Positions 1-64,000 of a stretch of DNA of 64,000 bases are shown one piece after another; within the stretch, counting starts at the first letter, position 1; each line of letters begins with the position of its first letter. The DNA lies in assembly GCF_000175575.2 (NCBI RefSeq), contig NZ_CP005986.1, positions 317,549 through 381,548 of the forward strand, in the 5' to 3' direction. The DNA is from Acidithiobacillus caldus ATCC 51756 (GTDB lineage: Bacteria; Pseudomonadota; Gammaproteobacteria; Acidithiobacillales; Acidithiobacillaceae). A model generated the notes under the pieces. The model was not told the origin of the DNA, did no database searches, and saw only the letters and a program-made list of their open reading frames with translations. The position numbers and the translations under genes are program-made.

Positions 1-310
1 AATTGGCGGGCTTCACCTGTCCCGGCGTGCCGGTCTTGGCCGGCGTGTTGAGGGCGCGCTCGCTGCACCGCGAATGCGCGCAGCCATTGTCCCCATCCTT
101 CCAGGCCTGAGGGCCGTCCAGAAGCATGCACGACGCACCTAGCTCCGCGGCAATCTCGGCAAGGCGCTGGGCCAGGGCGTCGGGCCGAGGGCTGCCAGAC
201 AGCCCAAGGCTGGGGAACTCGACGCGAATCTCCCCGTCACCTCGGCGCAGGAGGGCGATCCCGCAATCGCGATAGCACTTGTAGGCGAGATCGACGGATA
301 GTACGGTCAC
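1..310 (-). CDS. DUF429-like protein, partial (5' part only)
   Basis: Only the first 103 residues are visible; the gene runs off the left edge. The chosen GTG start opens a beta-strand (VLSVDLAYK, Asp7) and is followed by a second acidic strand (LLDGPQAWK, Asp65) and a Cys/Arg-rich stretch around residues 76-86. This arrangement resembles DUF429, a family predicted to have an RNase H-like fold. A TTG codon four codons upstream is an alternative start, and neither has a clear Shine-Dalgarno sequence. It lies 55 nt after the permease gene on the same strand, so it may be the last gene of the kdpD-kdpE-permease operon. The function is unknown and the family call is from remembered motif shape only. 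Confidence 0.5.
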   Translation of the reverse strand, partial: MTVLSVDLAYKCYRDCGIALLRRGDGEIRVEFPSLGLSGSPRPDALAQRLAEIAAELGASCMLLDGPQAWKDGDNGCAHSRCSERALNTPAKTGTPGQVKPAN

Positions 311-365
311 GGGCGCTGCCAAGGGGCGCGGGCGCTCGGGGACCGTGTCGACATCGGCGCCACCT

Positions 366-2186
366 TCAAAAGGGAAAAAACTGGGGCAACGTCCAGCTGA
401 TGAGTACGCCCATGAGGATCAACAGCGGTAGCCCCACCCGAAAGAAATCCATGAAGGTATAGCCTGCGGCATTCATGGTCAGGACATTGGTCTGGTAAGC
501 CATGGGGGTGGCGTAGCCGAGATTGGCGCCAAAGAGTACCGCCAGCAGGAAGGGTTCGGGGGACAATCCCAGACCATGGGCGATCTGCACCGAGATGGGC
601 GCGCCGATGAGGGCGCCCGTGGTGTGCGAGGCCACATTGCCGAGGAAGGCGACGAAAAAGAGGATGAGGCCCACGAGGATGGTCGGTGGCAATCCCTGGG
701 TCAAGCTGAGGAAGGCCTGGGCCAGAAAATGCGCGGCCCCGGTCTTGACCAGGGCCATACTCAGGGCGATACCGGCGGCGATGAGGAGGATGACGGAGGC
801 ACTGATGGCGCCGCCCACCTGGCGCCACTCGATGCAACCGGTGACGATCATGAGCAGGACGCCCACGGGTGCCGTGACGGCGATGGGCAAGAGATTCAGA
901 GCCGCCGGCAGGACGATGGCGAGCATGATCAGCAAGGCCAAGGGCGCCTTTTTGCTGCGCGGCAGGTCGACACTGGCATCTAGAAAGGTCAGATCGCCGC
1001 GGGCGCGGATCTCGGCAATGCGCTCCCGTGCGCCCTGTACCAGGACGACGTCGCCGTTGCGCAGGCGCTCGGCCTCGAGATCGTCCGTCTGCAGGCTGGT
1101 GCCGCGGCGGTAGATGCCCAGCGGGGTGAGATCGAAGCGGGCGGCGAAACGACTGCCCTTGAGGGTTCGCCCCACCAGGGGAGAGGCGGGTAGTATCACC
1201 ACCTCCACCACCTGCTGGTCACTGTCCGCATCCTTGTCCTTGTCCGCGGCATCGACCTTCTTGTCGCCGAGGGTCAGTTCCGCCCCGATGCTGGCCTCCA
1301 GATCCTTCAACTTGTCGGCATAATCGCGCACCTGCAGTTCATCGCCGGCGGCAAGCTTGAGGTCGGGGAAGGGCACGAGGATCTGCTCCCCCCGCTGTAC
1401 CCGACTCACCTTGAGATCGCCCACCTCCTTGCGCAGCTCCGCCAGGGTCTTGCCGGCAAACTTGCTGTCTTCCTTGAGCTTGAGCTTGGCATTGAAGATG
1501 CGCGGTGAGCGATCACCGGAGGGTGTTGGCCGCTTGGGCAGGAGCAGGGGGGCGATGAGCCAGAGGTAGACCATCGCCACCCCGCCGGCGATGGCGGCGG
1601 GTAGGGTGAAATGGAACATACCCATGGGCGGCAGACCCAAGGACTGGGCCACGGACACCACCACCAGGTTGGTGGAAGTACCGATGGTAGTGGCCATGCC
1701 GCCGATGAGGGCCGAAAAGCCCAAGGGCATGAGCATGCGTGAGACCGGCCGGTTGGTGCGCAGGGCAATACTGGTGAGCAAGGGGATCAGGAGGACCACC
1801 AGAGGCGTGTCGTTGACGAAGGCGCTCAAGACAGCGGTGACCAGGAGTACCAGCAGTAAGGCCAGGGGTGGCGCCCAGTTCCAGACCTTGCTCAGAAATC
1901 GACCCAGAGGCTCCAGGGCGCCGGTGTGGACGATGGCCGCGCCGGCCACCATCAAGGAGACGATGGCTACCAAAGCCTCATTGCCAAAGCCCTGGAAAAA
2001 GATGGTGGGGTCGAGGGTGCCGTGGCCCACCCGCATGGGCAGCAGGGCGAAGAACAGGGGGATGATCACCAGGATCCCGAGGCTCGTGGTGGCCACCGGA
2101 ATGTTCTGCCGGCTGTAGGAGACCAGCGCCAGGAGGGCGATGATCATGACCGCAATGGCGTGGATGCTCGGGGTATCGACGGGCAT
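366..2186 (-). CDS. SLC13-family permease with two TrkA_C (RCK_C) domains
   Basis: 606-residue inner-membrane carrier. The N-terminal membrane half (residues ~1-222) contains FVNDTPLVV and GTSTNLVVVS, the duplicated Asn/Thr motifs of the divalent-anion/Na+ symporter (SLC13/CitT) family. Two cytosolic TrkA_C-type domains follow (roughly 235-305 and 325-400), then a second membrane half with GNVASHTTGALIG. Known relatives move sulfate or dicarboxylates; the substrate cannot be read here. ATG was chosen because it overlaps the kdpE stop by one base (TGATG), which suggests translational coupling. A reading frame continuing much further upstream is only antisense/overlap noise through kdpE. Operon order with the Kdp two-component genes suggests expression under K+ or osmotic stress (inference). 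Confidence 0.85.
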   Translation of the reverse strand: MPVDTPSIHAIAVMIIALLALVSYSRQNIPVATTSLGILVIIPLFFALLPMRVGHGTLDPTIFFQGFGNEALVAIVSLMVAGAAIVHTGALEPLGRFLSKVWNWAPPLALLLVLLVTAVLSAFVNDTPLVVLLIPLLTSIALRTNRPVSRMLMPLGFSALIGGMATTIGTSTNLVVVSVAQSLGLPPMGMFHFTLPAAIAGGVAMVYLWLIAPLLLPKRPTPSGDRSPRIFNAKLKLKEDSKFAGKTLAELRKEVGDLKVSRVQRGEQILVPFPDLKLAAGDELQVRDYADKLKDLEASIGAELTLGDKKVDAADKDKDADSDQQVVEVVILPASPLVGRTLKGSRFAARFDLTPLGIYRRGTSLQTDDLEAERLRNGDVVLVQGARERIAEIRARGDLTFLDASVDLPRSKKAPLALLIMLAIVLPAALNLLPIAVTAPVGVLLMIVTGCIEWRQVGGAISASVILLIAAGIALSMALVKTGAAHFLAQAFLSLTQGLPPTILVGLILFFVAFLGNVASHTTGALIGAPISVQIAHGLGLSPEPFLLAVLFGANLGYATPMAYQTNVLTMNAAGYTFMDFFRVGLPLLILMGVLISWTLPQFFPF

Positions 2187-2917
2187 CAGGAATCGCTCCG
2201 GCTGGGGTCGGGGATGACCAGACGGTAGCCCAGACCGAGCTCCGTGATCAAGTACTGCGGCGCATTGGGGTCTGCCTCGATTTTCTCGCGCAGGCGCTGG
2301 ATGTAGATGCGCACATAATGGTTGTCCTCGGCGTGGGATGGTCCCCAAATGGCCGCGAGGATCTGGCGATGTGTGAGCACCGCGCCGGCGTGGCGCAAGA
2401 GCAGGCGCAGCAGCTGATACTCCTTGGCCGTGAGGCTGATCTCCCGCGCGCCAATGCGCAGGCAACGGCGGTCGTCGACGAGCGCCCAGTCGCCCACGCG
2501 CAGCGGGCCTTGCTCGCTTTTGCGACCCAGGCGGCGCAGATGGGCCTGCAGGCGGGCCAGCAGCTCGCCCACGGTAAAAGGTTTGGTCAGATAGTCGTCG
2601 GCGCCGCGCTGCAGGGCTTCCACCTTGTCGACTTCCTGGCCACGCGCCGAGAGGACCATGACGATGCTCTCCGGCGTTTCCCGACGAAACCAGGGGATCA
2701 GATCGAGACCGTCGCCATCGGGCAGACCAAGGTCCAGAAAAATGGCGAGAAAGGGATCGGCTCCCTGGGATCGGCGCTGGCGCAGTCCCACCTTGGCCTT
2801 GGCGGCGGTGTTCTCCCAACGGAGGTCATAGTGCCCCTCGGCCCGCAGCGCCCGTTGCAGGAACTGGGCGATGGCCGCATCGTCCTCTACCAGCAGGATG
2901 GCCGCCTCCTGTGCCAC
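2186..2917 (-). CDS. kdpE: Response regulator KdpE
   Basis: 243-residue OmpR/PhoB-type response regulator. The receiver domain shows the acidic pair (EDD at 11-13), phosphoacceptor Asp62 in FLDLGLPDGDG and the conserved Lys in YLTKPF. The C-terminal winged helix carries LTAKEYQLL and ends with ITELGLGYRL, as in KdpE. Asp62 sits about ten residues later than the usual Asp52 because of a short insertion (QRRSQGADP) before it. The GTG start directly abuts the kdpD stop. It should activate the divergent kdpFABC operon when phosphorylated by KdpD under K+ limitation (family knowledge). Confidence 0.95.
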   Translation of the reverse strand: MAQEAAILLVEDDAAIAQFLQRALRAEGHYDLRWENTAAKAKVGLRQRRSQGADPFLAIFLDLGLPDGDGLDLIPWFRRETPESIVMVLSARGQEVDKVEALQRGADDYLTKPFTVGELLARLQAHLRRLGRKSEQGPLRVGDWALVDDRRCLRIGAREISLTAKEYQLLRLLLRHAGAVLTHRQILAAIWGPSHAEDNHYVRIYIQRLREKIEADPNAPQYLITELGLGYRLVIPDPSRSDS

Positions 2918-5656
2918 TCACTCCTCCTGGGGCAGCGAGGGCGGCGCTTCCCGGGGCAGGGAAAAACAGAACTTGGCGCCGCGGTTCATGACCTGATTGC
3001 TGGCCCAGATGCGTCCGCCGTGCATCTGCAGGACACTCTGGGCGATGGCGAGACCGAGGCCGCTGCCGCCCGTGCCCACAGGTGGTTTGACACGGCTGAA
3101 GCGCTCGAAGATCTCGCGCTCGCGCCCCGGCGGAATACCGTAGCCGTGGTCGATGACGCAGACGAAGATCTCCTGGGGGTTGGCCCAGGCCTGAATGTCG
3201 ACGGCAGTGCCCGGCGGGGTGTAACGGCAGGCGTTTTCGATGAGATTGCCCAGCACTTGGGTGAGCAGCGTGGGGTCACCGTGCAACAGCGGCAGATCGG
3301 CGGGGATCTGGACGTTGAACGGGCGGTCGGCGCAGGGGCTCTGGCGCTCGCGGCGGGCGCTGCCGAGGATATCCGTCAAGGGCACCCACTCCTTGTGCAG
3401 TTCGGCACCACCCGAGAGCAGCGCGGCAACGCGGAGGATGCGCTCCATGGTCTGGCTCATGCGTTCCGTTTCCGTCCGGATATCCCGGATCAGCTGCTGT
3501 TGCTCTGCCTCCGGCAGGGTGCCGTGTAGACGCTCTAAGGTGCCGAGGGAGCCCAGAATGGTGGTCAGCGGCGTGCGTAGGTCGTGGGAGACGGCACTCA
3601 GCAGGGCGCTTTGCATGCGCTCCAACTGAAGGTGCAGATCGGCCTCGCTACGCCGCTGGAAGGTACGGGCCGACTCCAGGGCGACGGCCACCAGCCGGGT
3701 GATGGTCTCCATGTAGCGCAGCCAGTCCGCGGGTGTGCGTCGGATCTCCACATCGCTCACCATCATCACGCCCAGCACCCGTTCGCCGGCGGATATGGGC
3801 AGCATCAGGGCGGGCAGGCCCGATAGGGTATCCGTGCCCATGCCAGCGGGGCGACCGTGCTGGAATACCCACACCGCCGCCGACTGCAGGCCGTCGCGCT
3901 GTTCGCCGAGGTCCGTATCCTCGGGCAGCAGGCGCAGAGGCAGACCGTCATCGGCCCCGGCAGGCAGCCAGAAGGCGGTACTGAGGCCCAGGGTACTGTG
4001 GATCTGCTCGGCCGCGGTGGTCAGGATTTCCGGTGCGCTGCGCAGGCGGCTCAGGGCCTGCACCAGGGTGTAGAGGTTACGCGCGCGGCGCTCGCGCATT
4101 CGCGCCATGTTTTCCTGTTCCCGCGAACGGGCCACCAGCTGGCTGATGAGGACGGCAAGGGCGAGGATGATGCCAAAGGTCACCAGGGAGCCGAGGGTTG
4201 CCGGCAGACCCCGGCTCAGCCCGAAGGCGTAGAAGGTCACCAGCGCGCTGGACAGGGCGATGATGGAGGGCCAGCGCCCATAATGCAGCGCCGTCCCCAC
4301 CGTGCCCACGAGGTAGAGGAGGAAGACGCTGGGCAGTCCGAGCAGCGGATTCAGGGCCAGGGCCAGCAGCGACAGGCCGATGCCGAGACCGGCACCGATG
4401 GCCAGGGCACGGTTACGCTGGCGCCGCTGTTCCGGGCTGATGGTCATGCCGAGGTACTGGCGGCTTCTTTCCAGACTCTCCTCGCTCACGGCCTTCTTGA
4501 GGGGCAGCGGGTGGACGACCACATCCATTCGCCGCCGGCGGTTCAGTAGCTTGCCCAGCAGCGAGCCCGGCCACCACCAGATGTAGCGGCGCAGGCCCTG
4601 GGCCTGACCGACGAGGATCTGTGTCACATCCCGTAACTCGGCGTAGGCCAGGATCTCCGCCGCCACATCCACGCCCGTCAGACGCACGGTTTCGGCACCG
4701 AGGCGTTCGGCCAGATGCAGATGGCTCCAGAGCCAGGCCTGTTCCTCGGGTTTTTGCAGGAGTCCGCGGGGGGTGTCGACGTGGACCACGATCCAGGGGC
4801 AGCGCAGGGCCGTGGCCAGGTGGTAGCCGGCCCGTACCAGATGCTCGTCCTCGGGATACATGCCGATGGCCACCAAGAGGCGCTCCCGTACCCCGCCGGA
4901 CTTGGAGTCTTCGGGGTTTTCGGCGTTGAATTGACGCAGCTCCAGGTCGACGCGGTCGGCGGCGATGCGCATGGCCAACTGGCGCAGGGCGATGAGGTTG
5001 CCCTTGCGGAAGAAGTTGGCCATGGCGCGCTCACCGCGTTCCCCCAGGTAGACCTTGCCCTCCTTGAGGCGCTGCAGGAGGTCGGTGTCGCTGATGTCCA
5101 CCAGGGTCAGCTCCTCGGCCTCGGCGATGACCCGATCCGGTACCGTTTCCCGAACCTGCACGCCGGTAATGGCCCGCACGACCTCGTTGACGCTTTCGAG
5201 GTGCTGGACGTTGACGGTGGTGGCCACATGGATGCCTGCGTCCAGGAGTTCCTCCAGATCCTGCCAGCGTTTTTGGTGGCGGGAACCCGGGGCGTTACTG
5301 TGGGCGAGCTCATCCAGAAGCAGAAGGCCGGGACGCCGCTGGAGGGCCGCATCCAGGTCGAATTCCTTGAGGGTGACGTTGCGGTGCTGGGCCTCTCGCA
5401 GGGGGAGCTGGGGCAGGGCATCGGCCAGGGCCTGGGTGTCGCTGCGCTGATGGGTCTCCACAACGCCGATGAGCACGTCCCGACCCTTGTTCATCTCGTC
5501 CAGGCCGTAACGGAGCATGGCGTAGGTCTTGCCTACCCCAGGGGCGGCGCCGAAAAAGATCTTCAGCCGTCCCCGTTGTTTGGCGGCCTCTTCCTTTTGC
5601 ACGGCCGCCAGCAGGGCATCGGGGTCCGGTCTATCCTCAGTGATGTCGTCACTCAT
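2918..5656 (-). CDS. kdpD: Osmosensitive K+ channel histidine kinase KdpD
   Basis: 912-residue membrane sensor kinase. The N-terminal KdpD domain has a Walker A (GAAPGVGKT, residues ~36-44) and LLLLDELAHSN, followed by a universal-stress-like domain. Four closely spaced hydrophobic segments (about residues 400-500) precede a GAF-type region, the dimerisation helix with His691 (SHDLRTPLTTIL), and an ATPase domain with NLIENACRYTP and GSGLGL. ATG was chosen because AAGGA lies just upstream; an in-frame TTG 23 codons earlier has no such signal. It phosphorylates KdpE in response to low K+ or osmotic shift (family knowledge). Confidence 0.96.
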   Translation of the reverse strand: MSDDITEDRPDPDALLAAVQKEEAAKQRGRLKIFFGAAPGVGKTYAMLRYGLDEMNKGRDVLIGVVETHQRSDTQALADALPQLPLREAQHRNVTLKEFDLDAALQRRPGLLLLDELAHSNAPGSRHQKRWQDLEELLDAGIHVATTVNVQHLESVNEVVRAITGVQVRETVPDRVIAEAEELTLVDISDTDLLQRLKEGKVYLGERGERAMANFFRKGNLIALRQLAMRIAADRVDLELRQFNAENPEDSKSGGVRERLLVAIGMYPEDEHLVRAGYHLATALRCPWIVVHVDTPRGLLQKPEEQAWLWSHLHLAERLGAETVRLTGVDVAAEILAYAELRDVTQILVGQAQGLRRYIWWWPGSLLGKLLNRRRRMDVVVHPLPLKKAVSEESLERSRQYLGMTISPEQRRQRNRALAIGAGLGIGLSLLALALNPLLGLPSVFLLYLVGTVGTALHYGRWPSIIALSSALVTFYAFGLSRGLPATLGSLVTFGIILALAVLISQLVARSREQENMARMRERRARNLYTLVQALSRLRSAPEILTTAAEQIHSTLGLSTAFWLPAGADDGLPLRLLPEDTDLGEQRDGLQSAAVWVFQHGRPAGMGTDTLSGLPALMLPISAGERVLGVMMVSDVEIRRTPADWLRYMETITRLVAVALESARTFQRRSEADLHLQLERMQSALLSAVSHDLRTPLTTILGSLGTLERLHGTLPEAEQQQLIRDIRTETERMSQTMERILRVAALLSGGAELHKEWVPLTDILGSARRERQSPCADRPFNVQIPADLPLLHGDPTLLTQVLGNLIENACRYTPPGTAVDIQAWANPQEIFVCVIDHGYGIPPGREREIFERFSRVKPPVGTGGSGLGLAIAQSVLQMHGGRIWASNQVMNRGAKFCFSLPREAPPSLPQEE

Positions 5657-5759
5657 GGGTTCCTTGTGGCCAGCCGTGGCGCCCTCGCTTTCCAGCATCA
5701 TAGGGTAAGGGCTGCGGCGGGCCAATAGGCTGCGGGGCGGCTGGAGTCGTGCCGCCGAC

Positions 5760-5780
5760 TTTTTATGGCATTTTTACACG
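5760..5780 (+). promoter_or_regulatory. Probable KdpE-binding box upstream of the kdp operon
   Basis: The stretch TTTTTATGGCATTTTTACAC in the 163-nt gap between kdpD and the kdp operon closely matches the two T-rich half-sites (TTTTTAT...TTTTTTTACAC) of the E. coli KdpE target, which I compare from memory. It lies about 40 nt upstream of the first small ORF and in the right orientation. I could not assign a clean -35/-10 pair. Confidence 0.55.
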
Positions 5781-5819
5781 GCTGTCGTTATGGTGCCAAA
5801 GTCTGCAAGGAGATCGATC

Positions 5820-5909
5820 ATGTTTTTGCTCTACCTCGTGATACTGCTGATACCTTTCGGTCTGGGCGCGGGCCTCGTCTATTTTCTCGAGCGTGTGAGG
5901 AGCTGGTGA
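5820..5909 (+). CDS. 29-residue single-pass membrane microprotein upstream of kdpF
   Basis: ATG preceded by a strong AAGGAG seven nt upstream. The peptide begins MFLLYLVILLIPFGLG and ends LERVRSW, so it is one hydrophobic helix with a basic C-terminal tail. Its stop overlaps the kdpF start by one base (TGATG), and kdpF in turn overlaps kdpA. KdpF itself is a separate, recognisable gene immediately after, so this is an additional small membrane subunit candidate and not KdpF. No family recognised. Coding status is inferred from the Shine-Dalgarno sequence, the coupling and the hydrophobicity. Confidence 0.6.
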   Translation: MFLLYLVILLIPFGLGAGLVYFLERVRSW

Positions 5910-6001
5910 TGGATATCTTTACCTGGATCGGTCTTGGCCTTGCCGCTGTCTTGCTCGTATATCTGTTCTTTTTCCTGTTCAACCCGGAGCGTTTCCTATG
6001 A
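5909..6001 (+). CDS. kdpF: K+-transporting ATPase subunit KdpF
   Basis: 30-residue single-helix peptide (MDIFTWIGLGLAAVLLVYLF core, ending NPERFL). The C-terminal PERF is the hallmark of KdpF, a small subunit that stabilises the KdpABC complex in the inner membrane. It overlaps the upstream microprotein by one base and the kdpA start by four bases (ATGA). Confidence 0.88.
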   Translation: MDIFTWIGLGLAAVLLVYLFFFLFNPERFL

Positions 6002-7764
6002 ATGACGCCCTGCTGCTCACCTTCACCACGATTGCGCTGAGTATCGTTCTCGCGTGGCCTCTGGGCATCTACATGCGGCGTATCTACAGCGATGAGCATT
6101 GCCTGGCCAAAAGGCTCCTGGGGCCGGTGGAGCGTGCCATCTACGTCGTCGCTGGCATCGATGCCAAGGCCGATATGGGTTGGAAGCAATACGCCCTGCT
6201 CTGGATTTTGTTCAATGTGGTGGGCGGTGTTTTTCTTTACGTGCTTTTGTACTTTCAGAATTACCTGCCACTCGATCCCATGCATTTTGGCAGCCCCGGT
6301 GTACAGATCAGTTTCAACACGGCGGCGAGTTTCGTCTCCAACACCAACTGGCAGGATTACGGTGGCGAAACGACCATGAGTTATCTCAGCCAGATGCTGG
6401 GCATGGCCGTACAAAACTTTCTTTCGGCCGCCTCGGGCATCGTCCTGGCCATCGCCATGATTCGCGGCTTTACCCGGGCAGAAAAGCCGGGCATCGGTAA
6501 CCTGTGGGTGGATCTGGTACGCACGACCCTGTATGTGCTCATCCCTCTGTCCATCGTTCTCGCCCTCTTTTTCGTGGAGCAGGGGGCCATCCAGAATTTT
6601 GCCGCCTACGTCCACGCCGATTTGCTCCAGCCCTTTGTCCACCAGGGCAAGCTCATGACCCAGCAGGTCATCGCCATGGGGCCGGCGGCATCGCAGGAGG
6701 CCATCAAGCTCCTCGGGACCAACGGCGGCGGTTTTTTCAATGCCAATTCCGGCCATCCTTTCGAGAATCCCACGGGGCTGACCAATCTCTTCCAGATGGT
6801 GGCCATCTTCCTCATTCCCTTTGCCCTGGTGTTCTATTTTGGACATCGGGTCAAGAACCTGCGTCTGGGGGTAGGTATCCTCGCCGTCATGCTTCTGCTG
6901 TTCACCCCTTTGGCATTGCTCAGTCAGCAACAGGAACTGGCGGGTAACCCGCTGCTGACGGCCGTGGGCGTCGATCAGAACAACACCCCGGCTCTGGCGG
7001 GGGGTGGCAACATGGAGGGGGTGGAGGAGCGCATCGGCGCCGCCGGCAGCGCCCTCTTTGGTGCGGTGGCCACGGGTACCTCCACGGGTGCGGCCAACTC
7101 TGCCTACGACTCCTTCATGCCCTTGTCGGGAATGGTGAATCTGCTCCTCATGCAACTCGGAGAGGTGACCCCAGGCGGGGTGGGTACGGGCATTGCCTCC
7201 ATGCTCGCCTTCGTCCTCATCGCCGTTTTCCTCGCGGGCCTCATGATCGGCCGCACGCCCGAATTTCTGGGCAAGAAGATCGAGGCCTACGAAATCAAGA
7301 TGGCCTCTCTGGCCATTCTGGTCATGCCCCTGCTGGTCCTCATCGGCACGGCCGTGGCCGTGAGCCTGCCCGGTGGGCGCGACGCGGTCTTGAATCCGGG
7401 CGCCCACGGCTTTTCGGAGATTCTTTATGCCGTGACGAGCCCCAGTAACAACAACGGCAGTGCTTTCGGCGGCCTTAACGCCAACACCACCTTCTACAAC
7501 CTGCTGACGGGCCTGTGCGTACTGGTCAACCGCTACCTGGCTTATCTGCCCTTGCTGGCCATTGCCGGCTCCCTGGCGGCAAAAAAACGGATCCCGGCCA
7601 GTCCCGGTACCCTGAACCCGGCCACCCCCCTTTTCGTGGTCTTCACCACCATCGTGGTCTTGCTGGTCGGGGCATTGAACTTCATCCCGGCTCTCGGTCT
7701 TGGGCCCATCGCCGAGCAGTTGAGTCTGCCCTCGGCAGTCCACACCGCTTCGACTGGTCATTGA
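5998..7764 (+). CDS. kdpA: K+-transporting ATPase subunit KdpA
   Basis: 588-residue channel-like, K+-selecting subunit of the KdpFABC P-type ATPase in the inner membrane. It shows four TrkH/KcsA-like selectivity repeats; the clearest are [20 protein letters not shown] near residue 240 and the [12 protein letters not shown] stretch near residue 480. There are about ten hydrophobic segments. Length is normal for the family (about 560-590). It is coupled to kdpF by a four-base overlap and followed by kdpB ten nt later. Confidence 0.97.
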
Positions 7765-7774
7765 GAGACGCACC

Positions 7775-9841
7775 ATGACGACCCATCACATCCATAGTGC
7801 ACGTTTTTCCTGGCGCGATCTGGGCCGAGCCGCCATTCGTGAGAGCTTCCGCAAGCTCGATCCGCGGGTGCAGTGGCGTAACCCGGTGATGTTCGTGGTG
7901 TATATCGGCGCCATTTTGGTCACCGCCATCGGCATCGCCGACCTTCTGCACGGCCGCTGGTCCGAGGCGGGCTTTGTCTGGGCCGTGGATTTCTGGCTTT
8001 GGCTCACCGTGCTCTTTGCCAATTTCTCCGAAGCCCTTGCCGAAGGGCAGGGCAAGGCCCAGGCAGCGAGCCTGCGCCAGGCCCGCCACGAGGTCACGGC
8101 CAAGAAGCTGCGCGAAGCGCGTCACGACGCCGGCTGGGAGGAGGTGGCGGGAGCGAGCCTGCAGCCCGGGGATTACGTCCTGGTGGAGGCCGGTGACACC
8201 ATCCCTTCCGATGGTGAGGCCGTGGAGGGGGTCGCCTCGGTGGACGAGAGCGCCATCACCGGTGAAAGCGCCCCCGTCATCCGCGAAGGCGGCGGCGATC
8301 GCAGCGCCGTCACCGGCGGCACCCGGGTGCTGTCGGACTGGCTGGTGGTGAGAATCACCAGCAGTCCCGGCGAGACCTTCCTCGACCGCATGATCCGTAT
8401 GGTGGAGGGGGCGGCGCGGCGCAAGACCCCCAATGAGATCGCCCTGGCGGTGCTGCTGGTGCTGCTCACCATCGTGTTCCTGGTGGTGACGGTCACCCTC
8501 TACCCCTTTTCCTACTATAGCGTTCACTTTGCCAACCACAGCGGCACCGTGATCAGCACCACGGTGCTGGTGGCCCTCTTGGTCTGCCTCATTCCCACCA
8601 CCATCGGCGCCTTACTGCCGGCCATCGGTATCGCCGGCATCATGCGCCTCTTGCAGGCCAATGTGGTGGCCAAGTCGGGCCGCGCCATCGAGGCGGCAGG
8701 GGACGCCGATGTCCTTTTCCTGGACAAGACCGGCACCATTACCTTTGGCAACCGCCAGGCTTCGGCCTTCTACCCCGCCCCCGGTGTGACGGATCAGGAG
8801 CTCGCCAGTGCCGCGCGCCTGTCTTCCCTCACGGACGATACTCCCGAGGGAAAAAGCATCGTCTTGCTGGCGGAGCAGAAGTATCCCAGTGCCCGGGAGA
8901 GCGTGGGGGAGGACGCCAAATGGATTGCGTTCAGTGCCGAAACGCGCATGAGCGGTGTCGATGCCAGCGGCAAGGAGCTACGCAAAGGCGCGCCCGATGC
9001 CGTCAAAGCCTGGGTTCTGGAAAAAGGCGGACAGTGGCCGGCGGAGATCGACCAGATCGTGCAGAAGGTGGCCCAGTCCGGCGCCACACCCTTGGTCGTC
9101 GCTCTGGACGGCCGCGGTTTGGGGGTGGTGGAGCTCAAGGACATCGTCAAGCCCGGCATCAAGGAGCGCTTTGCCGAACTGCGCAAAATGGGTATCCGTA
9201 CGGTGATGGTCACGGGCGATAATCCCCTGACGGCGGGGGCCATCGCCGCCGAGGCCGGAGTGGACGATTATCTGGCCGAGGCCAAGCCCGAGACCAAACT
9301 CGCGCGTATTCGCGAGTACCACCAGGAAGGCCACATGGTGGCCATGACCGGCGACGGCACCAACGACGCGCCAGCCCTCGCGCAGGCCGATGTGGCCGTG
9401 TGCATGGCAAGCGGCACCCAAGCTGCGCGGGAGGCGGCCAACATGGTGGATCTGGACTCCGATCCCACCAAGCTTCTGGAGATCGTCCGCATCGGCAAGC
9501 AGCTCCTCATGACCCGCGGGTCTCTGACCACCTTCAGCATTGCCAACGATGTGGCCAAGTACTTCGCCATCATCCCGGCGGCTTTCGTGGGAACCTATCC
9601 GCAGGTCGCCGCGTTGAACATCATGGACCTGAGTTCGCCTGAGAGTGCGATTCTCTCGGCGGTGATCTTCAATGCCGTGGTCATCCCTTTCCTGATCCCA
9701 TTGGCCCTCAAGGGCGTCGCCTACCGGGCGGTGTCGGCGCAAGCGCTTTTGCGCCGTAACCTCCTGATTTACGGCCTGGGGGGGCTCATTGCGCCCTTCA
9801 TCGGCATCAAGCTCATCGACATCCTCCTAAGCCTTCTGTGA
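7775..9841 (+). CDS. kdpB: K+-transporting P-type ATPase catalytic subunit KdpB
   Basis: 688-residue P-type ATPase that hydrolyses ATP to drive K+ uptake through KdpA. Diagnostic motifs are TGES in the actuator loop (SAITGESAP), the phosphorylated Asp in [11 protein letters not shown], and [19 protein letters not shown] in the hinge. Length and motif spacing are normal. It sits ten nt after kdpA and ten nt before kdpC. Confidence 0.98.
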
Positions 9842-9851
9842 GGGGTGCATC

Positions 9852-10436
9852 ATGATCCGTTCCTTACGCGCAGCACTCATCGTCTTTGCCCTGCTGGTGC
9901 TGGCCACGGGCATCGTCTACCCCCTTGTGGTCACGGGCCTTGCCCAGCTCCTTTTCCCGCACCAGGCTAACGGCTCCCTCATCCGCGAAGACGGCAAGGT
10001 GGTTGGTTCCCGCCTCATCGGCCAGTATTTCAACGAGCCCCAATATTTTTGGGGACGTCCCTCGGCCACGGACCCCGTCCCCTACGATGCCGAAAACTCC
10101 GGTGCCTCCAATCTGGGCCCGACCAATCCGAAGCTTATCCAGCACGTCCGCGAGCGGGTCGCCCGCCTGCGCGCGGCCGATCCGGCCGAGGGCAATCGTC
10201 CGGTGCCGGTGGACCTCGTCACCTCATCCATGAGTGGTCTGGATCCCGATATCAGCATCGCCGCCGCCCGTTACCAGCTGGCTCGGGTGGCCCAAGCGGG
10301 GCATCTGCCGGAGCAGCAGGTGGCGGCACTCATGGAGAAGTACACGAAGCCCGCCTTGTTCGGCTTCATCGGTGAGCCGCGGGTGAATGTGCTGGAGCTC
10401 AATCTGGCCCTGCACCGCCTCTATGAGGAGCGCTGA
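9852..10436 (+). CDS. kdpC: K+-transporting ATPase subunit KdpC
   Basis: 194-residue accessory subunit with one N-terminal membrane helix (LIVFALLVLATGIVYPLVVT) and a periplasmic domain containing FWGRPSAT and SGLDPDISIAAA, both typical of KdpC. It increases the ATP affinity of KdpB (family knowledge). Last gene of the kdp operon, followed 28 nt later by a hairpin terminator. Confidence 0.97.
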   Translation: MIRSLRAALIVFALLVLATGIVYPLVVTGLAQLLFPHQANGSLIREDGKVVGSRLIGQYFNEPQYFWGRPSATDPVPYDAENSGASNLGPTNPKLIQHVRERVARLRAADPAEGNRPVPVDLVTSSMSGLDPDISIAAARYQLARVAQAGHLPEQQVAALMEKYTKPALFGFIGEPRVNVLELNLALHRLYEER

Positions 10437-10464
10437 CAGATCCTTTGGCTAATGTAAATTCGCA

Positions 10465-10492
10465 AAAGGCGCCCATGGCGCCTTTAATTTTT
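10465..10492 (+). terminator. Rho-independent terminator after kdpC
   Basis: Perfect 9-bp stem AAAGGCGCC / GGCGCCTTT around a CAT loop, followed by AATTTTT. It ends the kdpFABC transcript. Confidence 0.85.
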
Positions 10493-10509
10493 ACCTCAAG
10501 GAGAATCTC

Positions 10510-10581
10510 ATGGGCTTCCCTCCAGAGCCGCGTCCTCGGTCCTTTGCTGAGTCCGCGATAATGCGGGAAGGGTTTTCATAG
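10510..10581 (+). CDS. Possible 23-residue small ORF
   Basis: An ATG preceded by AAGGAG at a good distance opens a 23-codon frame (MGFPPEPRPRS...) ending in TAG, just after the kdp terminator. The peptide is Pro/Arg/Ser-rich and not hydrophobic. No family recognised. The strong Shine-Dalgarno sequence is the only support, so it may be spurious or the remnant of a longer gene. Confidence 0.25.
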   Translation: MGFPPEPRPRSFAESAIMREGFS

Positions 10582-10595
10582 GGTGAGAAAAAGGA

Positions 10596-11531
10596 TCAGC
10601 TCTTTTTATTGTCGGCCTCCACTGCTGGACCGTGGGGCGCGCTGTAACCGTTGTCGCGGAAGATTTTTTGCCCCGTCGCACTGCGCAGGAAATCGACGAA
10701 CTCCTGTCCCAGTTGGGGATGGGGAGCGTCCGTCAAAACCGCCGCGTAGAACACCAGGGGCTGGGGATGCACGACCTTATCTTTCCCATCCACGCTTATC
10801 GTGAACTGCACCTTGTCGTACCAGTCCTTGGCGTAGCGTGGGTCGCTCAGGTTGATCTCGGGAGGCAGTTTGACGCAGGGCAGTTTTTGTGAGGTGACCG
10901 CGCTCAGATAGCCCGACGAAGCCGCCAATTGCCCGGACTTGAGCCGCGTCAGTAGAGATGGCTCCGTGAGAATCTGCCGGGGATTCATCTGCTCTCCGAG
11001 GATTTTCTGGGCGAGGCCAGGGATGTGGTAATAACGCTCGGCCAGAAGCATGGTGAAGATGATGTTCTGCCCCTGGGGATCCGTGCGTGGATCCGTCCGA
11101 CCAAAGGTCACTCCCGGCATCTGCAGGACCTCATACCAGGCTTTCTTGCCCTGGGCCGCGGCCGCAAAGTCCTTGGCGTAGGGACTGTCGGGGCTGTAGG
11201 CAATGCACATCTGCGTGCTGGCGACGGGATAGGCCTCGCGCACCAGGCCCGCCTGCTGGAGGATCTCCACAGGACCGGGGGTGATGGAGACGAAAACGTC
11301 CGGACGAATCTTGTGGTCGGCGATGAGGCGGGCAAGCCCATAGGCTCCCTGGCCCTCGCCGCGGTAATCCACCCCGCGCGTCTTGGCGAAATCGGGCCCG
11401 AGATGCAGATCCATCACGGCACCCATGGAGCCGGCGTAGGCAACGTAGAGATCCTCGGCATTCGCCTTGGCAGCGCCGACGGCAAGGGTAAGGGGCAGTA
11501 GTAGACAGCTGAACAAGACGGTTGGGCGCAC
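10596..11531 (-). CDS. Periplasmic molybdate/tungstate-type (ModA/WtpA-like) binding protein
   Basis: 311-residue secreted solute-binding protein. The GTG start has GGAG six nt upstream and gives a clean signal peptide (RPTVLFSCLLLPLTLAVGAA, cleavage after AKANA). An in-frame ATG ten codons earlier would place extra residues before the signal peptide and overlap a palindrome. The mature part begins LYVAYAGSMGAVMD and has the oxyanion-binder layout (VFVSITPGPVEILQ; IAYSPDSPYAKDF; TDPQGQNIIF). No permease or ATPase gene adjoins it, so it is an orphan binding protein. The substrate (molybdate, tungstate, sulfate or another oxyanion) is not established. Confidence 0.75.
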   Translation of the reverse strand: MRPTVLFSCLLLPLTLAVGAAKANAEDLYVAYAGSMGAVMDLHLGPDFAKTRGVDYRGEGQGAYGLARLIADHKIRPDVFVSITPGPVEILQQAGLVREAYPVASTQMCIAYSPDSPYAKDFAAAAQGKKAWYEVLQMPGVTFGRTDPRTDPQGQNIIFTMLLAERYYHIPGLAQKILGEQMNPRQILTEPSLLTRLKSGQLAASSGYLSAVTSQKLPCVKLPPEINLSDPRYAKDWYDKVQFTISVDGKDKVVHPQPLVFYAAVLTDAPHPQLGQEFVDFLRSATGQKIFRDNGYSAPHGPAVEADNKKS

Positions 11532-11546
11532 GCTAGTCTCCGGGAT

Positions 11547-11572
11547 TCGAAATATCTGCATGAATATATCGA
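11547..11572. promoter_or_regulatory. Imperfect palindrome upstream of the ModA-like gene (operator candidate)
   Basis: On the minus strand TCGATATAT is separated by eight bases from ATATTTCGA, an inverted repeat matching at 8 of 9 positions. It lies immediately upstream of the GGAG/GTG start of the binding-protein gene and about 80 nt from the photolyase start. AT-rich dyads of this shape are typical of ModE- or LysR-type operators. The regulator is unknown. Confidence 0.4.
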
Positions 11573-11648
11573 AGTGCTTCCCTTGTCAATGCTCGGCGGC
11601 ACCCTTGATCCAGTTGAGGAGGCCCTAAGCCCGTGGCAGACTGCCATC

Positions 11649-13130
11649 ATGACGGACTTGGCCCTGGTGTGGTTCAAGCGCGATCTGCGGTGTACGGACC
11701 ATGCCCCTTTGGCGGCGGCCGCCCGTTGTCGCAGCGCAGTGGGGCTTTACGTGCTCGAGGACGAGTGGCTGGGGGCCCCGGAGTGGGATCCCCAGCACTG
11801 GGAGTTCATCCGCCAGAGTTTGCTGGAGCTGCGCGATAACCTTGCGGCGCGGGGAATGCCTCTGCTGCTACGGCGGGGCGCAATGCCGCTGGTGCTGGCG
11901 CAGTTGTGGCGCGATTATCCTTTCACGGAGCTCCTCAGCCACGAAGAAACCGGCTCGGCGTGGACGTACGCCCGAGATCGGCGGGTGGCCGCCTGGTGTC
12001 GCGAGCGCGGAATAGCGTGGCGCCAGTGGCCACAGTTTGGTGTGGTCCGACCCCTTGCCCAGCGCGATGGCTGGGCTGAGGCCTGGGAGCGATTCATGGC
12101 ACGGCCGCCGCTGGCGGCGGTCGGGCAGCTCCCCGGAACGACCACGCCCTTGGATGGCGGCGATATTCCCAGTCTCGACGCATTGGGTCTACCAGCGGCG
12201 CGGCCAATACCGCCGGCAGGCGAGGCCGCGGCTACGCGCACCCTCGAAAGCTTCATTGCCGAGCGCGGCAGTCGCTACCTGCACACCCTGTCGAGCCCCC
12301 TGCTGGCGGAGCGTGGCTGTTCACGTCTCAGTGCACACCTTGCTTACGGCACCGTTTCCATGCGCCAGGTGGTCCAGCGCACACGCCAGCGCCTGCGGGA
12401 ATTGCGCAAGGAGGGCAGCGCTGAGGCGGGCGAGCGGGCGCGGCACCTGCGCGGTTTTCTTTCGCGTCTACACTGGCACTGCCACTTCATTCAAAAGCTG
12501 GAGGATGAGCCGGCCAGCGAATTCCACAATTTTTCGCGCAGCTACGATGGCTTGCGTGAGGACGATTGGAGCGAAGAGCGATTCTTGGCCTGGGCCGAGG
12601 GTCGGACCGGCTTTCCCTTCGTCGATGCCTGCATGCGCTGCCTACGCGCTACGGGCTGGATCAATTTTCGTATGCGGGCGATGTTGGTGAGCTTTGCCAG
12701 CTACCACCTCTGGCTGCATTGGCGGGGCACCGGTTTATTCCTGGCGCGGCAGTTTTTGGACTTCGAGCCCGGCATCCATTGGAGTCAGATGCAGATGCAG
12801 TCGGGCACGACGGGCATCAATACCCTACGCATCTACTCCCCCAACAAGCAGTGGGCGGACCAGGATCCGCGTGGGGAGTTCGTGCGCCGTTGGCTACCGG
12901 AGTGGGGCAGCCCCGACTACCCGCCACCCATCGTCGATGAGCAGCGTGCCGCCCGTATTGCCAAGGAGCGGATATGGGCGCGCCGCCGCCAGCCCGAAGC
13001 GCGCGCCGAGGCCCGACAGGTTCTCGAGCGCCACGGCTCGCGCAAGGACCGCAGCCGCACGCCAAGGCCCAAGGCTCAGCCGCAGCCGCCAACCACGACC
13101 GAACAGCTGGAGCTTTTCGCCGGCGAGTAA
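11649..13130 (+). CDS. phr: Cryptochrome/DNA photolyase family flavoprotein with clamp-motif tail
   Basis: 493-residue protein expected to use FAD and blue light to repair pyrimidine dimers, or to act as a cryptochrome. The N-terminal Rossmann-type antenna domain begins LALVWFKRDLRCTDHAPL. The C-terminal FAD domain contains RLSAHLAYGTVSMRQV, FVDACMRCLRATGWINFR and HWSQMQMQSGTTGINTLRIY. ATG was chosen because the family's WFKRDLR motif starts about eight residues in; upstream in-frame starts add unlike sequence. The last ~45 residues are basic, Pro/Thr-rich and likely disordered, ending EQLELFAGE, which resembles a beta-sliding-clamp-binding peptide. The repair-versus-signalling role is not resolved. 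Confidence 0.9.
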   Translation: MTDLALVWFKRDLRCTDHAPLAAAARCRSAVGLYVLEDEWLGAPEWDPQHWEFIRQSLLELRDNLAARGMPLLLRRGAMPLVLAQLWRDYPFTELLSHEETGSAWTYARDRRVAAWCRERGIAWRQWPQFGVVRPLAQRDGWAEAWERFMARPPLAAVGQLPGTTTPLDGGDIPSLDALGLPAARPIPPAGEAAATRTLESFIAERGSRYLHTLSSPLLAERGCSRLSAHLAYGTVSMRQVVQRTRQRLRELRKEGSAEAGERARHLRGFLSRLHWHCHFIQKLEDEPASEFHNFSRSYDGLREDDWSEERFLAWAEGRTGFPFVDACMRCLRATGWINFRMRAMLVSFASYHLWLHWRGTGLFLARQFLDFEPGIHWSQMQMQSGTTGINTLRIYSPNKQWADQDPRGEFVRRWLPEWGSPDYPPPIVDEQRAARIAKERIWARRRQPEARAEARQVLERHGSRKDRSRTPRPKAQPQPPTTTEQLELFAGE

Positions 13131-13235
13131 AGGGCCGGCTAGAGCCGCCCACTCCCCAAGTCGCGATGCGTGGCGACTCCGGGTGGCCGCTCGGCTGGCC
13201 AGTTTCCGCGGGGAGCGTTCACAGAGGACGAAGCC

Positions 13236-13823
13236 TTACTGCACCACGTGCCCCGGATATTTTTTCAGCAGGGTCAGGTACTCGGGGTTCATTTCCTGCT
13301 TGGGGAAAAAGGCCTTCCACGTCGTTACGGGCAAGAGTTGCTGCGGGGGCGGGGCGAAGACGAAGTCCTGCTGGCGCACCAGGGCGTGGCAGGCGATGCA
13401 GGAGCCGACCTTGCCAAAGGCGATGACCTTTCCCGAGGGCTGGTAGGCGGCCATGATCCAGTTCCGATCGCCGGCATCGAAACCGGGAGCCTTCAGCATG
13501 GCCGTGACCCCCACCAATTGCTTCTGGAGGTTGTAGTTTTCCTTGATGAGCAGGCTACCGTCCTCGTAACGCCGGACCTTGAGTATGTCGCCGGCCGCTT
13601 CGATGTTGCGTATGGCGGGGGCATTGGCGAGGTCCGTCGTCAGCGGGTCTACGGTGCGCGAGCCGACCTGAAACGGCGTGCTTTCGGGCATGGTGGCGTG
13701 GGCCTTCTCGAGCGTCTGGATCTGCTGCCAGAGGGCCGCGGGAGTGACGGTCGTTGCCATTACCGGTACGGCGAAAGTCAGCAAGAAAGCGGTGCTCAGG
13801 GCGTTCAGTTGCGCGGTTTTCAT
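13236..13823 (-). CDS. Cytochrome P460-family periplasmic heme protein
   Basis: 195 residues with an N-terminal signal peptide (LSTAFLLTFAVPVMA) and one c-type heme site, CIACH, at residues 142-146. The region before it (DGSLLIKENYN; GDRNWIMAAYQPSGKVIAFGKVGSC) matches the beta-rich P460/cytochrome c'-beta fold, whose members bind NO or oxidise hydroxylamine. ATG was chosen for AGAGGAG eight nt upstream; an upstream frame extension is not plausible. It stands alone, divergent from a DHA2 exporter. Whether the P460 Lys-heme cross-link exists cannot be told from sequence alone; Lys in the LLIKENYN stretch is a candidate. Confidence 0.75.
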   Translation of the reverse strand: MKTAQLNALSTAFLLTFAVPVMATTVTPAALWQQIQTLEKAHATMPESTPFQVGSRTVDPLTTDLANAPAIRNIEAAGDILKVRRYEDGSLLIKENYNLQKQLVGVTAMLKAPGFDAGDRNWIMAAYQPSGKVIAFGKVGSCIACHALVRQQDFVFAPPPQQLLPVTTWKAFFPKQEMNPEYLTLLKKYPGHVVQ

Positions 13824-14158
13824 GATGCGGACTCCTCTTTTGGGCATGGCCCCGGGGCGCGGGCCTACGCTTATAGAGTCGTTTTCATGGCCGATTATTC
13901 CCGGGCCGCCAAGGCGATGCGTGTGTCGTTCCATTCGGAGGAAACCGACTTCTGTCCTGGGTGACACGCTTGGATTACGGGTGAGTAGCGTGACTATCCC
14001 AAGACCGTCAGACAGGGTGTTTGGGAAAAGTCGGATAATCGCGCCGGTTTTTGCGGCCAGTCATCGAGCGTTGGCGCAAATCCCTGGCCCGAAGCGGCGA
14101 ATTCATTGGGCGTGGAGCGGTTGGACAGGGAGTTCAAAAACTTCGTAGAGTAGGGATT
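13824..14158. other. 335-nt intergenic region between divergent genes
   Basis: No convincing ORF with a ribosome-binding site is seen. On the minus strand TATAAG (plus positions 13870-13875) could be a -10 for the P460 gene, but there is no good -35. A GTGTC/GACAC inverted pair lies near 13922-13968. It presumably carries both divergent promoters. Nothing else is recognisable. Confidence 0.4.
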
Positions 14159-15691
14159 ATGGCCACGATTCCTGCCGCGCATGCCGAGCAACCGCCGCTC
14201 TCCCTGGTCGCTATCACCTTTGCCGTGATGGCAGCGATCATCATGAACGTGCTCGACACGACCATCGTGAACGTGGCCCTGCCGAACATGGAGGGAGCTC
14301 TACGCGCCAACGCTGACCAGGGAACCTGGATCCTCACCACCTATCTGTTGGCGATGGTGATTGTGACCCCGCTCACGGGCCTGATCGTCGAACGCTTTGG
14401 GCAGGAACGCGCCATGCTCTGGAGCGTTGGGGTTTTCGTGTTCTCCTCGGCCATGTGTGGGCAGGCCCACAGCCTGGTGGAAATGGTGTTTTGGCGTTTT
14501 TTGCAGGGCGCATTCGGCGCGGCCATGGTTCCCATTGGCCAATCGGTCCTGGTATCGAGCTATCCCCCGGAGCGCCGTGGGGTGGCCATGGCGACCCTGG
14601 GCATGGGCATCATGCTGGGTCCCATCGCTGGCCCCATCCTCGGTGGACTGCTGACCGATACGGTGGGTTGGCGCTGGTGCTTTTATGTCAATGTTCCCGT
14701 GGGACTGCTGGCCTTGCTGTTGATCTGGCTGTACGTGCCCCAATCGGGTAAGAGTACCCAACCCCGCCGGATAGACTGGCTGGGATTTCTGCTGATGGCC
14801 ATCGGATTGGGCGGCCTGCAGATCGTGCTTAGTCTCGGTAACCAGGATGACTGGTTCAGCTCGCACTTCATCGTCAGTGTGACGCTGATGGCTCTGGTTG
14901 CGCTGCTGTTTTTTGTCTGGCGTTGTCTCGAAATCGCTTATCCCGTCGTCAATCTTCGTTTATTGAAAGATCGGGCATTAGCCCTGGGAAGCGCCGGTAT
15001 CGGCATCTTTGGCCTGGCGCTCTACGGTGTCATGGTCATTCTTCCCATCTATCTGCAGGATCACATGGGCTATGAGGCGGTGACCTCCGGTTATGTGATG
15101 GCTCCGCAAGGAGTGGGGGCCATGATCTCCATGTGGGTATCCGGACGGCTCATCAACCGCGGCGCGAGTGCGCGTTGGATGGTGTTTTCGGGTATTCTGC
15201 TCGGTCTCTGGGGTTCCTGGTACACGATACACTACGACCTCAGCGTGAGTCCGTGGTGGATCGTCTTTCCCGGTTTCATCCGCGGTTTGGGCTTGGGGTT
15301 GATTTCCATCCCCATCTTCAACCTTGCCTTTGCCACCCTGACCAAGGAGCAAACGGCCGAAGGTTCCGGGATATTCAATCTGATGCGAAATCTCGGGGGT
15401 TCCGTGGGGATCGCCATCATCTCCACCATCATGTCGGAGCAGACCCAAGCGGGCTGGAACCAAATCGGTGGACACATCAATACCTTCAGTGACGCGCTGC
15501 GGCGCTACTGGCACGCATCGGGTCTACACCCCGATCCGAGTACCTGGGCCATCATGGGACAGACCCTGGGGCAGCAATCGGCCATGCGCGGTATCCTCGA
15601 TGCCTTTACCCTGGTCTTTTACAGCTTTATCGCGATGATTCCTCTGGTGCTGCTCATGCCACGGCGAAAAGCACCAGAGCATCGCCAGTAG
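14159..15691 (+). CDS. DHA2-family (EmrB/QacA) drug:H+ antiporter, MFS
   Basis: 510-residue inner-membrane exporter with 14 predicted membrane segments. Motif C-type and DHA2 signatures are visible: LDTTIVNVALPNMEGAL in the first helix, WILTTYLLAMVIVTPLTG, and MGIMLGPIAGPILGG in helix 5. The ATG at the end of GTAGAGTAGGGATT was preferred over an upstream in-frame ATG, because the homologous region starts about 35 residues later. No membrane-fusion (EmrA) gene is adjacent. It probably exports toxic organic compounds; the substrate is unknown. Confidence 0.92.
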   Translation: MATIPAAHAEQPPLSLVAITFAVMAAIIMNVLDTTIVNVALPNMEGALRANADQGTWILTTYLLAMVIVTPLTGLIVERFGQERAMLWSVGVFVFSSAMCGQAHSLVEMVFWRFLQGAFGAAMVPIGQSVLVSSYPPERRGVAMATLGMGIMLGPIAGPILGGLLTDTVGWRWCFYVNVPVGLLALLLIWLYVPQSGKSTQPRRIDWLGFLLMAIGLGGLQIVLSLGNQDDWFSSHFIVSVTLMALVALLFFVWRCLEIAYPVVNLRLLKDRALALGSAGIGIFGLALYGVMVILPIYLQDHMGYEAVTSGYVMAPQGVGAMISMWVSGRLINRGASARWMVFSGILLGLWGSWYTIHYDLSVSPWWIVFPGFIRGLGLGLISIPIFNLAFATLTKEQTAEGSGIFNLMRNLGGSVGIAIISTIMSEQTQAGWNQIGGHINTFSDALRRYWHASGLHPDPSTWAIMGQTLGQQSAMRGILDAFTLVFYSFIAMIPLVLLMPRRKAPEHRQ

Positions 15692-15729
15692 AGGGCAGCC
15701 TCTGGTCACGATTCGCTTCTGGAGCACGC

Positions 15730-16692
15730 ATGCACAGTGTTTCCTTGACCCTGGGCCCTCTTCAAATCCCTCTCTGGATTCCCGTGACCATCTTTGCCGC
15801 GGTGATGCAGACCTGGAGAACCGGGGTGCAGGCCAGGCTCAAGGGCCAGTTGAGTGCGGGAGCGGTAAGCTTTGCGCGCTTTCTCTATGCCATGCCACTG
15901 GAGTTCCTGGCCTTCCTGATTCTGCTTGGTCACTTTGGTCCGGCACTTTTCCGGCACAACCATCTGGAGTTTTGGTTTTACTGCCTGGCGGGCGGTTTGG
16001 CTCAGATCTTCGGGACGGTGTTTCTGGTTCAGTCGTTTCACAGCCGAGGACTGGTGGCCGGTACCGCCTACGCCAAAACCGAGGCTGCCCAGCTGGTCAT
16101 TCTGACGACCCTGTTTCTGGGGGCGCAGCTACCACCAGCGGCCGTCGTCGGCATTTTTCTGGCTCTGGCCGGTGTGCTGGTGCTCGGAGCCAAGGGCTGG
16201 GACTTTCTTGCCTCCAGCTTCTGGCGGGGATTGGGACAACCAGCGGCGCGCTATGGCTTGGCGGCGGCTTTGGGCTTCGCCCTGACCGCCATCGCTCTGC
16301 GGGCGGCAAGCGGCGAGGTGGATCCTGGGCTCCCGCCGCTGGCCACGGGCCTGTGGATGCTCTTGGTGACCAATTCTCTGCAAACGCTACTGCAGGGAGG
16401 CTACCTTGTCGCACGAAAGCGGGAGCAGTGGCGTGAGAGCCTACGGGGCTGGCGCATCGCTTGGCCCGTGGGCCTTCTGTCGGCGCTGGGCTCTTGGGCC
16501 TGGTTCAGTGCCTTCGCACTCACCCAGGTAGCTCTGGTTCGGGGTTTGGGCCAGATTGACACCCTCTTGGTCTTCCTTTTTGGCCATCACATCCTCAAGG
16601 AGCGCCTCGGTCGGGCCGAGATCGTGGCGACTCTGCTCATCGTCATCGGTGCCCTCTGTATCGTTGCCCCAGATATAGGTTGGCGAGCCTAG
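15730..16692 (+). CDS. EamA/DMT-superfamily transporter
   Basis: 320-residue inner-membrane protein with about ten hydrophobic segments arranged as two EamA repeats. The first ends with YAKTEAAQLVILTTLFLGAQ and GIFLALAGVLVLGAKGW; the second ends with VRGLGQIDTLLVFLFGHH and LLIVIGALCIVAP. Drug/metabolite transporters of this type usually export amino acids or metabolites. It starts 38 nt after the DHA2 gene on the same strand and may be cotranscribed with it. Substrate unknown. Confidence 0.85.
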   Translation: MHSVSLTLGPLQIPLWIPVTIFAAVMQTWRTGVQARLKGQLSAGAVSFARFLYAMPLEFLAFLILLGHFGPALFRHNHLEFWFYCLAGGLAQIFGTVFLVQSFHSRGLVAGTAYAKTEAAQLVILTTLFLGAQLPPAAVVGIFLALAGVLVLGAKGWDFLASSFWRGLGQPAARYGLAAALGFALTAIALRAASGEVDPGLPPLATGLWMLLVTNSLQTLLQGGYLVARKREQWRESLRGWRIAWPVGLLSALGSWAWFSAFALTQVALVRGLGQIDTLLVFLFGHHILKERLGRAEIVATLLIVIGALCIVAPDIGWRA

Positions 16693-16877
16693 AGCTACCT
16701 GCCCTGGCGCGTGAAGAGGAGTAACCGGAGTAGCGTCGTCGGTTCGCTCGACGGGGGCGAATGGAAAGCGTAAACCGTTTGTCCGGATGGTATTGGCAAA
16801 GCGATTGGGATTGGGTCTGTGGACCGGCTATTTTGGCCCCAGAAGGGGATAGCGACGTTGTCGCCCACGAAGCCGTT

Positions 16878-17495
16878 CTAGACCACCCCCTGACGCCGCA
16901 CGGCCTGCGTCAAAAGTCTCAAGGCCTCCTCCGAGTGACTCAACAGCAGGATAGGATAACCGTCCTTGCCGTGTAGGCTGCGCCAATGCCGCTGACCTGC
17001 CTGGCCACTGGGAGGCAGGGGGGTGGGGTTCTTGAATACCAGCATCCAGGCCCAGCCGGGCATCTGGCCATCGGCTACCTTCTCCATGAAATAACTCCAG
17101 TGCCACACCGGCAGCGTCGCCACGTGGCAGTCTTTGGCCAGCTGCCAGATGGCGGTGGTAAGCCGTGTGGGATCGAAACCAAGAGCTTGGGCGGCGGCCT
17201 CGGGCTTGGCCATGAGCTGGCCACGTAGGCCCTCCTCGCCGCTGACGTGGCGAAAGGCGGCCTCCATGAGGGGCGGGGTCTCCAGCCTGGCTGCCACTTC
17301 GAGAACGGCGGCCCCGGTGCCGCCAGCCAGGGCCGATCCCAAGAGCCACTGCCACGGTCGGAAGAAGAATAGTCGGCGACCGGGATCCTCGGGCCCCGTT
17401 CCCAATGGAGACGGCGATGGCTCGTATTCGGGTACGGGCAAGGAACGCAGGGCCTGGCGCAGGCGCTGCTCGAAGTCTTCAGGATCCGGTGGCAT
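16878..17495 (-). CDS. Single-pass membrane protein coupled to ECF sigma factor (candidate anti-sigma)
   Basis: 205 residues. A cytoplasmic N-terminus of ~45 residues (DPEDFEQRLRQALRSLPVPEYEP) is followed by one membrane helix (WLLGSALAGGTGAAVLEVAA) and a ~135-residue C-terminal, presumably periplasmic domain rich in Trp (VWHWSYFMEKVADGQMPGWAW). Its ATG lies 17 nt inside the 3' end of the sigma gene, the usual arrangement for sigma/anti-sigma pairs. I see no zinc anti-sigma HxxxCxxC motif. The role is inferred from position and topology; the family is not recognised. Confidence 0.65.
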   Translation of the reverse strand: MPPDPEDFEQRLRQALRSLPVPEYEPSPSPLGTGPEDPGRRLFFFRPWQWLLGSALAGGTGAAVLEVAARLETPPLMEAAFRHVSGEEGLRGQLMAKPEAAAQALGFDPTRLTTAIWQLAKDCHVATLPVWHWSYFMEKVADGQMPGWAWMLVFKNPTPLPPSGQAGQRHWRSLHGKDGYPILLLSHSEEALRLLTQAVRRQGVV

Positions 17496-18015
17496 GGTTT
17501 TGCGTATCCCCGCGCAGCGCGCGTGGCTGAAAAAATTGGCGCAGGGCTTGGCGTCCGCGGCTGATGCGGCTCATGACCGTGCCGACGGGCACGCCAAGAA
17601 TCTCCGCAATCTGCCCATAGCTGAGATCTTCCAGATAGAACAGGCTGACGGCCTCCCGCTGAATGGTGGGCAGCGTGTTCAGAGCGCGAAGGATATCCAT
17701 CTGCAGGTCCGATAGGGGGGCAAAATCGGGATAGGGCAGAGTCGCTTCCGATTCCTCGGGAACGAAGCGCGCCGACTCGGCCAGCGTGCGCCACCATAGG
17801 CGGCGCTGAATGGTCAAAAGCCACGCCCACTCTGCCTCGGCGACGCGCAGGGATGAGCGTTTGGGCCAGGCACGCAGCAGTGTTTCCTGGCTGAGGTCCT
17901 CGGCACGATGGTAGTCTCCCGTCCAGGCCCAGGCCACCCGAAAGAGGCGCGGACGGTAGTGACCCAGCCAAAGCGCCTCGGCATCGGACGGCCGATCGCG
18001 CTTGCGCCCGGTCAC
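17479..18015 (-). CDS. ECF (group 4) RNA polymerase sigma factor
   Basis: About 178 residues. Region 2 reads LWLGHYRPRLFRVAWAWTGD...AEDLSQETLLRAW, and region 4 reads ALNTLPTIQREAVSLFYLEDLSYGQIAEILGVPVGTVMSRISRGR. The GTG start has GGGAGG five nt upstream. An ATG 31 codons earlier would add a Pro/Ala-rich, unlike segment with a weak ribosome site, so I prefer the GTG; the longer form (to 18108) is possible. It overlaps the downstream membrane-protein gene by 17 nt. It follows the AcfC-like gene on the same strand. The stimulus is unknown. Confidence 0.88.
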   Translation of the reverse strand: MTGRKRDRPSDAEALWLGHYRPRLFRVAWAWTGDYHRAEDLSQETLLRAWPKRSSLRVAEAEWAWLLTIQRRLWWRTLAESARFVPEESEATLPYPDFAPLSDLQMDILRALNTLPTIQREAVSLFYLEDLSYGQIAEILGVPVGTVMSRISRGRQALRQFFQPRALRGDTQNHATGS

Positions 18016-18173
18016 ACCGACCTCCCGCGCTCCACGTGGAGCCTCGGGCGGTGGCGCCGCCGGCTGGACCGAAACGCCCTGATCATCACCAGGGCACTGC
18101 CGGGCCATGCACCTTGGCGACCCGCCACAGACCTTTGGCCTTTTTGCCCATGGTCTTTACCAGCACCCGGTTC

Positions 18174-18190
18174 CCCCGCCAGAGGCGGGG
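18174..18190. repeat. GC-rich hairpin between AcfC-like gene and sigma factor
   Basis: Perfect 7-bp inverted repeat CCCCGCC-AGA-GGCGGGG downstream of the minus-strand binding-protein gene. It has no T-tract, so it may be a pause site or mRNA 3' structure and not a full terminator. Confidence 0.45.
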
Positions 18191-18223
18191 TGGTCGGAGC
18201 GGGCTGCACTGAACTGCGGACCA

Positions 18224-18982
18224 TCAATCCCGCCAGCCAAAGCGCGTGAAGATCGCTTTGCCCTGCGGGCCCAGCACGAAATGGTAGAACTCCCTGGCGG
18301 CGGGCTTTGCCTGGCCACGCCGAGTCAGGGACAGATCCATGTCCCGGTAGAGTACGTGACGCGGTCCGAGGGGTACGATCTCGGCAACCTTGGGATGGGC
18401 AATCTGCCAGATGTTGTAGATGATCCAGGCATCGGGAGCGTCCTTGCCGGTCCAGCGTTGCAAGGCATCGGCGCTGTTGGGAGCGTAGTAGACGATATTG
18501 GCGCGCAGTTTGCGCAGGGTGTCGAGATTGCCGTTCTTGCCGGCGATATCCTCCCACAGGCCCGTCTGCCCCGCCCCCTGAACCACCATGACGGATACGC
18601 CAGGCTTCAACAGGTCCTCGAAATCGCGGATCTTCAGCGGGTTGCCCGGGTGCACCAGAATGGCCGCGGGGCGCAGATAGGCCGGGATGATGCTTTTCTC
18701 ATCCACGAGGCCGGGCATGTTGGTGAGGAAGTCCGTCATCATGTTTTCCGAGCCGGAATAGATGAGATCGGCATTGTCGAGGGCCTGCTCCCGCCATTTG
18801 GGCAGGGGGCCGGCGACCACCTGCACCTCCACATCCGGGTGCGCCTGGTGGCAGGCCTCCGCCGCCGCCTGCATGGCCGGGAAAGGCCCGCCGGGGCCAT
18901 AGACGTGGAGCACCTCACCGGCGCTTGCGCCGAGAGTCCACAGTAGAGAGACGAGTGCTACGAGATATGGGGCACGGTACAT
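18224..18982 (-). CDS. AcfC-like periplasmic substrate-binding protein
   Basis: 252 residues with a signal peptide (LVALVSLLWTLGASAGE) and a type II binding-protein fold. It starts VLHVYGPGGPFPAMQAAAEAC, the pattern of the accessory colonisation factor AcfC family (related to sulfate/molybdate binders). Also visible are NPLKIRDFEDLLKPGVSVMVV and GQTGLWEDIAG. ATG has GGGAGGA eight nt upstream. No transporter genes adjoin it. It precedes the ECF sigma gene on the same strand by more than 200 nt. The ligand is unknown. Confidence 0.78.
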   Translation of the reverse strand: MYRAPYLVALVSLLWTLGASAGEVLHVYGPGGPFPAMQAAAEACHQAHPDVEVQVVAGPLPKWREQALDNADLIYSGSENMMTDFLTNMPGLVDEKSIIPAYLRPAAILVHPGNPLKIRDFEDLLKPGVSVMVVQGAGQTGLWEDIAGKNGNLDTLRKLRANIVYYAPNSADALQRWTGKDAPDAWIIYNIWQIAHPKVAEIVPLGPRHVLYRDMDLSLTRRGQAKPAAREFYHFVLGPQGKAIFTRFGWRD

Positions 18983-19202
18983 TCAGAACATCCTCCCAGG
19001 ATTCCATCGGTGGTTGTAGCGGGCAGCGGGGGGATAGCGATTCCAGATCCCACGACCCTTATCTTGGCCATCGGCCGCCTTGAGAGTGTCTCTGGCGCTG
19101 GTTTTTATTCCAACGATACCCGCCTCTTTTGACGGCGCCATGTGCGAGCCGTGCCGCGCTCATCGGACCGCCGTGCGTTCTGCGGTGACACGCCCGCGGC
19201 AT

Positions 19203-19231
19203 TTGCTTTTCGGGGACCAAATCGCTATAAG
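19203..19231 (+). promoter_or_regulatory. Sigma-70-type promoter of typA
   Basis: TTGCTT, a 17-nt spacer and TATAAG form a good housekeeping promoter about 60 nt upstream of the typA start. Confidence 0.65.
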
Positions 19232-19263
19232 GGAGCCCGTCGTCGGGCGAAGCCCGAGCTCCC
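19231..19263 (+). promoter_or_regulatory. Stem-loop in the typA leader
   Basis: Right after the -10 box, GGGAGC pairs with GCTCCC, and inside it TCGGGC-GAA-GCCCGA forms a perfect 6-bp hairpin. The structure would sit at the very 5' end of the mRNA, about 20 nt before the GAGGA ribosome-binding site. Confidence 0.5.
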
Positions 19264-19290
19264 GCCATTCCCGTAACCGTGAGGACATTC

Positions 19291-21108
19291 GTGCCGCGCT
19301 CCATCCGTAATATCGCCATCATCGCCCACGTTGACCATGGCAAGACCACCCTGGTGGATCAGCTCCTGCGCCAGTCCGGTACCTTTGCCGCCCACCAGCA
19401 GTTGGAGGAGCGGGTGATGGACAGCAACGCGCTGGAGAAGGAGCGTGGCATCACCATCATGGCGAAGAATACCGCCGTGCAGTGGGGCGATACCCACATC
19501 AACATCGTCGACACGCCGGGGCACGCGGATTTTGGTGCCGAGGTGGAGCGTGTGCTGGGTATGGTCGACGGCGTGCTGCTGCTGGTGGATGCCGTGGAGG
19601 GTCCGATGCCGCAGACCCGCTTCGTTACCCGTAAGGCCCTGGAGCTGGGACTGAAGCCCATCGTGGTCATCAACAAGATCGACCGTCCCGGCGCCCGTCC
19701 CGACTACGTCATCAGCGCTACCCTAGACCTCTTCGACCGCCTGGGGGCGACGGAGGAGCAGCTGGATTTCCCGGTGATCTACGCCTCTGGCCTGCAGGGC
19801 TACGCGGGCCACGACGACAGCATCCGCGAGGGCGACATGCGTCCCCTCTTTGAGATGATCCTGGAAAAGGTGGCCCCGCCGGCGGGCGATCCCAGCGCAC
19901 CGTTGCAGATGCAGATTGCCGATCTCGATTATTCCAGTTACGTCGGGCGCATCGCCGTGGGCCGCATCCGCCAGGGAACCATGCGGCCGGGCCAGGACGT
20001 GGTGATGATTCACGGCTCCGAGCAGAAACAGACCAAGGCGCGGATCCTGCAGGTACTGGGTTTCGACGGTCTCAAGCGGGTCCCCTGGGAGGAGGCGGTG
20101 GCGGGGGACATCGTCGCCGTCACCGGCATCGACGAGCCCTCCATCGGTGCCACCATCGCCGACCCACAGCATCCCAAGGCCTTGCCCTGGAAGCCCATCG
20201 ACGAGCCGACCCTCAACATGACCTTTCAGGTCAATACCAGTCCCTTTGCCGGGCGCGAAGGCAAATTCGTCACCAGCCGTCAGCTGCGCGAGCGCCTGTA
20301 CAAGGAGCTCCTGACCAACGTGGCCTTGCGCGTGGAGGATACGGACAACGCCGATGTGTTCCTCGTTTCAGGCCGCGGCGAGCTCCACCTCACGGTGCTG
20401 GTGGAGAACATGCGTCGCGAGGGCTACGAGCTGGCGGTGTCGCGGCCGCGGGTCATCCAGCGTCAGGTGGATGGCGTCTGGGAAGAGCCCTACGAAGCCC
20501 TGACCATCGATGTGGAGGAGGAACACCAGGGTGCCATCATGGAGCGTCTTGGCACACGGCGTGGCGAACTGCAGGACATGCAGCCCGACGGGCGCGGCCG
20601 GGTACGCTTGGAATACCGTATTCCCGCCCGAGGACTCATTGGCTTTCACACGGAATTCATGACGGCCACCTCCGGTACCGGTGTCATCAGCCACATCTTC
20701 GACGGTTACGGGCCGGTAAAGGGGGCCATTCCCGCTCGCATCAATGGCGTGCTGATTTCTGCGGAGGAAGGCGAGGCCGTGGGCTATGCCCTGTTCAACC
20801 TGCAGGATCGTGGGCGGCTTTTCATCGGCCCCGGCGACAAGGTCTATGAGGGTATGGTGATCGGTATCCACAGCCGCGACAACGATCTCGTGGTCAATCC
20901 CCTCAAGGAAAAGAAACTGACCAACATGCGCGCTTCGGGTTCGGACGAGAACATCCTGCTGACTCCGCCCATCCGCATGTCGCTGGAGGCGGCGGTGGAG
21001 TTCATTGCCGATGACGAACTGGTGGAAGTCACGCCGCAGTCCATCCGCATCCGCAAGCGCTACCTCAGTGAGAACGAGCGCAAGAAGGCGGCCCGCAGCG
21101 GCAGCTGA
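19291..21108 (+). CDS. typA: Ribosome-associated GTPase TypA/BipA
   Basis: 605-residue translational GTPase involved in ribosome assembly and stress adaptation. G motifs are [14 protein letters not shown] (G1), RGITI (G2), DTPGHADFG (G3) and NKIDRPGA (G4). The BipA-specific C-terminal region contains [16 protein letters not shown] and [14 protein letters not shown] at GAGGA+5 nt was chosen; an in-frame GTG four codons upstream overlaps that ribosome site. Length is normal. It has its own promoter and structured leader. Confidence 0.97.
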
Positions 21109-21123
21109 GGCCCTGTCCCGCCC

Positions 21124-21729
21124 TCAGACGGAGGCCGTTTTGCGCAGTCGGATGAGGCGAAACCAGCCGCCGAGGGCGGCTGGGCTGTCGCTGATGAGCA
21201 CAAGGCTCGGTTCCTGCGCCAGGATATCCTCGAAGACCAGATCGGTATGTGTCGCCAAGGCTGCGGACAGGGGTGCTATGGCCCGGCGCAGCCAGGCCCG
21301 TTCACCCGGACGCAGAAACTTGTCCAGCAGACGTATCTCACCTCCTGGACGCAGCACGCGCACCACTTCCGCCAGGGCTTTGCGGGCATCCGGCACCACC
21401 GCCAGAATCAGGTGCAGGACCACGAGATCGACGCTCTGGTCGGCCAGGGGCAGAGCCTCGGCATCCGCCTCCACCAGCCAGACAGCCTGACCCCGTCCCT
21501 GTGCCCGGCGCAGCATGGCGCGGCTCAGGTCGATTCCCAGAACCTCTCTCCCCGCCGGCAGGTAGGGCAGATCCAGTCCGGTACCAATGCCATCGATGAG
21601 GATGCGCCGGGCATCCTCCGGCAGTTCCGTGAGGCTTTGCCGCCGCAGTGGACCGGAAAAGCCACTCACGGCCCTGTCGTAGATGGGAGCCCAGACTCCG
21701 TAGGCGCGGCGCAGGCTGGAGCGACTCAC
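21124..21729 (-). CDS. Class I SAM-dependent methyltransferase
   Basis: 201 residues. The UbiE/COQ5-like fold begins AYGVWAPIYDRAVSGF. The SAM site GIGTGLDLPYLP is an unusually plain version of the glycine-rich loop. It is followed by VLGIDLSRAMLRRA and EADAEALPLADQSVDLVVLHLILAVVPD. GTG start 11 nt after apaG, so probably cotranscribed. The substrate is unknown; similar small enzymes act on phospholipids or quinones. Confidence 0.8.
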   Translation of the reverse strand: MSRSSLRRAYGVWAPIYDRAVSGFSGPLRRQSLTELPEDARRILIDGIGTGLDLPYLPAGREVLGIDLSRAMLRRAQGRGQAVWLVEADAEALPLADQSVDLVVLHLILAVVPDARKALAEVVRVLRPGGEIRLLDKFLRPGERAWLRRAIAPLSAALATHTDLVFEDILAQEPSLVLISDSPAALGGWFRLIRLRKTASV

Positions 21730-21740
21730 GCTGGCAGAAG

Positions 21741-22124
21741 TCAGTGAAAGACGGTGGCGACGGCAAGTCGGAAGGGCGGTATGGGGCTCTCGAAACGCTC
21801 GCCGCTGGCGCTCACCCAGCCGTAACTGCCGTGCATGCTGCCCACGGCCGTGGGCAGGACCGTCCCGCTGGTGTAACGGAAGCGCTCGCCGGGTTTCAGG
21901 GTCGGCTGTTCACCCACTACCCCGGGTCCCTTGACTTCCTGCACGCGTCCCTCGGCATCGGTGATGACCCAGTGGCGGTCCAGCAACTGCGCCGTCTCCG
22001 GCCCCAGGTTATCGATGGTGATCTGGTAGGCAAAGACATAATGCTGGGCGTCGGGGTCGGATTGTTCCGGAATGTAGCGTGTCTCCACCGCGATCTGGAT
22101 CTCCGTGGGCGGATGGTCGGGCAT
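21741..22124 (-). CDS. apaG: ApaG domain protein
   Basis: 127-residue FnIII-like ApaG protein; motifs YVFAYQITIDNLGPETAQLL, WVITDAEGR, VKGPGVVGEQP and GSMHGSYGWVS are characteristic. ATG has AGGAGG four to five nt upstream, which rules out the longer frame starting nine codons earlier. In enterobacteria apaG adjoins apaH/ksgA; here its partner is a methyltransferase. The biochemical role is still poorly defined. Confidence 0.93.
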   Translation of the reverse strand: MPDHPPTEIQIAVETRYIPEQSDPDAQHYVFAYQITIDNLGPETAQLLDRHWVITDAEGRVQEVKGPGVVGEQPTLKPGERFRYTSGTVLPTAVGSMHGSYGWVSASGERFESPIPPFRLAVATVFH

Positions 22125-22227
22125 GTGGCCTCCTGCTCGGCAGTGCGACAAAGTTTCAGTCTAGACTTCCCGGTGTGGGCTGCCAAGGGCGCCGATGGCA
22201 ACGCGCGGACCACAGAGCACCTGGACT

Positions 22228-22255
22228 TTGGAAAGCGGGACGCAGGCGCTACACT
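22228..22255 (+). promoter_or_regulatory. Possible promoter of the Fpg-like gene
   Basis: TTGGAA, 16-nt spacer, TACACT, ending 29 nt before the ATG. Moderate match to sigma-70. Confidence 0.35.
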
Positions 22256-22284
22256 GGGCCGCGAACTGGGTGCACGAGGTCACT

Positions 22285-23091
22285 ATGGCAGAATTACCAG
22301 AAATAGAACTGTTCCGGCAGAAGCTGCGACGCAACGTGCTGCACAAGCGACTCGGGCTCGTGCAGATGCGCAACGGCAAGGGCGAGATCCAGGACGACGG
22401 TGCCGGCCTTGCCAGTGATGCGCTCAAGGGGCGGGAGATTACCGACCTCTACCGCTATGGTCAGTATCTCTTTTGGGAGCTGGACGGTCGAGAAATCCTG
22501 GTGCTGCAACTGGGGGGTGAGCTCAGCGTGGAGGTGGAGCGCGGCGCGCCAACCCCCGCCGAAGGCGGTGATGAGCCCCGCGCACAGCTGGAGATCCAGA
22601 TCAACGCCCACATGCGCCTGCGTTTGCAGGGTACGCAACTGGGTAACCGACTGCGGCTGCTGGACGAGAGCTCCGATGTGGATTTTCTGACAAAGCTGGG
22701 GCCGGATCCCTTGCTGCTTCCGGATGGTGCCCGCAGTCACCTGCGCGAGGCCCTGGCTCGGCGGCGCAGCGCCCTGCGTAACGTCCTCCTGGACGATGCC
22801 TTCCTCCCGGGGCTTGGTCCCGTCTGGGCCGATGAGATTCTGTTCCAGGCGGGTCTGCGCCCGGATCGAACCGTGCCGACGCTCACTGAGGAGGAGCGTG
22901 AACGCCTGCTGGAGCAGATCGCCAGGGTCATCGAGCGGGCCTTGCGTTCCCAGGCCAAGGTGCCGCTTTTGCCCAAAACCTTCCTCACCCGACACCGTGA
23001 AGATGGCCATTGTCCGGGCTGTGGCGGAGCACTGGAGACCCTGAGCGTGGGCGGGCGCAACGCGCTGTTCTGCCCCGCCTGCCAGCACTGA
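22285..23091 (+). CDS. Divergent Fpg/Nei-family protein lacking canonical catalytic residues
   Basis: 268 residues with the whole Fpg/Nei architecture. The N-terminal domain begins MAELPEIELF, the H2TH region reads ALRNVLLDDAFLPGLGPVWADEILFQAGL, and a C-terminal zinc finger is present (CPGC...CPAC). Family enzymes excise oxidised bases using the N-terminal proline after Met removal (MPELPE). Here that residue is Ala. The Lys57 equivalent (RRAKYLLLEL in E. coli) is Gln60 (YRYGQYLFWEL), the DPRRFG loop is missing, and the H2TH Asn (GVGNIY) is Pro (GLGPVW). Glu3 and the zinc-finger Arg remain. The fold is clear; the activity is doubtful. Confidence 0.85.
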   Translation: MAELPEIELFRQKLRRNVLHKRLGLVQMRNGKGEIQDDGAGLASDALKGREITDLYRYGQYLFWELDGREILVLQLGGELSVEVERGAPTPAEGGDEPRAQLEIQINAHMRLRLQGTQLGNRLRLLDESSDVDFLTKLGPDPLLLPDGARSHLREALARRRSALRNVLLDDAFLPGLGPVWADEILFQAGLRPDRTVPTLTEEERERLLEQIARVIERALRSQAKVPLLPKTFLTRHREDGHCPGCGGALETLSVGGRNALFCPACQH

Positions 23092-23133
23092 TCCCAGGGG
23101 CTGAACGGCCGATGGGCAGTCGGTCGCCTTCCT

Positions 23134-23583
23134 TTATTTATGCTTCCAGGGTAGGCCGCTGGCCTTCCAACCCTCTATCTTGCCTCGTTGGCCGCTGGCA
23201 TCGGGCTTGCCCTCCATACCGCCAAGGATATTGAAGCAGTGTTGGTAGCCCTGCTCCGCCAGATGTTCTGCTGCCGCTAGAGAGCGACCCCCGGTGCGGC
23301 AGAGCAGGAGCAGAAATTCGTCCGGCTGGGCAACGCGGCGGATTTCCTCATCAAAGTGTGGGTTGGGGGTCATGCCGGGATAGAGCTGCCAGGGCACGTG
23401 GCAACAGCCCTCGATGAAGCCGGCAAAGTCCAGCTCCGGGTGGGAGCGGACATCCACGAGTTTGGCCTTGGGGTGTTCACGCAGGAGCTGATGGGCCTCT
23501 TCCGGGGTCAGATCGCCCGCGTGCTTCTTGCCGGCTGCCCGAGCCCTCTCGGCAGCGCGTTCTAGGATGTTCTGGTGCGTCAT
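23134..23583 (-). CDS. Rhodanese-domain protein
   Basis: 149-residue single-domain rhodanese, expected to move sulfane sulfur through Cys in the active loop CRTGGR (LLLLCRTGGRSLAAAEHL). The N-terminal part has the LTPEEAHQLL...KLVDVRSHPEL strand-helix start. No signal peptide, so cytoplasmic. ATG was chosen with a GAGG-type site eight nt upstream. Convergent with the Fpg-like gene. Sulfur transfer fits a sulfur-oxidising host, but the partner is unknown. Confidence 0.88.
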   Translation of the reverse strand: MTHQNILERAAERARAAGKKHAGDLTPEEAHQLLREHPKAKLVDVRSHPELDFAGFIEGCCHVPWQLYPGMTPNPHFDEEIRRVAQPDEFLLLLCRTGGRSLAAAEHLAEQGYQHCFNILGGMEGKPDASGQRGKIEGWKASGLPWKHK

Positions 23584-23663
23584 GATGATGCCTCGTTTCA
23601 AACCAATATAGATACGCCAGTGTAGCACGCTGTGGGGATCTGGAGTGCGGCCTGTAGAGACGC

Positions 23664-23706
23664 TATGATAGCCCGATTACGTGGACCGAATTTGCCAGGT
23701 CCACGT
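23664..23706 (+). promoter_or_regulatory. glnA promoter region with 28-bp inverted repeat
   Basis: TATGAT at 23664-23669 is a good -10 (the -35 is weak). From 23679 to 23706, ACGTGGACC and GGTCCACGT form perfect 9-bp arms around a 10-nt spacer, starting at about the predicted +1. It is either an operator or a 5'-leader hairpin, 76 nt upstream of glnA. I see no sigma-54 (GG-N10-GC) promoter. Confidence 0.5.
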
Positions 23707-23782
23707 CTGGGCTATGGCGCCGGCGGGGATTGTCGTTGCGGCTGTGGGATCTAGGTCGATGGGGTTTTGTGAGGAGAAGACG

Positions 23783-25198
23783 ATGGGATACCGTCCCAAG
23801 GACGTAATCAAGCTGATTGAAGAAAAGGATGTGAAGTTCATCGATTTCCGTTTTGTGGACACCAAGGGCAAGGAGCAGCACGTATCCGTGCCGGCCCACA
23901 CCATCGACGAGAAAACCTTCGCCGAGGGCAAGATGTTCGACGGCTCCTCCATCACCGGCTGGAAGGGTATCGATGCCTCCGACATGATCCTCCTGCCCGA
24001 TGCCGATACCGCCGTCCTCGATCCCTTCACCGATGAGACCACCCTCAACCTGCGTTGCGATGTGGTGGAGCCCGCCACGGGTCAGGGCTACGAGCGCTGC
24101 CCGCGCTCTCTGGCCAAGCGCGCCGAGGCCTACCTCGCCAGCACCGGCATCGCCGACAGCGCCCTGTTCGGCCCCGAGAACGAGTTCTTCGTCTTCGACT
24201 CCGTCACCTGGAAGATCGACATGAGCGGCTGCTCCTACCGGGTCGATGCCGAAGAGGCCGCCTGGAACTCGGGCAAGGAGTACGAGTCGGGCAACATGGG
24301 GCACCGTCCCGGCGTCAAGGGTGGCTACTTCCCCGTGCCGCCCGTGGACTCCGCCCAGGATCTGCGCTCGGCCATGTGCCTGGCGCTGGAAGAGATGGGG
24401 CTCACCGTCGAGGTCCACCACCACGAAGTGGCTACCGCCGGCCAGCACGAGATCGGTGTGGGTGCCAATACCCTCACCAAGAAGGCCGATGAGGTGCTGA
24501 TCCTCAAGTACGTGGTCCACAACGTTGCCGCTGCCTACGGTCAGACGGCCACCTTCATGCCCAAGCCCATCGTCGGCGACAACGGCAGCGGCATGCACGT
24601 CCACCAGTCCCTGAGCAAGGACGGCAAGAACCTCTTTGCCGGCGATCTCTACGGTGGATTGTCGGAGACGGCACTCTACTACATCGGCGGCATCATCAAG
24701 CACGCCAAGGCCCTGAACGCCCTGACCAACCCCAGCACCAACAGCTACAAGCGTCTGGTGCCCCACTTCGAGGCCCCGGTGCTCTTGGCCTACTCGGCCC
24801 GCAACCGTTCGGCCTCCATCCGCATCCCCTACGTCACCAACCCCAAGGGTCGGCGCATCGAGGTGCGCTTCCCCGACTCCACGGCCAATCCTTACCTCGC
24901 CTTTGCCGCCATGCTCATGGCCGGGCTCGATGGCATCCAGAACAAGATCCACCCCGGTGAGGCCATGGACAAGAATCTCTACGACCTGCCGCCGGAAGAG
25001 GAAAAGCAGATTCCCCACGTGGCCTCTTCCCTGGAGGAAGCCCTGCGCGCCCTGGAAGCCGATCACGAGTTCCTGATGAGGGGCAACGTCTTCAGCCAGA
25101 GCTGGCTCGAGGGCTACCTGGATGTGAAATGGGCAGAGGTCCAGGCCATGCGCATGACCACCCATCCGCTGGAATTCCAGATGTATTACAGCCTGTGA
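23783..25198 (+). CDS. glnA: Glutamine synthetase type I
   Basis: 471-residue ammonia-assimilating enzyme (glutamate + NH3 + ATP to glutamine), normally a dodecamer. It shows the glycine loop/active-site motifs [13 protein letters not shown] and [34 protein letters not shown], and the ATP site around [13 protein letters not shown]. Tyr400 in NLYDLPPEE is the adenylylation site, so it is the GSI-beta class controlled by GlnE. ATG has AGGAG six to seven nt upstream; the longer frame is not needed. Followed by a terminator, so monocistronic. Confidence 0.98.
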
Positions 25199-25223
25199 TC
25201 ACGGTTCTTGTCGGACTTTCCAC

Positions 25224-25250
25224 GCCCCCGCCAGTTGGTGGGGGCTTTTT
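25224..25250 (+). terminator. Rho-independent terminator after glnA
   Basis: Stem GCCCCCGCC / GGTGGGGGC (one G-T pair) around AGTT, followed by TTTTT. Confidence 0.88.
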
Positions 25251-25344
25251 GTCGGGCGGGGCGTCCTTGACAGTCGTGCCTGCGCACAGCTAATTAGTTG
25301 CAGGGTTTTTGGAGCGGCGACGAGTGTCGATGGGAGGAGTCGGT

Positions 25345-25872
25345 ATGCGCGTTTCGCAGGTCTGGAAGAGCACGGTGCACTGGCTGCCGGGTGCGGCGGT
25401 CGGGCTTGGTCTGCTGGCGATGCCCATCGCCTCGACGCAGGCTGCCATTTATCGCTGGGTGGGACCGGACGGCGTCGTCACCTACGGCGGCAATCCCCCG
25501 GCCAATGCGCGTCACGTGGAGACCATATCTGGCGCACCGGAGGCTTCCGTCAGTACGCCGGTGACGGCGGCGCCGGCAAGTCCGCCGCCGACGCGCCCTG
25601 TGCCGGTGGCTCCGGCGGAATCGGCTCCCGTCGAGAACATGGCGCAAAAGCAACTGGAAGCACAGTTGGCCGCGGCGCGCGTGGCACTCATCAACGCCAC
25701 CGAGGCCTACGAAAAGGGTAAGGCGGAGCGGACGGGTAATGAGCGTAACTACGCCCGCTATCTGGACAAGGTAGAGCATCTGAAGGAAAACATGGACGCG
25801 GCCAGACTGCGCGTCCTGTTGCTGGAACACCAATTGGAAACGCAAGGCAAGGGAGCGACTCCCGTACCTTGA
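25345..25872 (+). CDS. DUF4124-domain periplasmic protein
   Basis: 175 residues. A signal peptide ([15 protein letters not shown]) is followed directly by a DUF4124 motif ([21 protein letters not shown]). A Pro/Ala/Val-rich linker comes next, then a C-terminal helical, probably coiled-coil segment ([36 protein letters not shown]). ATG has GGAGGAG five nt upstream. Such proteins are common, of unknown function, in the periplasm of beta/gamma-proteobacteria. Confidence 0.8.
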
Positions 25873-25975
25873 TCTGGACCGGCGGGCGTCGCTGGACTAC
25901 CATTGGGCCCGCGACGCAGCAGATTGCACCCTGCTGCGAGTCGTCTCCTGCCGCCAAACTCCCAGGGAGGTCCAG

Positions 25976-26734
25976 ATGCCGCGGATTCTGCTGAGTAACG
26001 ATGACGGTTACCTGGCGCCTGGTCTCGCGGCACTGGCCAAGGCCCTGGAACCCCTGGGCGAGGTGCAGGTCGTGGCACCGGAACAGGATCGCAGCGGCGC
26101 CAGCAATTCCCTGACCCTGGATCGGCCCCTGCGGGTGCGTACCGGTCTCAACGGCTTTCTCTACCTCGTCGGCGGAACGCCCACGGACTGCGTCCACCTC
26201 GCCGCGACGGGCATCCTTCCCGAGGTGCCGGACATGGTGGTCTCCGGAATCAATCGCGGTGCCAACATGGGCGACGATGTACTTTACTCCGGTACGGTAG
26301 CGGCGGCCATGGAGGGCCGTTTCCTCGGTCTGCCGGCCATTGCCGTCTCCTTGGTAGGCCGAGACCCCGAGCATTACGACAGTGCAGCACGGGTGGCTGC
26401 CGATCTGGTCCGCGGGCTGCTCAGCAACCCCTTGCCCGCCGATACCATCCTCAACGTCAACGTGCCGGATCTGCCCTACGCGCAATTGCGGGGACGGGAG
26501 GTGACCCGTCTGGGGCGGCGACACAAGAGCGAGTGGGTAATCCCAGCGGCGGACCCGCGCGGCGAGCCCGTTTACTGGATCGGGCCCTCGGGTCGCGAGG
26601 CCGACGCCGGCCCCGGCACCGATTTCGATGCCGTGCGCCGCGGTTACGTCTCCATCACTCCGCTGGATCTGGATATGACCCGGTACCGGTTTCTGGAGAG
26701 TCTTTCGGAGTGGCTGCAATGCTGTCCCATGTGA
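25976..26734 (+). CDS. surE: 5'/3'-nucleotidase SurE
   Basis: 252-residue survival protein that dephosphorylates nucleoside monophosphates. The metal-binding [13 protein letters not shown] at the N-terminus, [15 protein letters not shown] and [28 protein letters not shown] are diagnostic. First gene of surE-pcm-rpoS; its 3' end reaches close to or into the pcm start. Confidence 0.97.
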
Positions 26735-26748
26735 GCCCGGAGGTGGGT

Positions 26749-27408
26749 ATGATTTCCCCGCGCACGCGGGCACGGATGGTGGCGCGGCTGCAAGACGAGG
26801 GCATCGCCGACGAGCGTGTGCTGGCCGCCATGGCGCAGTTGCCGCGCCACCTCTTCGTGGCAGAGGCCCTGTCGAGCCGAGCCTACGAGCCGGTCTCCCT
26901 GCCCATCGGCTTCGGTCAGACCATCTCCCAGCCCCTGGTGGTGGCACGGATGCTGGAGGTACTGCTGCAGGAGGCATCCCCCCACCGGGTCCTGGAAATC
27001 GGTACGGGCTCGGGTTACCACTGCGCGCTATTGGCCATGCTGGGGATGGAGGTGTTCAGTATCGAGCGCATCGAAGCCCTGCAACGGCGGGCGGCGGCGA
27101 CCCTTGCCAGACTCTCCCTCGAGGTGCATCTGCGCCACGGGGACGGAGCCTTGGGCTGGCCGGAACGGGCGCCCTTCGATGCCATCGTTTTCACGGCAGC
27201 GGTGCCCTGCGCCCTGCCGCCGCTCTTTGCCCAGCTGCGTCCCGGCGGTGTATTGCTGATGCCTGTGGTGGAGAATGGCCGGCAGCGGCTGCGTCTGCGC
27301 CGCTGGGATGGGTCGCGGGTGGAGGAGCAGGATCTCGGTCCCTGTCACTTCGTGCCCTTGTTGGCAGGAACGGTATCGGTGTCGCAGGAGGATACGACGT
27401 GGATCTGA
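26749..27408 (+). CDS. pcm: Protein-L-isoaspartate O-methyltransferase
   Basis: 219-residue repair enzyme that methylates isoaspartyl residues with SAM. It has [19 protein letters not shown], the SAM loop [19 protein letters not shown], and [16 protein letters not shown] preceded by GGAGGT four to five nt away was chosen; another in-frame ATG at 26719, inside surE, also has a CGGAG site and is possible. It overlaps the rpoS start. Confidence 0.93.
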
Positions 27409-28349
27409 TGGCGGATACGCAGGAAATCGACGATGGCGAAGCCAATCCGGTGGAGGTCGAGGAAGTCGAAGGCGCTTTGGACGAAGCGGAGTCCGTGGCT
27501 CCTGGCGAAGCGGACTTGGACTGGGATGCCACGCGGATCTACCTGCAGGAGATTGGTCACAATCCCCTCCTCACCGCCGAAGAAGAGATCTACTATGGCC
27601 GTCTGGTGCAGCAGGGCGATGTCCGCGCCCGCACCCGCATGATCGAGTGCAATCTGCGCCTCGTGGTCCGGGTGGCCCGGCGTTATCTGCATCGGGGCAT
27701 GCCACTGCTGGACCTCATCGAAGAAGGCAACCTTGGCCTGATCCGCGCCGTGGAAAAATTCGACCCCGAAAGGGGTTTTCGTTTTTCTACCTATGCCACC
27801 TGGTGGATTCGCCAGAACATCGAGCGGGCGCTCATGAATCAGACCCGTACCATACGCCTGCCGGTCCACGTCATGAAGGAGCTGGCGGTGGTGCTGCGCG
27901 CTGCGCGCTGCCTGGAGCAAGAATTGCGCCGTGAGCCCAGCGTCGATGAGGTGGCAGCGGCGCTCGATCGGCCCGTGGATCAGGTGCGCGGCTGTCTGGA
28001 GATGGACGGGCGGGTAACCAGCCTCGACAACTCGGGGCAGCGCGATCAGGGGCGTGATCTCAATGAGGTATTGAGCGATGCGGAGGCGCAGGGGCCCGAG
28101 GCCATGGTCGCCGCGCAGAACCTGGCGGTGCGCCTGCAGAGCTGGCTGGCTGGTCTCAGTGAAAAGCACCGCCTGGTGTTGTCCTGGCGTTTTGGTTTGG
28201 ATGGCGGGGACGGCGCTACCCTGGAAGAGGTGGGGACGCGTCTTGGCATCACCCGCGAGCGGGTACGCCAGATACAGGTGGAGGCCTTGCTGATCCTGCG
28301 GCGGCGCATCGAAGCCGAGGGCCTGGATACGCACAACCTCTTTGCCTGA
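27399..28349 (+). CDS. rpoS: Stationary-phase sigma factor RpoS
   Basis: 316-residue group 2 sigma-70 factor. Region 1.2 is [21 protein letters not shown]. Region 2 has [53 protein letters not shown]. Region 4 ends with [20 protein letters not shown] has GGAGG seven nt upstream and overlaps pcm; an ATG three codons later has no spaced site. surE-pcm-rpoS order matches the E. coli locus, but nlpD between pcm and rpoS is missing. Controls general stress genes (family knowledge). Confidence 0.93.
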
Positions 28350-28359
28350 GGTGGTGAGT

Positions 28360-28737
28360 TCAGCGCGCGCTGGGGTGCAGGAGCGCGGCTACCACCCGAC
28401 GATCCTCAGCGAGGAGGACATTGTAGGTTCGGCAGGCGGCGCCCGTGTCCATGATTTCCAGGGCGAGGCCCAAGCGACGCAGATCGCCCAGGGCGGGTAG
28501 GAGCAGATGCTGACGTTGACCGGTGCCGACCACGACGACTTCGGGTGCCAGGGCGGCGATGCCGGCAAAATCCTCGGCCACGAGTTCCGCGGCCGTGGCT
28601 GGCCCCCAGGGGCTCTCCAGGGAGTGTGCGGTCACCAGAATCCCGCCGCCGTGGCGTCGACCCTGAATCACGAAGCCGGCGTCGTCGTAGAGCTGTATCT
28701 GGTTTTGGCCAGAATCTTGCTGACGGTGGAGTTTCAT
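28360..28737 (-). CDS. Mth938-like (DUF498) domain protein
   Basis: 125 residues with the Mth938 fold pattern: [25 protein letters not shown], then [15 protein letters not shown], and [32 protein letters not shown]. Family members are uncharacterised in bacteria; a mitochondrial relative assists complex I assembly. ATG was chosen with an AAGGAAAGGG run upstream. Ends ten nt from the convergent rpoS. Confidence 0.85.
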
Positions 28738-28828
28738 CACCCTTTCCTTACACAGATTGACACCGTGGTGGACCCCCTCTATTGTTCTTCGATTTACGTT
28801 TTGCCCACAAGCCCAAGGTCCAGCGTCC

Positions 28829-30010
28829 ATGAACAGCGATTTCGAGCGGATTCGCCGCCTCCCTCCCTACGTCTTCAACATCGTTACGGATCTCAAGCTG
28901 CAGGCCCGCAAGCGGGGCGAAGACATCATCGACTTTGGTATGGGCAACCCCGATCAACCGACACCGCAGTTCATCGTCGACAAGCTCTGTGAGACGGCCC
29001 AGCGTGGTGACACCCACCGTTACAGTGTTTCCCGCGGCATACCGCGGCTGCGGCGGGCCATCGCCACCTGGTACGGGCAGCGCTATGGTGTGGATATCGA
29101 TCCGGAATCCGAGGCCATCGTCACCATCGGTTCCAAGGAGGGCCTGGCCCATTTGGCGCTGGCCACCATGGGGCCTGGCGATACGGTTTTGGTGCCCAGT
29201 CCCACCTACCCCATTCATCCCTATGGCTTCGTCATCGCGGGTGCCGATGTGCGCCACGTGCCCATGCTGCCGGGGCTGGATTTCTTCGAGGAACTGGAAA
29301 AGGCGATCAAGGCCGCCTGGCCCAAGCCGAAGATGCTGGTGATCAATTTTCCGCACAACCCGACGGCGACGGTGGTAGAGCCGGATTTCTTTGCCCGCAT
29401 CGTCGAATTTGCCAAAGAGCATCGGATCTGGGTGGTGCACGATCTGGCCTATGCCGACATCGTCTTCGATGGCTACCGTGCCCCCAGTTTTCTCCAGACC
29501 CCGGGGGCCAAGGACGTTGGCGTGGAGTTCTTTACCCTGTCCAAGAGCTACAACATGCCCGGCTGGCGGGTGGGTTTCGCGGCGGGCAACCCCAAGCTCA
29601 TCGGCGCTCTGGCACGCATCAAGAGTTACTTGGACTACGGTACCTTCACGCCCATCCAGGTGGCGTCCATTGCTGCCCTGGAGGGGCCGCAGGACTGCGT
29701 CGAGGATATCCGCAGGGTCTATGAGCAGCGTCGCGACGTCCTCTGCGATGGTCTCAACAGCGCCGGCTGGACGGTGGAGCGACCCAGGGCGACCATGTTT
29801 GTCTGGGCGCCCATACCGGAGACCTGGCGCGACAAGGGCTCGCTGGAGTTCGCCAAGATGCTGTTGGAGCGGGCCAAGGTGGCCGTGAGTCCCGGTATCG
29901 GCTTTGGCGAGCTGGGCGATGGCTACGTGCGCTTTGGTCTGGTCGAGAACGAGCAGCGCACGCGTCAGGCCATTCGCGGCATCAAACACCTGTTTCGGGA
30001 GGGCTGGTAA
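28829..30010 (+). CDS. alaC: Alanine-type aminotransferase AlaC
   Basis: 393-residue class I PLP aminotransferase, probably making alanine from pyruvate and glutamate. It contains [44 protein letters not shown], and the PLP Lys in [34 protein letters not shown] matches the family N-terminus; the frame continues upstream but without similarity. The stop abuts the hom start, so alaC-hom-thrC is likely an operon. Confidence 0.92.
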
Positions 30011-31336
30011 ATGGCGTTGGATACCGCCCCGGTGCGCGTTGGCATCCTGGGCATGGGGACGGTTGGGCAGGGCACGGTGCGCGTTCTGCAGCGCAATGCC
30101 GACGAAATTCGCCGGCGGGTGGGACGGGAGCTGCGGATCTGTCACGCGGCGGTGCGCAAGCCCGAGCGTCTGCACGGTCTGGAGTTGGATGCCCGCGTCA
30201 GCGCCGATCCTTGGGCGGTAGTACGCGATCCCGACATCGACGTGGTCGTCGAGGTCATGGGCGGCATCGATCCCGCCCGCGCGCTGACTCTAGCGGCCCT
30301 GGAGAGCGGCAAGCACGTGGTGACCGCCAACAAGGCGCTGCTGGCCTTGCACGGCAACGAGATCTTTGCGGCGGCCCAGGCGCGCGGGCTAATGGTGGCC
30401 TTCGAGGCGGCGGTGGCCGGTGCCATTCCCATTGTCAAGACCATCCGCGAGGGCCTTGCCGGTAATCGTATCCAGTCCCTCATGGGCATCATCAACGGCA
30501 CCAGCAACTACATACTGACGCAGATGTATCGGGAGTCCTGGGATTTCGAGCGGGCGCTCGCAGCCGCTCAGGAGCTCGGTTACGCCGAGGCGGACCCAAG
30601 CCTCGATGTGGACGGTGGTGACGCGGCGCACAAGATCACCCTCATGGCCTCGGTGGCCTTTGGCATCCCGGTGGATTTTGCCCACTGTCACGTCGAAGGC
30701 ATCCGCCACCTGCAGCGACAGGACGTGGCCTTTGCAGCGGAGTTGGGTTACCGCATCAAGCTCCTGGGTATTACCCGGCGGTGTGACGACGGGGTGGAGT
30801 TGCGGGTGCACCCCACCCTCATTCCCGCCAGCCACCTCCTTGCCAGCGTCGAGGGTCCCTTCAACGCCATTCTGGTGCATAGCGATGCAGCCGGACAGAG
30901 TATCTGCTACGGTCGTGGTGCCGGTGGCGACCCCACGGCCAGTGCCGTGGTCGCCGATCTGGTGGATGTCGCCCGCACCATGACTGCCGACCCCAGCAAT
31001 CGGGTACCGCACCTCGCCTTTCAGGCCGATGCCCTCACTGCTTTGCCCCTGCTGCCCATGGCCGCCGTGGAGAGCGCCTATTACCTGCGCATCGAAGCCG
31101 CAAACCGGCCCGGCGTACTGGCGCAGGTTGCGGCGGTACTGGCCGCCCATGGGGTGTCCATCGAGGCCCTCATCCAACGCGAGCGCCTTGGCGCCGAGAC
31201 GGTGCCCATCGTCCTGGTGCTGCACCGCTGCCGCGAGGCGGACCTCGATGCCGCCCTGGCGCAGATGGCGCAGTTGCCGGTGATCGGTGGTGAGGTCCTG
31301 CGTCTGCGCATAGAAAACATCGATCAGCAAGGCTAG
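30011..31336 (+). CDS. hom: Homoserine dehydrogenase
   Basis: 441-residue NAD(P)-dependent enzyme reducing aspartate semialdehyde to homoserine. It has the dinucleotide loop GILGMGTVGQGTV, VTANKALLALHG, FEAAVAGAIPIVKTIREGL and GIINGTSNYILTQM. A C-terminal ACT domain (YYLRIEAANRPGVLAQVAAVLAAHGVSIEAL) is the usual threonine feedback site. It starts on the base after the alaC stop and precedes thrC by 45 nt. Confidence 0.97.
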   Translation: MALDTAPVRVGILGMGTVGQGTVRVLQRNADEIRRRVGRELRICHAAVRKPERLHGLELDARVSADPWAVVRDPDIDVVVEVMGGIDPARALTLAALESGKHVVTANKALLALHGNEIFAAAQARGLMVAFEAAVAGAIPIVKTIREGLAGNRIQSLMGIINGTSNYILTQMYRESWDFERALAAAQELGYAEADPSLDVDGGDAAHKITLMASVAFGIPVDFAHCHVEGIRHLQRQDVAFAAELGYRIKLLGITRRCDDGVELRVHPTLIPASHLLASVEGPFNAILVHSDAAGQSICYGRGAGGDPTASAVVADLVDVARTMTADPSNRVPHLAFQADALTALPLLPMAAVESAYYLRIEAANRPGVLAQVAAVLAAHGVSIEALIQRERLGAETVPIVLVLHRCREADLDAALAQMAQLPVIGGEVLRLRIENIDQQG

Positions 31337-31381
31337 AACCGTCTTTTTACTGTCTCGTTACCACGCTCTGGATGCGTTCCC

Positions 31382-32512
31382 ATGACTCGATATACCGGCA
31401 TCATCGACCGTTACCGACCCTATCTACCCCTGGCCCCAGAGACCGAGGCCGTAAGCCTCTGTGAGGGCAACACGCCGCTCATCGAGTGCCAGCACCTACC
31501 AAAGGTTCTGGGACTCGAGCTGCGCCTCTTTCTGAAGTTCGAGGGGCTCAATCCCACGGGTTCCTTCAAGGATCGCGGTATGACCATGGCCGTGACCAAG
31601 GCGCGTGAGCAGGGTAGCGAGATGATCATCTGCGCCTCCACGGGCAATACCTCGGCGGCGGCAGCGGCCTACGCCGCACGCGCTGGCATGCGCGCCTTCG
31701 TGGTCATCCCGGAGGGCAAGATCGCCTTGGGCAAGCTGTCCCAGGCCATGATGCACGGTGCCCTGGTGTTACAGATCCGTGGCAACTTCGATGCCGGTAT
31801 GCGTATCGTCCAGGAGGTGGCGCAGACCGAACCCATCACCCTGGTGAATTCCGTCAACCCCTACCGCTTGCAGGGGCAGAAGACCGCCGCCTATGAGATC
31901 ATCGAGGCACTGGGGGGTGCTCCCGACTACCACGCGCTGCCCGTGGGCAACGCCGGCAATATCACCGCCCACTGGATGGGGTACTGTGAGGCGAGCGACC
32001 GTCGTGCCGATCCCGCCCAGAGCCTTACGGAAGCCTGTAAATTCTGCGACGGACAGTGTCCCTACGGCCACGGTGGTCCTGGCAAGCGCCCGAAGATGCT
32101 GGGCTTTCAGGCCGCTGGCAGCGCCCCCTTCATGGCTGGGGAGTTTATTCGTGAGCCCGAGACCATCGCTACGGCCATTCGCATCGGTCACCCCATGTCC
32201 TGGCATCAGGCCCACGCCGTGGTTCGCGAGAGCGGCGGTTGGTTTGCCGCCCACAGCGATGCGGAGATCCTCGAGGCGCAGCGCTGGCTGGCGCAGCACG
32301 AGGGGGTCTTCTGTGAACCGGCCTCTGCTACCTCCGTTGCCGGGGTCGTCGCGGCCGCCCGCGCGGGCAAGATCGAGGCGGGGGCGAGGGTGGTCTGTAC
32401 CCTTACGGGCCACGGTCTGAAGGATCCGGACGTGGCCATCGCCCAGGGCGGCAAGGTGCACACGGTGGACGCCGATCTGGACGCCGTGCAGCGAGCCATA
32501 CTCCGGGATTGA
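31382..32512 (+). CDS. thrC: Threonine synthase with a Cys-rich insertion
   Basis: 376-residue PLP enzyme converting phosphohomoserine to threonine. The PLP Lys lies in NPTGSFKDRGMTMAVTKA, the substrate loop in ASTGNTSAAAAAYAARAGM, and the phosphate site in LPVGNAGNITAHWMGY. After the last motif there is an extra segment (residues ~201-236) containing four cysteines (YCEASD... and ACKFCDGQCPYGHGG) where homologues I recall run straight to the MLGFQAAGSAPF motif. The stop overlaps the next gene's ATG by one base. Confidence 0.94.
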   Translation: MTRYTGIIDRYRPYLPLAPETEAVSLCEGNTPLIECQHLPKVLGLELRLFLKFEGLNPTGSFKDRGMTMAVTKAREQGSEMIICASTGNTSAAAAAYAARAGMRAFVVIPEGKIALGKLSQAMMHGALVLQIRGNFDAGMRIVQEVAQTEPITLVNSVNPYRLQGQKTAAYEIIEALGGAPDYHALPVGNAGNITAHWMGYCEASDRRADPAQSLTEACKFCDGQCPYGHGGPGKRPKMLGFQAAGSAPFMAGEFIREPETIATAIRIGHPMSWHQAHAVVRESGGWFAAHSDAEILEAQRWLAQHEGVFCEPASATSVAGVVAAARAGKIEAGARVVCTLTGHGLKDPDVAIAQGGKVHTVDADLDAVQRAILRD

Positions 32513-33471
32513 TGACGCCCACCTCCAGCGTCTGGCTCAGCGGCTTGCACGGACTGCCGGACGAGGTGGGTGGCTCGCTTCTGCCGCGCCTCTGGGCACA
32601 GGGTAAGCGCCGACTCCTGCCAGCAGGGGACGAACTGGAGCTCATGGGGCGCCTGCTGGGGCTTGCCGGGCCCCTGCCTGCAGCTGCCCTGCTGGCCACC
32701 GCCGAGGGCATTTCCTGTGGCGATCACTGGGTGTGGGCCCTGGAGCCCGTGCGCATAGGTGGCGGTGCTGGACGGGCCTTGCTGCAGGCCGGTGAGATCC
32801 TTTCCGAAGGGGAGCACGAGGCGCTCTTTGCCGCAGCCCGGGAGTACACCCAGGGGTCTTCCTGGCAACTGGCGCGCGGTCGAGAGCGCTGGTATCTCCT
32901 CAGTCCGGAGCCTTTGCCCTTGCACAGCCAGCCCCTGTCCCAGGTGCTGGGACGGGAACTGCAGCAGGGGAATCTATCGGGACCGCAGTCGGGCCAGTGG
33001 CGCCGCACCCTGGACGAATTGCAGATGATCCTGGCGGCTCACCCCGTCAACCGCCGACGTGAGCTGCAGGGCCTCGAGCCCTGGAACTACTTTTGGCCCT
33101 GGGGTGGGGGTTGCCTGCCTGCCATCCCCGAGGATCCGGCGGTGCGGGGGATCTTTTCAGCGCGGCCGGAGCTGCGGGCCGCAGCCCAGTATTTCGGCGT
33201 GGAATTCGCGCACCAACCGCAGCGGGGATCGGCGACCCCCTGGTTGTGGGAGTATCCCGGATCCTGGCGCTTTATGGAGACGGCCGCAGACTTCGAGCAG
33301 CGCAGCGCCGAGCTTTTGCGACGCGGTAGTGGCCAGCCCCTGAACCTCTACTCTGGCCTGCTCCCGAGTGGTGGGGTGGAGCGCTGCTCCTGGCACCGGC
33401 AACAAGGCTGGGCATTTTGGCGACGACGGCGCTGGCCCGATGGTACGGCCCGGCCGGGAGGCTGGACGTGA
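32512..33471 (+). CDS. RpfE-like conserved protein upstream of recJ
   Basis: 319 residues, no signal peptide or membrane segment. It contains HPVNRRRELQGLEPWNYFWPWGGG and a C-terminal half with GIFSARPELRAAAQYFGVEF. I place it in the RpfE-like family (COG4255 in memory) because of the WNxxWxWGGG type motif and because it precedes recJ-prfB-lysS, the neighbours of rpfE in Xanthomonas. The biochemical function is unknown. It is coupled to thrC by a one-base overlap and to recJ by a four-base overlap. Confidence 0.55.
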   Translation: MTPTSSVWLSGLHGLPDEVGGSLLPRLWAQGKRRLLPAGDELELMGRLLGLAGPLPAAALLATAEGISCGDHWVWALEPVRIGGGAGRALLQAGEILSEGEHEALFAAAREYTQGSSWQLARGRERWYLLSPEPLPLHSQPLSQVLGRELQQGNLSGPQSGQWRRTLDELQMILAAHPVNRRRELQGLEPWNYFWPWGGGCLPAIPEDPAVRGIFSARPELRAAAQYFGVEFAHQPQRGSATPWLWEYPGSWRFMETAADFEQRSAELLRRGSGQPLNLYSGLLPSGGVERCSWHRQQGWAFWRRRRWPDGTARPGGWT

Positions 33472-35184
33472 GCCGGTGGCAGCAGCGGCCCCTGCTTGCC
33501 CCAGAAATCCTTGCTGAGGCCAAACGCGTGGCGCTGGATCCGGTGCTCGCTCGCCTCTACGCCGCGCGCGCCGTGCGCGAAACACGGCAGTTGCGGCTCG
33601 ATGTGGAGCAGCTGAGTCCCGGTGAGGGGGATCAGGGCCTCCTGGGACTGGGTGCGGCGGCGGAGCTCCTGGCGGACGCCGTGCGGCAGCAGCGCGTGGT
33701 CTGCATCGTCGGCGATTACGACTGCGATGGCGCCACGGCCACGGCCCTCCTCCATGAAGCCCTCAGTCTCTGTGGTGCCCGTGCCCTGCGTTATGTCGTG
33801 CCCGATCGTTTTCGCTGGGGTTACGGCCTGACCCCGGAACTGGTGGCACAGCTCCCCGCCGATACGGAGATCGTGGTGACCGTGGACAACGGTATCACCA
33901 GTGTCGATGGCGTGGCCGCAGCCAAGGCCCGCAACCTGCAGGTGATCATCACCGATCACCACCTCCCGGGCGCCGTTCTGCCGGCCGCCGACGCCATTGT
34001 CAATCCGCGCCAACCCGGTTGTCCCTTCCCCTGGAAAAGCAGCTCGGGGGTGGCCGTGGCCTTTTACCTGGCGGCAGCCGTGCGCCGGCGCCTGCTGGAT
34101 CGCGGCTATCTCGGCGCAGGTGCGCCGCACTTTGGCCAGCTCTGGGATCTGGTGGCCCTGGGTACGGTGGCCGACGTGGTGGCTTTGGAACACAACAACC
34201 GTATTCTCGTGCAGCAGGGCCTCAAGCGTCTGCGCAGTGGGCGGGCGCGCCCCGGCCTTGCGGCCCTGCTCGAGTGCGCCGGTGTCGAACCGGCCGCCGT
34301 GACAGCGGCCACCCTGGGTTTTACCCTGGCGCCGCGGATCAACGCGGCGGGGCGTCTCGAGGACATGGGCCTGGGCATCCGCCTGCTGCTCAGCCAGGAT
34401 CGTGCCGAAGCCGCGGAACTCGCCCGTACCCTGGACGAGCTCAACCGCCAGCGACGTGCCATCGAAACGCAGATGAGCGAAGCGGCGCAGCAAATCGTGG
34501 ACGATCTGCCGGACTGCGGGCATAATCTTGGCCTTTGTGTTTTTCAGCCGGAATGGCATGCCGGGGTCATCGGCATCGTCGCCGGTCGATTGCGGGAACG
34601 CTACCACCGCCCGGCCATTGCCTTCGCGCCGGTGGGCGATGGTTTTCTGCAGGGCTCCGGCAGGTCCATAGCGGGTCTGCATCTGCGCGACAGTCTGGCC
34701 GACTGTGTCGCGCGCGCCCCGCACCTCCTGGAACGGTTCGGCGGGCATGCGGCGGCGGCGGGCCTGCGCCTGCGCCGTGCGCATCTGGACGAGTTCGTGG
34801 CGCTGTGGAACACCGTTCTGGCGGAGCGTCTCACGACCGAGGATCTGGAGGAGAGCGTCTTCCACGACGGACCGCTGGAGAGTTCCAGCCTGGACCTCGA
34901 GTTGGCCCGGCGTCTGGAGGCGGCGGGGCCTTGGGGTAATGGTTTCCCGGAACCCCTTTTTTGGGGACGGTTTCGTATTTGCGAGCGCAAGGCCTTGCCC
35001 GGTGGCCATTGGCGTCTACATCTGGACGATGGTGCCGGGCGCCGTTTCGAGGCGATCCGCTTTCGCAGCCCCGAACTACCGCCCGGCCCCTGGGTGGAGG
35101 CCCTCTACGTTCCGGAGGTCAATCGGTATGCTGGTACGGAGCGCCTGCAGCTGCGCCTGCACGCTCTGCGTAATGGAGAGGAAA

Positions 35185-35201
<17 letters not shown>
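33468..35201 (+). CDS. recJ: Single-stranded-DNA-specific 5'-3' exonuclease RecJ
   Basis: 577-residue DHH-superfamily nuclease of recombination and mismatch repair. Motif I is CIVGDYDCDGATATALL, the DHH signature VIITDHHLPGA, then NPRQPGCPFPWKSSSGVAVAF and the DHHA1 motif RSIAGLHLRDSL...ERFGGHAAAAGL. GTG start with GGGAGG six nt upstream overlaps the rpfE-like stop; upstream frame extension is not similar to RecJ. Its 3' end overlaps the prfB start by 17 nt. Confidence 0.95.
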
Positions 35202-36283
<1,082 letters not shown>

Positions 36284-36377
36284 TGCAACGGGCACTGGAC
36301 CCGGGCGGCCGCGGCTACCGACGGCCGCGGTGGCGTGCGACAATGGCCTTTGGGTCTCGATAAGGCAAGGACAGGTA

Positions 36378-37865
36378 GTGGACCAGGAACTCAACGACCA
36401 GATGCAGGTGCGGCGCCACAAGCTCGAGCGTTGGCGCGAGCAGGGTGCGGCCTATCCCAACGGGTTCCGGCGCGATGCCGAAGCGGCGGAGTTGCACCGG
36501 CGCTACGACCAGAGCGATGCCGCGGAACTCGATGCCCAGGCGGTACAGGCGCACCTGGGCGGACGCCTCATGAGCCGGCGCATCATGGGCAAGGCGAGTT
36601 TTGCCGACCTACAGGATGGGAGCGGCCGCTTGCAGCTTTTCTTCAGCCGCGACGAATTGGGCGAAGACGCCTACGCCCAGTTCAAGGAGCTGGATCTGGG
36701 CGACGTCATCGGTGTCGGCGGGCAGCTCTTTCGAACCAAGACGGGCGAGCTCTCCCTGCGGGTGGCATCCTTTACCTTGCTGGCCAAGGCTCTGCGGCCC
36801 CTGCCCGAAAAATGGCATGGCCTCAGCGATCCGGAGACCCGCTTTCGCCAGCGCTATGTGGACCTCATCGTCACCGAGTCGACGCGGCGGACCTTCCGGA
36901 TTCGCAGCCAGACCGTGGCGGCGCTGCGCGCCGTACTCAGCAACGACGGCTTCATCGAGGTGGAGACGCCCATGATGCAGCCCATCCCCGGTGGTGCGAC
37001 GGCGCGTCCTTTCATTACCCACCACCACGCCCTGGACATGACCTTGTACCTGCGCATCGCCCCGGAGCTTTATCTCAAGCGCCTGGTGGTGGGCGGTTTC
37101 GAGCGGGTTTTCGAGATCAACCGCAACTTTCGTAACGAGGGCGTGTCCACCCGGCACAACCCCGAATTCACCATGCTCGAGTGGTACGAGGCCTATGCCG
37201 ACTACACCATGGCCATGGACCGTTGCGAGACCCTCATCCGCGCCGCTGCCCAGGCGGCTCTGGGCAGTACCGATATCCACTATCAGGGGCTTGCCATCCA
37301 TCTCGGTGAGCCCTTCGCGCGCCTTGGCGTGGCCGAAGCGGTGCGACGTTACCATCCGGATCTGGCGCACAAAAACCTGCGCGATGCGGGTATCCTCGGC
37401 GACAAGCTGCGTGAACTGGGCCACCCCTGTCCCGCGGACTGGGGCTGGGGCAAGCGCCTTGTGGAACTCTTTGAAAAAACCGTGGAACCTCGCCTCGAGC
37501 AACCCACTTTCATCACCGAATACCCTCTGGAAGTAAGCCCCTTGGCCCGGCGCTGCAGTGCGGATCCCGAACTGACGGACCGTTTCGAGCTCTTCATTGC
37601 CGGGCGGGAACTGGCCAATGGGTTCTCGGAGCTCAACGATCCCGACGATCAGGCGGCCCGTTTCCGTGCCCAGGTGGCGGCCAAGGAGGCGGGAGACGAA
37701 GAGGCCATGTTCTTCGACGCCGACTACATCCGCGCCCTGGAGTACGGCATGCCGCCCACGGCGGGAGTTGGCCTGGGTGTGGACCGTCTGGTCATGCTCC
37801 TGGCGGATCAACCCAGTATCCGGGAGGTCATCCTCTTTCCGCATCTGCGGCCGGAGCAGACGTGA
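36378..37865 (+). CDS. lysS: Lysyl-tRNA synthetase, class II
   Basis: 495-residue enzyme. An N-terminal OB-fold anticodon domain ([31 protein letters not shown]) precedes a class II core with motif 1 ([15 protein letters not shown]), motif 2 ([26 protein letters not shown]) and motif 3 ([11 protein letters not shown]). GTG after AAGG was chosen; longer starts add no similarity. Its stop overlaps the lolC start by four nt. Confidence 0.97.
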
Positions 37866-39106
37866 CGCCCTACGAACTCTGGATCGGACTGCGCTACACC
37901 CGCGCCAAGCGGCGCAATCACTTCATTTCCTTCATCACCGGGACGGCCATCCTGGGCATGGTCATAGGCGTTGCCGCCCTCATAGCCGTCATGGCGGTCA
38001 TGAATGGTTTCGATCACACCCTGCGCTCGCGTATCCTGGCGGTGACCTCCGATATCATCATCCAGGGCAATGGTGTGCCCGTTCTGGACTGGCCCGTGGC
38101 GGTCCGACGCCTGCAGCGCCTGCCCGGTGTCACGGGGGTGGCGCCCTACGTGCAGGCCCAGGCCATGCTCTCCCACGACGGTCTCGTCAGTGGCGCGGTG
38201 GTGGAGGGCATCGATCCGGAGCTGGAGGGGCGGGTGAACCGTCTGGGTGCCGACATGAAAGCCGGGAGTCTCGATGCCCTGCACACCCGGGACTGGGGGA
38301 TCGTTCTCGGGCGCGCCCTGGCGCGACAGCTGGGCGTAGGAGTCGGTGGCAAGGTGACCCTGATCTCGCCCCAGGGTGGGGTGACGCCTCTGGGGGTAAC
38401 GCCGCGACTGCGTCAGTTCACGGTGGTGGGGCTTTTCTCCGTGGGCATCTATGCCTACGACAGCGGCATGGCCTACATTTCCCTCAAGGATGCCCAGCGC
38501 CTCTACGGCTTAGATCAGGGCGTTACCGGACTGCGCATGCAGATCAAGGATCCCTTTGCTGCCCCTGCCTTTGCCAAGGATCTGCAGACCCGCCTCGGGC
38601 CCGCTTTTTACGTGCAGGACTGGACCCAGACCCATGAGAACTTTTTCAAGGCCCTGGGTATGGAGAAGATCGTGATGTTCGTGATCCTCTCCCTCATCAT
38701 TGCCGTAGCGGCCTTCAATATCGTGGCCACCCTGGTCATGGTGGTGACGGACAAGGAGGCGGACATCGCCATTTTGCGCACCCTGGGGGTGCGGCCGCGC
38801 AGCATTCAGTTCATCTTCATGATCCAGGGGGCCGTGATCGGCCTGTTTGGGACGGCCCTGGGCGTTGCCGGCGGGGTCCTGCTGGCCCTCAATATCCCCA
38901 CGCTGGTGCCGGCCATCGAACATTTCTTTCACGTCCAGTTCCTCTCGCCGGAGGTCTACTCCATCAGCCAGCTGCCCTCCCGTCTGGAGGCGCGCGACGT
39001 CATCCACGTCGCCCTGGCAGCCCTGCTCATGAGCTGGCTGGCGACCCTGTACCCCTCCTGGCGCGCGGCGCGGGTAGATCCGGCGGAGGCACTGCGCTAT
39101 GAGTGA
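37862..39106 (+). CDS. lolC: Lipoprotein-releasing ABC transporter permease LolC/E
   Basis: 414-residue inner-membrane permease. One N-terminal membrane helix ([24 protein letters not shown]) precedes a periplasmic domain (~50-260) and three C-terminal helices with the FtsX motif ([37 protein letters not shown]). It releases lipoproteins to LolA with LolD. Only one permease gene is present, so it may act as a LolC/E hybrid (LolF-type), as in organisms lacking separate LolC and LolE. Overlaps lysS and lolD. Confidence 0.92.
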
Positions 39107-39851
39107 GGCGCCGGTACTGGCGGTGGAGCATCTGCGGCACGGCTACACCCTGGGACGGTCGCGTCTGGAGGTGCTGCGCGACATCGAGCTGCGGGTGACG
39201 GCGGGAGAGCGGCTGGCCATTGTCGGCGCCTCGGGTCAGGGCAAGAGCACGCTCATGCACGTCATGGGCAGCCTCGAACGACCGACGGCGGGGCGGGTGC
39301 GCATCCTGGGCGAGGACGTCTACGCGCTCTCCGAGGCCAAGCGCTCTGCCCTGCGCAATCGGTACATCGGCTTTGTCTACCAGTTGCATCGTCTGCTGCC
39401 CGAGTTCACCGCCCTCGAAAATGTCCTGATGCCGCTGCTGGTACGGCGGGAACGGCGGCGCCGAGTCGAGCCCTGGGCGCGGGAGCTGCTGGAGCGGGTG
39501 GGGCTGGCCGAGCGCCTGCAGCACAAACCCGGCATGCTCTCGGGCGGCGAGCGCCAGCGCGTGGCCCTGGCTCGGGCCCTGGTCAACCGCCCGGCGCTGC
39601 TCCTGGCCGATGAGCCCACGGGCAATCTCGACAGTGCCTCGGCAGAACGCGTCCACCGCCTGATGCTCGAACTCAATGCCGAGCTGGGTACGGCCTTGGT
39701 CGTCGTCACCCACGAACCAGCCCTTGCGGCCCGTATGGAACGGGTGCTGCACCTGCGCGATGGTCGTCTGGAGGGTGGCGCCGGCGACGGCGACGCACCA
39801 GCAGCGCGTGCGCCGGAAGCCCCAGAGGCCGGGAATCAGGGGGTGGGCTGA
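39099..39851 (+). CDS. lolD: Lipoprotein-releasing ABC transporter ATPase LolD
   Basis: 250-residue ABC ATPase. Walker A is GASGQGKSTLMHV, the Q-loop FVYQLHRLLPEFTALENV (His/His-Leu-Leu-Pro-Glu is typical of LolD), the signature MLSGGERQRVALARAL, Walker B LLLADEPTGNLDS and the H-loop VVTHEPALA. A Gly/Asp/Ala/Pro-rich tail of ~25 residues follows the core. It overlaps lolC by eight nt and is convergent with the DUF2062 gene with a 16-nt overlap. Confidence 0.95.
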   Translation: MSEAPVLAVEHLRHGYTLGRSRLEVLRDIELRVTAGERLAIVGASGQGKSTLMHVMGSLERPTAGRVRILGEDVYALSEAKRSALRNRYIGFVYQLHRLLPEFTALENVLMPLLVRRERRRRVEPWARELLERVGLAERLQHKPGMLSGGERQRVALARALVNRPALLLADEPTGNLDSASAERVHRLMLELNAELGTALVVVTHEPALAARMERVLHLRDGRLEGGAGDGDAPAARAPEAPEAGNQGVG

Positions 39852-40399
39852 CGGCGTCGCCGTCGCCGCACGACCCGCACGGTAACCCAGAAACGCCAGC
39901 CGATGCGCACCCCCCAATAGACCGTGAGGGACAGCAGGGTCCCCAGGATCACACTGCCAACCCAGGTGATGAGATAGGCGTGCCATAGGCGGTTGCCCAT
40001 GGTCGCCAGATGCACGTGACCATGGACGAGGCGCTGGATATCCGCATAATGGATGGTTAAGGCGGGGGCCATGTCCATCCGCCGCAGCAGAGCGTAACCC
40101 ACCTGATAGGCCGCATAGAAGAAAGGCACGATGGTGAAGGGGCCGGTCACCACGAAGGGCATGAGCACGGCGATGGGAATATAGGCGCGCCGCCACAGAC
40201 ACAGGACCAGTATGGTAGCAACGTGGCCGAAGTAGGGTAGGGCACCGATGAAGGTACCGATGGCGGCCCCCCGGGCGACGTTGCGGCGATGGAGCTGCCA
40301 GTAGGCACTGCGCGCCAGATAATGGGTGAAGCGCCCCAGTGGGCGCCGTCGCAGGATTTCCTCACGGCGAGGCAGGCGAAGAAATGCAGGCAGGCGCAA
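39836..40399 (-). CDS. DUF2062 membrane protein
   Basis: 187 residues, three predicted helices. It contains the DUF2062 pattern GAAIGTFIGALPYFGHVATILVLCLWRRAYIPIA and GPFTIVPFFYAAYQVGYALL. The end is a polybasic tail (VVRRRRRRQPTP). The start is a TTG without a clear ribosome site, and it would overlap the divergent comEC start; another nearby start cannot be excluded. Uncharacterised family. Confidence 0.85.
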   Translation of the reverse strand: MRLPAFLRLPRREEILRRRPLGRFTHYLARSAYWQLHRRNVARGAAIGTFIGALPYFGHVATILVLCLWRRAYIPIAVLMPFVVTGPFTIVPFFYAAYQVGYALLRRMDMAPALTIHYADIQRLVHGHVHLATMGNRLWHAYLITWVGSVILGTLLSLTVYWGVRIGWRFWVTVRVVRRRRRRQPTP

Positions 40400-42579
40400 G
40401 TGTGATCCAGTCGTCGCAGAGAGGGCCTAGTGTACGCGCTGGATGGCCCTGGGCCAAAACCTGGCCGGGCATGTTGGCGGTGAGCCTCGCCATCCTCACC
40501 GGTGTCGCGGCCTTTCAGCTGTGGCGCAGCCTGCCACCGCTGGTACCGGCATTCCTGCTTTTCGGGATCGGCCTGGTTCTTGCCTGGCGCTGGCGTCCGG
40601 CGCTTCTCCTCAGCATCGCGGCGGCGGCCTTTCTGTGGAGCGGCGTCCAGGCCCTGGAGCGACTGGAGCAGGTGCTGCCGGCGGGGAAGGAGCTGGAAAT
40701 CCGCGGCCGGATCGACGGTTTTCCGCAGCTGCAGCAGCGCGAGTATCGTTTTCGTCTGGCCCCTTCGGAAATTCGCCTCGACGGTCGGCCACTGGCCCAT
40801 CCCCCGGCGCTCCTGGAGCTGCACGGCGCCTTGCCGGAGCCGCCCGTTCCGGCTCAGGCCTGGCGCCTTTTGGTGCGCACGGAATCCCTCGCGAGCCTGC
40901 GCCAGAGCCCGTATCTGGATCTTGCCCGACAGCGCTTCTGGGATGGTGTGCAGGGCACCGGCAAGATCCTCCACGCCGAGCTTTCCCCACCGTCCTCCGG
41001 GTCGCCCCTGGATCTCCTCGCCCGGCTGCGGCAGACCATCCTCGAGCGCAGCAATGCCGCCCTCAGCCGCAGCCGTGCCGGTTACGTTCAGGCGCTCAGC
41101 ATCGGTCTCGGGAACCAGATCCCCGCCGAGGTCTGGCAATGGTACCGCGATACCGGGACCGCCCATCTGTTGGTGATATCCGGATCCCACGTCGCGGTGG
41201 TGACGGGCATGTGGGTCCTGCTCTGGCGCTTTCTGTGGCGACGCACCCCGTGGTGCGCCCGTTGGCCGGCGCAGCAGGTGGCCATCCTTGCGGGCATCCC
41301 CATGGCCTGGGTCTACGCCTTCATAGCCGGCATGCAGACACCGGGGGAGCGGGCGGCCTGGATGATCACGGCGGCGGCCACAGCGGCCCTGCTGGGCAGG
41401 CGGCACAGCGCCTGGGCCGGGCTCGCCGCCGCCATCGCCGCCATGGTGCTGGCCAACCCGGGCAACGTGGTCGATCTGGGTTTCTGGCTGTCCATCCTCG
41501 CCGTGAGTGTCCTGTTGCTCATCGGCTTCGAAGAGGGCAACTGGCGGCGGCAGCTGCAGAGTCAATGGACCATTTCCGTCGTCCTGCTACCCCTCATCGC
41601 CGCCCTGTTCGGCATGGTGTCGCTCATCTCACCCCTGGCCAACATCCTCGTGATTCCTCTGGTGGAAGTGGTGGCCGTGCCTCTGACCCTGCTCGGCGCA
41701 CTGTTTGCCCTGTTCGACTGGGAGTGGCTATATCGGGTGATCTTTCGCCTGGTGGCGGTGGAGATGGAAGGGGTGTCGGCGCTGCTGCATGCCCTGTTGC
41801 AGATTCCCTGGGCGCGGGTGTCCACGGGGCAGGGGCGTTACTGGGCCATAGCGGCCGCAACCCTCGCCTTTGCCACCTTTTTGCTGCCACCGCGCTGGCC
41901 GCACCGCTGGGTCGGGCTTTTGGGCTTCATCCCCCTCCTGGTTCCGAGCCCCGCGGCAGAGGATCTGCAACTCGAGGAAATCCCGGCGGGCAGCGGCATG
42001 GCCATTTTCTGGCAACAGGGTCGCCAAAGCGGTCTGTACACGGCCAATCTCTGGGACAAGGAGAGCCAGCGGGCGGCGGCTGCCGGCATCGACGCCCGCC
42101 TCCAGCGTGCGGGCATCGCGCGTCTTGGTCTGTGGGTGCGCGGCGATCTGTCCAGCCCCAGCAAGAAGCCGCCGGCGGCACGGATCTTTCTGCCACCGGG
42201 GACGCGGGATGCTTCGCTGGCGGATGCGGTTGTCGACCATTGTCTCCCGGATCGGGCGCCGCCGGACCTGCGCTTCTGGCAAGCGGCGCCGATCCAGCCC
42301 TGTATCCTCGCCTTACCGCGACCGGCACAGGTGCTCATCCTGGGTGACATGGACGAGGCCGCCAGCGAGCGTCTCCTGCATCGCAAGAACCTGCGGGGTC
42401 TGCGCGTGATTCTGGCGCCGGCTACCCTGAGCGCCTGGCAGCGCCAAGGGATCGAGGGAGCGGCCCCGCGCAGTAGCATCCATTATCTTGGCGAGGGTGG
42501 GAGCACGCTCTGGAGTTACGGCCATGGGCGTCTGGCCCTCGCGAGCAGCAAGCCGCGTGCCTATTGGCAAATTCCGTAA
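40384..42579 (+). CDS. comEC: ComEC/Rec2-family DNA-uptake channel with degenerate hydrolase domain
   Basis: 731 residues from this ATG; GTG at 40402 and ATG at 40471 (MLAVSLAILTG) are alternative starts, and none has a strong ribosome site. An N-terminal OB-like region (DUF4131, ELEIRGRIDGFPQL) precedes the competence helices (AHLLVISGSHVAVVTGMWVLLW; GMQTPGERAAWMI; NPGNVVDLGFWLSILAV). Family members conduct single-stranded DNA into the cytoplasm. The C-terminal metallo-beta-lactamase-like part lacks the HxHxDH motif, although a GDMDEAASERLL stretch remains. Confidence 0.88.
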   Translation: MQAGASVIQSSQRGPSVRAGWPWAKTWPGMLAVSLAILTGVAAFQLWRSLPPLVPAFLLFGIGLVLAWRWRPALLLSIAAAAFLWSGVQALERLEQVLPAGKELEIRGRIDGFPQLQQREYRFRLAPSEIRLDGRPLAHPPALLELHGALPEPPVPAQAWRLLVRTESLASLRQSPYLDLARQRFWDGVQGTGKILHAELSPPSSGSPLDLLARLRQTILERSNAALSRSRAGYVQALSIGLGNQIPAEVWQWYRDTGTAHLLVISGSHVAVVTGMWVLLWRFLWRRTPWCARWPAQQVAILAGIPMAWVYAFIAGMQTPGERAAWMITAAATAALLGRRHSAWAGLAAAIAAMVLANPGNVVDLGFWLSILAVSVLLLIGFEEGNWRRQLQSQWTISVVLLPLIAALFGMVSLISPLANILVIPLVEVVAVPLTLLGALFALFDWEWLYRVIFRLVAVEMEGVSALLHALLQIPWARVSTGQGRYWAIAAATLAFATFLLPPRWPHRWVGLLGFIPLLVPSPAAEDLQLEEIPAGSGMAIFWQQGRQSGLYTANLWDKESQRAAAAGIDARLQRAGIARLGLWVRGDLSSPSKKPPAARIFLPPGTRDASLADAVVDHCLPDRAPPDLRFWQAAPIQPCILALPRPAQVLILGDMDEAASERLLHRKNLRGLRVILAPATLSAWQRQGIEGAAPRSSIHYLGEGGSTLWSYGHGRLALASSKPRAYWQIP

Positions 42580-42662
42580 ACAAAAAAGTGCGGACTCGCC
42601 TCGCGACGCGCGGGCAATGTTGCTATATTTCACGCTGTCCAAAACGACTCGTGGGAGCTTGC

Positions 42663-43280
42663 GTGCACGACTTGTGGGAATTGTTTCGCCTTGGGGGCTT
42701 TGTCCTGCCCATTCTCCTCTTGGCCGCGGTCATCGCCCTGGCCATAGCGGGTAATCGCCTCTGGGTGCTGCGGCGGGCCCGCATTGCGCCGCGCGGCCTG
42801 GTGGAGCGTGTCGGTGAACTGGTGGAGGCAGGCAAGGTGCAGCAGGCGGTGAAAATCCTGTACGAGAACGACACGCCCCTGGCCCGTATCCTCCTCACCG
42901 CCCTGCAACAGGCGGGCCAACCGCGCGACGTCATCAAGGAGATGGTGGAGGAAGCGGGACGGCAGGAGGTGGCGCACCTGGATCGCTACCTGAATTTTCT
43001 CGGCAGTATCGCCGGGGTGGCGCCCCTGCTCGGGCTCCTGGGTACGGTGATCGGCATCATGCATGCCTTTGCGGCCATCGGTATGGTGGGCATGGGTGAT
43101 CCCAAGGCCCTGGCCGGTGGCATCGCCGAGGCCCTCATCACCACCGCGGGCGGCCTGAGCGTTGCCATCCCCAGTCTGCTCTTCTATCGGTATTTTCGCG
43201 GGCGGGTGGAGACCTTGGTGCTGGCGACGGAAAAGGAGGCGCTGAAGCTCATCAACCTCTTGGGTGGAGGCAAGGCGTGA
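42663..43280 (+). CDS. exbB: ExbB/TolQ-family proton channel
   Basis: 205-residue MotA/TolQ/ExbB protein. Three helices are seen: the first near residues 10-30 (GGFVLPILLLAAVIALAIAG), the others in LNFLGSIAGVAPLLGLLGTVIGIMHAF and GGIAEALITTAGGLSVAIPSLLFYRYF. It harvests proton-motive force together with ExbD. GTG with GGGAG five nt upstream was chosen over the extended frame. The stop overlaps exbD by four nt. No tonB or tolR/tolA is next to it. Confidence 0.92.
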   Translation: MHDLWELFRLGGFVLPILLLAAVIALAIAGNRLWVLRRARIAPRGLVERVGELVEAGKVQQAVKILYENDTPLARILLTALQQAGQPRDVIKEMVEEAGRQEVAHLDRYLNFLGSIAGVAPLLGLLGTVIGIMHAFAAIGMVGMGDPKALAGGIAEALITTAGGLSVAIPSLLFYRYFRGRVETLVLATEKEALKLINLLGGGKA

Positions 43281-43684
43281 ATTTTCGCCGACCGAGTCTC
43301 GAAGAACCGGAGATCAATGTCATCTCCATGGTGGACATCGTCCTCGTTTTGCTCCTGTTTTTCATGGTGACCACGAGCTTCGTGCACCAGTCGCACCTGT
43401 CCATGCAACTGCCCAAGGCACAGCAGGCTGCCGCCGGCGAGCCCAAGTCTCCCATCGTCATCGACCTGGCCGCCAGTGGCGCCGTGAGCATCGATCACCA
43501 AACGCTCTCCATGACGCAGCTTGCCGCTCGCCTCAAGGCTCTGGCGGCCAAGGATCCCGAGCGGGTGATCGTGCTGCGCGCCGATCGCAACGCCACCCAG
43601 CAGTACGTCGTGGACGTGCTGGATGCCGCCCAGGAAGCCGGACTGACGCGTATCAGCTTTGCCACGCTGACCAGTAGCCACTGA
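43277..43684 (+). CDS. exbD: ExbD/TolR-family protein
   Basis: 135 residues with one helix (INVISMVDIVLVLLLFFMVTTSF) that carries the conserved membrane Asp of ExbD, then a periplasmic domain with VIVLRADRNATQQYVVDVLDAAQEAG. Works with ExbB. GTG start overlaps exbB. Confidence 0.93.
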   Translation: MNFRRPSLEEPEINVISMVDIVLVLLLFFMVTTSFVHQSHLSMQLPKAQQAAAGEPKSPIVIDLAASGAVSIDHQTLSMTQLAARLKALAAKDPERVIVLRADRNATQQYVVDVLDAAQEAGLTRISFATLTSSH

Positions 43685-43745
43685 TGCCGCAAGCCGAGCG
43701 CGCCGCTGCCGTTCCACCTTTGCCCATGTCCGCAGCGTTTGCCTG

Positions 43746-44459
43746 ATGCGTCTGTCCGGTCGGTCCCTGGACCTTGCCGCCTGGCTGGCTGCCCTGATTC
43801 TCGGTAGCATCGGTCGTAGTCTGCGCTGGCGGGAAGAGGGTGCTGAGGGGGTGCGAGCATTGGTCGCCCGTGGTCAGCCTTTTATCCTCGTGTTTTGGCA
43901 CGGACGCCTCGCCATGCTGCCACGCCTGTATCGGGAAGTCGGTGGCCGGCGGGTGAAGATTCTCATCAGCGATCATCGGGACGGCGAGTTGATTGCCCGC
44001 GCCATGGCCCACTGGGGCTTTGGCGCGGTACGCGGTTCTACCCGCCGGGGCGCGGTGCGCGGTGCCAAGGGTATGCTGCGCGCGGCGCGGGAGGGGTACG
44101 ATCTTGCCATCACGCCCGATGGTCCCCGCGGGCCGCGGGAAGTGCTGCAGGCTGGGGTAGTGGACCTGGCGCGTCTGTCGGGCCTGCCCCTGGTGCCGGT
44201 GACCTTTTCGGCGCGTTGGGCCTGGGAGTTCGGCAGTTGGGATCGTTTTCTCTTGCCGCGTCCCGGCAGTCGCGCCCTGGCGCTCTGGGGAGAGCCGGTC
44301 TGGGTAGGCAGGAATCAGTCGCCCGCCGCCGCGGACGAGTTGACGCGCCAGTTGGAGGATACCCTACGCCGCATGCGTCAGCGCGCCGATGCACTAGTCG
44401 GACGCCGACCCTGCCGGGAAAGGGGCGGAAGCCGGAAGCGGATCGAGCCCGGGGAGTGA
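43746..44459 (+). CDS. DUF374 lysophospholipid-acyltransferase-like protein
   Basis: 237 residues. The acyltransferase core is visible: FILVFWHGRLAMLP (HxxxxD replaced by the DUF374 pattern WHGRLAM), LISDHRDGELIARAMAHWGFGAVRGSTRRGAVRG, then LAITPDGPRGPREVLQAGVVDLARLSGLPLVPV. One hydrophobic N-terminal segment (LDLAAWLAALILGSIGR). Probably an inner-membrane acyltransferase in lipid A or phospholipid processing, given its place before lpxK. The C-terminus is basic. Confidence 0.85.
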   Translation: MRLSGRSLDLAAWLAALILGSIGRSLRWREEGAEGVRALVARGQPFILVFWHGRLAMLPRLYREVGGRRVKILISDHRDGELIARAMAHWGFGAVRGSTRRGAVRGAKGMLRAAREGYDLAITPDGPRGPREVLQAGVVDLARLSGLPLVPVTFSARWAWEFGSWDRFLLPRPGSRALALWGEPVWVGRNQSPAAADELTRQLEDTLRRMRQRADALVGRRPCRERGGSRKRIEPGE

Positions 44460-44461
44460 CC

Positions 44462-45625
44462 ATGAGTTATTACGGAGGCAATTTCTGGCGCGCGCGCTGG
44501 AGCTCCTGGCAGGACGCACGCGCCGGACGCCGGGCGCAGGCCAATGGCCGCTGGGGATTTCTGCGCGCACCGGGAGAGCGGGGCCCGCTGCTGTGGCTGC
44601 AGACCTACGCCGATGCCGAGGAGTTGCAGCTGGCCCTGGAGCTGGCGCGGGCCATCACCGACAAACGTCGGGATCTGCGCGTGGCCCTGACCTTCGAGGA
44701 AGAGCCGGAAGATCTCGCGCAGATGGCCAACGGTATTCCCCGACTGGGTCTCGGTTTTGGGCCCTGCGATCATCCCACGGCACTGCGCCGCAGTCTGGAA
44801 CGCCTGCGCCCCCTGCGGGCCATGACCGTGGGTGGCACGGTGCGACCGGGCTGGCAGCAGCAACTGGAACGTGCCGGGGTGTCGGCCCTGGCCGTGGCAA
44901 GCGAGCCGCAGGCCCCCCGGGCTGCCCCGGCGGGAAGCGCTCCCTGGGAGGCCATTTATCCCCGCAGTCTGGGCCAGTGGCAACGCTGGCAGACGCAGGG
45001 TCTACGCGCTACGGTGCTGCAAGCGCCGGTGGATTTCGCAAGCCTCATCACCATCGCCCAGGTCGAGCCCAATTTTCGCAGTCTCGCCCTGGGTTCCCGC
45101 AGCGAAGCGCTGTTCTGGGTGACGGGGCTCGATCCTCGGGATCTGCCGGCCTGGATCAGCGCCTGGCAGGCCTGGCCCCATCACGACGAAGCCCTGCTTT
45201 TTCTCGAGTCCCGCGTGGGTCTGGACACTTTGCCCGCCTTATCCCGCTGGGATCGCAGCCCCCTCACGCCCGGCAGCGTGGTTTGGGTGGATTCTCCCCG
45301 CTGGCGCCCAGCTTTGGCGGCTGCCGCCACCGCCATTCACGCCGAGGCGCTCAGCCCGGCGCTGACCTGGCAGCTCTTTGCCGGGGGGCGGCCCTGTTCC
45401 ATGGCGCCAAGGGTGGAACTGGAGCTGCCGACGACGGTGGATCTCGCCCCGGTTCTGGTCCGCCCCTCCGGGCATGCCGAAGTGCTGTCGTACTGGTGGG
45501 ACATGTGGCGCGACGCCCATGGAGCGCGTGAGCGCGGCGACGCCCTGCGGCGACTGTTCTGGCAGGTACGGCGTGAGGCCGGTGCGCGCCTGCCGGAACT
45601 GCTGCAACGGGTCTTCGACTGGTAG
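44462..45625 (+). CDS. Remote Kdo-transferase-like (GT-B) protein
   Basis: 387 residues, no signal peptide. The N-terminal domain reads GPLLWLQTYADAEELQLALELARAI...DLRVALTFEEEPEDLAQMANGIPRLGLGFGPCDHPTALRRSLERLRPL. This mirrors the start of KdtA/WaaA (WIHAxSVGE...; then YLPyDxP...flxxxxP) without its conserved residues. The C-terminal half looks like a second Rossmann-type domain but lacks the usual PRH/HE motifs. The gene starts two bases after the DUF374 stop and ends three before lpxK. A lipid A/core sugar role is likely from context only; I do not recognise the family precisely. Confidence 0.5.
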   Translation: MSYYGGNFWRARWSSWQDARAGRRAQANGRWGFLRAPGERGPLLWLQTYADAEELQLALELARAITDKRRDLRVALTFEEEPEDLAQMANGIPRLGLGFGPCDHPTALRRSLERLRPLRAMTVGGTVRPGWQQQLERAGVSALAVASEPQAPRAAPAGSAPWEAIYPRSLGQWQRWQTQGLRATVLQAPVDFASLITIAQVEPNFRSLALGSRSEALFWVTGLDPRDLPAWISAWQAWPHHDEALLFLESRVGLDTLPALSRWDRSPLTPGSVVWVDSPRWRPALAAAATAIHAEALSPALTWQLFAGGRPCSMAPRVELELPTTVDLAPVLVRPSGHAEVLSYWWDMWRDAHGARERGDALRRLFWQVRREAGARLPELLQRVFDW

Positions 45626-45628
45626 GCC

Positions 45629-46609
45629 GTGGGTCTGCGTCAGCGCCTCGAACAAGAGTGGTATGGCGGCGGGCCGTTGGTTAACGCCTTGCGGCCGCTG
45701 GGGGCCCTGACCTGTGCCCTGGCGGGCTGGCGCCGGCGCCACGTGCGCGGCCGGGGGGGGGCGCTACCCAGTCTCGTGGTCGGCAATCTGACGGTGGGCG
45801 GTAATGGCAAGACGCCCTTGACCCTGGCCATCGGTCGCCGCATGCAGGACTGGGGCGTGGCCGTGGCCGTGGTGAGCCGAGGGCACGGTGCTCATCCACC
45901 GGAGTTGCCCTATCGCGTGAATCCGGACGACACCTCGGTACGGGCGGGCGATGAGCCACTCCTGCTGGCCCAGACCCTGCCCGTATATCTCAGCCCGCGG
46001 CGACATGCCGGTATCGCTGCCGCCGCTGCTGCAGGTTTTCGCTGGGCGCTTCTGGACGATGGCTTTCAGCACCTGGCCTTGCGTGCGGATCTGCGTCTTT
46101 TGGTGTTTTCTGGCGCACGGCCCCTGGGCAACGGTCGCTGTCTGCCCGCCGGGCCGCTGCGCGAGCCACGCTCTGCTTGGGAGCAGGCCGACGCCGTGCT
46201 GCTGGATGAGGCTGTGGGCAGTCTGCCTCTGCCGCCGACCCTCCCCCAGTTTCGCTACCGCTTGCAGGTGGTGGGCGCGCAGCGCCTGGGAGATGCCGGG
46301 CAGCGCATCGACCCCCGGCAGTGGCGCGGTCGGCGCTTCAGTGCCGTCACCGGCATCGCCCGACCGGAGCGATTTTTGCAAACCCTGAAGACGCTGGGTG
46401 TCGAGACGCGTCTCTATGCCTTTGCCGATCACCACGCCTTCCGCCCCGAGGACCTGCAGGCTATCCCCCGTCCCCTCGTCATGACGGCCAAGGATGCCGT
46501 AAAATGCGCAAGCTTCGCCGGGCCGGACGATTGGGTGTTGCTCACCGAGGCTGAGCCCGAATCGGCCTTCTGGGATTGGTTGCATTCGGCCATAATGAAG
46601 CGGTCCTAA
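45629..46609 (+). CDS. lpxK: Tetraacyldisaccharide 4'-kinase
   Basis: 326-residue membrane-associated kinase that phosphorylates the lipid A precursor at the 4' position. Walker A SLVVGNLTVGGNGKTPLTLA follows an N-terminal helical anchor; further motifs are VVSRGHGAHP, RRHAGIAAAAAAGFRWALLDDGFQHLALRADL, PAGPLREP and FADHHAFRPEDL. GTG start three nt after the upstream gene, so operonic. Confidence 0.95.
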   Translation: MGLRQRLEQEWYGGGPLVNALRPLGALTCALAGWRRRHVRGRGGALPSLVVGNLTVGGNGKTPLTLAIGRRMQDWGVAVAVVSRGHGAHPPELPYRVNPDDTSVRAGDEPLLLAQTLPVYLSPRRHAGIAAAAAAGFRWALLDDGFQHLALRADLRLLVFSGARPLGNGRCLPAGPLREPRSAWEQADAVLLDEAVGSLPLPPTLPQFRYRLQVVGAQRLGDAGQRIDPRQWRGRRFSAVTGIARPERFLQTLKTLGVETRLYAFADHHAFRPEDLQAIPRPLVMTAKDAVKCASFAGPDDWVLLTEAEPESAFWDWLHSAIMKRS

Positions 46610-46625
46610 TTTCCGGGAGAGTCCC

Positions 46626-46811
46626 ATGAGCATCGATCGCCGTTTGCTGGACCTGTTGGCCTGTCCCCAGTGCAAGGGTACGCTCCGGCCCTGTCGCCAG
46701 CGGGAGGCTCTCTGCTGTGAGCGTTGCCAGCTCCTGTTTCCCATTCTCGACGATATTCCCGTCCTGCTCCTGGACGAAGCCCAGCCCTTTAGCGGATCGC
46801 CGCCACCATGA
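46626..46811 (+). CDS. ycaR: Trm112-family protein (YcaR-like)
   Basis: 61 residues with a zinc-ribbon pair, CPQC (13-16) and CERC, ending LLFPILDDIPVLLLDEA. This is the Trm112/YcaR family, which in eukaryotes activates methyltransferases; the bacterial role is unclear. It lies between lpxK and kdsB exactly as in E. coli, 16 nt after lpxK, and overlaps kdsB by four nt. Confidence 0.93.
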   Translation: MSIDRRLLDLLACPQCKGTLRPCRQREALCCERCQLLFPILDDIPVLLLDEAQPFSGSPPP

Positions 46812-47587
46812 ACTTCACCGTCCTCATCCCGGCGCGGCTGGCCTCCACCCGCCTGCCCGGCAAGGTCCTGCTGGACGTCGCTGGCCTGCCCATGGTCGAG
46901 CAGGTACGCCGCCGTGCCCTGGAAAGTGGTGCCGAACGGGTGGTGGTTGCCGCCGATGACCCGCAGATCGTCGAGCGGATTCACCGCTTCGGTGGTGAGG
47001 CCTTGCTGACCGCGACGACGCACCGCTGCGGTAGTGAGCGACTGGCGGAGGCGGCACGCCTTCTGGGCCTTGGGGACGAAGAGATCGTCGTCAATCTGCA
47101 GGGGGATGAGCCTGGTATGGATCCGGCACTCATCCGTGCCGTGGCAAAGCTGCTGGCAGCCGTTCCCGCACCCGTGGCGACGGTGGCGGTGCCCATCCAA
47201 AAAACGGAGGAACTCCTGGATCCGCACGCCGTCAAGGTGGCCCTGGCGGGTGATGGTCGTGCCCTGTACTTTTCGCGGGCGCCCATTCCCTGGCGGCGGG
47301 ACGACTTCCCCCCGACCTCCACAACCCTGCCGGCGCCAGGGAGCCACTGGCGCCATCTGGGTCTCTATGCCTATCGCCAGGCCTTTCTGCAGGACTACGC
47401 CTCCTGGCCCGCCTCCGCGCTGGAGGACATGGAAGCCCTGGAGCAATTACGCATTCTCGAACGCGGGTACAGCATCTTCGTGCACCGAGCGCAGCAGGCG
47501 CCCGTGACCGGCGTCGATACCGCCGATGACCTGGAGCGGGTACGGCGCGCCTTTGCCGCGCGCCAGCCTTCCACGGCGGTGCCGTAA
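46808..47587 (+). CDS. kdsB: CMP-Kdo synthetase
   Basis: 259 residues; transfers CMP to Kdo for lipopolysaccharide core. It has IPARLASTRLPGKVLLDVAGLPM, THRCGSERLAEA, VNLQGDEPGMDPALI and SRAPIPW. Overlaps the Trm112-like gene by four nt. Last gene of the lipid A cluster; no terminator visible before ppa. Confidence 0.96.
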   Translation: MNFTVLIPARLASTRLPGKVLLDVAGLPMVEQVRRRALESGAERVVVAADDPQIVERIHRFGGEALLTATTHRCGSERLAEAARLLGLGDEEIVVNLQGDEPGMDPALIRAVAKLLAAVPAPVATVAVPIQKTEELLDPHAVKVALAGDGRALYFSRAPIPWRRDDFPPTSTTLPAPGSHWRHLGLYAYRQAFLQDYASWPASALEDMEALEQLRILERGYSIFVHRAQQAPVTGVDTADDLERVRRAFAARQPSTAVP

Positions 47588-47643
47588 CCTTTTCGCGAAT
47601 ACCGCCATATCTTCTGATCTCGCAACGAAAGGAGTGATAGCTA

Positions 47644-48165
47644 ATGGACCTCAAACACATCCCCGCCGGCCGCGCCCTGCCCGACGACATTCACGTCGTC
47701 ATCGAGATTCCCCAGGGCTCCAGCATCAAATACGAGGTGGACAAGGCCTCGGGAGCCGTCTTCGTGGATCGCTTCCTCTTCACGTCCATGCACTATCCCC
47801 TCAATTACGGCTTCATCCCCAATACCCTCTCCGATGATGGCGATCCCACGGACGTGCTGGTTCTGGCGCCCCAGGCCGTGGCTCCGGGCGTGGTCCTGCG
47901 CGCCCGGCCGGTGGCGGTGTTGTTGATGGAAGACGAGAGCGGAGTGGATGCCAAGATCGTCGCGGTGCCCCACGGCAAGCTCGCCGCTGGTTATGAGGCG
48001 ATACGGGACGTCCACGATCTGCCCACGGACCTGCGCGATCGGGTCCGGCATTTCTTTGAACACTACAAGGATCTCGAGCCCGGCAAGTGGGTGAAGCTCA
48101 AGGATTGGGCCGATGCCGCCGAGGCCCGCCGCATCATCAGCGCCGACGCGGCCCGCGCCGGCTGA
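47644..48165 (+). CDS. ppa: Inorganic pyrophosphatase
   Basis: 173-residue soluble family I pyrophosphatase. Metal and active-site motifs are [58 protein letters not shown] and [16 protein letters not shown]. Standard length. Cleaves PPi to drive biosynthetic reactions. Confidence 0.97.
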
Positions 48166-48225
48166 AACTTGCGCACGGCACGCGGGGCCGGCAGACTGGG
48201 TGGGTTGCCCATGGAGGTTTCGGCC

Positions 48226-48609
48226 ATGAAAACCCCAGCCAAGTCCATCGCCCAGCGCCACGGTTACCGCGGCCTGCAGCGTTCCGATGGCCCTGCCCTG
48301 CTGCCCGAGGAACCCCTGTGGCGACGGGTACCCAGTCGCGACGAAGAGGGCCGGTGTCTTGCGGATTTTCGCATGATCATCCCCGGACTGCGCGACAGAT
48401 CGGGCTCCCAGCAACGCAATACCCTGCGTATCGTCAACGCCGTCCTTCAGCACTACGGCGCCTGGGTCGTCTTTGCCGACTTCAATTTTCGCACCAATCT
48501 ACTTTGGGTCAGCATCAAGCCGCGGCCGGGTTTGACCTTGGAGATTCCAGCCGCCATCAAGACCTTGGTGCCCGAGGCCTTGCTGCTGGCCGCCTACTGG
48601 CGTCGTTGA
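48226..48609 (+). CDS. Conserved hypothetical protein
   Basis: 127 residues, soluble, with no motif that I recognise. It is rich in Arg/Leu; the central part reads NTLRIVNAVLQHYGAWVVFADFNFRTNLLWVSIKPRPGL and suggests an alpha/beta domain. ATG with GGAGG eight nt upstream was chosen. It lies between ppa and a rhodanese on the same strand and may be cotranscribed with either. Confidence 0.65.
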   Translation: MKTPAKSIAQRHGYRGLQRSDGPALLPEEPLWRRVPSRDEEGRCLADFRMIIPGLRDRSGSQQRNTLRIVNAVLQHYGAWVVFADFNFRTNLLWVSIKPRPGLTLEIPAAIKTLVPEALLLAAYWRR

Positions 48610-48651
48610 CGAGGCCCAGGGACCATCCACGCATAGCCCAGGAGGTACAGC

Positions 48652-49071
48652 ATGACCAGCAAAAAAAGCCTGGCCGATTTCATCCACGCCGCCCGGGCCG
48701 AAGTGCCCGAGGTGGATTGCGAGACGGTACAGGGTTGGTTCGAGATGGGTGATGACGTCCTCGTCGTCGATGTCCGGCAGCGTGAGGACTATGAGGCCGG
48801 ACGCCTGCCCGGTGCCGTTCACGCGCCACGCGACCATCTGGAGGCCTTGGCCGACCCCAACTACCTGCGCTGCCACCCGGAACTTGCCCGCGCCCACAAT
48901 CGCCGCGTCCTGCTCTACTGCGACAGTGGCACGCGCTCCCTGCTCGCGGCCCGCACCCTCAAGGACATGGGTTTCGTGGAAGTCTATAACCTCAGCGGCG
49001 GGTATCACGTCTGGGAGGCAGAGGATCTGCCCACCCATGCCGGCCCGCCCGCTGCACCTTCAGCCGGGTAG
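48652..49071 (+). CDS. Rhodanese-like domain protein
   Basis: 139 residues, single rhodanese domain. It opens EVPEVDCETVQGWFEMGDDVLVVDVRQREDYEAGRLPGAVHAP; the active loop is LLYCDSGTRSLLAARTL (Cys in CDSGTR) and it ends NLSGGYHVWEAE. Cytoplasmic sulfurtransferase or sulfur-carrier role. Its end overlaps the convergent adenosine kinase by 12 nt. Confidence 0.92.
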   Translation: MTSKKSLADFIHAARAEVPEVDCETVQGWFEMGDDVLVVDVRQREDYEAGRLPGAVHAPRDHLEALADPNYLRCHPELARAHNRRVLLYCDSGTRSLLAARTLKDMGFVEVYNLSGGYHVWEAEDLPTHAGPPAAPSAG

Positions 49072-50004
49072 ATCGCTGCCGAAGCTGTCGCGATAGCGCG
49101 CGCGGAAGTCGCGCAGGTCGAAGTGGTGATTCTGGGTCCCCGCGCTCTCGATCTTGTAGGCACCCATGAGTGAGGCCACCCGACCACAGGTGGGCCAGTC
49201 CCAACCATGCTCCAGACCGTAGAGCAGGCCAGCCCGGTAGGCGTCGCCGCAGCCCGTGGGATCGACGACCTGGCGTGCCTTGGCGGCGGGGATGGCAATG
49301 TGCTCGCCTTGGGTGTGGATGGTGGAGCCTTCCTCGCCGGCGGTCACCACCAGGGCCTTGAGCTTGCCGCGCAGGGTGTCCAGATCCCACCCGGTACGCT
49401 GCAGGATCAACTGGCACTCGTAGCTGTTGACGGTGAGGTAGTCGGCCTTTTCCACGAGCGTGCGCAGGGTGTCGCTGTCGAAGAGGGGCAGCCCCTGACC
49501 GGGATCGAAGATCGTCTGCACGCCAGCCTCCACCAGGTCCTGGAGGTGCTGGACCATGGCCGCCAGGCCATCGGGCGCGACGATACCCCAGCGGGTTCCA
49601 GCGGGTACCCGTCCCGACAGGCGGTTCTCCTGGGACGAGAACATGGCACCGGGGTGGAAGGCGGTGATCTGGTTGTCGTCGAGGTCCGTGGTGATGAAGG
49701 CCTGGGCCGTGTACTGCTCGGGCAGGATGCGGATGTGGCTGGTCTCGATGCCCAAGGCGTGTAGGTGTTCGGCGTAGGGTCCGAAATCCTGCCCGGCGGT
49801 ACCGACGATGAGGGGTTCCCCACCCAGGAGCTTGAGGTTGTAGGCAATGTTGCCGGCACATCCACCAAAATCCTTGCGCATCTCGGGTACCGTGAAGGAT
49901 ACGTTGAGCATGTGCACCTGATCCGGCAGGATGTGCGCCTTGAAGCGGTCCTGAAAGACCATGATGGTGTCGTAGGCCAGGGAACCGCAGACGATCGTGG
50001 GCAT
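49060..50004 (-). CDS. Adenosine kinase (PfkB family)
   Basis: 314 residues of ribokinase/PfkB fold: CGSLAYDTIMVFQD, FGGCAGNIAYNLKLLGGEP, NSYECQLILQRTGW and the catalytic DPTGCGDAYRAGLLYGLEHG. ATG with AAGGAG upstream was chosen. The assignment to adenosine, not sugar, rests on its likeness to bacterial adenosine kinases and its place beside metK-ahcY, whose product adenosine it would salvage to AMP. Confidence 0.82.
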   Translation of the reverse strand: MPTIVCGSLAYDTIMVFQDRFKAHILPDQVHMLNVSFTVPEMRKDFGGCAGNIAYNLKLLGGEPLIVGTAGQDFGPYAEHLHALGIETSHIRILPEQYTAQAFITTDLDDNQITAFHPGAMFSSQENRLSGRVPAGTRWGIVAPDGLAAMVQHLQDLVEAGVQTIFDPGQGLPLFDSDTLRTLVEKADYLTVNSYECQLILQRTGWDLDTLRGKLKALVVTAGEEGSTIHTQGEHIAIPAAKARQVVDPTGCGDAYRAGLLYGLEHGWDWPTCGRVASLMGAYKIESAGTQNHHFDLRDFRARYRDSFGSDLPG

Positions 50005-50120
50005 GGAGTCTCCTTGTTGGATTTCTGTCAAAAAGAACGTAAGGCTGTGGTATTTTTATCTAAGACGCATTACAATGATACCAGTTTTCCATCGACGTGG
50101 CGGTTTCGGGAGTGGCGGTC

Positions 50121-50714
50121 GTGCGGATGTCCTTGCGCCTTGGGCTTGCGGCCCTGTGTTTCCTGGCGGTGCCGGTGTTTGCCAGCGCCGCCGATCGGGC
50201 GTACGTCGACCTTTTCGGCGGTAACACCTGGCTCGACTCCGGCAGCGGTCTGGGTGGCAACGACCACGCCCCCGTACTGGGTCTGCGCGTCGGTCAGAGG
50301 GTGGATGCCCACCTCGGTATCGAGGCTCAGGTTGCCGCAGCCTTTGCCCAGTTGCAAAAGCCCGTCGGCCAAAGTGCCAAGCAGTACAGTGGTGCCGTCA
50401 TCGGCAATCTCTACGCCTTCAACGGACCCAACACGCCCTACCTCTCCCTGGGCCTCGGTGCATCCAGCAATGTCTTTGGTACCGCGGCCGGGCGGGTGAC
50501 CAATCCCGTCGCCATCTTTGGGGTGGGTTATCAGCATCTGCTGGGGGATCACTTCGGTCTGCGTCTGGATGTGCAGGATCAGATGCTCTTCGACAACCCC
50601 GTGCCCCACAATGGTCTGCTGAACGATGTACAGGTCACCGGCGGCATTTCGTACTTCTGGGGCGGTTCCGGCCGTCATCGCGCGTTCCCCATCATCGGGC
50701 CCGCCAAGCCCTGA
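50121..50714 (+). CDS. Outer-membrane beta-barrel protein
   Basis: 197 residues with a signal peptide (LRLGLAALCFLAVPVFASA) and an OmpA/OmpW-like small barrel: alternating strands such as LGIEAQVAAAFAQLQ, NTPYLSLGLGASSNVFG, HFGLRLDVQDQMLF, VQVTGGISYFWGG. GTG with GGGAG eight nt upstream was preferred to the ATG two codons later. Function unknown. It is divergent from the adenosine kinase gene and precedes metK. Confidence 0.78.
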   Translation: MRMSLRLGLAALCFLAVPVFASAADRAYVDLFGGNTWLDSGSGLGGNDHAPVLGLRVGQRVDAHLGIEAQVAAAFAQLQKPVGQSAKQYSGAVIGNLYAFNGPNTPYLSLGLGASSNVFGTAAGRVTNPVAIFGVGYQHLLGDHFGLRLDVQDQMLFDNPVPHNGLLNDVQVTGGISYFWGGSGRHRAFPIIGPAKP

Positions 50715-50801
50715 GGTCGTGGGGCCCCTGCCCAGTCCCCCATGAAGGCCATTTGTCGCCTGTCTGAGCGCCTTTCACTTCGTTGCGCAGCCGTCCTCTG
50801 C

Positions 50802-50807
50802 TATAGT
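50802..50807 (+). promoter_or_regulatory. Possible -10 of metK promoter
   Basis: TATAGT about 50 nt before the metK start; -35 weak (TTCGTT with a 17-nt spacer). Low-confidence promoter call. Confidence 0.35.
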
Positions 50808-50856
50808 CGCAGCCGCTCACCCGTCCTGTGAAAGGCCATTGCGCGAGGATTTCTGC

Positions 50857-52026
50857 ATGCCCAAGAATTATCTCTTCACCTCCGAATCCGTCTCCGAGGG
50901 TCATCCCGACAAGGTCGCGGACCAGATATCCGACGCCATTCTCGATGCCATCCTGGCCCAGGATCCCTATGGACGGGTGGCGGCAGAGACCCTCATCACC
51001 ACCGGCCTCATCGTCCTTGCCGGTGAAATAACCACGACGGCGCAGCTGGACTATGCCGATGTCGCCCGCCAGACGGTGCGCCGCATCGGTTACGACTCCT
51101 CCGAGATGGGTTTCGACTGGGCCTCCTGCGCCGTGGTGCAGACCCTGGGCAAACAGTCCCCGGATATCGCCCAGGGTGTGGACGAGGGCCGTGGTCTCGA
51201 TCTCGACCAGGGTGCTGGCGATCAGGGTCTGATGTTCGGCTACGCCTGCGACGAAACGGATGTGCTCATGCCCACGCCCATTTACTTTGCCCATCGCCTC
51301 ACGGAACGGCAGGCTCTGGTGCGCAAGGATGGGCGTCTGCCCTGGTTGCGCCCCGACGCCAAGAGCCAGGTGACGGTGCGCTACGAGGGCTCGCGCCCGG
51401 TGGCCATCGACGCCGTCGTGCTCTCCACCCAGCATAGTCCGGAGATCAGCCACGGCGACCTGGTGGATGCCGTGCGGGAAGAGATCATCAAACCGGTCCT
51501 GCCCCCGGAGATGTTGCACAAGGACACCAAATACTTCATCAATCCCACAGGCCGCTTCGTCATCGGCGGGCCGGTGGGGGACTGTGGGCTGACGGGTCGC
51601 AAGATCATCGTCGATACCTACGGCGGCCAGGGCAGTCACGGCGGTGGCGCCTTCTCTGGCAAGGACCCCTCCAAGGTGGATCGCTCTTCCTCCTACGCCG
51701 GCCGCTATGTCGCCAAGAACATCGTCGCTGCCGGCCTTGCCAAACGTTGCGAGGTGCAGATTGCCTACGCCATCGGCATCTCCCAGCCCGTGAGTCTGAT
51801 GGTGGATACCTTTGGCACCGGCGTCATCGACGATGACCAGATCGCCAAGCTCGTGCGGGAACACTTTGACCTGCGGCCCAAGGGCATCATCCAGATGCTC
51901 AACCTGCTCCGTCCCATTTATAGCAAGACCGCAGCCTATGGCCACTTCGGTCGTGAGGAACCGGAGTTTACCTGGGAGCGTACGGACCGGGCGGCCAGCT
52001 TGCGGGAGGCCGCCGGCCTGAGGTAA
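50857..52026 (+). CDS. metK: S-adenosylmethionine synthetase
   Basis: 389 residues; makes SAM from methionine and ATP. It contains [57 protein letters not shown], the P-loop-like [16 protein letters not shown] and [14 protein letters not shown] with CGAGGA seven nt upstream was chosen. Followed by a hairpin and the SAH riboswitch of ahcY. Confidence 0.98.
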
Positions 52027-52030
52027 AAAG

Positions 52031-52059
52031 GTGGGGTGGGCCACGGCCCACCCGCCACC
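52031..52059 (+). terminator. Hairpin after metK (weak or attenuator)
   Basis: GGTGGGC and GCCCACC form a stem around CACG, with outer GGTGG/CCACC continuation. There is no T-tract, so partial read-through into ahcY is likely. Confidence 0.4.
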
Positions 52060-52060
52060 G

Positions 52061-52157
52061 TGGTCGAGGGGCGCTGCAGCTTCGTCCACCTTCCCCCTGC
52101 GCGAAGGTGCCCGATGAAGTCAGGCTCGATCCGGTCTTTCCTTCCAACGGCGCTCGC
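52061..52157 (+). ncRNA. S-adenosylhomocysteine (SAH) riboswitch
   Basis: The 5' leader of ahcY carries the conserved blocks of the SAH riboswitch: CGAGGGGCGCTGCAGC (52064-52079), CAGGCTCG (52121-52128) and AACGGCGCTCG (52146-52156). CGAG pairs with CTCG to form the core stem, and the last block can pair back with the GGCGC element as a pseudoknot. The class turns on ahcY when SAH accumulates. The ribosome site (AGAGGA) and ATG follow within 25 nt, so control may be translational. Confidence 0.88.
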
Positions 52158-52181
52158 TTTCATGACCAGAGGATATCGACC

Positions 52182-53588
52182 ATGAATGCTGTGCTGCAGA
52201 CACACCACGATTACAAGGTTGCCGACATTTCCCTGGCCCATTGGGGCCGTCAGGAAATCGCCATCGCCGAGACGGAAATGCCGGCGCTCATGGCCATTCG
52301 CCGCAAATATCGGGCCGAGCAGCCCCTCAAGGGAGCCCGCATCGCCGGCTGCATCCACATGACGATCCAGACGGCGGTGCTCATCGAAACCCTGGTGGCC
52401 TTGGGTGCCGAGGTGCGTTGGTCGTCCTGCAATATCTTCTCGACCCAGGATCAGGCGGCGGCCGCCATTGCTGCCGCTGGTATTCCCGTCTTTGCCTGGA
52501 AGGGCGAGAGCGAGGAAGAATACTGGTGGTGCGTGGAGCAAACCATCCGGGGTCCCGAGGGCTGGCGGCCCAACATGCTCCTGGACGATGGCGGTGACCT
52601 CACTGGCCTGCTCCACGACAAGTATCCGGATCTCCTGCGCGACATCCACGGGGTCTCGGAAGAGACGACCACCGGCGTCCACCGTCTGTGGGAGATGCTC
52701 AAGGAAGGCAAGCTGCGCATCCCCGCCATCAATGTCAACGACTCCGTGACCAAGAGCAAGAACGACAACAAGTACGGTTGTCGCCACTCCCTCAACGATG
52801 CCATCAAGCGCGCGACGGACCACCTGCTCTCGGGCAAGCGTGCTCTCGTCATGGGCTATGGTGACGTGGGTAAGGGCTCCGCGGCCTCCTTGCGCCAGGA
52901 AGGCATGATCGTGCGGGTGACGGAGGTGGATCCCATCTGCGCCATGCAGGCCTGCATGGACGGCTACGAGGTCGTCTCGCCCTACGTCGGCGGTATCAAC
53001 GATGGTACACCGGACTGCATCGATCGTTCCCTCCTAGGGCAGATCGACCTGCTGGTTACGGCCACCGGCAACGTCAATGTCTGCGATGCGGAAATACTCA
53101 AGGCGCTCAAGAAGGGAGCCGTGGTCTGCAATATTGGCCATTTCGACAACGAGATCGATACGGCCTTCATGCGCAAGCACTGGGCCTGGGAAGAGGTCAA
53201 ACCCCAGGTGCACAAGGTCTACCGCCAGATTCCGGCGGGGGGCAAGGTGGATCTCGGCGATGATGACTACCTGATCCTGCTCTCCGAGGGGCGCCTGGTG
53301 AACCTTGGCAATGCCACGGGTCACCCCAGCCGCATCATGGACGGCTCCTTTGCCAATCAGGTGCTGGCGCAGATGCACCTTTACGCGGCGGGCTTTGCCC
53401 ACCTGCCCGAAGAGGAGAAGGCCAAGGCCATCGGCGTGACGGTCTTGCCCAAGAGCCTGGACGAGGAGGTGGCGCGCTACATGGTAGAAGGCTTTGCTGG
53501 GGTCATTACCCGCTTGACGGAGGCGCAGGCCCGCTACTTGGGGGTGCCCGTGGACGGCCCCTACAAGAACGACGCGTACCGCTACTGA
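52182..53588 (+). CDS. ahcY: S-adenosylhomocysteine hydrolase
   Basis: 468-residue NAD-dependent enzyme splitting SAH to homocysteine and adenosine. It has [59 protein letters not shown], the NAD loop [12 protein letters not shown] and the C-terminal [14 protein letters not shown] was chosen by AGAGGA eight nt upstream; longer frames run into the riboswitch. Its stop overlaps the metF ATG. Confidence 0.98.
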
Positions 53589-54418
53589 TGGCTACCCGTT
53601 GCGAGTTTTCGGTGGAGTTCTTTCCACCGAAAAATCCGGCGGGTGAGGCGAAGCTGCGCGAGACCATCGGGGCGCTGCAGGCGCTGCGTCCCGATTACGC
53701 CTCCGTCACCTACGGTGCTGCCGGCTCCACCCAGGAGCGGACCCTGGCGACGGTGGCCATGCTCGCTCGGGATACGGAGCTGGAGGCCGTACCCCACCTC
53801 ACCTGCATCGGATCCACGGAAGCGGGCATCCGCGCCATCCTCGAACACTACCGGGAACTGGGCATACGCCGTATCGTCGCCCTGCGCGGCGACCTGCCCC
53901 CGGATCGGGAAGATCCCGGTTTTTTCCACCAGGCCCTGGACCTCATCGCTTACATTCGTGCCTTTGGCGGCTTTCAGATCTATGCGGCGGCTTACCCAGA
54001 GTTTCACCCCAGGGCCGTCCATGCCCGCGCCGATCTGGAGTATCTGCAACGGAAGGTCGAGGCGGGTGCGTCGGGCCTCATCACCCAGTATTTCTATAAT
54101 CCCGATGCCTACCTGCAGTTGCGCGACGACCTCGCCCGCCGCGGCGTCGATGTTCCCATCACCGTAGGCGTGATGCCCATGACCAACTACGCGCAGATTG
54201 CCAATTTTTCGGCGCAGTGTGGTGCCGAGATTCCACAGTTTCTGCGCCGGCGGATGGAAAGCTTTGCCGACGATCCAGGTGCGCAAGCGGAGCTGGCCAT
54301 CGAGGTGGCCAGTCGGCAATGTCGCCTGCTGCTGGACCAGGGCGCGCCGGGCCTGCATTTCTACACCCTCAATCAGGCCGAAGCCACCCTCGCCATCGCC
54401 CGCAACCTCGGTCTTTGA
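53588..54418 (+). CDS. metF: 5,10-Methylenetetrahydrofolate reductase
   Basis: 276-residue FAD flavoprotein (TIM barrel) that makes 5-methyl-THF for methionine regeneration. It contains CEFSVEFFPPKNPAGE, VTYGAAGSTQERTL, ALRGDLPPD, ASGLITQYFYN and GVMPMTNYAQIANFS. It overlaps ahcY by one base, so both are expressed together under SAH control. Confidence 0.96.
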   Translation: MATRCEFSVEFFPPKNPAGEAKLRETIGALQALRPDYASVTYGAAGSTQERTLATVAMLARDTELEAVPHLTCIGSTEAGIRAILEHYRELGIRRIVALRGDLPPDREDPGFFHQALDLIAYIRAFGGFQIYAAAYPEFHPRAVHARADLEYLQRKVEAGASGLITQYFYNPDAYLQLRDDLARRGVDVPITVGVMPMTNYAQIANFSAQCGAEIPQFLRRRMESFADDPGAQAELAIEVASRQCRLLLDQGAPGLHFYTLNQAEATLAIARNLGL

Positions 54419-54442
54419 GGGCCTGCATGCGGATGTTACACT
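54415..54442 (+). promoter_or_regulatory. Possible promoter of phosphoribulokinase
   Basis: TTGAGG, 16-nt spacer, TACACT, between metF and the kinase gene. A moderate sigma-70 match, suggesting the kinase can be transcribed independently of the methyl-cycle genes. Confidence 0.4.
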
Positions 54443-54510
54443 CCGATGCAAAGGGCAGACGGGACGTGGCGCCCTGGCCCCACCTTTTCTAACCTCAAAG
54501 GAGTTCCTCG

Positions 54511-55383
54511 ATGTCCAAGAAGCATCCTGTCGTTGCGGTCACCGGCTCTTCGGGGGCAGGTACCACCACGGTGAAGCACGCCTTTCACGATATCTTCCGG
54601 CGTCTGAAGATCAACCCCGTCGTCATCGAAGGGGACAGTTTTCACCGCTACAATCGCGCGGAGATGCGGGAAGCCATTGCCAAGGCGGCGGCGGAAGGCA
54701 AGACCATCAGCCACTTTGGCCCCGAGGGCAACGACTTTGCTGCCTTGGAGGATCTCTTTCGGCAGTACGGTGAGACGGGCACCGGTCGCATGCGTTACTA
54801 CGTGCACGATGAGGAAGAGGCGGAACTGCGTGGCAGCGCGCCCGGTACCTTCACCCCCTGGCAGCCCATCCCCGAAAACACCGATCTCCTGTTTTACGAG
54901 GGTCTGCATGGCGGCGTGAAAACCGAGGAGCACGACGTCGCCAATTATGTGGACCTGCTCGTGGGCGTCGTCCCCGTGGTCAATCTGGAGTGGATCCAGA
55001 AGATTCACCGCGACAATGCCCAGCGCGGCTATTCCGCCGAGGCCATCGTCGACACCATTCTGCGGCGGATGCCCGATTACATCCACTACATCACGCCGCA
55101 GTTCAGCCGGTCACACATCAACTTCCAGCGGGTACCCATGGTGGATACCTCCAACCCCTTCATTGCCCGGGATATCCCCACACCCGATGAGAGCATGGTG
55201 GTCATCCGCTTCGCCAACCGGCGGGATGAGAACTTCCCCTATCTCCTGCAGATGATTCCGGGCAGTTTCATGTCCCGCACCAACACCATCGTCGTCCCCG
55301 GGACCAAGATGGGTTATGCCATGGAGGTCATTCTGGGGCCGCGTATCGAGCGGATGATGGAAGAGAAGGGCATGGCCATCTGA
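54511..55383 (+). CDS. cbbP: Phosphoribulokinase
   Basis: 290-residue proteobacterial-type kinase converting ribulose-5-phosphate to RuBP, the Rubisco substrate. The P-loop-like VAVTGSSGAGTTTVKHAF, VIEGDSFHRYNRAEMR, YEGLHGGVKTEEHDVANYVDLLVGVVPVVNLEWIQKI and RRMPDYIHYITPQFSRSHINFQRVP are diagnostic. ATG has AAAGGAG upstream. No rubisco or carboxysome genes are in this window. It follows metF by 92 nt and ends before a strong terminator. Confidence 0.95.
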   Translation: MSKKHPVVAVTGSSGAGTTTVKHAFHDIFRRLKINPVVIEGDSFHRYNRAEMREAIAKAAAEGKTISHFGPEGNDFAALEDLFRQYGETGTGRMRYYVHDEEEAELRGSAPGTFTPWQPIPENTDLLFYEGLHGGVKTEEHDVANYVDLLVGVVPVVNLEWIQKIHRDNAQRGYSAEAIVDTILRRMPDYIHYITPQFSRSHINFQRVPMVDTSNPFIARDIPTPDESMVVIRFANRRDENFPYLLQMIPGSFMSRTNTIVVPGTKMGYAMEVILGPRIERMMEEKGMAI

Positions 55384-55430
55384 AGGACCTGGCCGCGGGC
55401 GTCCTTGCGGGCGCCTGAAGTCGAGTGCGC

Positions 55431-55464
55431 GGGGCCACCGGATGCCGGTGGCCCCGGTTTTTTT
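55431..55464. terminator. Strong terminator between cbbP and SPFH gene
   Basis: Perfect 11-bp stem GGGGCCACCGG-ATG-CCGGTGGCCCC followed by GGTTTTTTT on the plus strand. It ends the rightward transcript; no T-tract on the minus side. Confidence 0.9.
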
Positions 55465-55477
55465 GGATGGCGTCCGC

Positions 55478-56422
55478 TCAGGCTTTCGGTGCGGCGCCGT
55501 TGGCGCGATCCTTGGTCTGGACGATGGACAGGGCAGTGGCCACCAGCGCCCCCACATTACCCATGTCCGAGGGAATGACCAGGGAGGTGCCGGCCTTGGC
55601 CAGGTTCCCCCATTTTTCGATGTAGTCCTTGGCCAACTGCATCTGCAGGGCCTCCATGCCGCCGGGTCCTTCCACCGAAGCACCGATGACACCGATGGCT
55701 TCGGCGGTGGCCTGTGCCACCAACTGAATGGCCTTGGCCTCGCCCTCGGCGCGCAGGATTTCCGCCTGTTTGCGCCCGTCGGCTATGTTGATCTCCTGCT
55801 GGCGCTGGCCCTCTGAGGTGTTGATCTGCATCTGTCGCTGGCCTTCGGACTTGGCGATGACTGCGCGTTTTTCCCGCTCGGCGGTAATCTGCAATTCCAT
55901 GGCGCGGATGATCTCCGCTGGCGGGGTGATGTCCTTGATCTCGTAGCGCAGTACCTTGACGCCCCAGTTCAGGGCGGCTTCATCCACGGCATTGGCGACG
56001 GCCGTATTGAGGAGCTGACGTGAGGAGAGGGCCTGATCCAGATGCAGCTTGCCGATCTCCGAGCGCATGCTGGTCTGAGCGAGCTGGATCACCGCCGTAT
56101 AAGGGTTGCTGGAGCCGTAGGCCGCCTTCACGGGGTCGGTGATCTGGATGTAGAGCACACCATCCACGGTCATGGTGGTGTTGTCGAAGGAGATACACAC
56201 CTGAGGCGGCACCTCCATGGGGACTTCGCGCATGTCGAAGCGAAAGGCGATGCGGTCGATAAAGGGAAAAATCAGATTCAGACCCGGGCCCAGGACCCGA
56301 TGATAGCGGCCGAGGCGTTCCACGACCCAGGCGCGCTGCTGCGGGACCACCTGAATGATGGTGCGCAGCAGGAGAAAGGCAGCAAACAGGACGACCAGAA
56401 TGACGATCAGTGAGGCGGGCAT
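55478..56422 (-). CDS. SPFH/stomatin-like membrane protein (QmcA type)
   Basis: 314 residues. An N-terminal helix (SLIVILVVLFAAFLLLR) precedes the SPFH/band 7 domain (VVPQQRAWVVERLGRYHRVLGPGLNLIFPFIDRIAF; VDGVLYIQITDPVKAAYG; ALNWGVKVLRYEIKDITPP). A long coiled-coil (KSEGQRQMQINTSEGQRQQE; AEILRAEGEAKAIQLVAQA) completes it. Forms membrane microdomain scaffolds. It overlaps the NfeD gene upstream by 16 nt, the usual NfeD-SPFH pairing. Confidence 0.95.
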   Translation of the reverse strand: MPASLIVILVVLFAAFLLLRTIIQVVPQQRAWVVERLGRYHRVLGPGLNLIFPFIDRIAFRFDMREVPMEVPPQVCISFDNTTMTVDGVLYIQITDPVKAAYGSSNPYTAVIQLAQTSMRSEIGKLHLDQALSSRQLLNTAVANAVDEAALNWGVKVLRYEIKDITPPAEIIRAMELQITAEREKRAVIAKSEGQRQMQINTSEGQRQQEINIADGRKQAEILRAEGEAKAIQLVAQATAEAIGVIGASVEGPGGMEALQMQLAKDYIEKWGNLAKAGTSLVIPSDMGNVGALVATALSIVQTKDRANGAAPKA

Positions 56423-56847
56423 AGAGGCTCCTGTGGTGGGGACACTACGGCAAGCTTGAGGATGTTGCCTTCCTTGGCGACGATGACGGCGCGATCGCCG
56501 GGGCAGGCGCTACCCGTTTCCAGTTCCGCCGACCATTCGCTACCGCGGTAGTGCACGCGATACCGTTGTTGTGCGTCGGGACCGCTGAGTATGGCGACGG
56601 TCTGACCGAGATCCATATCGTCGATGCCGCTGGCCCTGCGCGCCAGACGATGCCGCAAGGCCATGGTCGCCGGTATGGTGAACAGGCAGGCCGCGAGGAA
56701 AACCCAATGGAGGAAATCCGGACGGACGAAGGTGCTGGCACCCAGGGTGATGAGTGCGGCTAGGGCGACGGCCGCCAGATAAAAGGTACCGGTGAAAAGC
56801 TCGGCCACGCCCGCGACGAAGGCTATCAGCAGGTAGATGGCCGCCAC
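56407..56847 (-). CDS. NfeD-like membrane protein
   Basis: 146 residues. Two to three N-terminal helices (IYLLIAFVAGVAELFTGTFYLAAVALAALITLGA; LHWVFLAACLFTIPATM) are followed by a C-terminal OB-fold (DLGQTVAILSGPDAQQRYRVHYRGSEWSAEL; GDRAVIVAKEGNILKL). Partner of the downstream SPFH protein, coupled by overlap. Confidence 0.92.
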   Translation of the reverse strand: MAAIYLLIAFVAGVAELFTGTFYLAAVALAALITLGASTFVRPDFLHWVFLAACLFTIPATMALRHRLARRASGIDDMDLGQTVAILSGPDAQQRYRVHYRGSEWSAELETGSACPGDRAVIVAKEGNILKLAVVSPPQEPLCPPH

Positions 56848-56851
56848 GGCG

Positions 56852-59038
56852 CTATTCCTCCTGCCGGCTGAGGAAAACGGCCGCCAGTGGCGGCAAGGTC
56901 AGTAGCAGGCTGTGTTCCATGCCCATCCACGCCGTTGCCGTGGCCTCTTGCGGCCAGTTTCCCACGTTGCTGCCGCCGTAGACCTCGGCGTCGCTGTTGA
57001 AGATCTCGGCATAGCGCCCGCCGGCCGGGACGCCGATGCGGTAGTCCCGGCGCACCACGGGCGTGAAGTTGAAAACCGCGACAACAAAACCCCCACCGCG
57101 ATCCCAGCGGAGAAAGCTGAGCACCGACTGCTCCGCATCGTGGCAATCGATCCAGCGGAACCCCTCGGGGGCGAAGTCCTGATCGTGCAGGGCCGTCCTT
57201 TCCCGGTGCAGACGATTGAGATCGGCAAAAAGGCGATGCACACCCGCGTGCCAGTCCACCTCCAGGAGTTGCCAGTCGAGACTGCGGCTGCTGTCCCACT
57301 CGCGGCCCTGGCCGAGATCGTTGCCCATGAAGTTGAGCTTCTTGCCGGGATGGGCAAACTGATAGGAGAGCAGAAGACGCAGATTGGCGAAGCGCTGCCA
57401 GGTGTCTCCGGGCATCTTGTCCAGCAGGGAAGCCTTGCCGTGAACGACCTCGTCGTGGGACAGGGGCAGGACGAAGTTTTCGGTGTAGGCATAGATCTGG
57501 CTGAAGGTCAGACTGTCCTGGTGATAGCGGCGGTAGATGGGATCCTCGTGCATGTAGGCCAGGGTGTCGTGCATCCAGCCCATGTTCCACTTCATGGAGA
57601 AGCCGAGCCCGCCGACATAGGTGGGGCGAGAGACCATGGGCCAGGCAGTGGATTCCTCGGCGATGCTGAGAATACCTGGAAAACGTTCGTTGAGAACGAC
57701 GTGCAGTTCCCGCAGGAAATCGATGGCCTCGAGGTTTTCCCGGCCACCATAGCGGTTGGGAATCCACTCGCCCTCCTTGCGCGAGTAATCGCGATAGAGT
57801 AGGGAGGCGACGGCGTCCACGCGAAAGCCATCGACATGAAAACGGTCGGCCCAAAAACAGGCGTTGCTCAGGAGAAAGCTGCGCACCTCGTTCCGGCCAA
57901 AATTGAAGACGTAGGTTCCCCAGTCCTTCTGTTCACCCTCGCGAGGATCGGCGTGCTCGTAGAGCGCACTGCCATCGAAGCGGGCCAGCCCCCAGTCGTC
58001 CTTGGGAAAATGACCGGGTACCCAGTCCAACAGGACGCCGAGGCCGTGGCGATGGCAATGGTCGACGAAGTAGCGGAAGTCATCGGGCGTGCCAAAGCGA
58101 CTGGTGGGGGCAAAGTAGCCGCTCACCTGATAGCCCCAGGACTCATCCAGAGGGTGCTCCATCACCGGCAGGAGTTCGATGTGGGTGTAGCCCATCCGCT
58201 GGCAGTAGTCCACGAGTCTCTCGGCCAACACCCGATAATTCAGGAAATTGCCTTCTTCGTCGCGCTGCCAGGAACCGAGGTGCACCTCATAGATGCTCAT
58301 GGGAGCGTGCTGCCAGTCGCTTTGGGCACGCGCGGCAAGCCAGGCCTCATCCTGCCACTGGAAGGTGGAGCGGGTGACGCGGGCGGCATTGCTGGGACGT
58401 AGTTCAAACTCTTGGGCATAGGGATCGGTCTTGGTGAAGACCAGACCGGTTTCCCGGTGGCGTAGCTCGAATTTGTAGAGTTCGCCCACCTTGAGATCTG
58501 GGATGAAAAGCTCCCAGAGGCCGCTTTGCCCGCGCGAGCGCATGGGGTGGGCGCGTCCGTCCCAGCCATTGAAATCTCCCACCACGCTCACCCGTTCGGC
58601 ATTGGGTGCCCAGACGGCGAAACTGACCCCGTCGACCCCTTCGAGGGTCCGACAGTGGGCACCCAGATGGGCGTAAGCGGCAAGGAGCCGCCCTTCATTG
58701 AAAAGGTGGATGTCGAGGTCGGAAAGAAAAGGCAAAAAAGTGTAAGGGTCGTGGCGCTGGTGTTCTCCGCGCAGATCCTGCCAGCGCAGGAGGTAGGGGG
58801 TGGGCAGGGGCTCGCTGCTGCGACCCTGAAAGAGTCCGGCCGGGTGCACCTGCTCCAGCGTCTGACTCCCCTGGGCCCAGACGATCTCGGCTCGGCTGGC
58901 CGTGGGCAGGAACACCCGTTGCACATAGGCGCCGTTGAGGGCGTGCTGGCCGAGCCAGGCAAAAGGGTCGGCGTGGCGCGCCTCGAGGATGGCCATGGCG
59001 TCATCCTCCATCCCTGCCGCTAGCCTTGCACGCGCCAT
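56852..59038 (-). CDS. glgB: 1,4-alpha-glucan branching enzyme
   Basis: 728 residues, the same length as E. coli GlgB. An N-terminal CBM48 pair ([27 protein letters not shown]) precedes the GH13 barrel with the catalytic motifs [27 protein letters not shown] (nucleophile Asp), [13 protein letters not shown] (acid Glu) and [15 protein letters not shown] with GGGAG upstream was chosen; longer frames run into sequence unlike GlgB. Makes glycogen branches. No other glg gene is adjacent, and it abuts the nfeD gene. Confidence 0.96.
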
Positions 59039-59187
59039 CGCTCTCCCTCTCTTGCCTTGTACCGCTTTGAGCATAGCACAAGCGGTCGCTTTGGGAAGGG
59101 ACGGTAGCGACGCGACGACGCGCTTGTTCTGACGGAATACTATGTTACCCTCAAGACATACGTACAGAAAAATACTGGGAGGGATGG

Positions 59188-59565
59188 ATGGCGAAAAAAT
59201 CCGCCGCGGTCGTCTGGCTGGAAGAACCGGAGGGCCACGATTATCCCGCGGCACAGTCCTACCTGTCTTTGCTCTTCGATCCAGCACATGCGGCGCAATG
59301 GGTTGCCGACCTTGTCCGTGCGGATATGACGCGTTTTTACGCCAAGGATATCTTTCGCGCTTCCGGCGCCTCGCTGCTGGGTGTCAGCAATTCGCACGTG
59401 CAGAAGGACGTCCGCAAAATCCGCAAGGGTATTGCCCTGTCGCCCCTGCTGCTGGTGCGCGATCCGCGCGCCACGCGTCTGATCATTGCCGATGGTTATC
59501 ATCGCCTGTGTGCCGTCTATCGTTTTGACGAGGATGCCATGATCCCGGCGAAGATCTGCGGATGA
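59188..59565 (+). CDS. Small conserved protein with ParB/Srx-like motif
   Basis: 125 residues, soluble. The C-terminal half reads [30 protein letters not shown], which resembles the catalytic/phosphate strand-turn of ParB/sulfiredoxin-fold domains (xxDGxHRlxA). The N-terminal half starts [26 protein letters not shown] and has no known motif. ATG follows a GGGAGGGATGG context. Its stop overlaps the MFS carrier start by four nt, so they are probably cotranslated. Function unknown. Confidence 0.72.
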
Positions 59566-61055
59566 GTACCGTGGCCGAGACCGCAAACCACGGCACGCGA
59601 CTCGCCCCGGGGATCGTGGTGCATCCGGATCACGCCAGCCTCATCCAACTTCTGGACCAGGCGCCACTGCGTCTGCCCCACTACCTTGCTTGGCTGCTGT
59701 CTTCGGGGGGGACGCTGCTGGATGGCCTGTCGGTATTCATGCTGGGCATGGCCGTCCCGCTGGTACAACGGGAAATGGCCTTCACTCCGTGGCAACTGGC
59801 CTTTCTGGGGGCGGGCCTCGTGGCGGGTGCGGTGCTGGGGGCCAGTGGTGGCGGGCGGCTGGCCGATCGCATCGGGCGCAAGGCCGTTTTCCTGCTGGAT
59901 ATGTTCCTGCTCGTACTGGCTGCCTTGGGGGCGGCGCTGGCCTGGACTCCCACGCTGCTGATCCTGGCCCAGACCCTGGTGGGCGTGGCCATTGGCATGG
60001 ACTTTCCGGTGAGCAGCAGCTACGTGGCCGAGACCATGCCGCAACGGGCCCGCGGGCGGATGATGGTGGCTACCATCGCCAGCCAGTCCGTGGGTATGAT
60101 CCTCGCGGCCTTCGTCGTGCTGAGTCTTTTGCACCTGCACGCGGCCGCCGACGTCTGGCGCCTCTTTTTCGTGGCCGAGGCGGTCCTTGCCGCGTTCTTC
60201 CTCATCGCCCGTCTGCACCTCGACGAGAGTCCACGCTGGCTCATGAGCCAGGGCCGCAATCGCGAGGCGGTCCACGCCATCATGCGCATCCTGCCGGAGG
60301 ACCGTCAGATACTGGAGACCATGGCGACCCGGCTTGCCGATACCCGCCTGCACGCGGCGCGTATTCCCCGAGATGACCAGCGGCCGCCTTTTTCGGCGCT
60401 TTTTGCCAAGGCCTACCGTCGGCGTACCCTTTTGAGCGCCGTGCCCTGGTTTTTGATGGATATGGCCACCTACGGCGTGGGAATGTTTACCGCCGTGCTT
60501 CTGGCGGCCATGCACCTGGGTAGTGGTAGCGGGGATCTTGCGGCGCGCACCCGCGCGCTGACGCTGGGCAGCGGTTTCATCGATCTTTTTCTCCTGCTGG
60601 GTTTCCTGCTGGGGATCTGGGCGGTAGTGCGCTTTGGGCGGATCCGCATGCAGTTGTTGGGTTTTGGCGGCATGGCCCTGGGGATGTCCGTACTGCTTCT
60701 GGCGAGCATCCTGCCCGGTGGCCCCGGCGCCCACATGGTACTCGTCTTCATCGGTTTCATCGTTTTCAATCTCTGCATGAACATGGGCCCCAACAGCACT
60801 ACCTACGTCCTGCCGGCGGAGCTTTTTCCGACTCAGCTCCGGGGGACGGGTTCGGGCTTTGCCGCGGCCGTAGCCAAGGGCGGCGCAACCCTGGGGGTTT
60901 TCCTGCTGCCCATCGTGCAGGCGCAGGTGGGAGTGTCCGGAGTGCTCGTGCTGATGATCGCCGTGAGTGTGTTGGGCCTGTCGACGACCTGGATATTCCG
61001 GGTGGAGGACGGTGAAAAAAGTCTGGAAGCCCATCAGGCTCAGGATCTGGCCTGA
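59562..61055 (+). CDS. MFS sugar/metabolite:H+ symporter
   Basis: 497 residues, twelve helices. The sugar-porter signature is GRLADRIGRKAVFLLDM after helix 2, with FPVSSSYVAETMPQRARGRMM in the middle of the N-half, DESPRWLMSQGR after helix 6, and PAELFPTQLRGTGSGFA in the C-half. The first ~35 residues are hydrophilic. Coupled to the small upstream gene. Substrate unknown; candidates are sugars, organic acids or inorganic ions. Confidence 0.9.
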   Translation: MSTVAETANHGTRLAPGIVVHPDHASLIQLLDQAPLRLPHYLAWLLSSGGTLLDGLSVFMLGMAVPLVQREMAFTPWQLAFLGAGLVAGAVLGASGGGRLADRIGRKAVFLLDMFLLVLAALGAALAWTPTLLILAQTLVGVAIGMDFPVSSSYVAETMPQRARGRMMVATIASQSVGMILAAFVVLSLLHLHAAADVWRLFFVAEAVLAAFFLIARLHLDESPRWLMSQGRNREAVHAIMRILPEDRQILETMATRLADTRLHAARIPRDDQRPPFSALFAKAYRRRTLLSAVPWFLMDMATYGVGMFTAVLLAAMHLGSGSGDLAARTRALTLGSGFIDLFLLLGFLLGIWAVVRFGRIRMQLLGFGGMALGMSVLLLASILPGGPGAHMVLVFIGFIVFNLCMNMGPNSTTYVLPAELFPTQLRGTGSGFAAAVAKGGATLGVFLLPIVQAQVGVSGVLVLMIAVSVLGLSTTWIFRVEDGEKSLEAHQAQDLA

Positions 61056-61058
61056 GCC
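61037..61058. repeat. Hairpin at the convergent MFS/efflux boundary
   Basis: Perfect 8-bp inverted repeat GGCTCAGG-ATCTGG-CCTGAGCC spanning the MFS stop codon. Possibly a shared transcription-end structure, but there is no T-tract. Confidence 0.35.
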
Positions 61059-61073
61059 CGACGGGGCGGGGTT

Positions 61074-62435
61074 TCAGGGAACCGGTGTCTCCATCGTGGT
61101 CATCTGCGCCTCTGCCGGTTCTGCCAGCGCCCAGAGTTGGTGACTGTCCAGCAACAGCTCCGCCTGTGCCGCGTCGGCCTCGAAGCGCGTCTGCACCAGG
61201 GTGCGAGCCGTCTGCAGACTTTGGCGACGTAACTGCAGCCAGTCACTCAAGGGACTCTCCCCCAGGACATAGGCCTTCTGCGCTCGCTGCGCCGCGCGCC
61301 ACTGGTCTGCATAGGCGCGTTCCAGTTGCGCCACACTCTCGGCAAGTCCCTGTGACTCCCGCAGACGGGCCAGGAATTCGCCTTGCAGGAACTCCCGGGT
61401 CTCGGCCAGACGCGCCCGGGCAGCGGTGGCATCGGCCGTGCGCGCAGCGGTCTGATCCTTGCGACTGCCGCTGGGGATGGGTATGGACAACTGCACCCCG
61501 ACGATGCGCTCGTTGCCGCCACGCTCCGAACCCAGGTATGCGCCGAGGGTGGGTTGTGGCCACTCCTGCGCACGGGCCTGACGCGCCAGAGCCATGGCCT
61601 GTTGCCACTGCGATTGCCGGAGGAGCAACTGGTGGTTGTGCTCGAGGTAGTCGTGCAGCAGATCCGTAGAACTGCCGCTCAGGGACTCGAGTTGGATGTG
61701 CGCCTGGGGTTGTGGCGGAAGCTCCGGAAAACGACTGTGCCAGGTGGCCAGGGAGGCCTCGGCGCGTGCCCGGTCCTGAGTGGCCATGGCCTCCTCTTGG
61801 GCTGCCTCGGCGCGGAGGCGATCCCGTTCGAGAAGACTGGCGTCACCGGCGGCCTGGCGCTTTTCCACGATCCGGACCTGGGTCTGTAGGAGGGCTACGG
61901 CGTCGCTGGAAAGCTGCGCGAGGCCTGCATCGCGTTGTACCTTGGTCAGCATCCGCAGAATCTCGCGCAGGTTCTCGTGGCGGGCATCGCCGATCTGGAT
62001 TCGGCTTTGTCGTACCAGTTCCTCGCCGACGACCCCATCGGCCTGCGCCTGTCCGGGCCAGCGCAGGGGACGCTGCACGCCCAACTGCCATTCCGTATAG
62101 CGGCCCTGATCGGGGCCACTGCGAATCTCGCGGCTCTGCACCTGGCTGGAGAGGCTGAACTCGTCGCTACCGCGGCGCAGGGCAGCGGCCTGCGCCTGCG
62201 CCGCCTGCCCTGCGGCCTCGGCCGCTGCCGTGGCTGGCAAGCGTTGGAGGATGGGCTCCAGCGCCGTGGTCGTTGGCAGTCGCAGGCCGCTGGAGCTGGC
62301 CAGAGCTGCGGGTGGGGGTAAGGCGGGAGCCTCCAACTCCGGGGGGTTGGCCGCAGCGCCCGCCGAGAGGCCAGCACTGAAAAGGCCGGCACTTGCCCAT
62401 ACCGCCAGTTTTTGGGTGATGTGTCGTATGGTCAT
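61074..62435 (-). CDS. TolC-family outer-membrane efflux protein
   Basis: 453 residues. A signal peptide (LAVWASAGLFSAGLSAGAAA) precedes the TolC/CzcC repeat architecture: coiled helices with QAAQAQAAALRRGSDEFSLS, RIVEKRQAAGDASLLERDRLRAEAAQEEAMA, and GAYLGSERGGNERIVGVQLSIPIPSG. It overlaps the RND pump gene by four nt (ATGA), so it is the outer-membrane channel for that pump. Compared with typical CzcC/CusC, the region before the repeats is short. Confidence 0.9.
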   Translation of the reverse strand: MTIRHITQKLAVWASAGLFSAGLSAGAAANPPELEAPALPPPAALASSSGLRLPTTTALEPILQRLPATAAAEAAGQAAQAQAAALRRGSDEFSLSSQVQSREIRSGPDQGRYTEWQLGVQRPLRWPGQAQADGVVGEELVRQSRIQIGDARHENLREILRMLTKVQRDAGLAQLSSDAVALLQTQVRIVEKRQAAGDASLLERDRLRAEAAQEEAMATQDRARAEASLATWHSRFPELPPQPQAHIQLESLSGSSTDLLHDYLEHNHQLLLRQSQWQQAMALARQARAQEWPQPTLGAYLGSERGGNERIVGVQLSIPIPSGSRKDQTAARTADATAARARLAETREFLQGEFLARLRESQGLAESVAQLERAYADQWRAAQRAQKAYVLGESPLSDWLQLRRQSLQTARTLVQTRFEADAAQAELLLDSHQLWALAEPAEAQMTTMETPVP

Positions 62436-64000
62436 AGGATTGCCTCACGGTTTTGGGACTGCCCCTTGGCGCCCGAATCCGGTTTCTGCGGTGGCAGACC
62501 GAAGCGCGTGAAGAGCAGGGGCAAAAGGATCAGGGTCAAGGCGGTGGAACTCAGGAGTCCGCCTACGACCACCACCGCCAATGGTTTTTGGATCTCGGAT
62601 CCGGGGCCCGTGGCAAAGAGCAAGGGGATGAGCCCCAGTGCCGTGATGCTTGCCGTCATCATCACCGGTCGCAGGCGCCGCTGGGCTCCGGTGCGCACCG
62701 CTTCCACCAGGGGTAGACCGCGTTCCAGAAGCTCGTTGAAATGGCTGACCAGTGCCACCCCGTTGAGTACGGCGATACCCAGGAGGGCGATGAAACCCAC
62801 GGAAGCCGGTACCGACAGATAGAGGCCCGAGGCCCACAGGGCGATGACGCCGCCCACCAAGGCAAAGGGAATATTGATGAAAATCAATGCGGACTGGCGC
62901 AGGGATCCAAAGGTCGTCAGCAGGATCACGAAGATGAGCAGCAGGGCGATGGGGACGACCAGACCGAGGCGCGCCGCGGCCCGTTGCTGATTTTCAAACT
63001 GGCCGCCCCACTCGATATGGACCTCCGGCGGCAAGGGCACGGCCTTGGCCACGGCCCGTCGCGCATCGTCGACGAAACCCACCAGGTCGCGACCGCTGAC
63101 ATTGGCCTGCACCGCCGCGAAGCGGCTGCCATTCTCGTGGGCCACCTGGACCGGCCCTTGGATCGCGCGCAGGTGGGCGAGATTCTGCAGCGGGTAGCTC
63201 ACGCCTTGACCGTTGTCGACACGCACGGAAGCGAAGGCTTCGGGATTACTGCGCAAGGCCTCGCCCGCGCGCAGGAGGATGGGCACGGGCCGGACCCCCT
63301 CCAGTAGCGTCCCCTGGGGTTGTCCCTCCAGAAGCGCCCGCAAGTCTCCCTCGAGCGTGCTGGCATCGAATCCCGCCCTACCCATGGCCAGTCGATCCAG
63401 TTCGACGTTGAGGTACTCCACCCCTTCAGGCCGTGCTGCCAGGACTTCCGCGGCCCCGGGCAGTCCACGCAGGGTGGCAGCCACCTTCTGCGCCAACTCC
63501 CCGAGCTGGGCGATGTCGGGTCCGTAGATCTTCACCACCAAGTCGCCACGGGAACCGGTGAGCATCTCCGCGACCCGCATCTCGATGGGCTGGGTGATGC
63601 TGTAATCGAGTCCCGGAAAGCCGTCCAGGACCCGACGCATGGCGGCGATCACGCTCTCCTTGTCGCCGCGCCATTCCTTGCTGGGCTTGAGTACGGTGAA
63701 CATGTCCGTTTCGTTGAGGCCCATGGGATCGAGTCCCAGTTCGTCGGCACCGCTACGGGCGATGACCGAGCGGATCTCCGGTACGCCATCCAGGAGCGCC
63801 TTCTCTACCTGCAGGTCCAGAGCTGCGGCACTTCCCAGGGAGATGGAGGGAAGGGTCTGCAATTGCACGATGACATCGCCCTCATCCAGGGTGGGCATGA
63901 AGGTCTTGCCGATGCGGGTATAGGCGATGCCCGCTGCGAGCAGGGCGAGCACGGCCGTGGCATACACCAGGCCGCGGTGACGGAAGGCGAAGTCCAATAC
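62432..64000 (-). CDS. Heavy-metal-type RND efflux pump (CzcA/CusA), 3' part
   Basis: The 5' part lies beyond the right edge; about 522 C-terminal residues are visible. They cover the second porter domain and helices 7-12: FRHRGLVYATAVLALLAAG, MPTLDEGDVIVQL, GLNETDMFTVLKPSKEWRGDK, AARPEGVEYLNVELDRLAMGRAGFD, FGSLRQSALIFINIPFALVGG and LRPVMMTASITALGLIPLLFATGPGSEIQ. These are HME-RND signatures. Cation specificity is not fixed; I see no cluster of methionines that would suggest a Cu/Ag relay in the visible porter part. Confidence 0.92.
   Translation of the reverse strand, partial: VLDFAFRHRGLVYATAVLALLAAGIAYTRIGKTFMPTLDEGDVIVQLQTLPSISLGSAAALDLQVEKALLDGVPEIRSVIARSGADELGLDPMGLNETDMFTVLKPSKEWRGDKESVIAAMRRVLDGFPGLDYSITQPIEMRVAEMLTGSRGDLVVKIYGPDIAQLGELAQKVAATLRGLPGAAEVLAARPEGVEYLNVELDRLAMGRAGFDASTLEGDLRALLEGQPQGTLLEGVRPVPILLRAGEALRSNPEAFASVRVDNGQGVSYPLQNLAHLRAIQGPVQVAHENGSRFAAVQANVSGRDLVGFVDDARRAVAKAVPLPPEVHIEWGGQFENQQRAAARLGLVVPIALLLIFVILLTTFGSLRQSALIFINIPFALVGGVIALWASGLYLSVPASVGFIALLGIAVLNGVALVSHFNELLERGLPLVEAVRTGAQRRLRPVMMTASITALGLIPLLFATGPGSEIQKPLAVVVVGGLLSSTALTLILLPLLFTRFGLPPQKPDSGAKGQSQNREAIL

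Follow-up and report, generated by a model that had tools for sequence, protein, structure and literature searches.

The window analysed here, a stretch of 64,000 nucleotides from Acidithiobacillus caldus ATCC 51756, contains an open reading frame that raises a simple question: what does a protein with the whole fold of a Fpg/MutM DNA glycosylase do without the residues that perform the catalysis? The encoded protein, referred to here as pseudo-Fpg (Table 1), begins with MAELPEIELF and combines, in a single chain, the three domains that mark the Fpg/Nei (H2TH) superfamily, namely, the H2TH domain (1.5e-16), the Fapy N-terminal domain (6.4e-12) and the zf-FPG zinc finger (2.2e-5), each scoring above the Pfam gathering score. 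A further Pfam match over the H2TH region, to NFACT_N, stays below its gathering score (19.1 versus 31 bits), and the best two NCBIfam fpg equivalog models give 124.4 and 118.5 bits, short of their cut-offs of 212 and 203.3 bits. The start codon is supported by the GAGG motif 5 nt upstream and by the orthologous reading frames, which are open for only 1-3 codons further upstream, with a stop just upstream in several of them. An AlphaFold2 model based on a 30-row alignment (pLDDT 89.7, pTM 0.87) matches MutM/Fpg structures along its whole length, with a VIA-align Z of 24.1 and an rmsd of 2.8 over 251 residues for MutM (3jr4) and a Foldseek TM-score of 0.80 for Arabidopsis FPG (3twm); it superseded an earlier model from 19 rows with poor domain packing (pTM 0.52).

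A search of the genome revealed two H2TH proteins, pseudo-Fpg and the product of another, intact mutM on the chromosome (C1:498598-499407; L002), which has the motifs MPELPEVE, RRGKYL, LGMSG, DPRRFG and GVGNIYA and is 30% identical to pseudo-Fpg. Comparison with this MutM bears out the first-pass annotation of the locus, which had reported an intact zinc finger and H2TH fold together with the replacement of Pro2, the catalytic Lys and the H2TH Asn (Table 1): both domains are recognised by Pfam and in the model, the four zinc-finger Cys are intact, and the three replacements are seen. In addition, the His and the Met of LHLGMSG are replaced by Gln and Gly, respectively, and the zinc-finger Arg is retained. 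Measured against the residues expected of a bifunctional Fpg/MutM glycosylase, Glu3 is present, and Pro2, Lys57, the Met/Arg/Phe intercalation set and the H2TH Asn are missing.

Table 1. Coordinates of the pseudo-Fpg gene, its domains, exchanged residues and upstream elements in the window, and of the Fpg-fold genes of the f122 genome G264 discussed in the text
Feature	Position	Strand	Description and basis
Possible -35-like TTGGAA	22228..22233	+	Lies 16 nt 5' of the -10-like TACACT; by eye, weak
-10-like TACACT	22250..22255	+	TA[GC]ACT in 27/27 family members examined
Shine-Dalgarno-like GAGG	22276..22279	+	Ends 5 nt 5' of the start codon
Pseudo-Fpg gene	22285..23091	+	268 aa; translation, Pfam domains, orthologues
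Fapy_DNA_glyco N-terminal domain	22285..22626	+	Residues 1-114; Pfam
Codon 2	22288..22290	+	Ala replaces nucleophilic Pro; alignment
Gln60	22462..22464	+	Replaces catalytic/phosphate-binding Lys (RYGQ vs RRGK); alignment
GTQLGN	22630..22647	+	Replaces intercalating DPRRFG loop; alignment
H2TH domain	22696..22953	+	Residues 138-223; Pfam
Pro179	22819..22821	+	Replaces H2TH Asn (GLGPVW vs GVGNIY); alignment
Cys4 zinc finger	23011..23082	+	C243, C246, C263, C266; Pfam, alignment
Fpg-fold loci L070, L099, L130	G264:C11:200687, G264:C10:145060, G264:C11:93607		

An orthologue of pseudo-Fpg, free of inner stops, is present in all 31 genomes of the order that were searched, 29 of them in the family Acidithiobacillaceae and two in a second family, which is presumably Thermithiobacillaceae because NCBI lists only two families in the order. 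The orthologue of the genus mate is 93% identical, and those of A. ferrivorans, A. ferriphilus, A. ferrianus, A. ferruginosus and A. sulfuriphilus are 67-75% identical. By score, 16 of the 18 loci from the search of relatives were orthologues and two, L050 and L051, were distant Fpgs; the former (L050:6001-6807, Erysipelotrichaceae) starts with MPEFAEIE, retains the Lys and the Asn, and has DQRKFG instead of DPRRFG. A second, distant Fpg was found in 29 of the 31 order genomes; in the other two, G017 and G027, completeness is 69% and 85%, respectively. In a class-wide sample of 274 genomes, 35 matched the group profile at 1e-20, and the clear members from beyond the order come from two genomes of family f122 (1.9e-56 and 2.0e-55). 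Three matches at 1e-34 to 1e-38 (G175, G294 and G270) are Fpgs with a short loop, and 27 are weaker (1e-20 to 1e-25), 12 of which, viewed in part, look canonical. A third f122 genome (82% complete) gave no group-profile match at 1e-28. When 398 genomes were sampled from across the phylum, this threshold was passed by G000 and by the short-loop Fpg of G315 alone.

The uniformity of the losses, a point raised in the first-pass annotation, was assessed in a single alignment of 31 order members (including the window protein), two f122 members, seven short-loop Fpgs (from G264, G150, G175, G270, G294, G315 and G721) and 36 canonical rows (34 distinct), in which the order and f122 members constitute the pseudo-Fpg group and counts are limited to the rows readable at each position. 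Lys57 is retained in 0/32 members of the group, which have Q, T, G, A, H, P or N at this position, and in 7/7 short-loop Fpgs and 36/36 canonical rows (34 distinct). Likewise, Met75 is retained in 0/32, 6/7 and 36/36, respectively; Asn169 is P, G, A or S in 33/33 group members and Asn in all seven short-loop Fpgs and all 36 canonical rows; and the His preceding GMSG is retained in one of 32 group members and in 7/7 short-loop Fpgs. Arg109 and Phe111 are absent from all 33 group members and present in 36/36 canonical rows, but their loss would mostly be older than the group, since few short-loop Fpgs retain either residue (Arg in 2/7, Phe in 1/7). The odds of inactivity are unaffected by this caveat because they rest on Lys, Met and Asn.

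The N-terminus, by comparison with the Lys and Asn positions, is less uniform. Among the 29 order members in which it is readable, position 2 is Ala in 27, comprising all 27 readable members of the Acidithiobacillaceae, and Pro in two, and Pro2 is also found in both f122 members; at the position of Glu3, the same 29 members have E (26), D (1) or G (2), with Gly in both genomes of genus g3. The canonical MutMs (34 distinct) and all seven short-loop Fpgs retain both Pro2 and Glu3. A sequencing error at codon 2, which had been considered in the annotation, is excluded by the 27 members with Ala, and the homologues with Pro2, which had been considered as well, do exist in two order members, from G029 and G030, and in two f122 members, from G264 and G150, yet they too are without the Lys and the Asn. 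The reported loss of the DPRRFG loop is also seen, but it is a weak sign: the 11-residue aF-b9 loop is absent both from the pseudo-Fpg group and from all seven short-loop Fpgs, which have Pro2, Glu3, Lys and Asn, and the altered DPRRFG is largely common to the two sets. Little weight was therefore given to these features as a mark of inactivity.

The remainder of the protein indicates a scaffold that was kept. All four zinc Cys are present in 30/30 order members that extend to the C-terminus and in 2/2 f122 members, and every one of the 32 readable group members has Arg or Lys at the position of the zinc-finger Arg. The orthologue at L052 (G029:C5) has an extra acidic C-terminal tail of about 60 residues past the zinc finger that is absent from the other aligned order members. 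The calculated pI is 5.2-7.8 for 11 order sequences (one of them with the acidic tail) and 5.0-5.1 for the two f122 sequences, compared with 8.9-10.2 for eight MutMs and 6.1-10.3 for the seven short-loop Fpgs; charge as proof of lost DNA binding was rejected in view of the latter range. At 47 positions, 14 chosen order members share an invariant residue that is not conserved as such in canonical MutM, and 37 columns, some of them gap columns, show the converse pattern. R86, R122, R124, R159, R192, R218, R221 and R236 make up a new set of invariant Arg residues.

A maximum-likelihood tree was built from 34 canonical, 7 short-loop, 2 f122 and 28 order rows (71 in all), with the canonical rows as the root. 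In this tree, the short-loop Fpgs (support 98/86) are the sister group of a clade that unites f122 and the order (100/98), within which the order is again a clade (100/99). The f122 genome G264 has three Fpg-fold genes, encoding a canonical MutM, a short-loop Fpg and a putative non-catalytic paralogue (Table 1), and G150, also of f122, has three matches at the same ranking places, with the canonical one assigned by rank. The placement in the tree and the three Fpgs in f122 suggest that a duplication within a short-loop-type lineage gave rise to pseudo-Fpg, that Lys, Met and Asn were lost on the stem of the group, and that Pro2 would have been lost later, en route to the Acidithiobacillaceae, and finally Glu3 in one genus.

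The short-loop Fpgs, which are assumed to be active on the basis of their retained residues, possibly represent the BaFpg2 clade (PMC3188539). Two of the seven short-loop loci directly follow a repair gene. In G294, the stop of a gene for a NAD-dependent DNA ligase (L092:2800-5669) overlaps the start of the short-loop Fpg by one base, which is likely a base-excision-repair operon, and in G270, a gene for a PolX-type polymerase with Pol beta and PHP domains (L093:3118-5636) is followed, after 17 nt, by the short-loop Fpg, with an ORF farther upstream that clusters with the ligase of L092. Two ORFs at another locus, L091, had no Pfam match.

Is the gene under selection? Six of the 29 family genomes, with both genes at hand, provided 15 pairs for a comparison with MutM, and in 14 of them pseudo-Fpg has the higher identity and the lower dN; for the genus mate, the values are 93% versus 84% identity and a dN/dS of 0.062 versus 0.137. 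Ten other pseudo-Fpg pairs, 86-98% identical, have dN/dS ratios of 0.037-0.144; for most pairs beyond the genus, dS is near saturation and the ratios are rough. Between the two families, the relation is reversed, and MutM is better conserved than pseudo-Fpg in 12/12 pairs, as it is in the single pair inside the second family. These results may be read as an early phase of rapid change in pseudo-Fpg, after which the protein came under tight constraint. Faster evolution at the former active sites was not found among 16 members (mean entropy of nine sites 1.13 bits versus 1.06 bits overall): the positions of Lys, Asn and Phe are fast, and no variation is seen at Ala2, Gly78 and Leu119 among the 12 family members included. 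At the level of sequence, the pseudo-Fpgs thus form one clade that has kept the fold and the zinc finger, has lost the catalytic residues and is under strong purifying selection.

The gene also seems to have its own promoter, since a TA[GC]ACT element begins 33-52 nt upstream of the ATG in all 27 family members examined; it was not seen within 60 nt upstream in the two second-family or the two f122 members. Regulation by the SOS system was rejected after a strict scan for a LexA-like CTG[TC]-N8-[AG]CAG within 300 nt upstream was negative in 12/12 orthologues, a scan that a lineage-specific box would escape.

What the residue losses mean for catalysis can be judged from a mutational study of Mycobacterium smegmatis Nei2 (PMC11323726). 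In the data given there, wild-type Nei2 cut 93.8% of AP DNA, compared with 3.3% for P2A, 1.5% for K51A and 1.5% for the double mutant, and a trapped adduct was obtained with P2A (6.1%) and not with K51A or the double mutant. The glycosylase activity on 5-OHU, however, was the same for P2A (32.5%) and the wild type (32.4%) and dropped to 0.1% for both K51A and E3A. Thus, Pro2 replacement alone is no proof of inactivity, and the loss of the Lys is weightier, because Nei2 P2A keeps glycosylase activity and K51A does not. Pseudo-Fpg can be regarded, by alignment, as a natural P2A and Lys-loss variant with additional losses, and since the equivalent Lys mutant of Nei2 has neither lyase nor glycosylase activity, a pseudo-glycosylase, not a new enzyme, is the most likely interpretation. 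Together with the absence of Lys and Asn from all readable members of the group, this gives strong inferential support for the loss of canonical catalysis and favours the non-catalytic reading put forward in the first-pass annotation; we infer that pseudo-Fpg would neither excise bases nor cleave AP sites.

The annotation had also envisaged a new mechanism, with NEIL3 as a precedent, and it could be imagined that the N-terminal Ala amine, exposed after Met removal, acts together with Glu3 in an active glycosylase/lyase with altered chemistry. The fixation of Ala2 in the family and the retention of Glu3 in most order members agree with this, as do the full in vitro activity of Nei2 P2A on 5-OHU and the fact that NEIL3 works with Val (PMC11323726). 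Yet the NEIL3 comparison covers Pro2 only, the Lys is missing in every readable member, with any of seven other residues in its place, Nei2 K51A is inactive in both reactions (PMC11323726), both genomes of genus g3 have Gly in place of Glu3, and an intact MutM is encoded in the same genome, so that the altered chemistry appears improbable. The loss of many active-site residues would also fit a functionless mutM copy that is decaying or was mis-sequenced, but this reading was rejected as far less probable still, given the orthologues without inner stops throughout the order, the dN/dS well below 1, a conservation within the family above that of MutM, and the promoter-like element in 27/27 members.

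We consider it somewhat more probable than the reverse that pseudo-Fpg is an old paralogue of the short-loop type that lost its chemistry and was retained for another task, which may include a DNA-bound role. In Fpg enzymes, Asn174, Arg264 and Lys60 are the contacts to the lesion phosphates, the Asn is held steady, in the Bacillus enzyme, by the pair K160-D178, and the H2TH Asn and the zinc-finger Arg are unchanged between BaFpg1 and PrNei (PMC3188539). By our mapping, the counterpart of this pair, R165-D183, is invariant in 19 aligned order members; the scaffold thus appears to be kept and the contact, the Asn, lost. One could imagine that the zinc-finger/H2TH clamp sits on damaged, abasic or structured DNA without flipping or cutting, and that the bound protein protects the site or brings in other proteins of repair. 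A role as lesion reader is plausible, but that pseudo-Fpg still binds DNA and acts as a shield, reader or recruiter is a guess with a slightly better than even chance. The still more specific proposal of a core, order-wide protein dedicated to reading or scaffolding damaged DNA without catalysis (at AP sites, crosslinks or forks), which would steer other repair enzymes and be under tighter selection than MutM, is tentative. Partial precedents exist: a nei2 deletion mutant is relieved of its psoralen sensitivity by the lyase-dead Nei2 variants P2A and P2C, and NEIL3 has been proposed to act as a scaffold without catalysis (PMC11323726); E3A fails in the rescue, and given this failure the authors think that glycosylase activity matters for it (PMC11323726). 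Several observations count against a DNA-bound pseudo-glycosylase: the loss of two of the three lesion-phosphate contacts and the near-neutral or acidic pI argue against strong DNA binding, a wholly idle pocket would need neither a fixed Ala2 nor a mostly conserved Glu3, the former active sites evolve at about the average rate, and the altered DPRRFG and the missing loop are common to the short-loop Fpgs.

The lost phosphate contacts and the charge also leave room for a protein or RNA partner, that is, for an Fpg scaffold that now binds proteins or RNA and has nothing to do with DNA damage. Ribosomal protein S13 and ribosome quality control proteins likewise contain H2TH motifs (PMC8307549), and the missing intercalating residues, the 47 positions invariant in the 14 chosen order members and the NFACT_N match over the H2TH domain fit such a module. 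Nevertheless, it is judged less likely: the zinc-finger Cys and Arg/Lys are kept in every readable member, no operon partner was recognised within the window, and the NFACT_N match remains under its gathering score.

Among known proteins, pseudo-Fpg resembles Fpg/MutM in its whole fold, H2TH, Cys4 zinc finger, LPE start and length of about 270 aa, but it lacks Pro2, Lys57, His72, Met75, Arg109, Phe111, Asn169 and the aF-b9 loop and falls under the NCBIfam cut-offs. With the short-loop Fpgs, its sisters in the tree, it shares the short loop, the altered DPRRFG and a DEILFQ-type H2TH, whereas these retain Pro2, Glu3, Lys, His and Asn (7/7) and Met (6/7). In the PDB, Arabidopsis FPG1 (3twk/3twl/3twm) is the best match in the sequence search (1.6e-22) and also when Foldseek results are ranked by E-value (TM 0.80), but the plant enzyme has Pro2, Lys and Asn in the sequence alignment and no zinc Cys. 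NEIL3 retains the Lys and the Asn. Pseudo-Fpg resembles it in having no Pro at position 2 but lacks both of these residues, and it therefore differs from the NEIL3 type, in which a non-Pro nucleophile is combined with the other active-site residues; NEIL3, with its Val, is active (PMC11323726). Homologues of Fpg that have lost the usual catalytic residues are already known: Fpg2 (Rv0944) of M. tuberculosis lacks the N-terminal ones, but it is truncated, with the N-terminal part missing (PMC2734929), whereas pseudo-Fpg is full length and has the N-domain.

For A. ferrooxidans, one mutM, AFE2758, has been named (PMC2621215), and the titles and abstracts of the open-licence matches listed included no paper on this Acidithiobacillus protein or on a full-length, order-wide conserved Fpg homologue without catalytic residues. 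The sulfur-oxidising Acidithiobacillus bacteria have, next to a normal glycosylase, a highly conserved second protein of the same fold that has lost the cutting machinery and probably serves a new, non-cutting function. The clade unites the loss of two of three lesion-phosphate contacts with strong selection on the fold and with living intermediates that kept Pro2 and lost the Lys, and it thereby opens to experiment the abilities of an Fpg scaffold deprived of its chemistry and the order in which an active site is dismantled.

The genomic neighbourhood supports descent at one place. Both f122 genomes, both second-family genomes and the loci L042, L043 and L046 have, close to the gene, ORFs that cluster with holA of L042, and L043, L089 and L090 have ORFs that cluster with lptE of L042; Pfam confirmed leuS in L042, L088 and L090, holA in L042 and L087, and lptE in L042. 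The ORF picking retained shadow ORFs at several loci, and the absence of a neighbour is thus not interpretable. An informative operon was not found for pseudo-Fpg, and no operon partner was recognised in the window. Both the window and L040 instead have apaG as the neighbour on the upstream side, and downstream in the window follow a rhodanese gene (Pfam) and glnA (named by eye), each with cluster mates in four other family loci.
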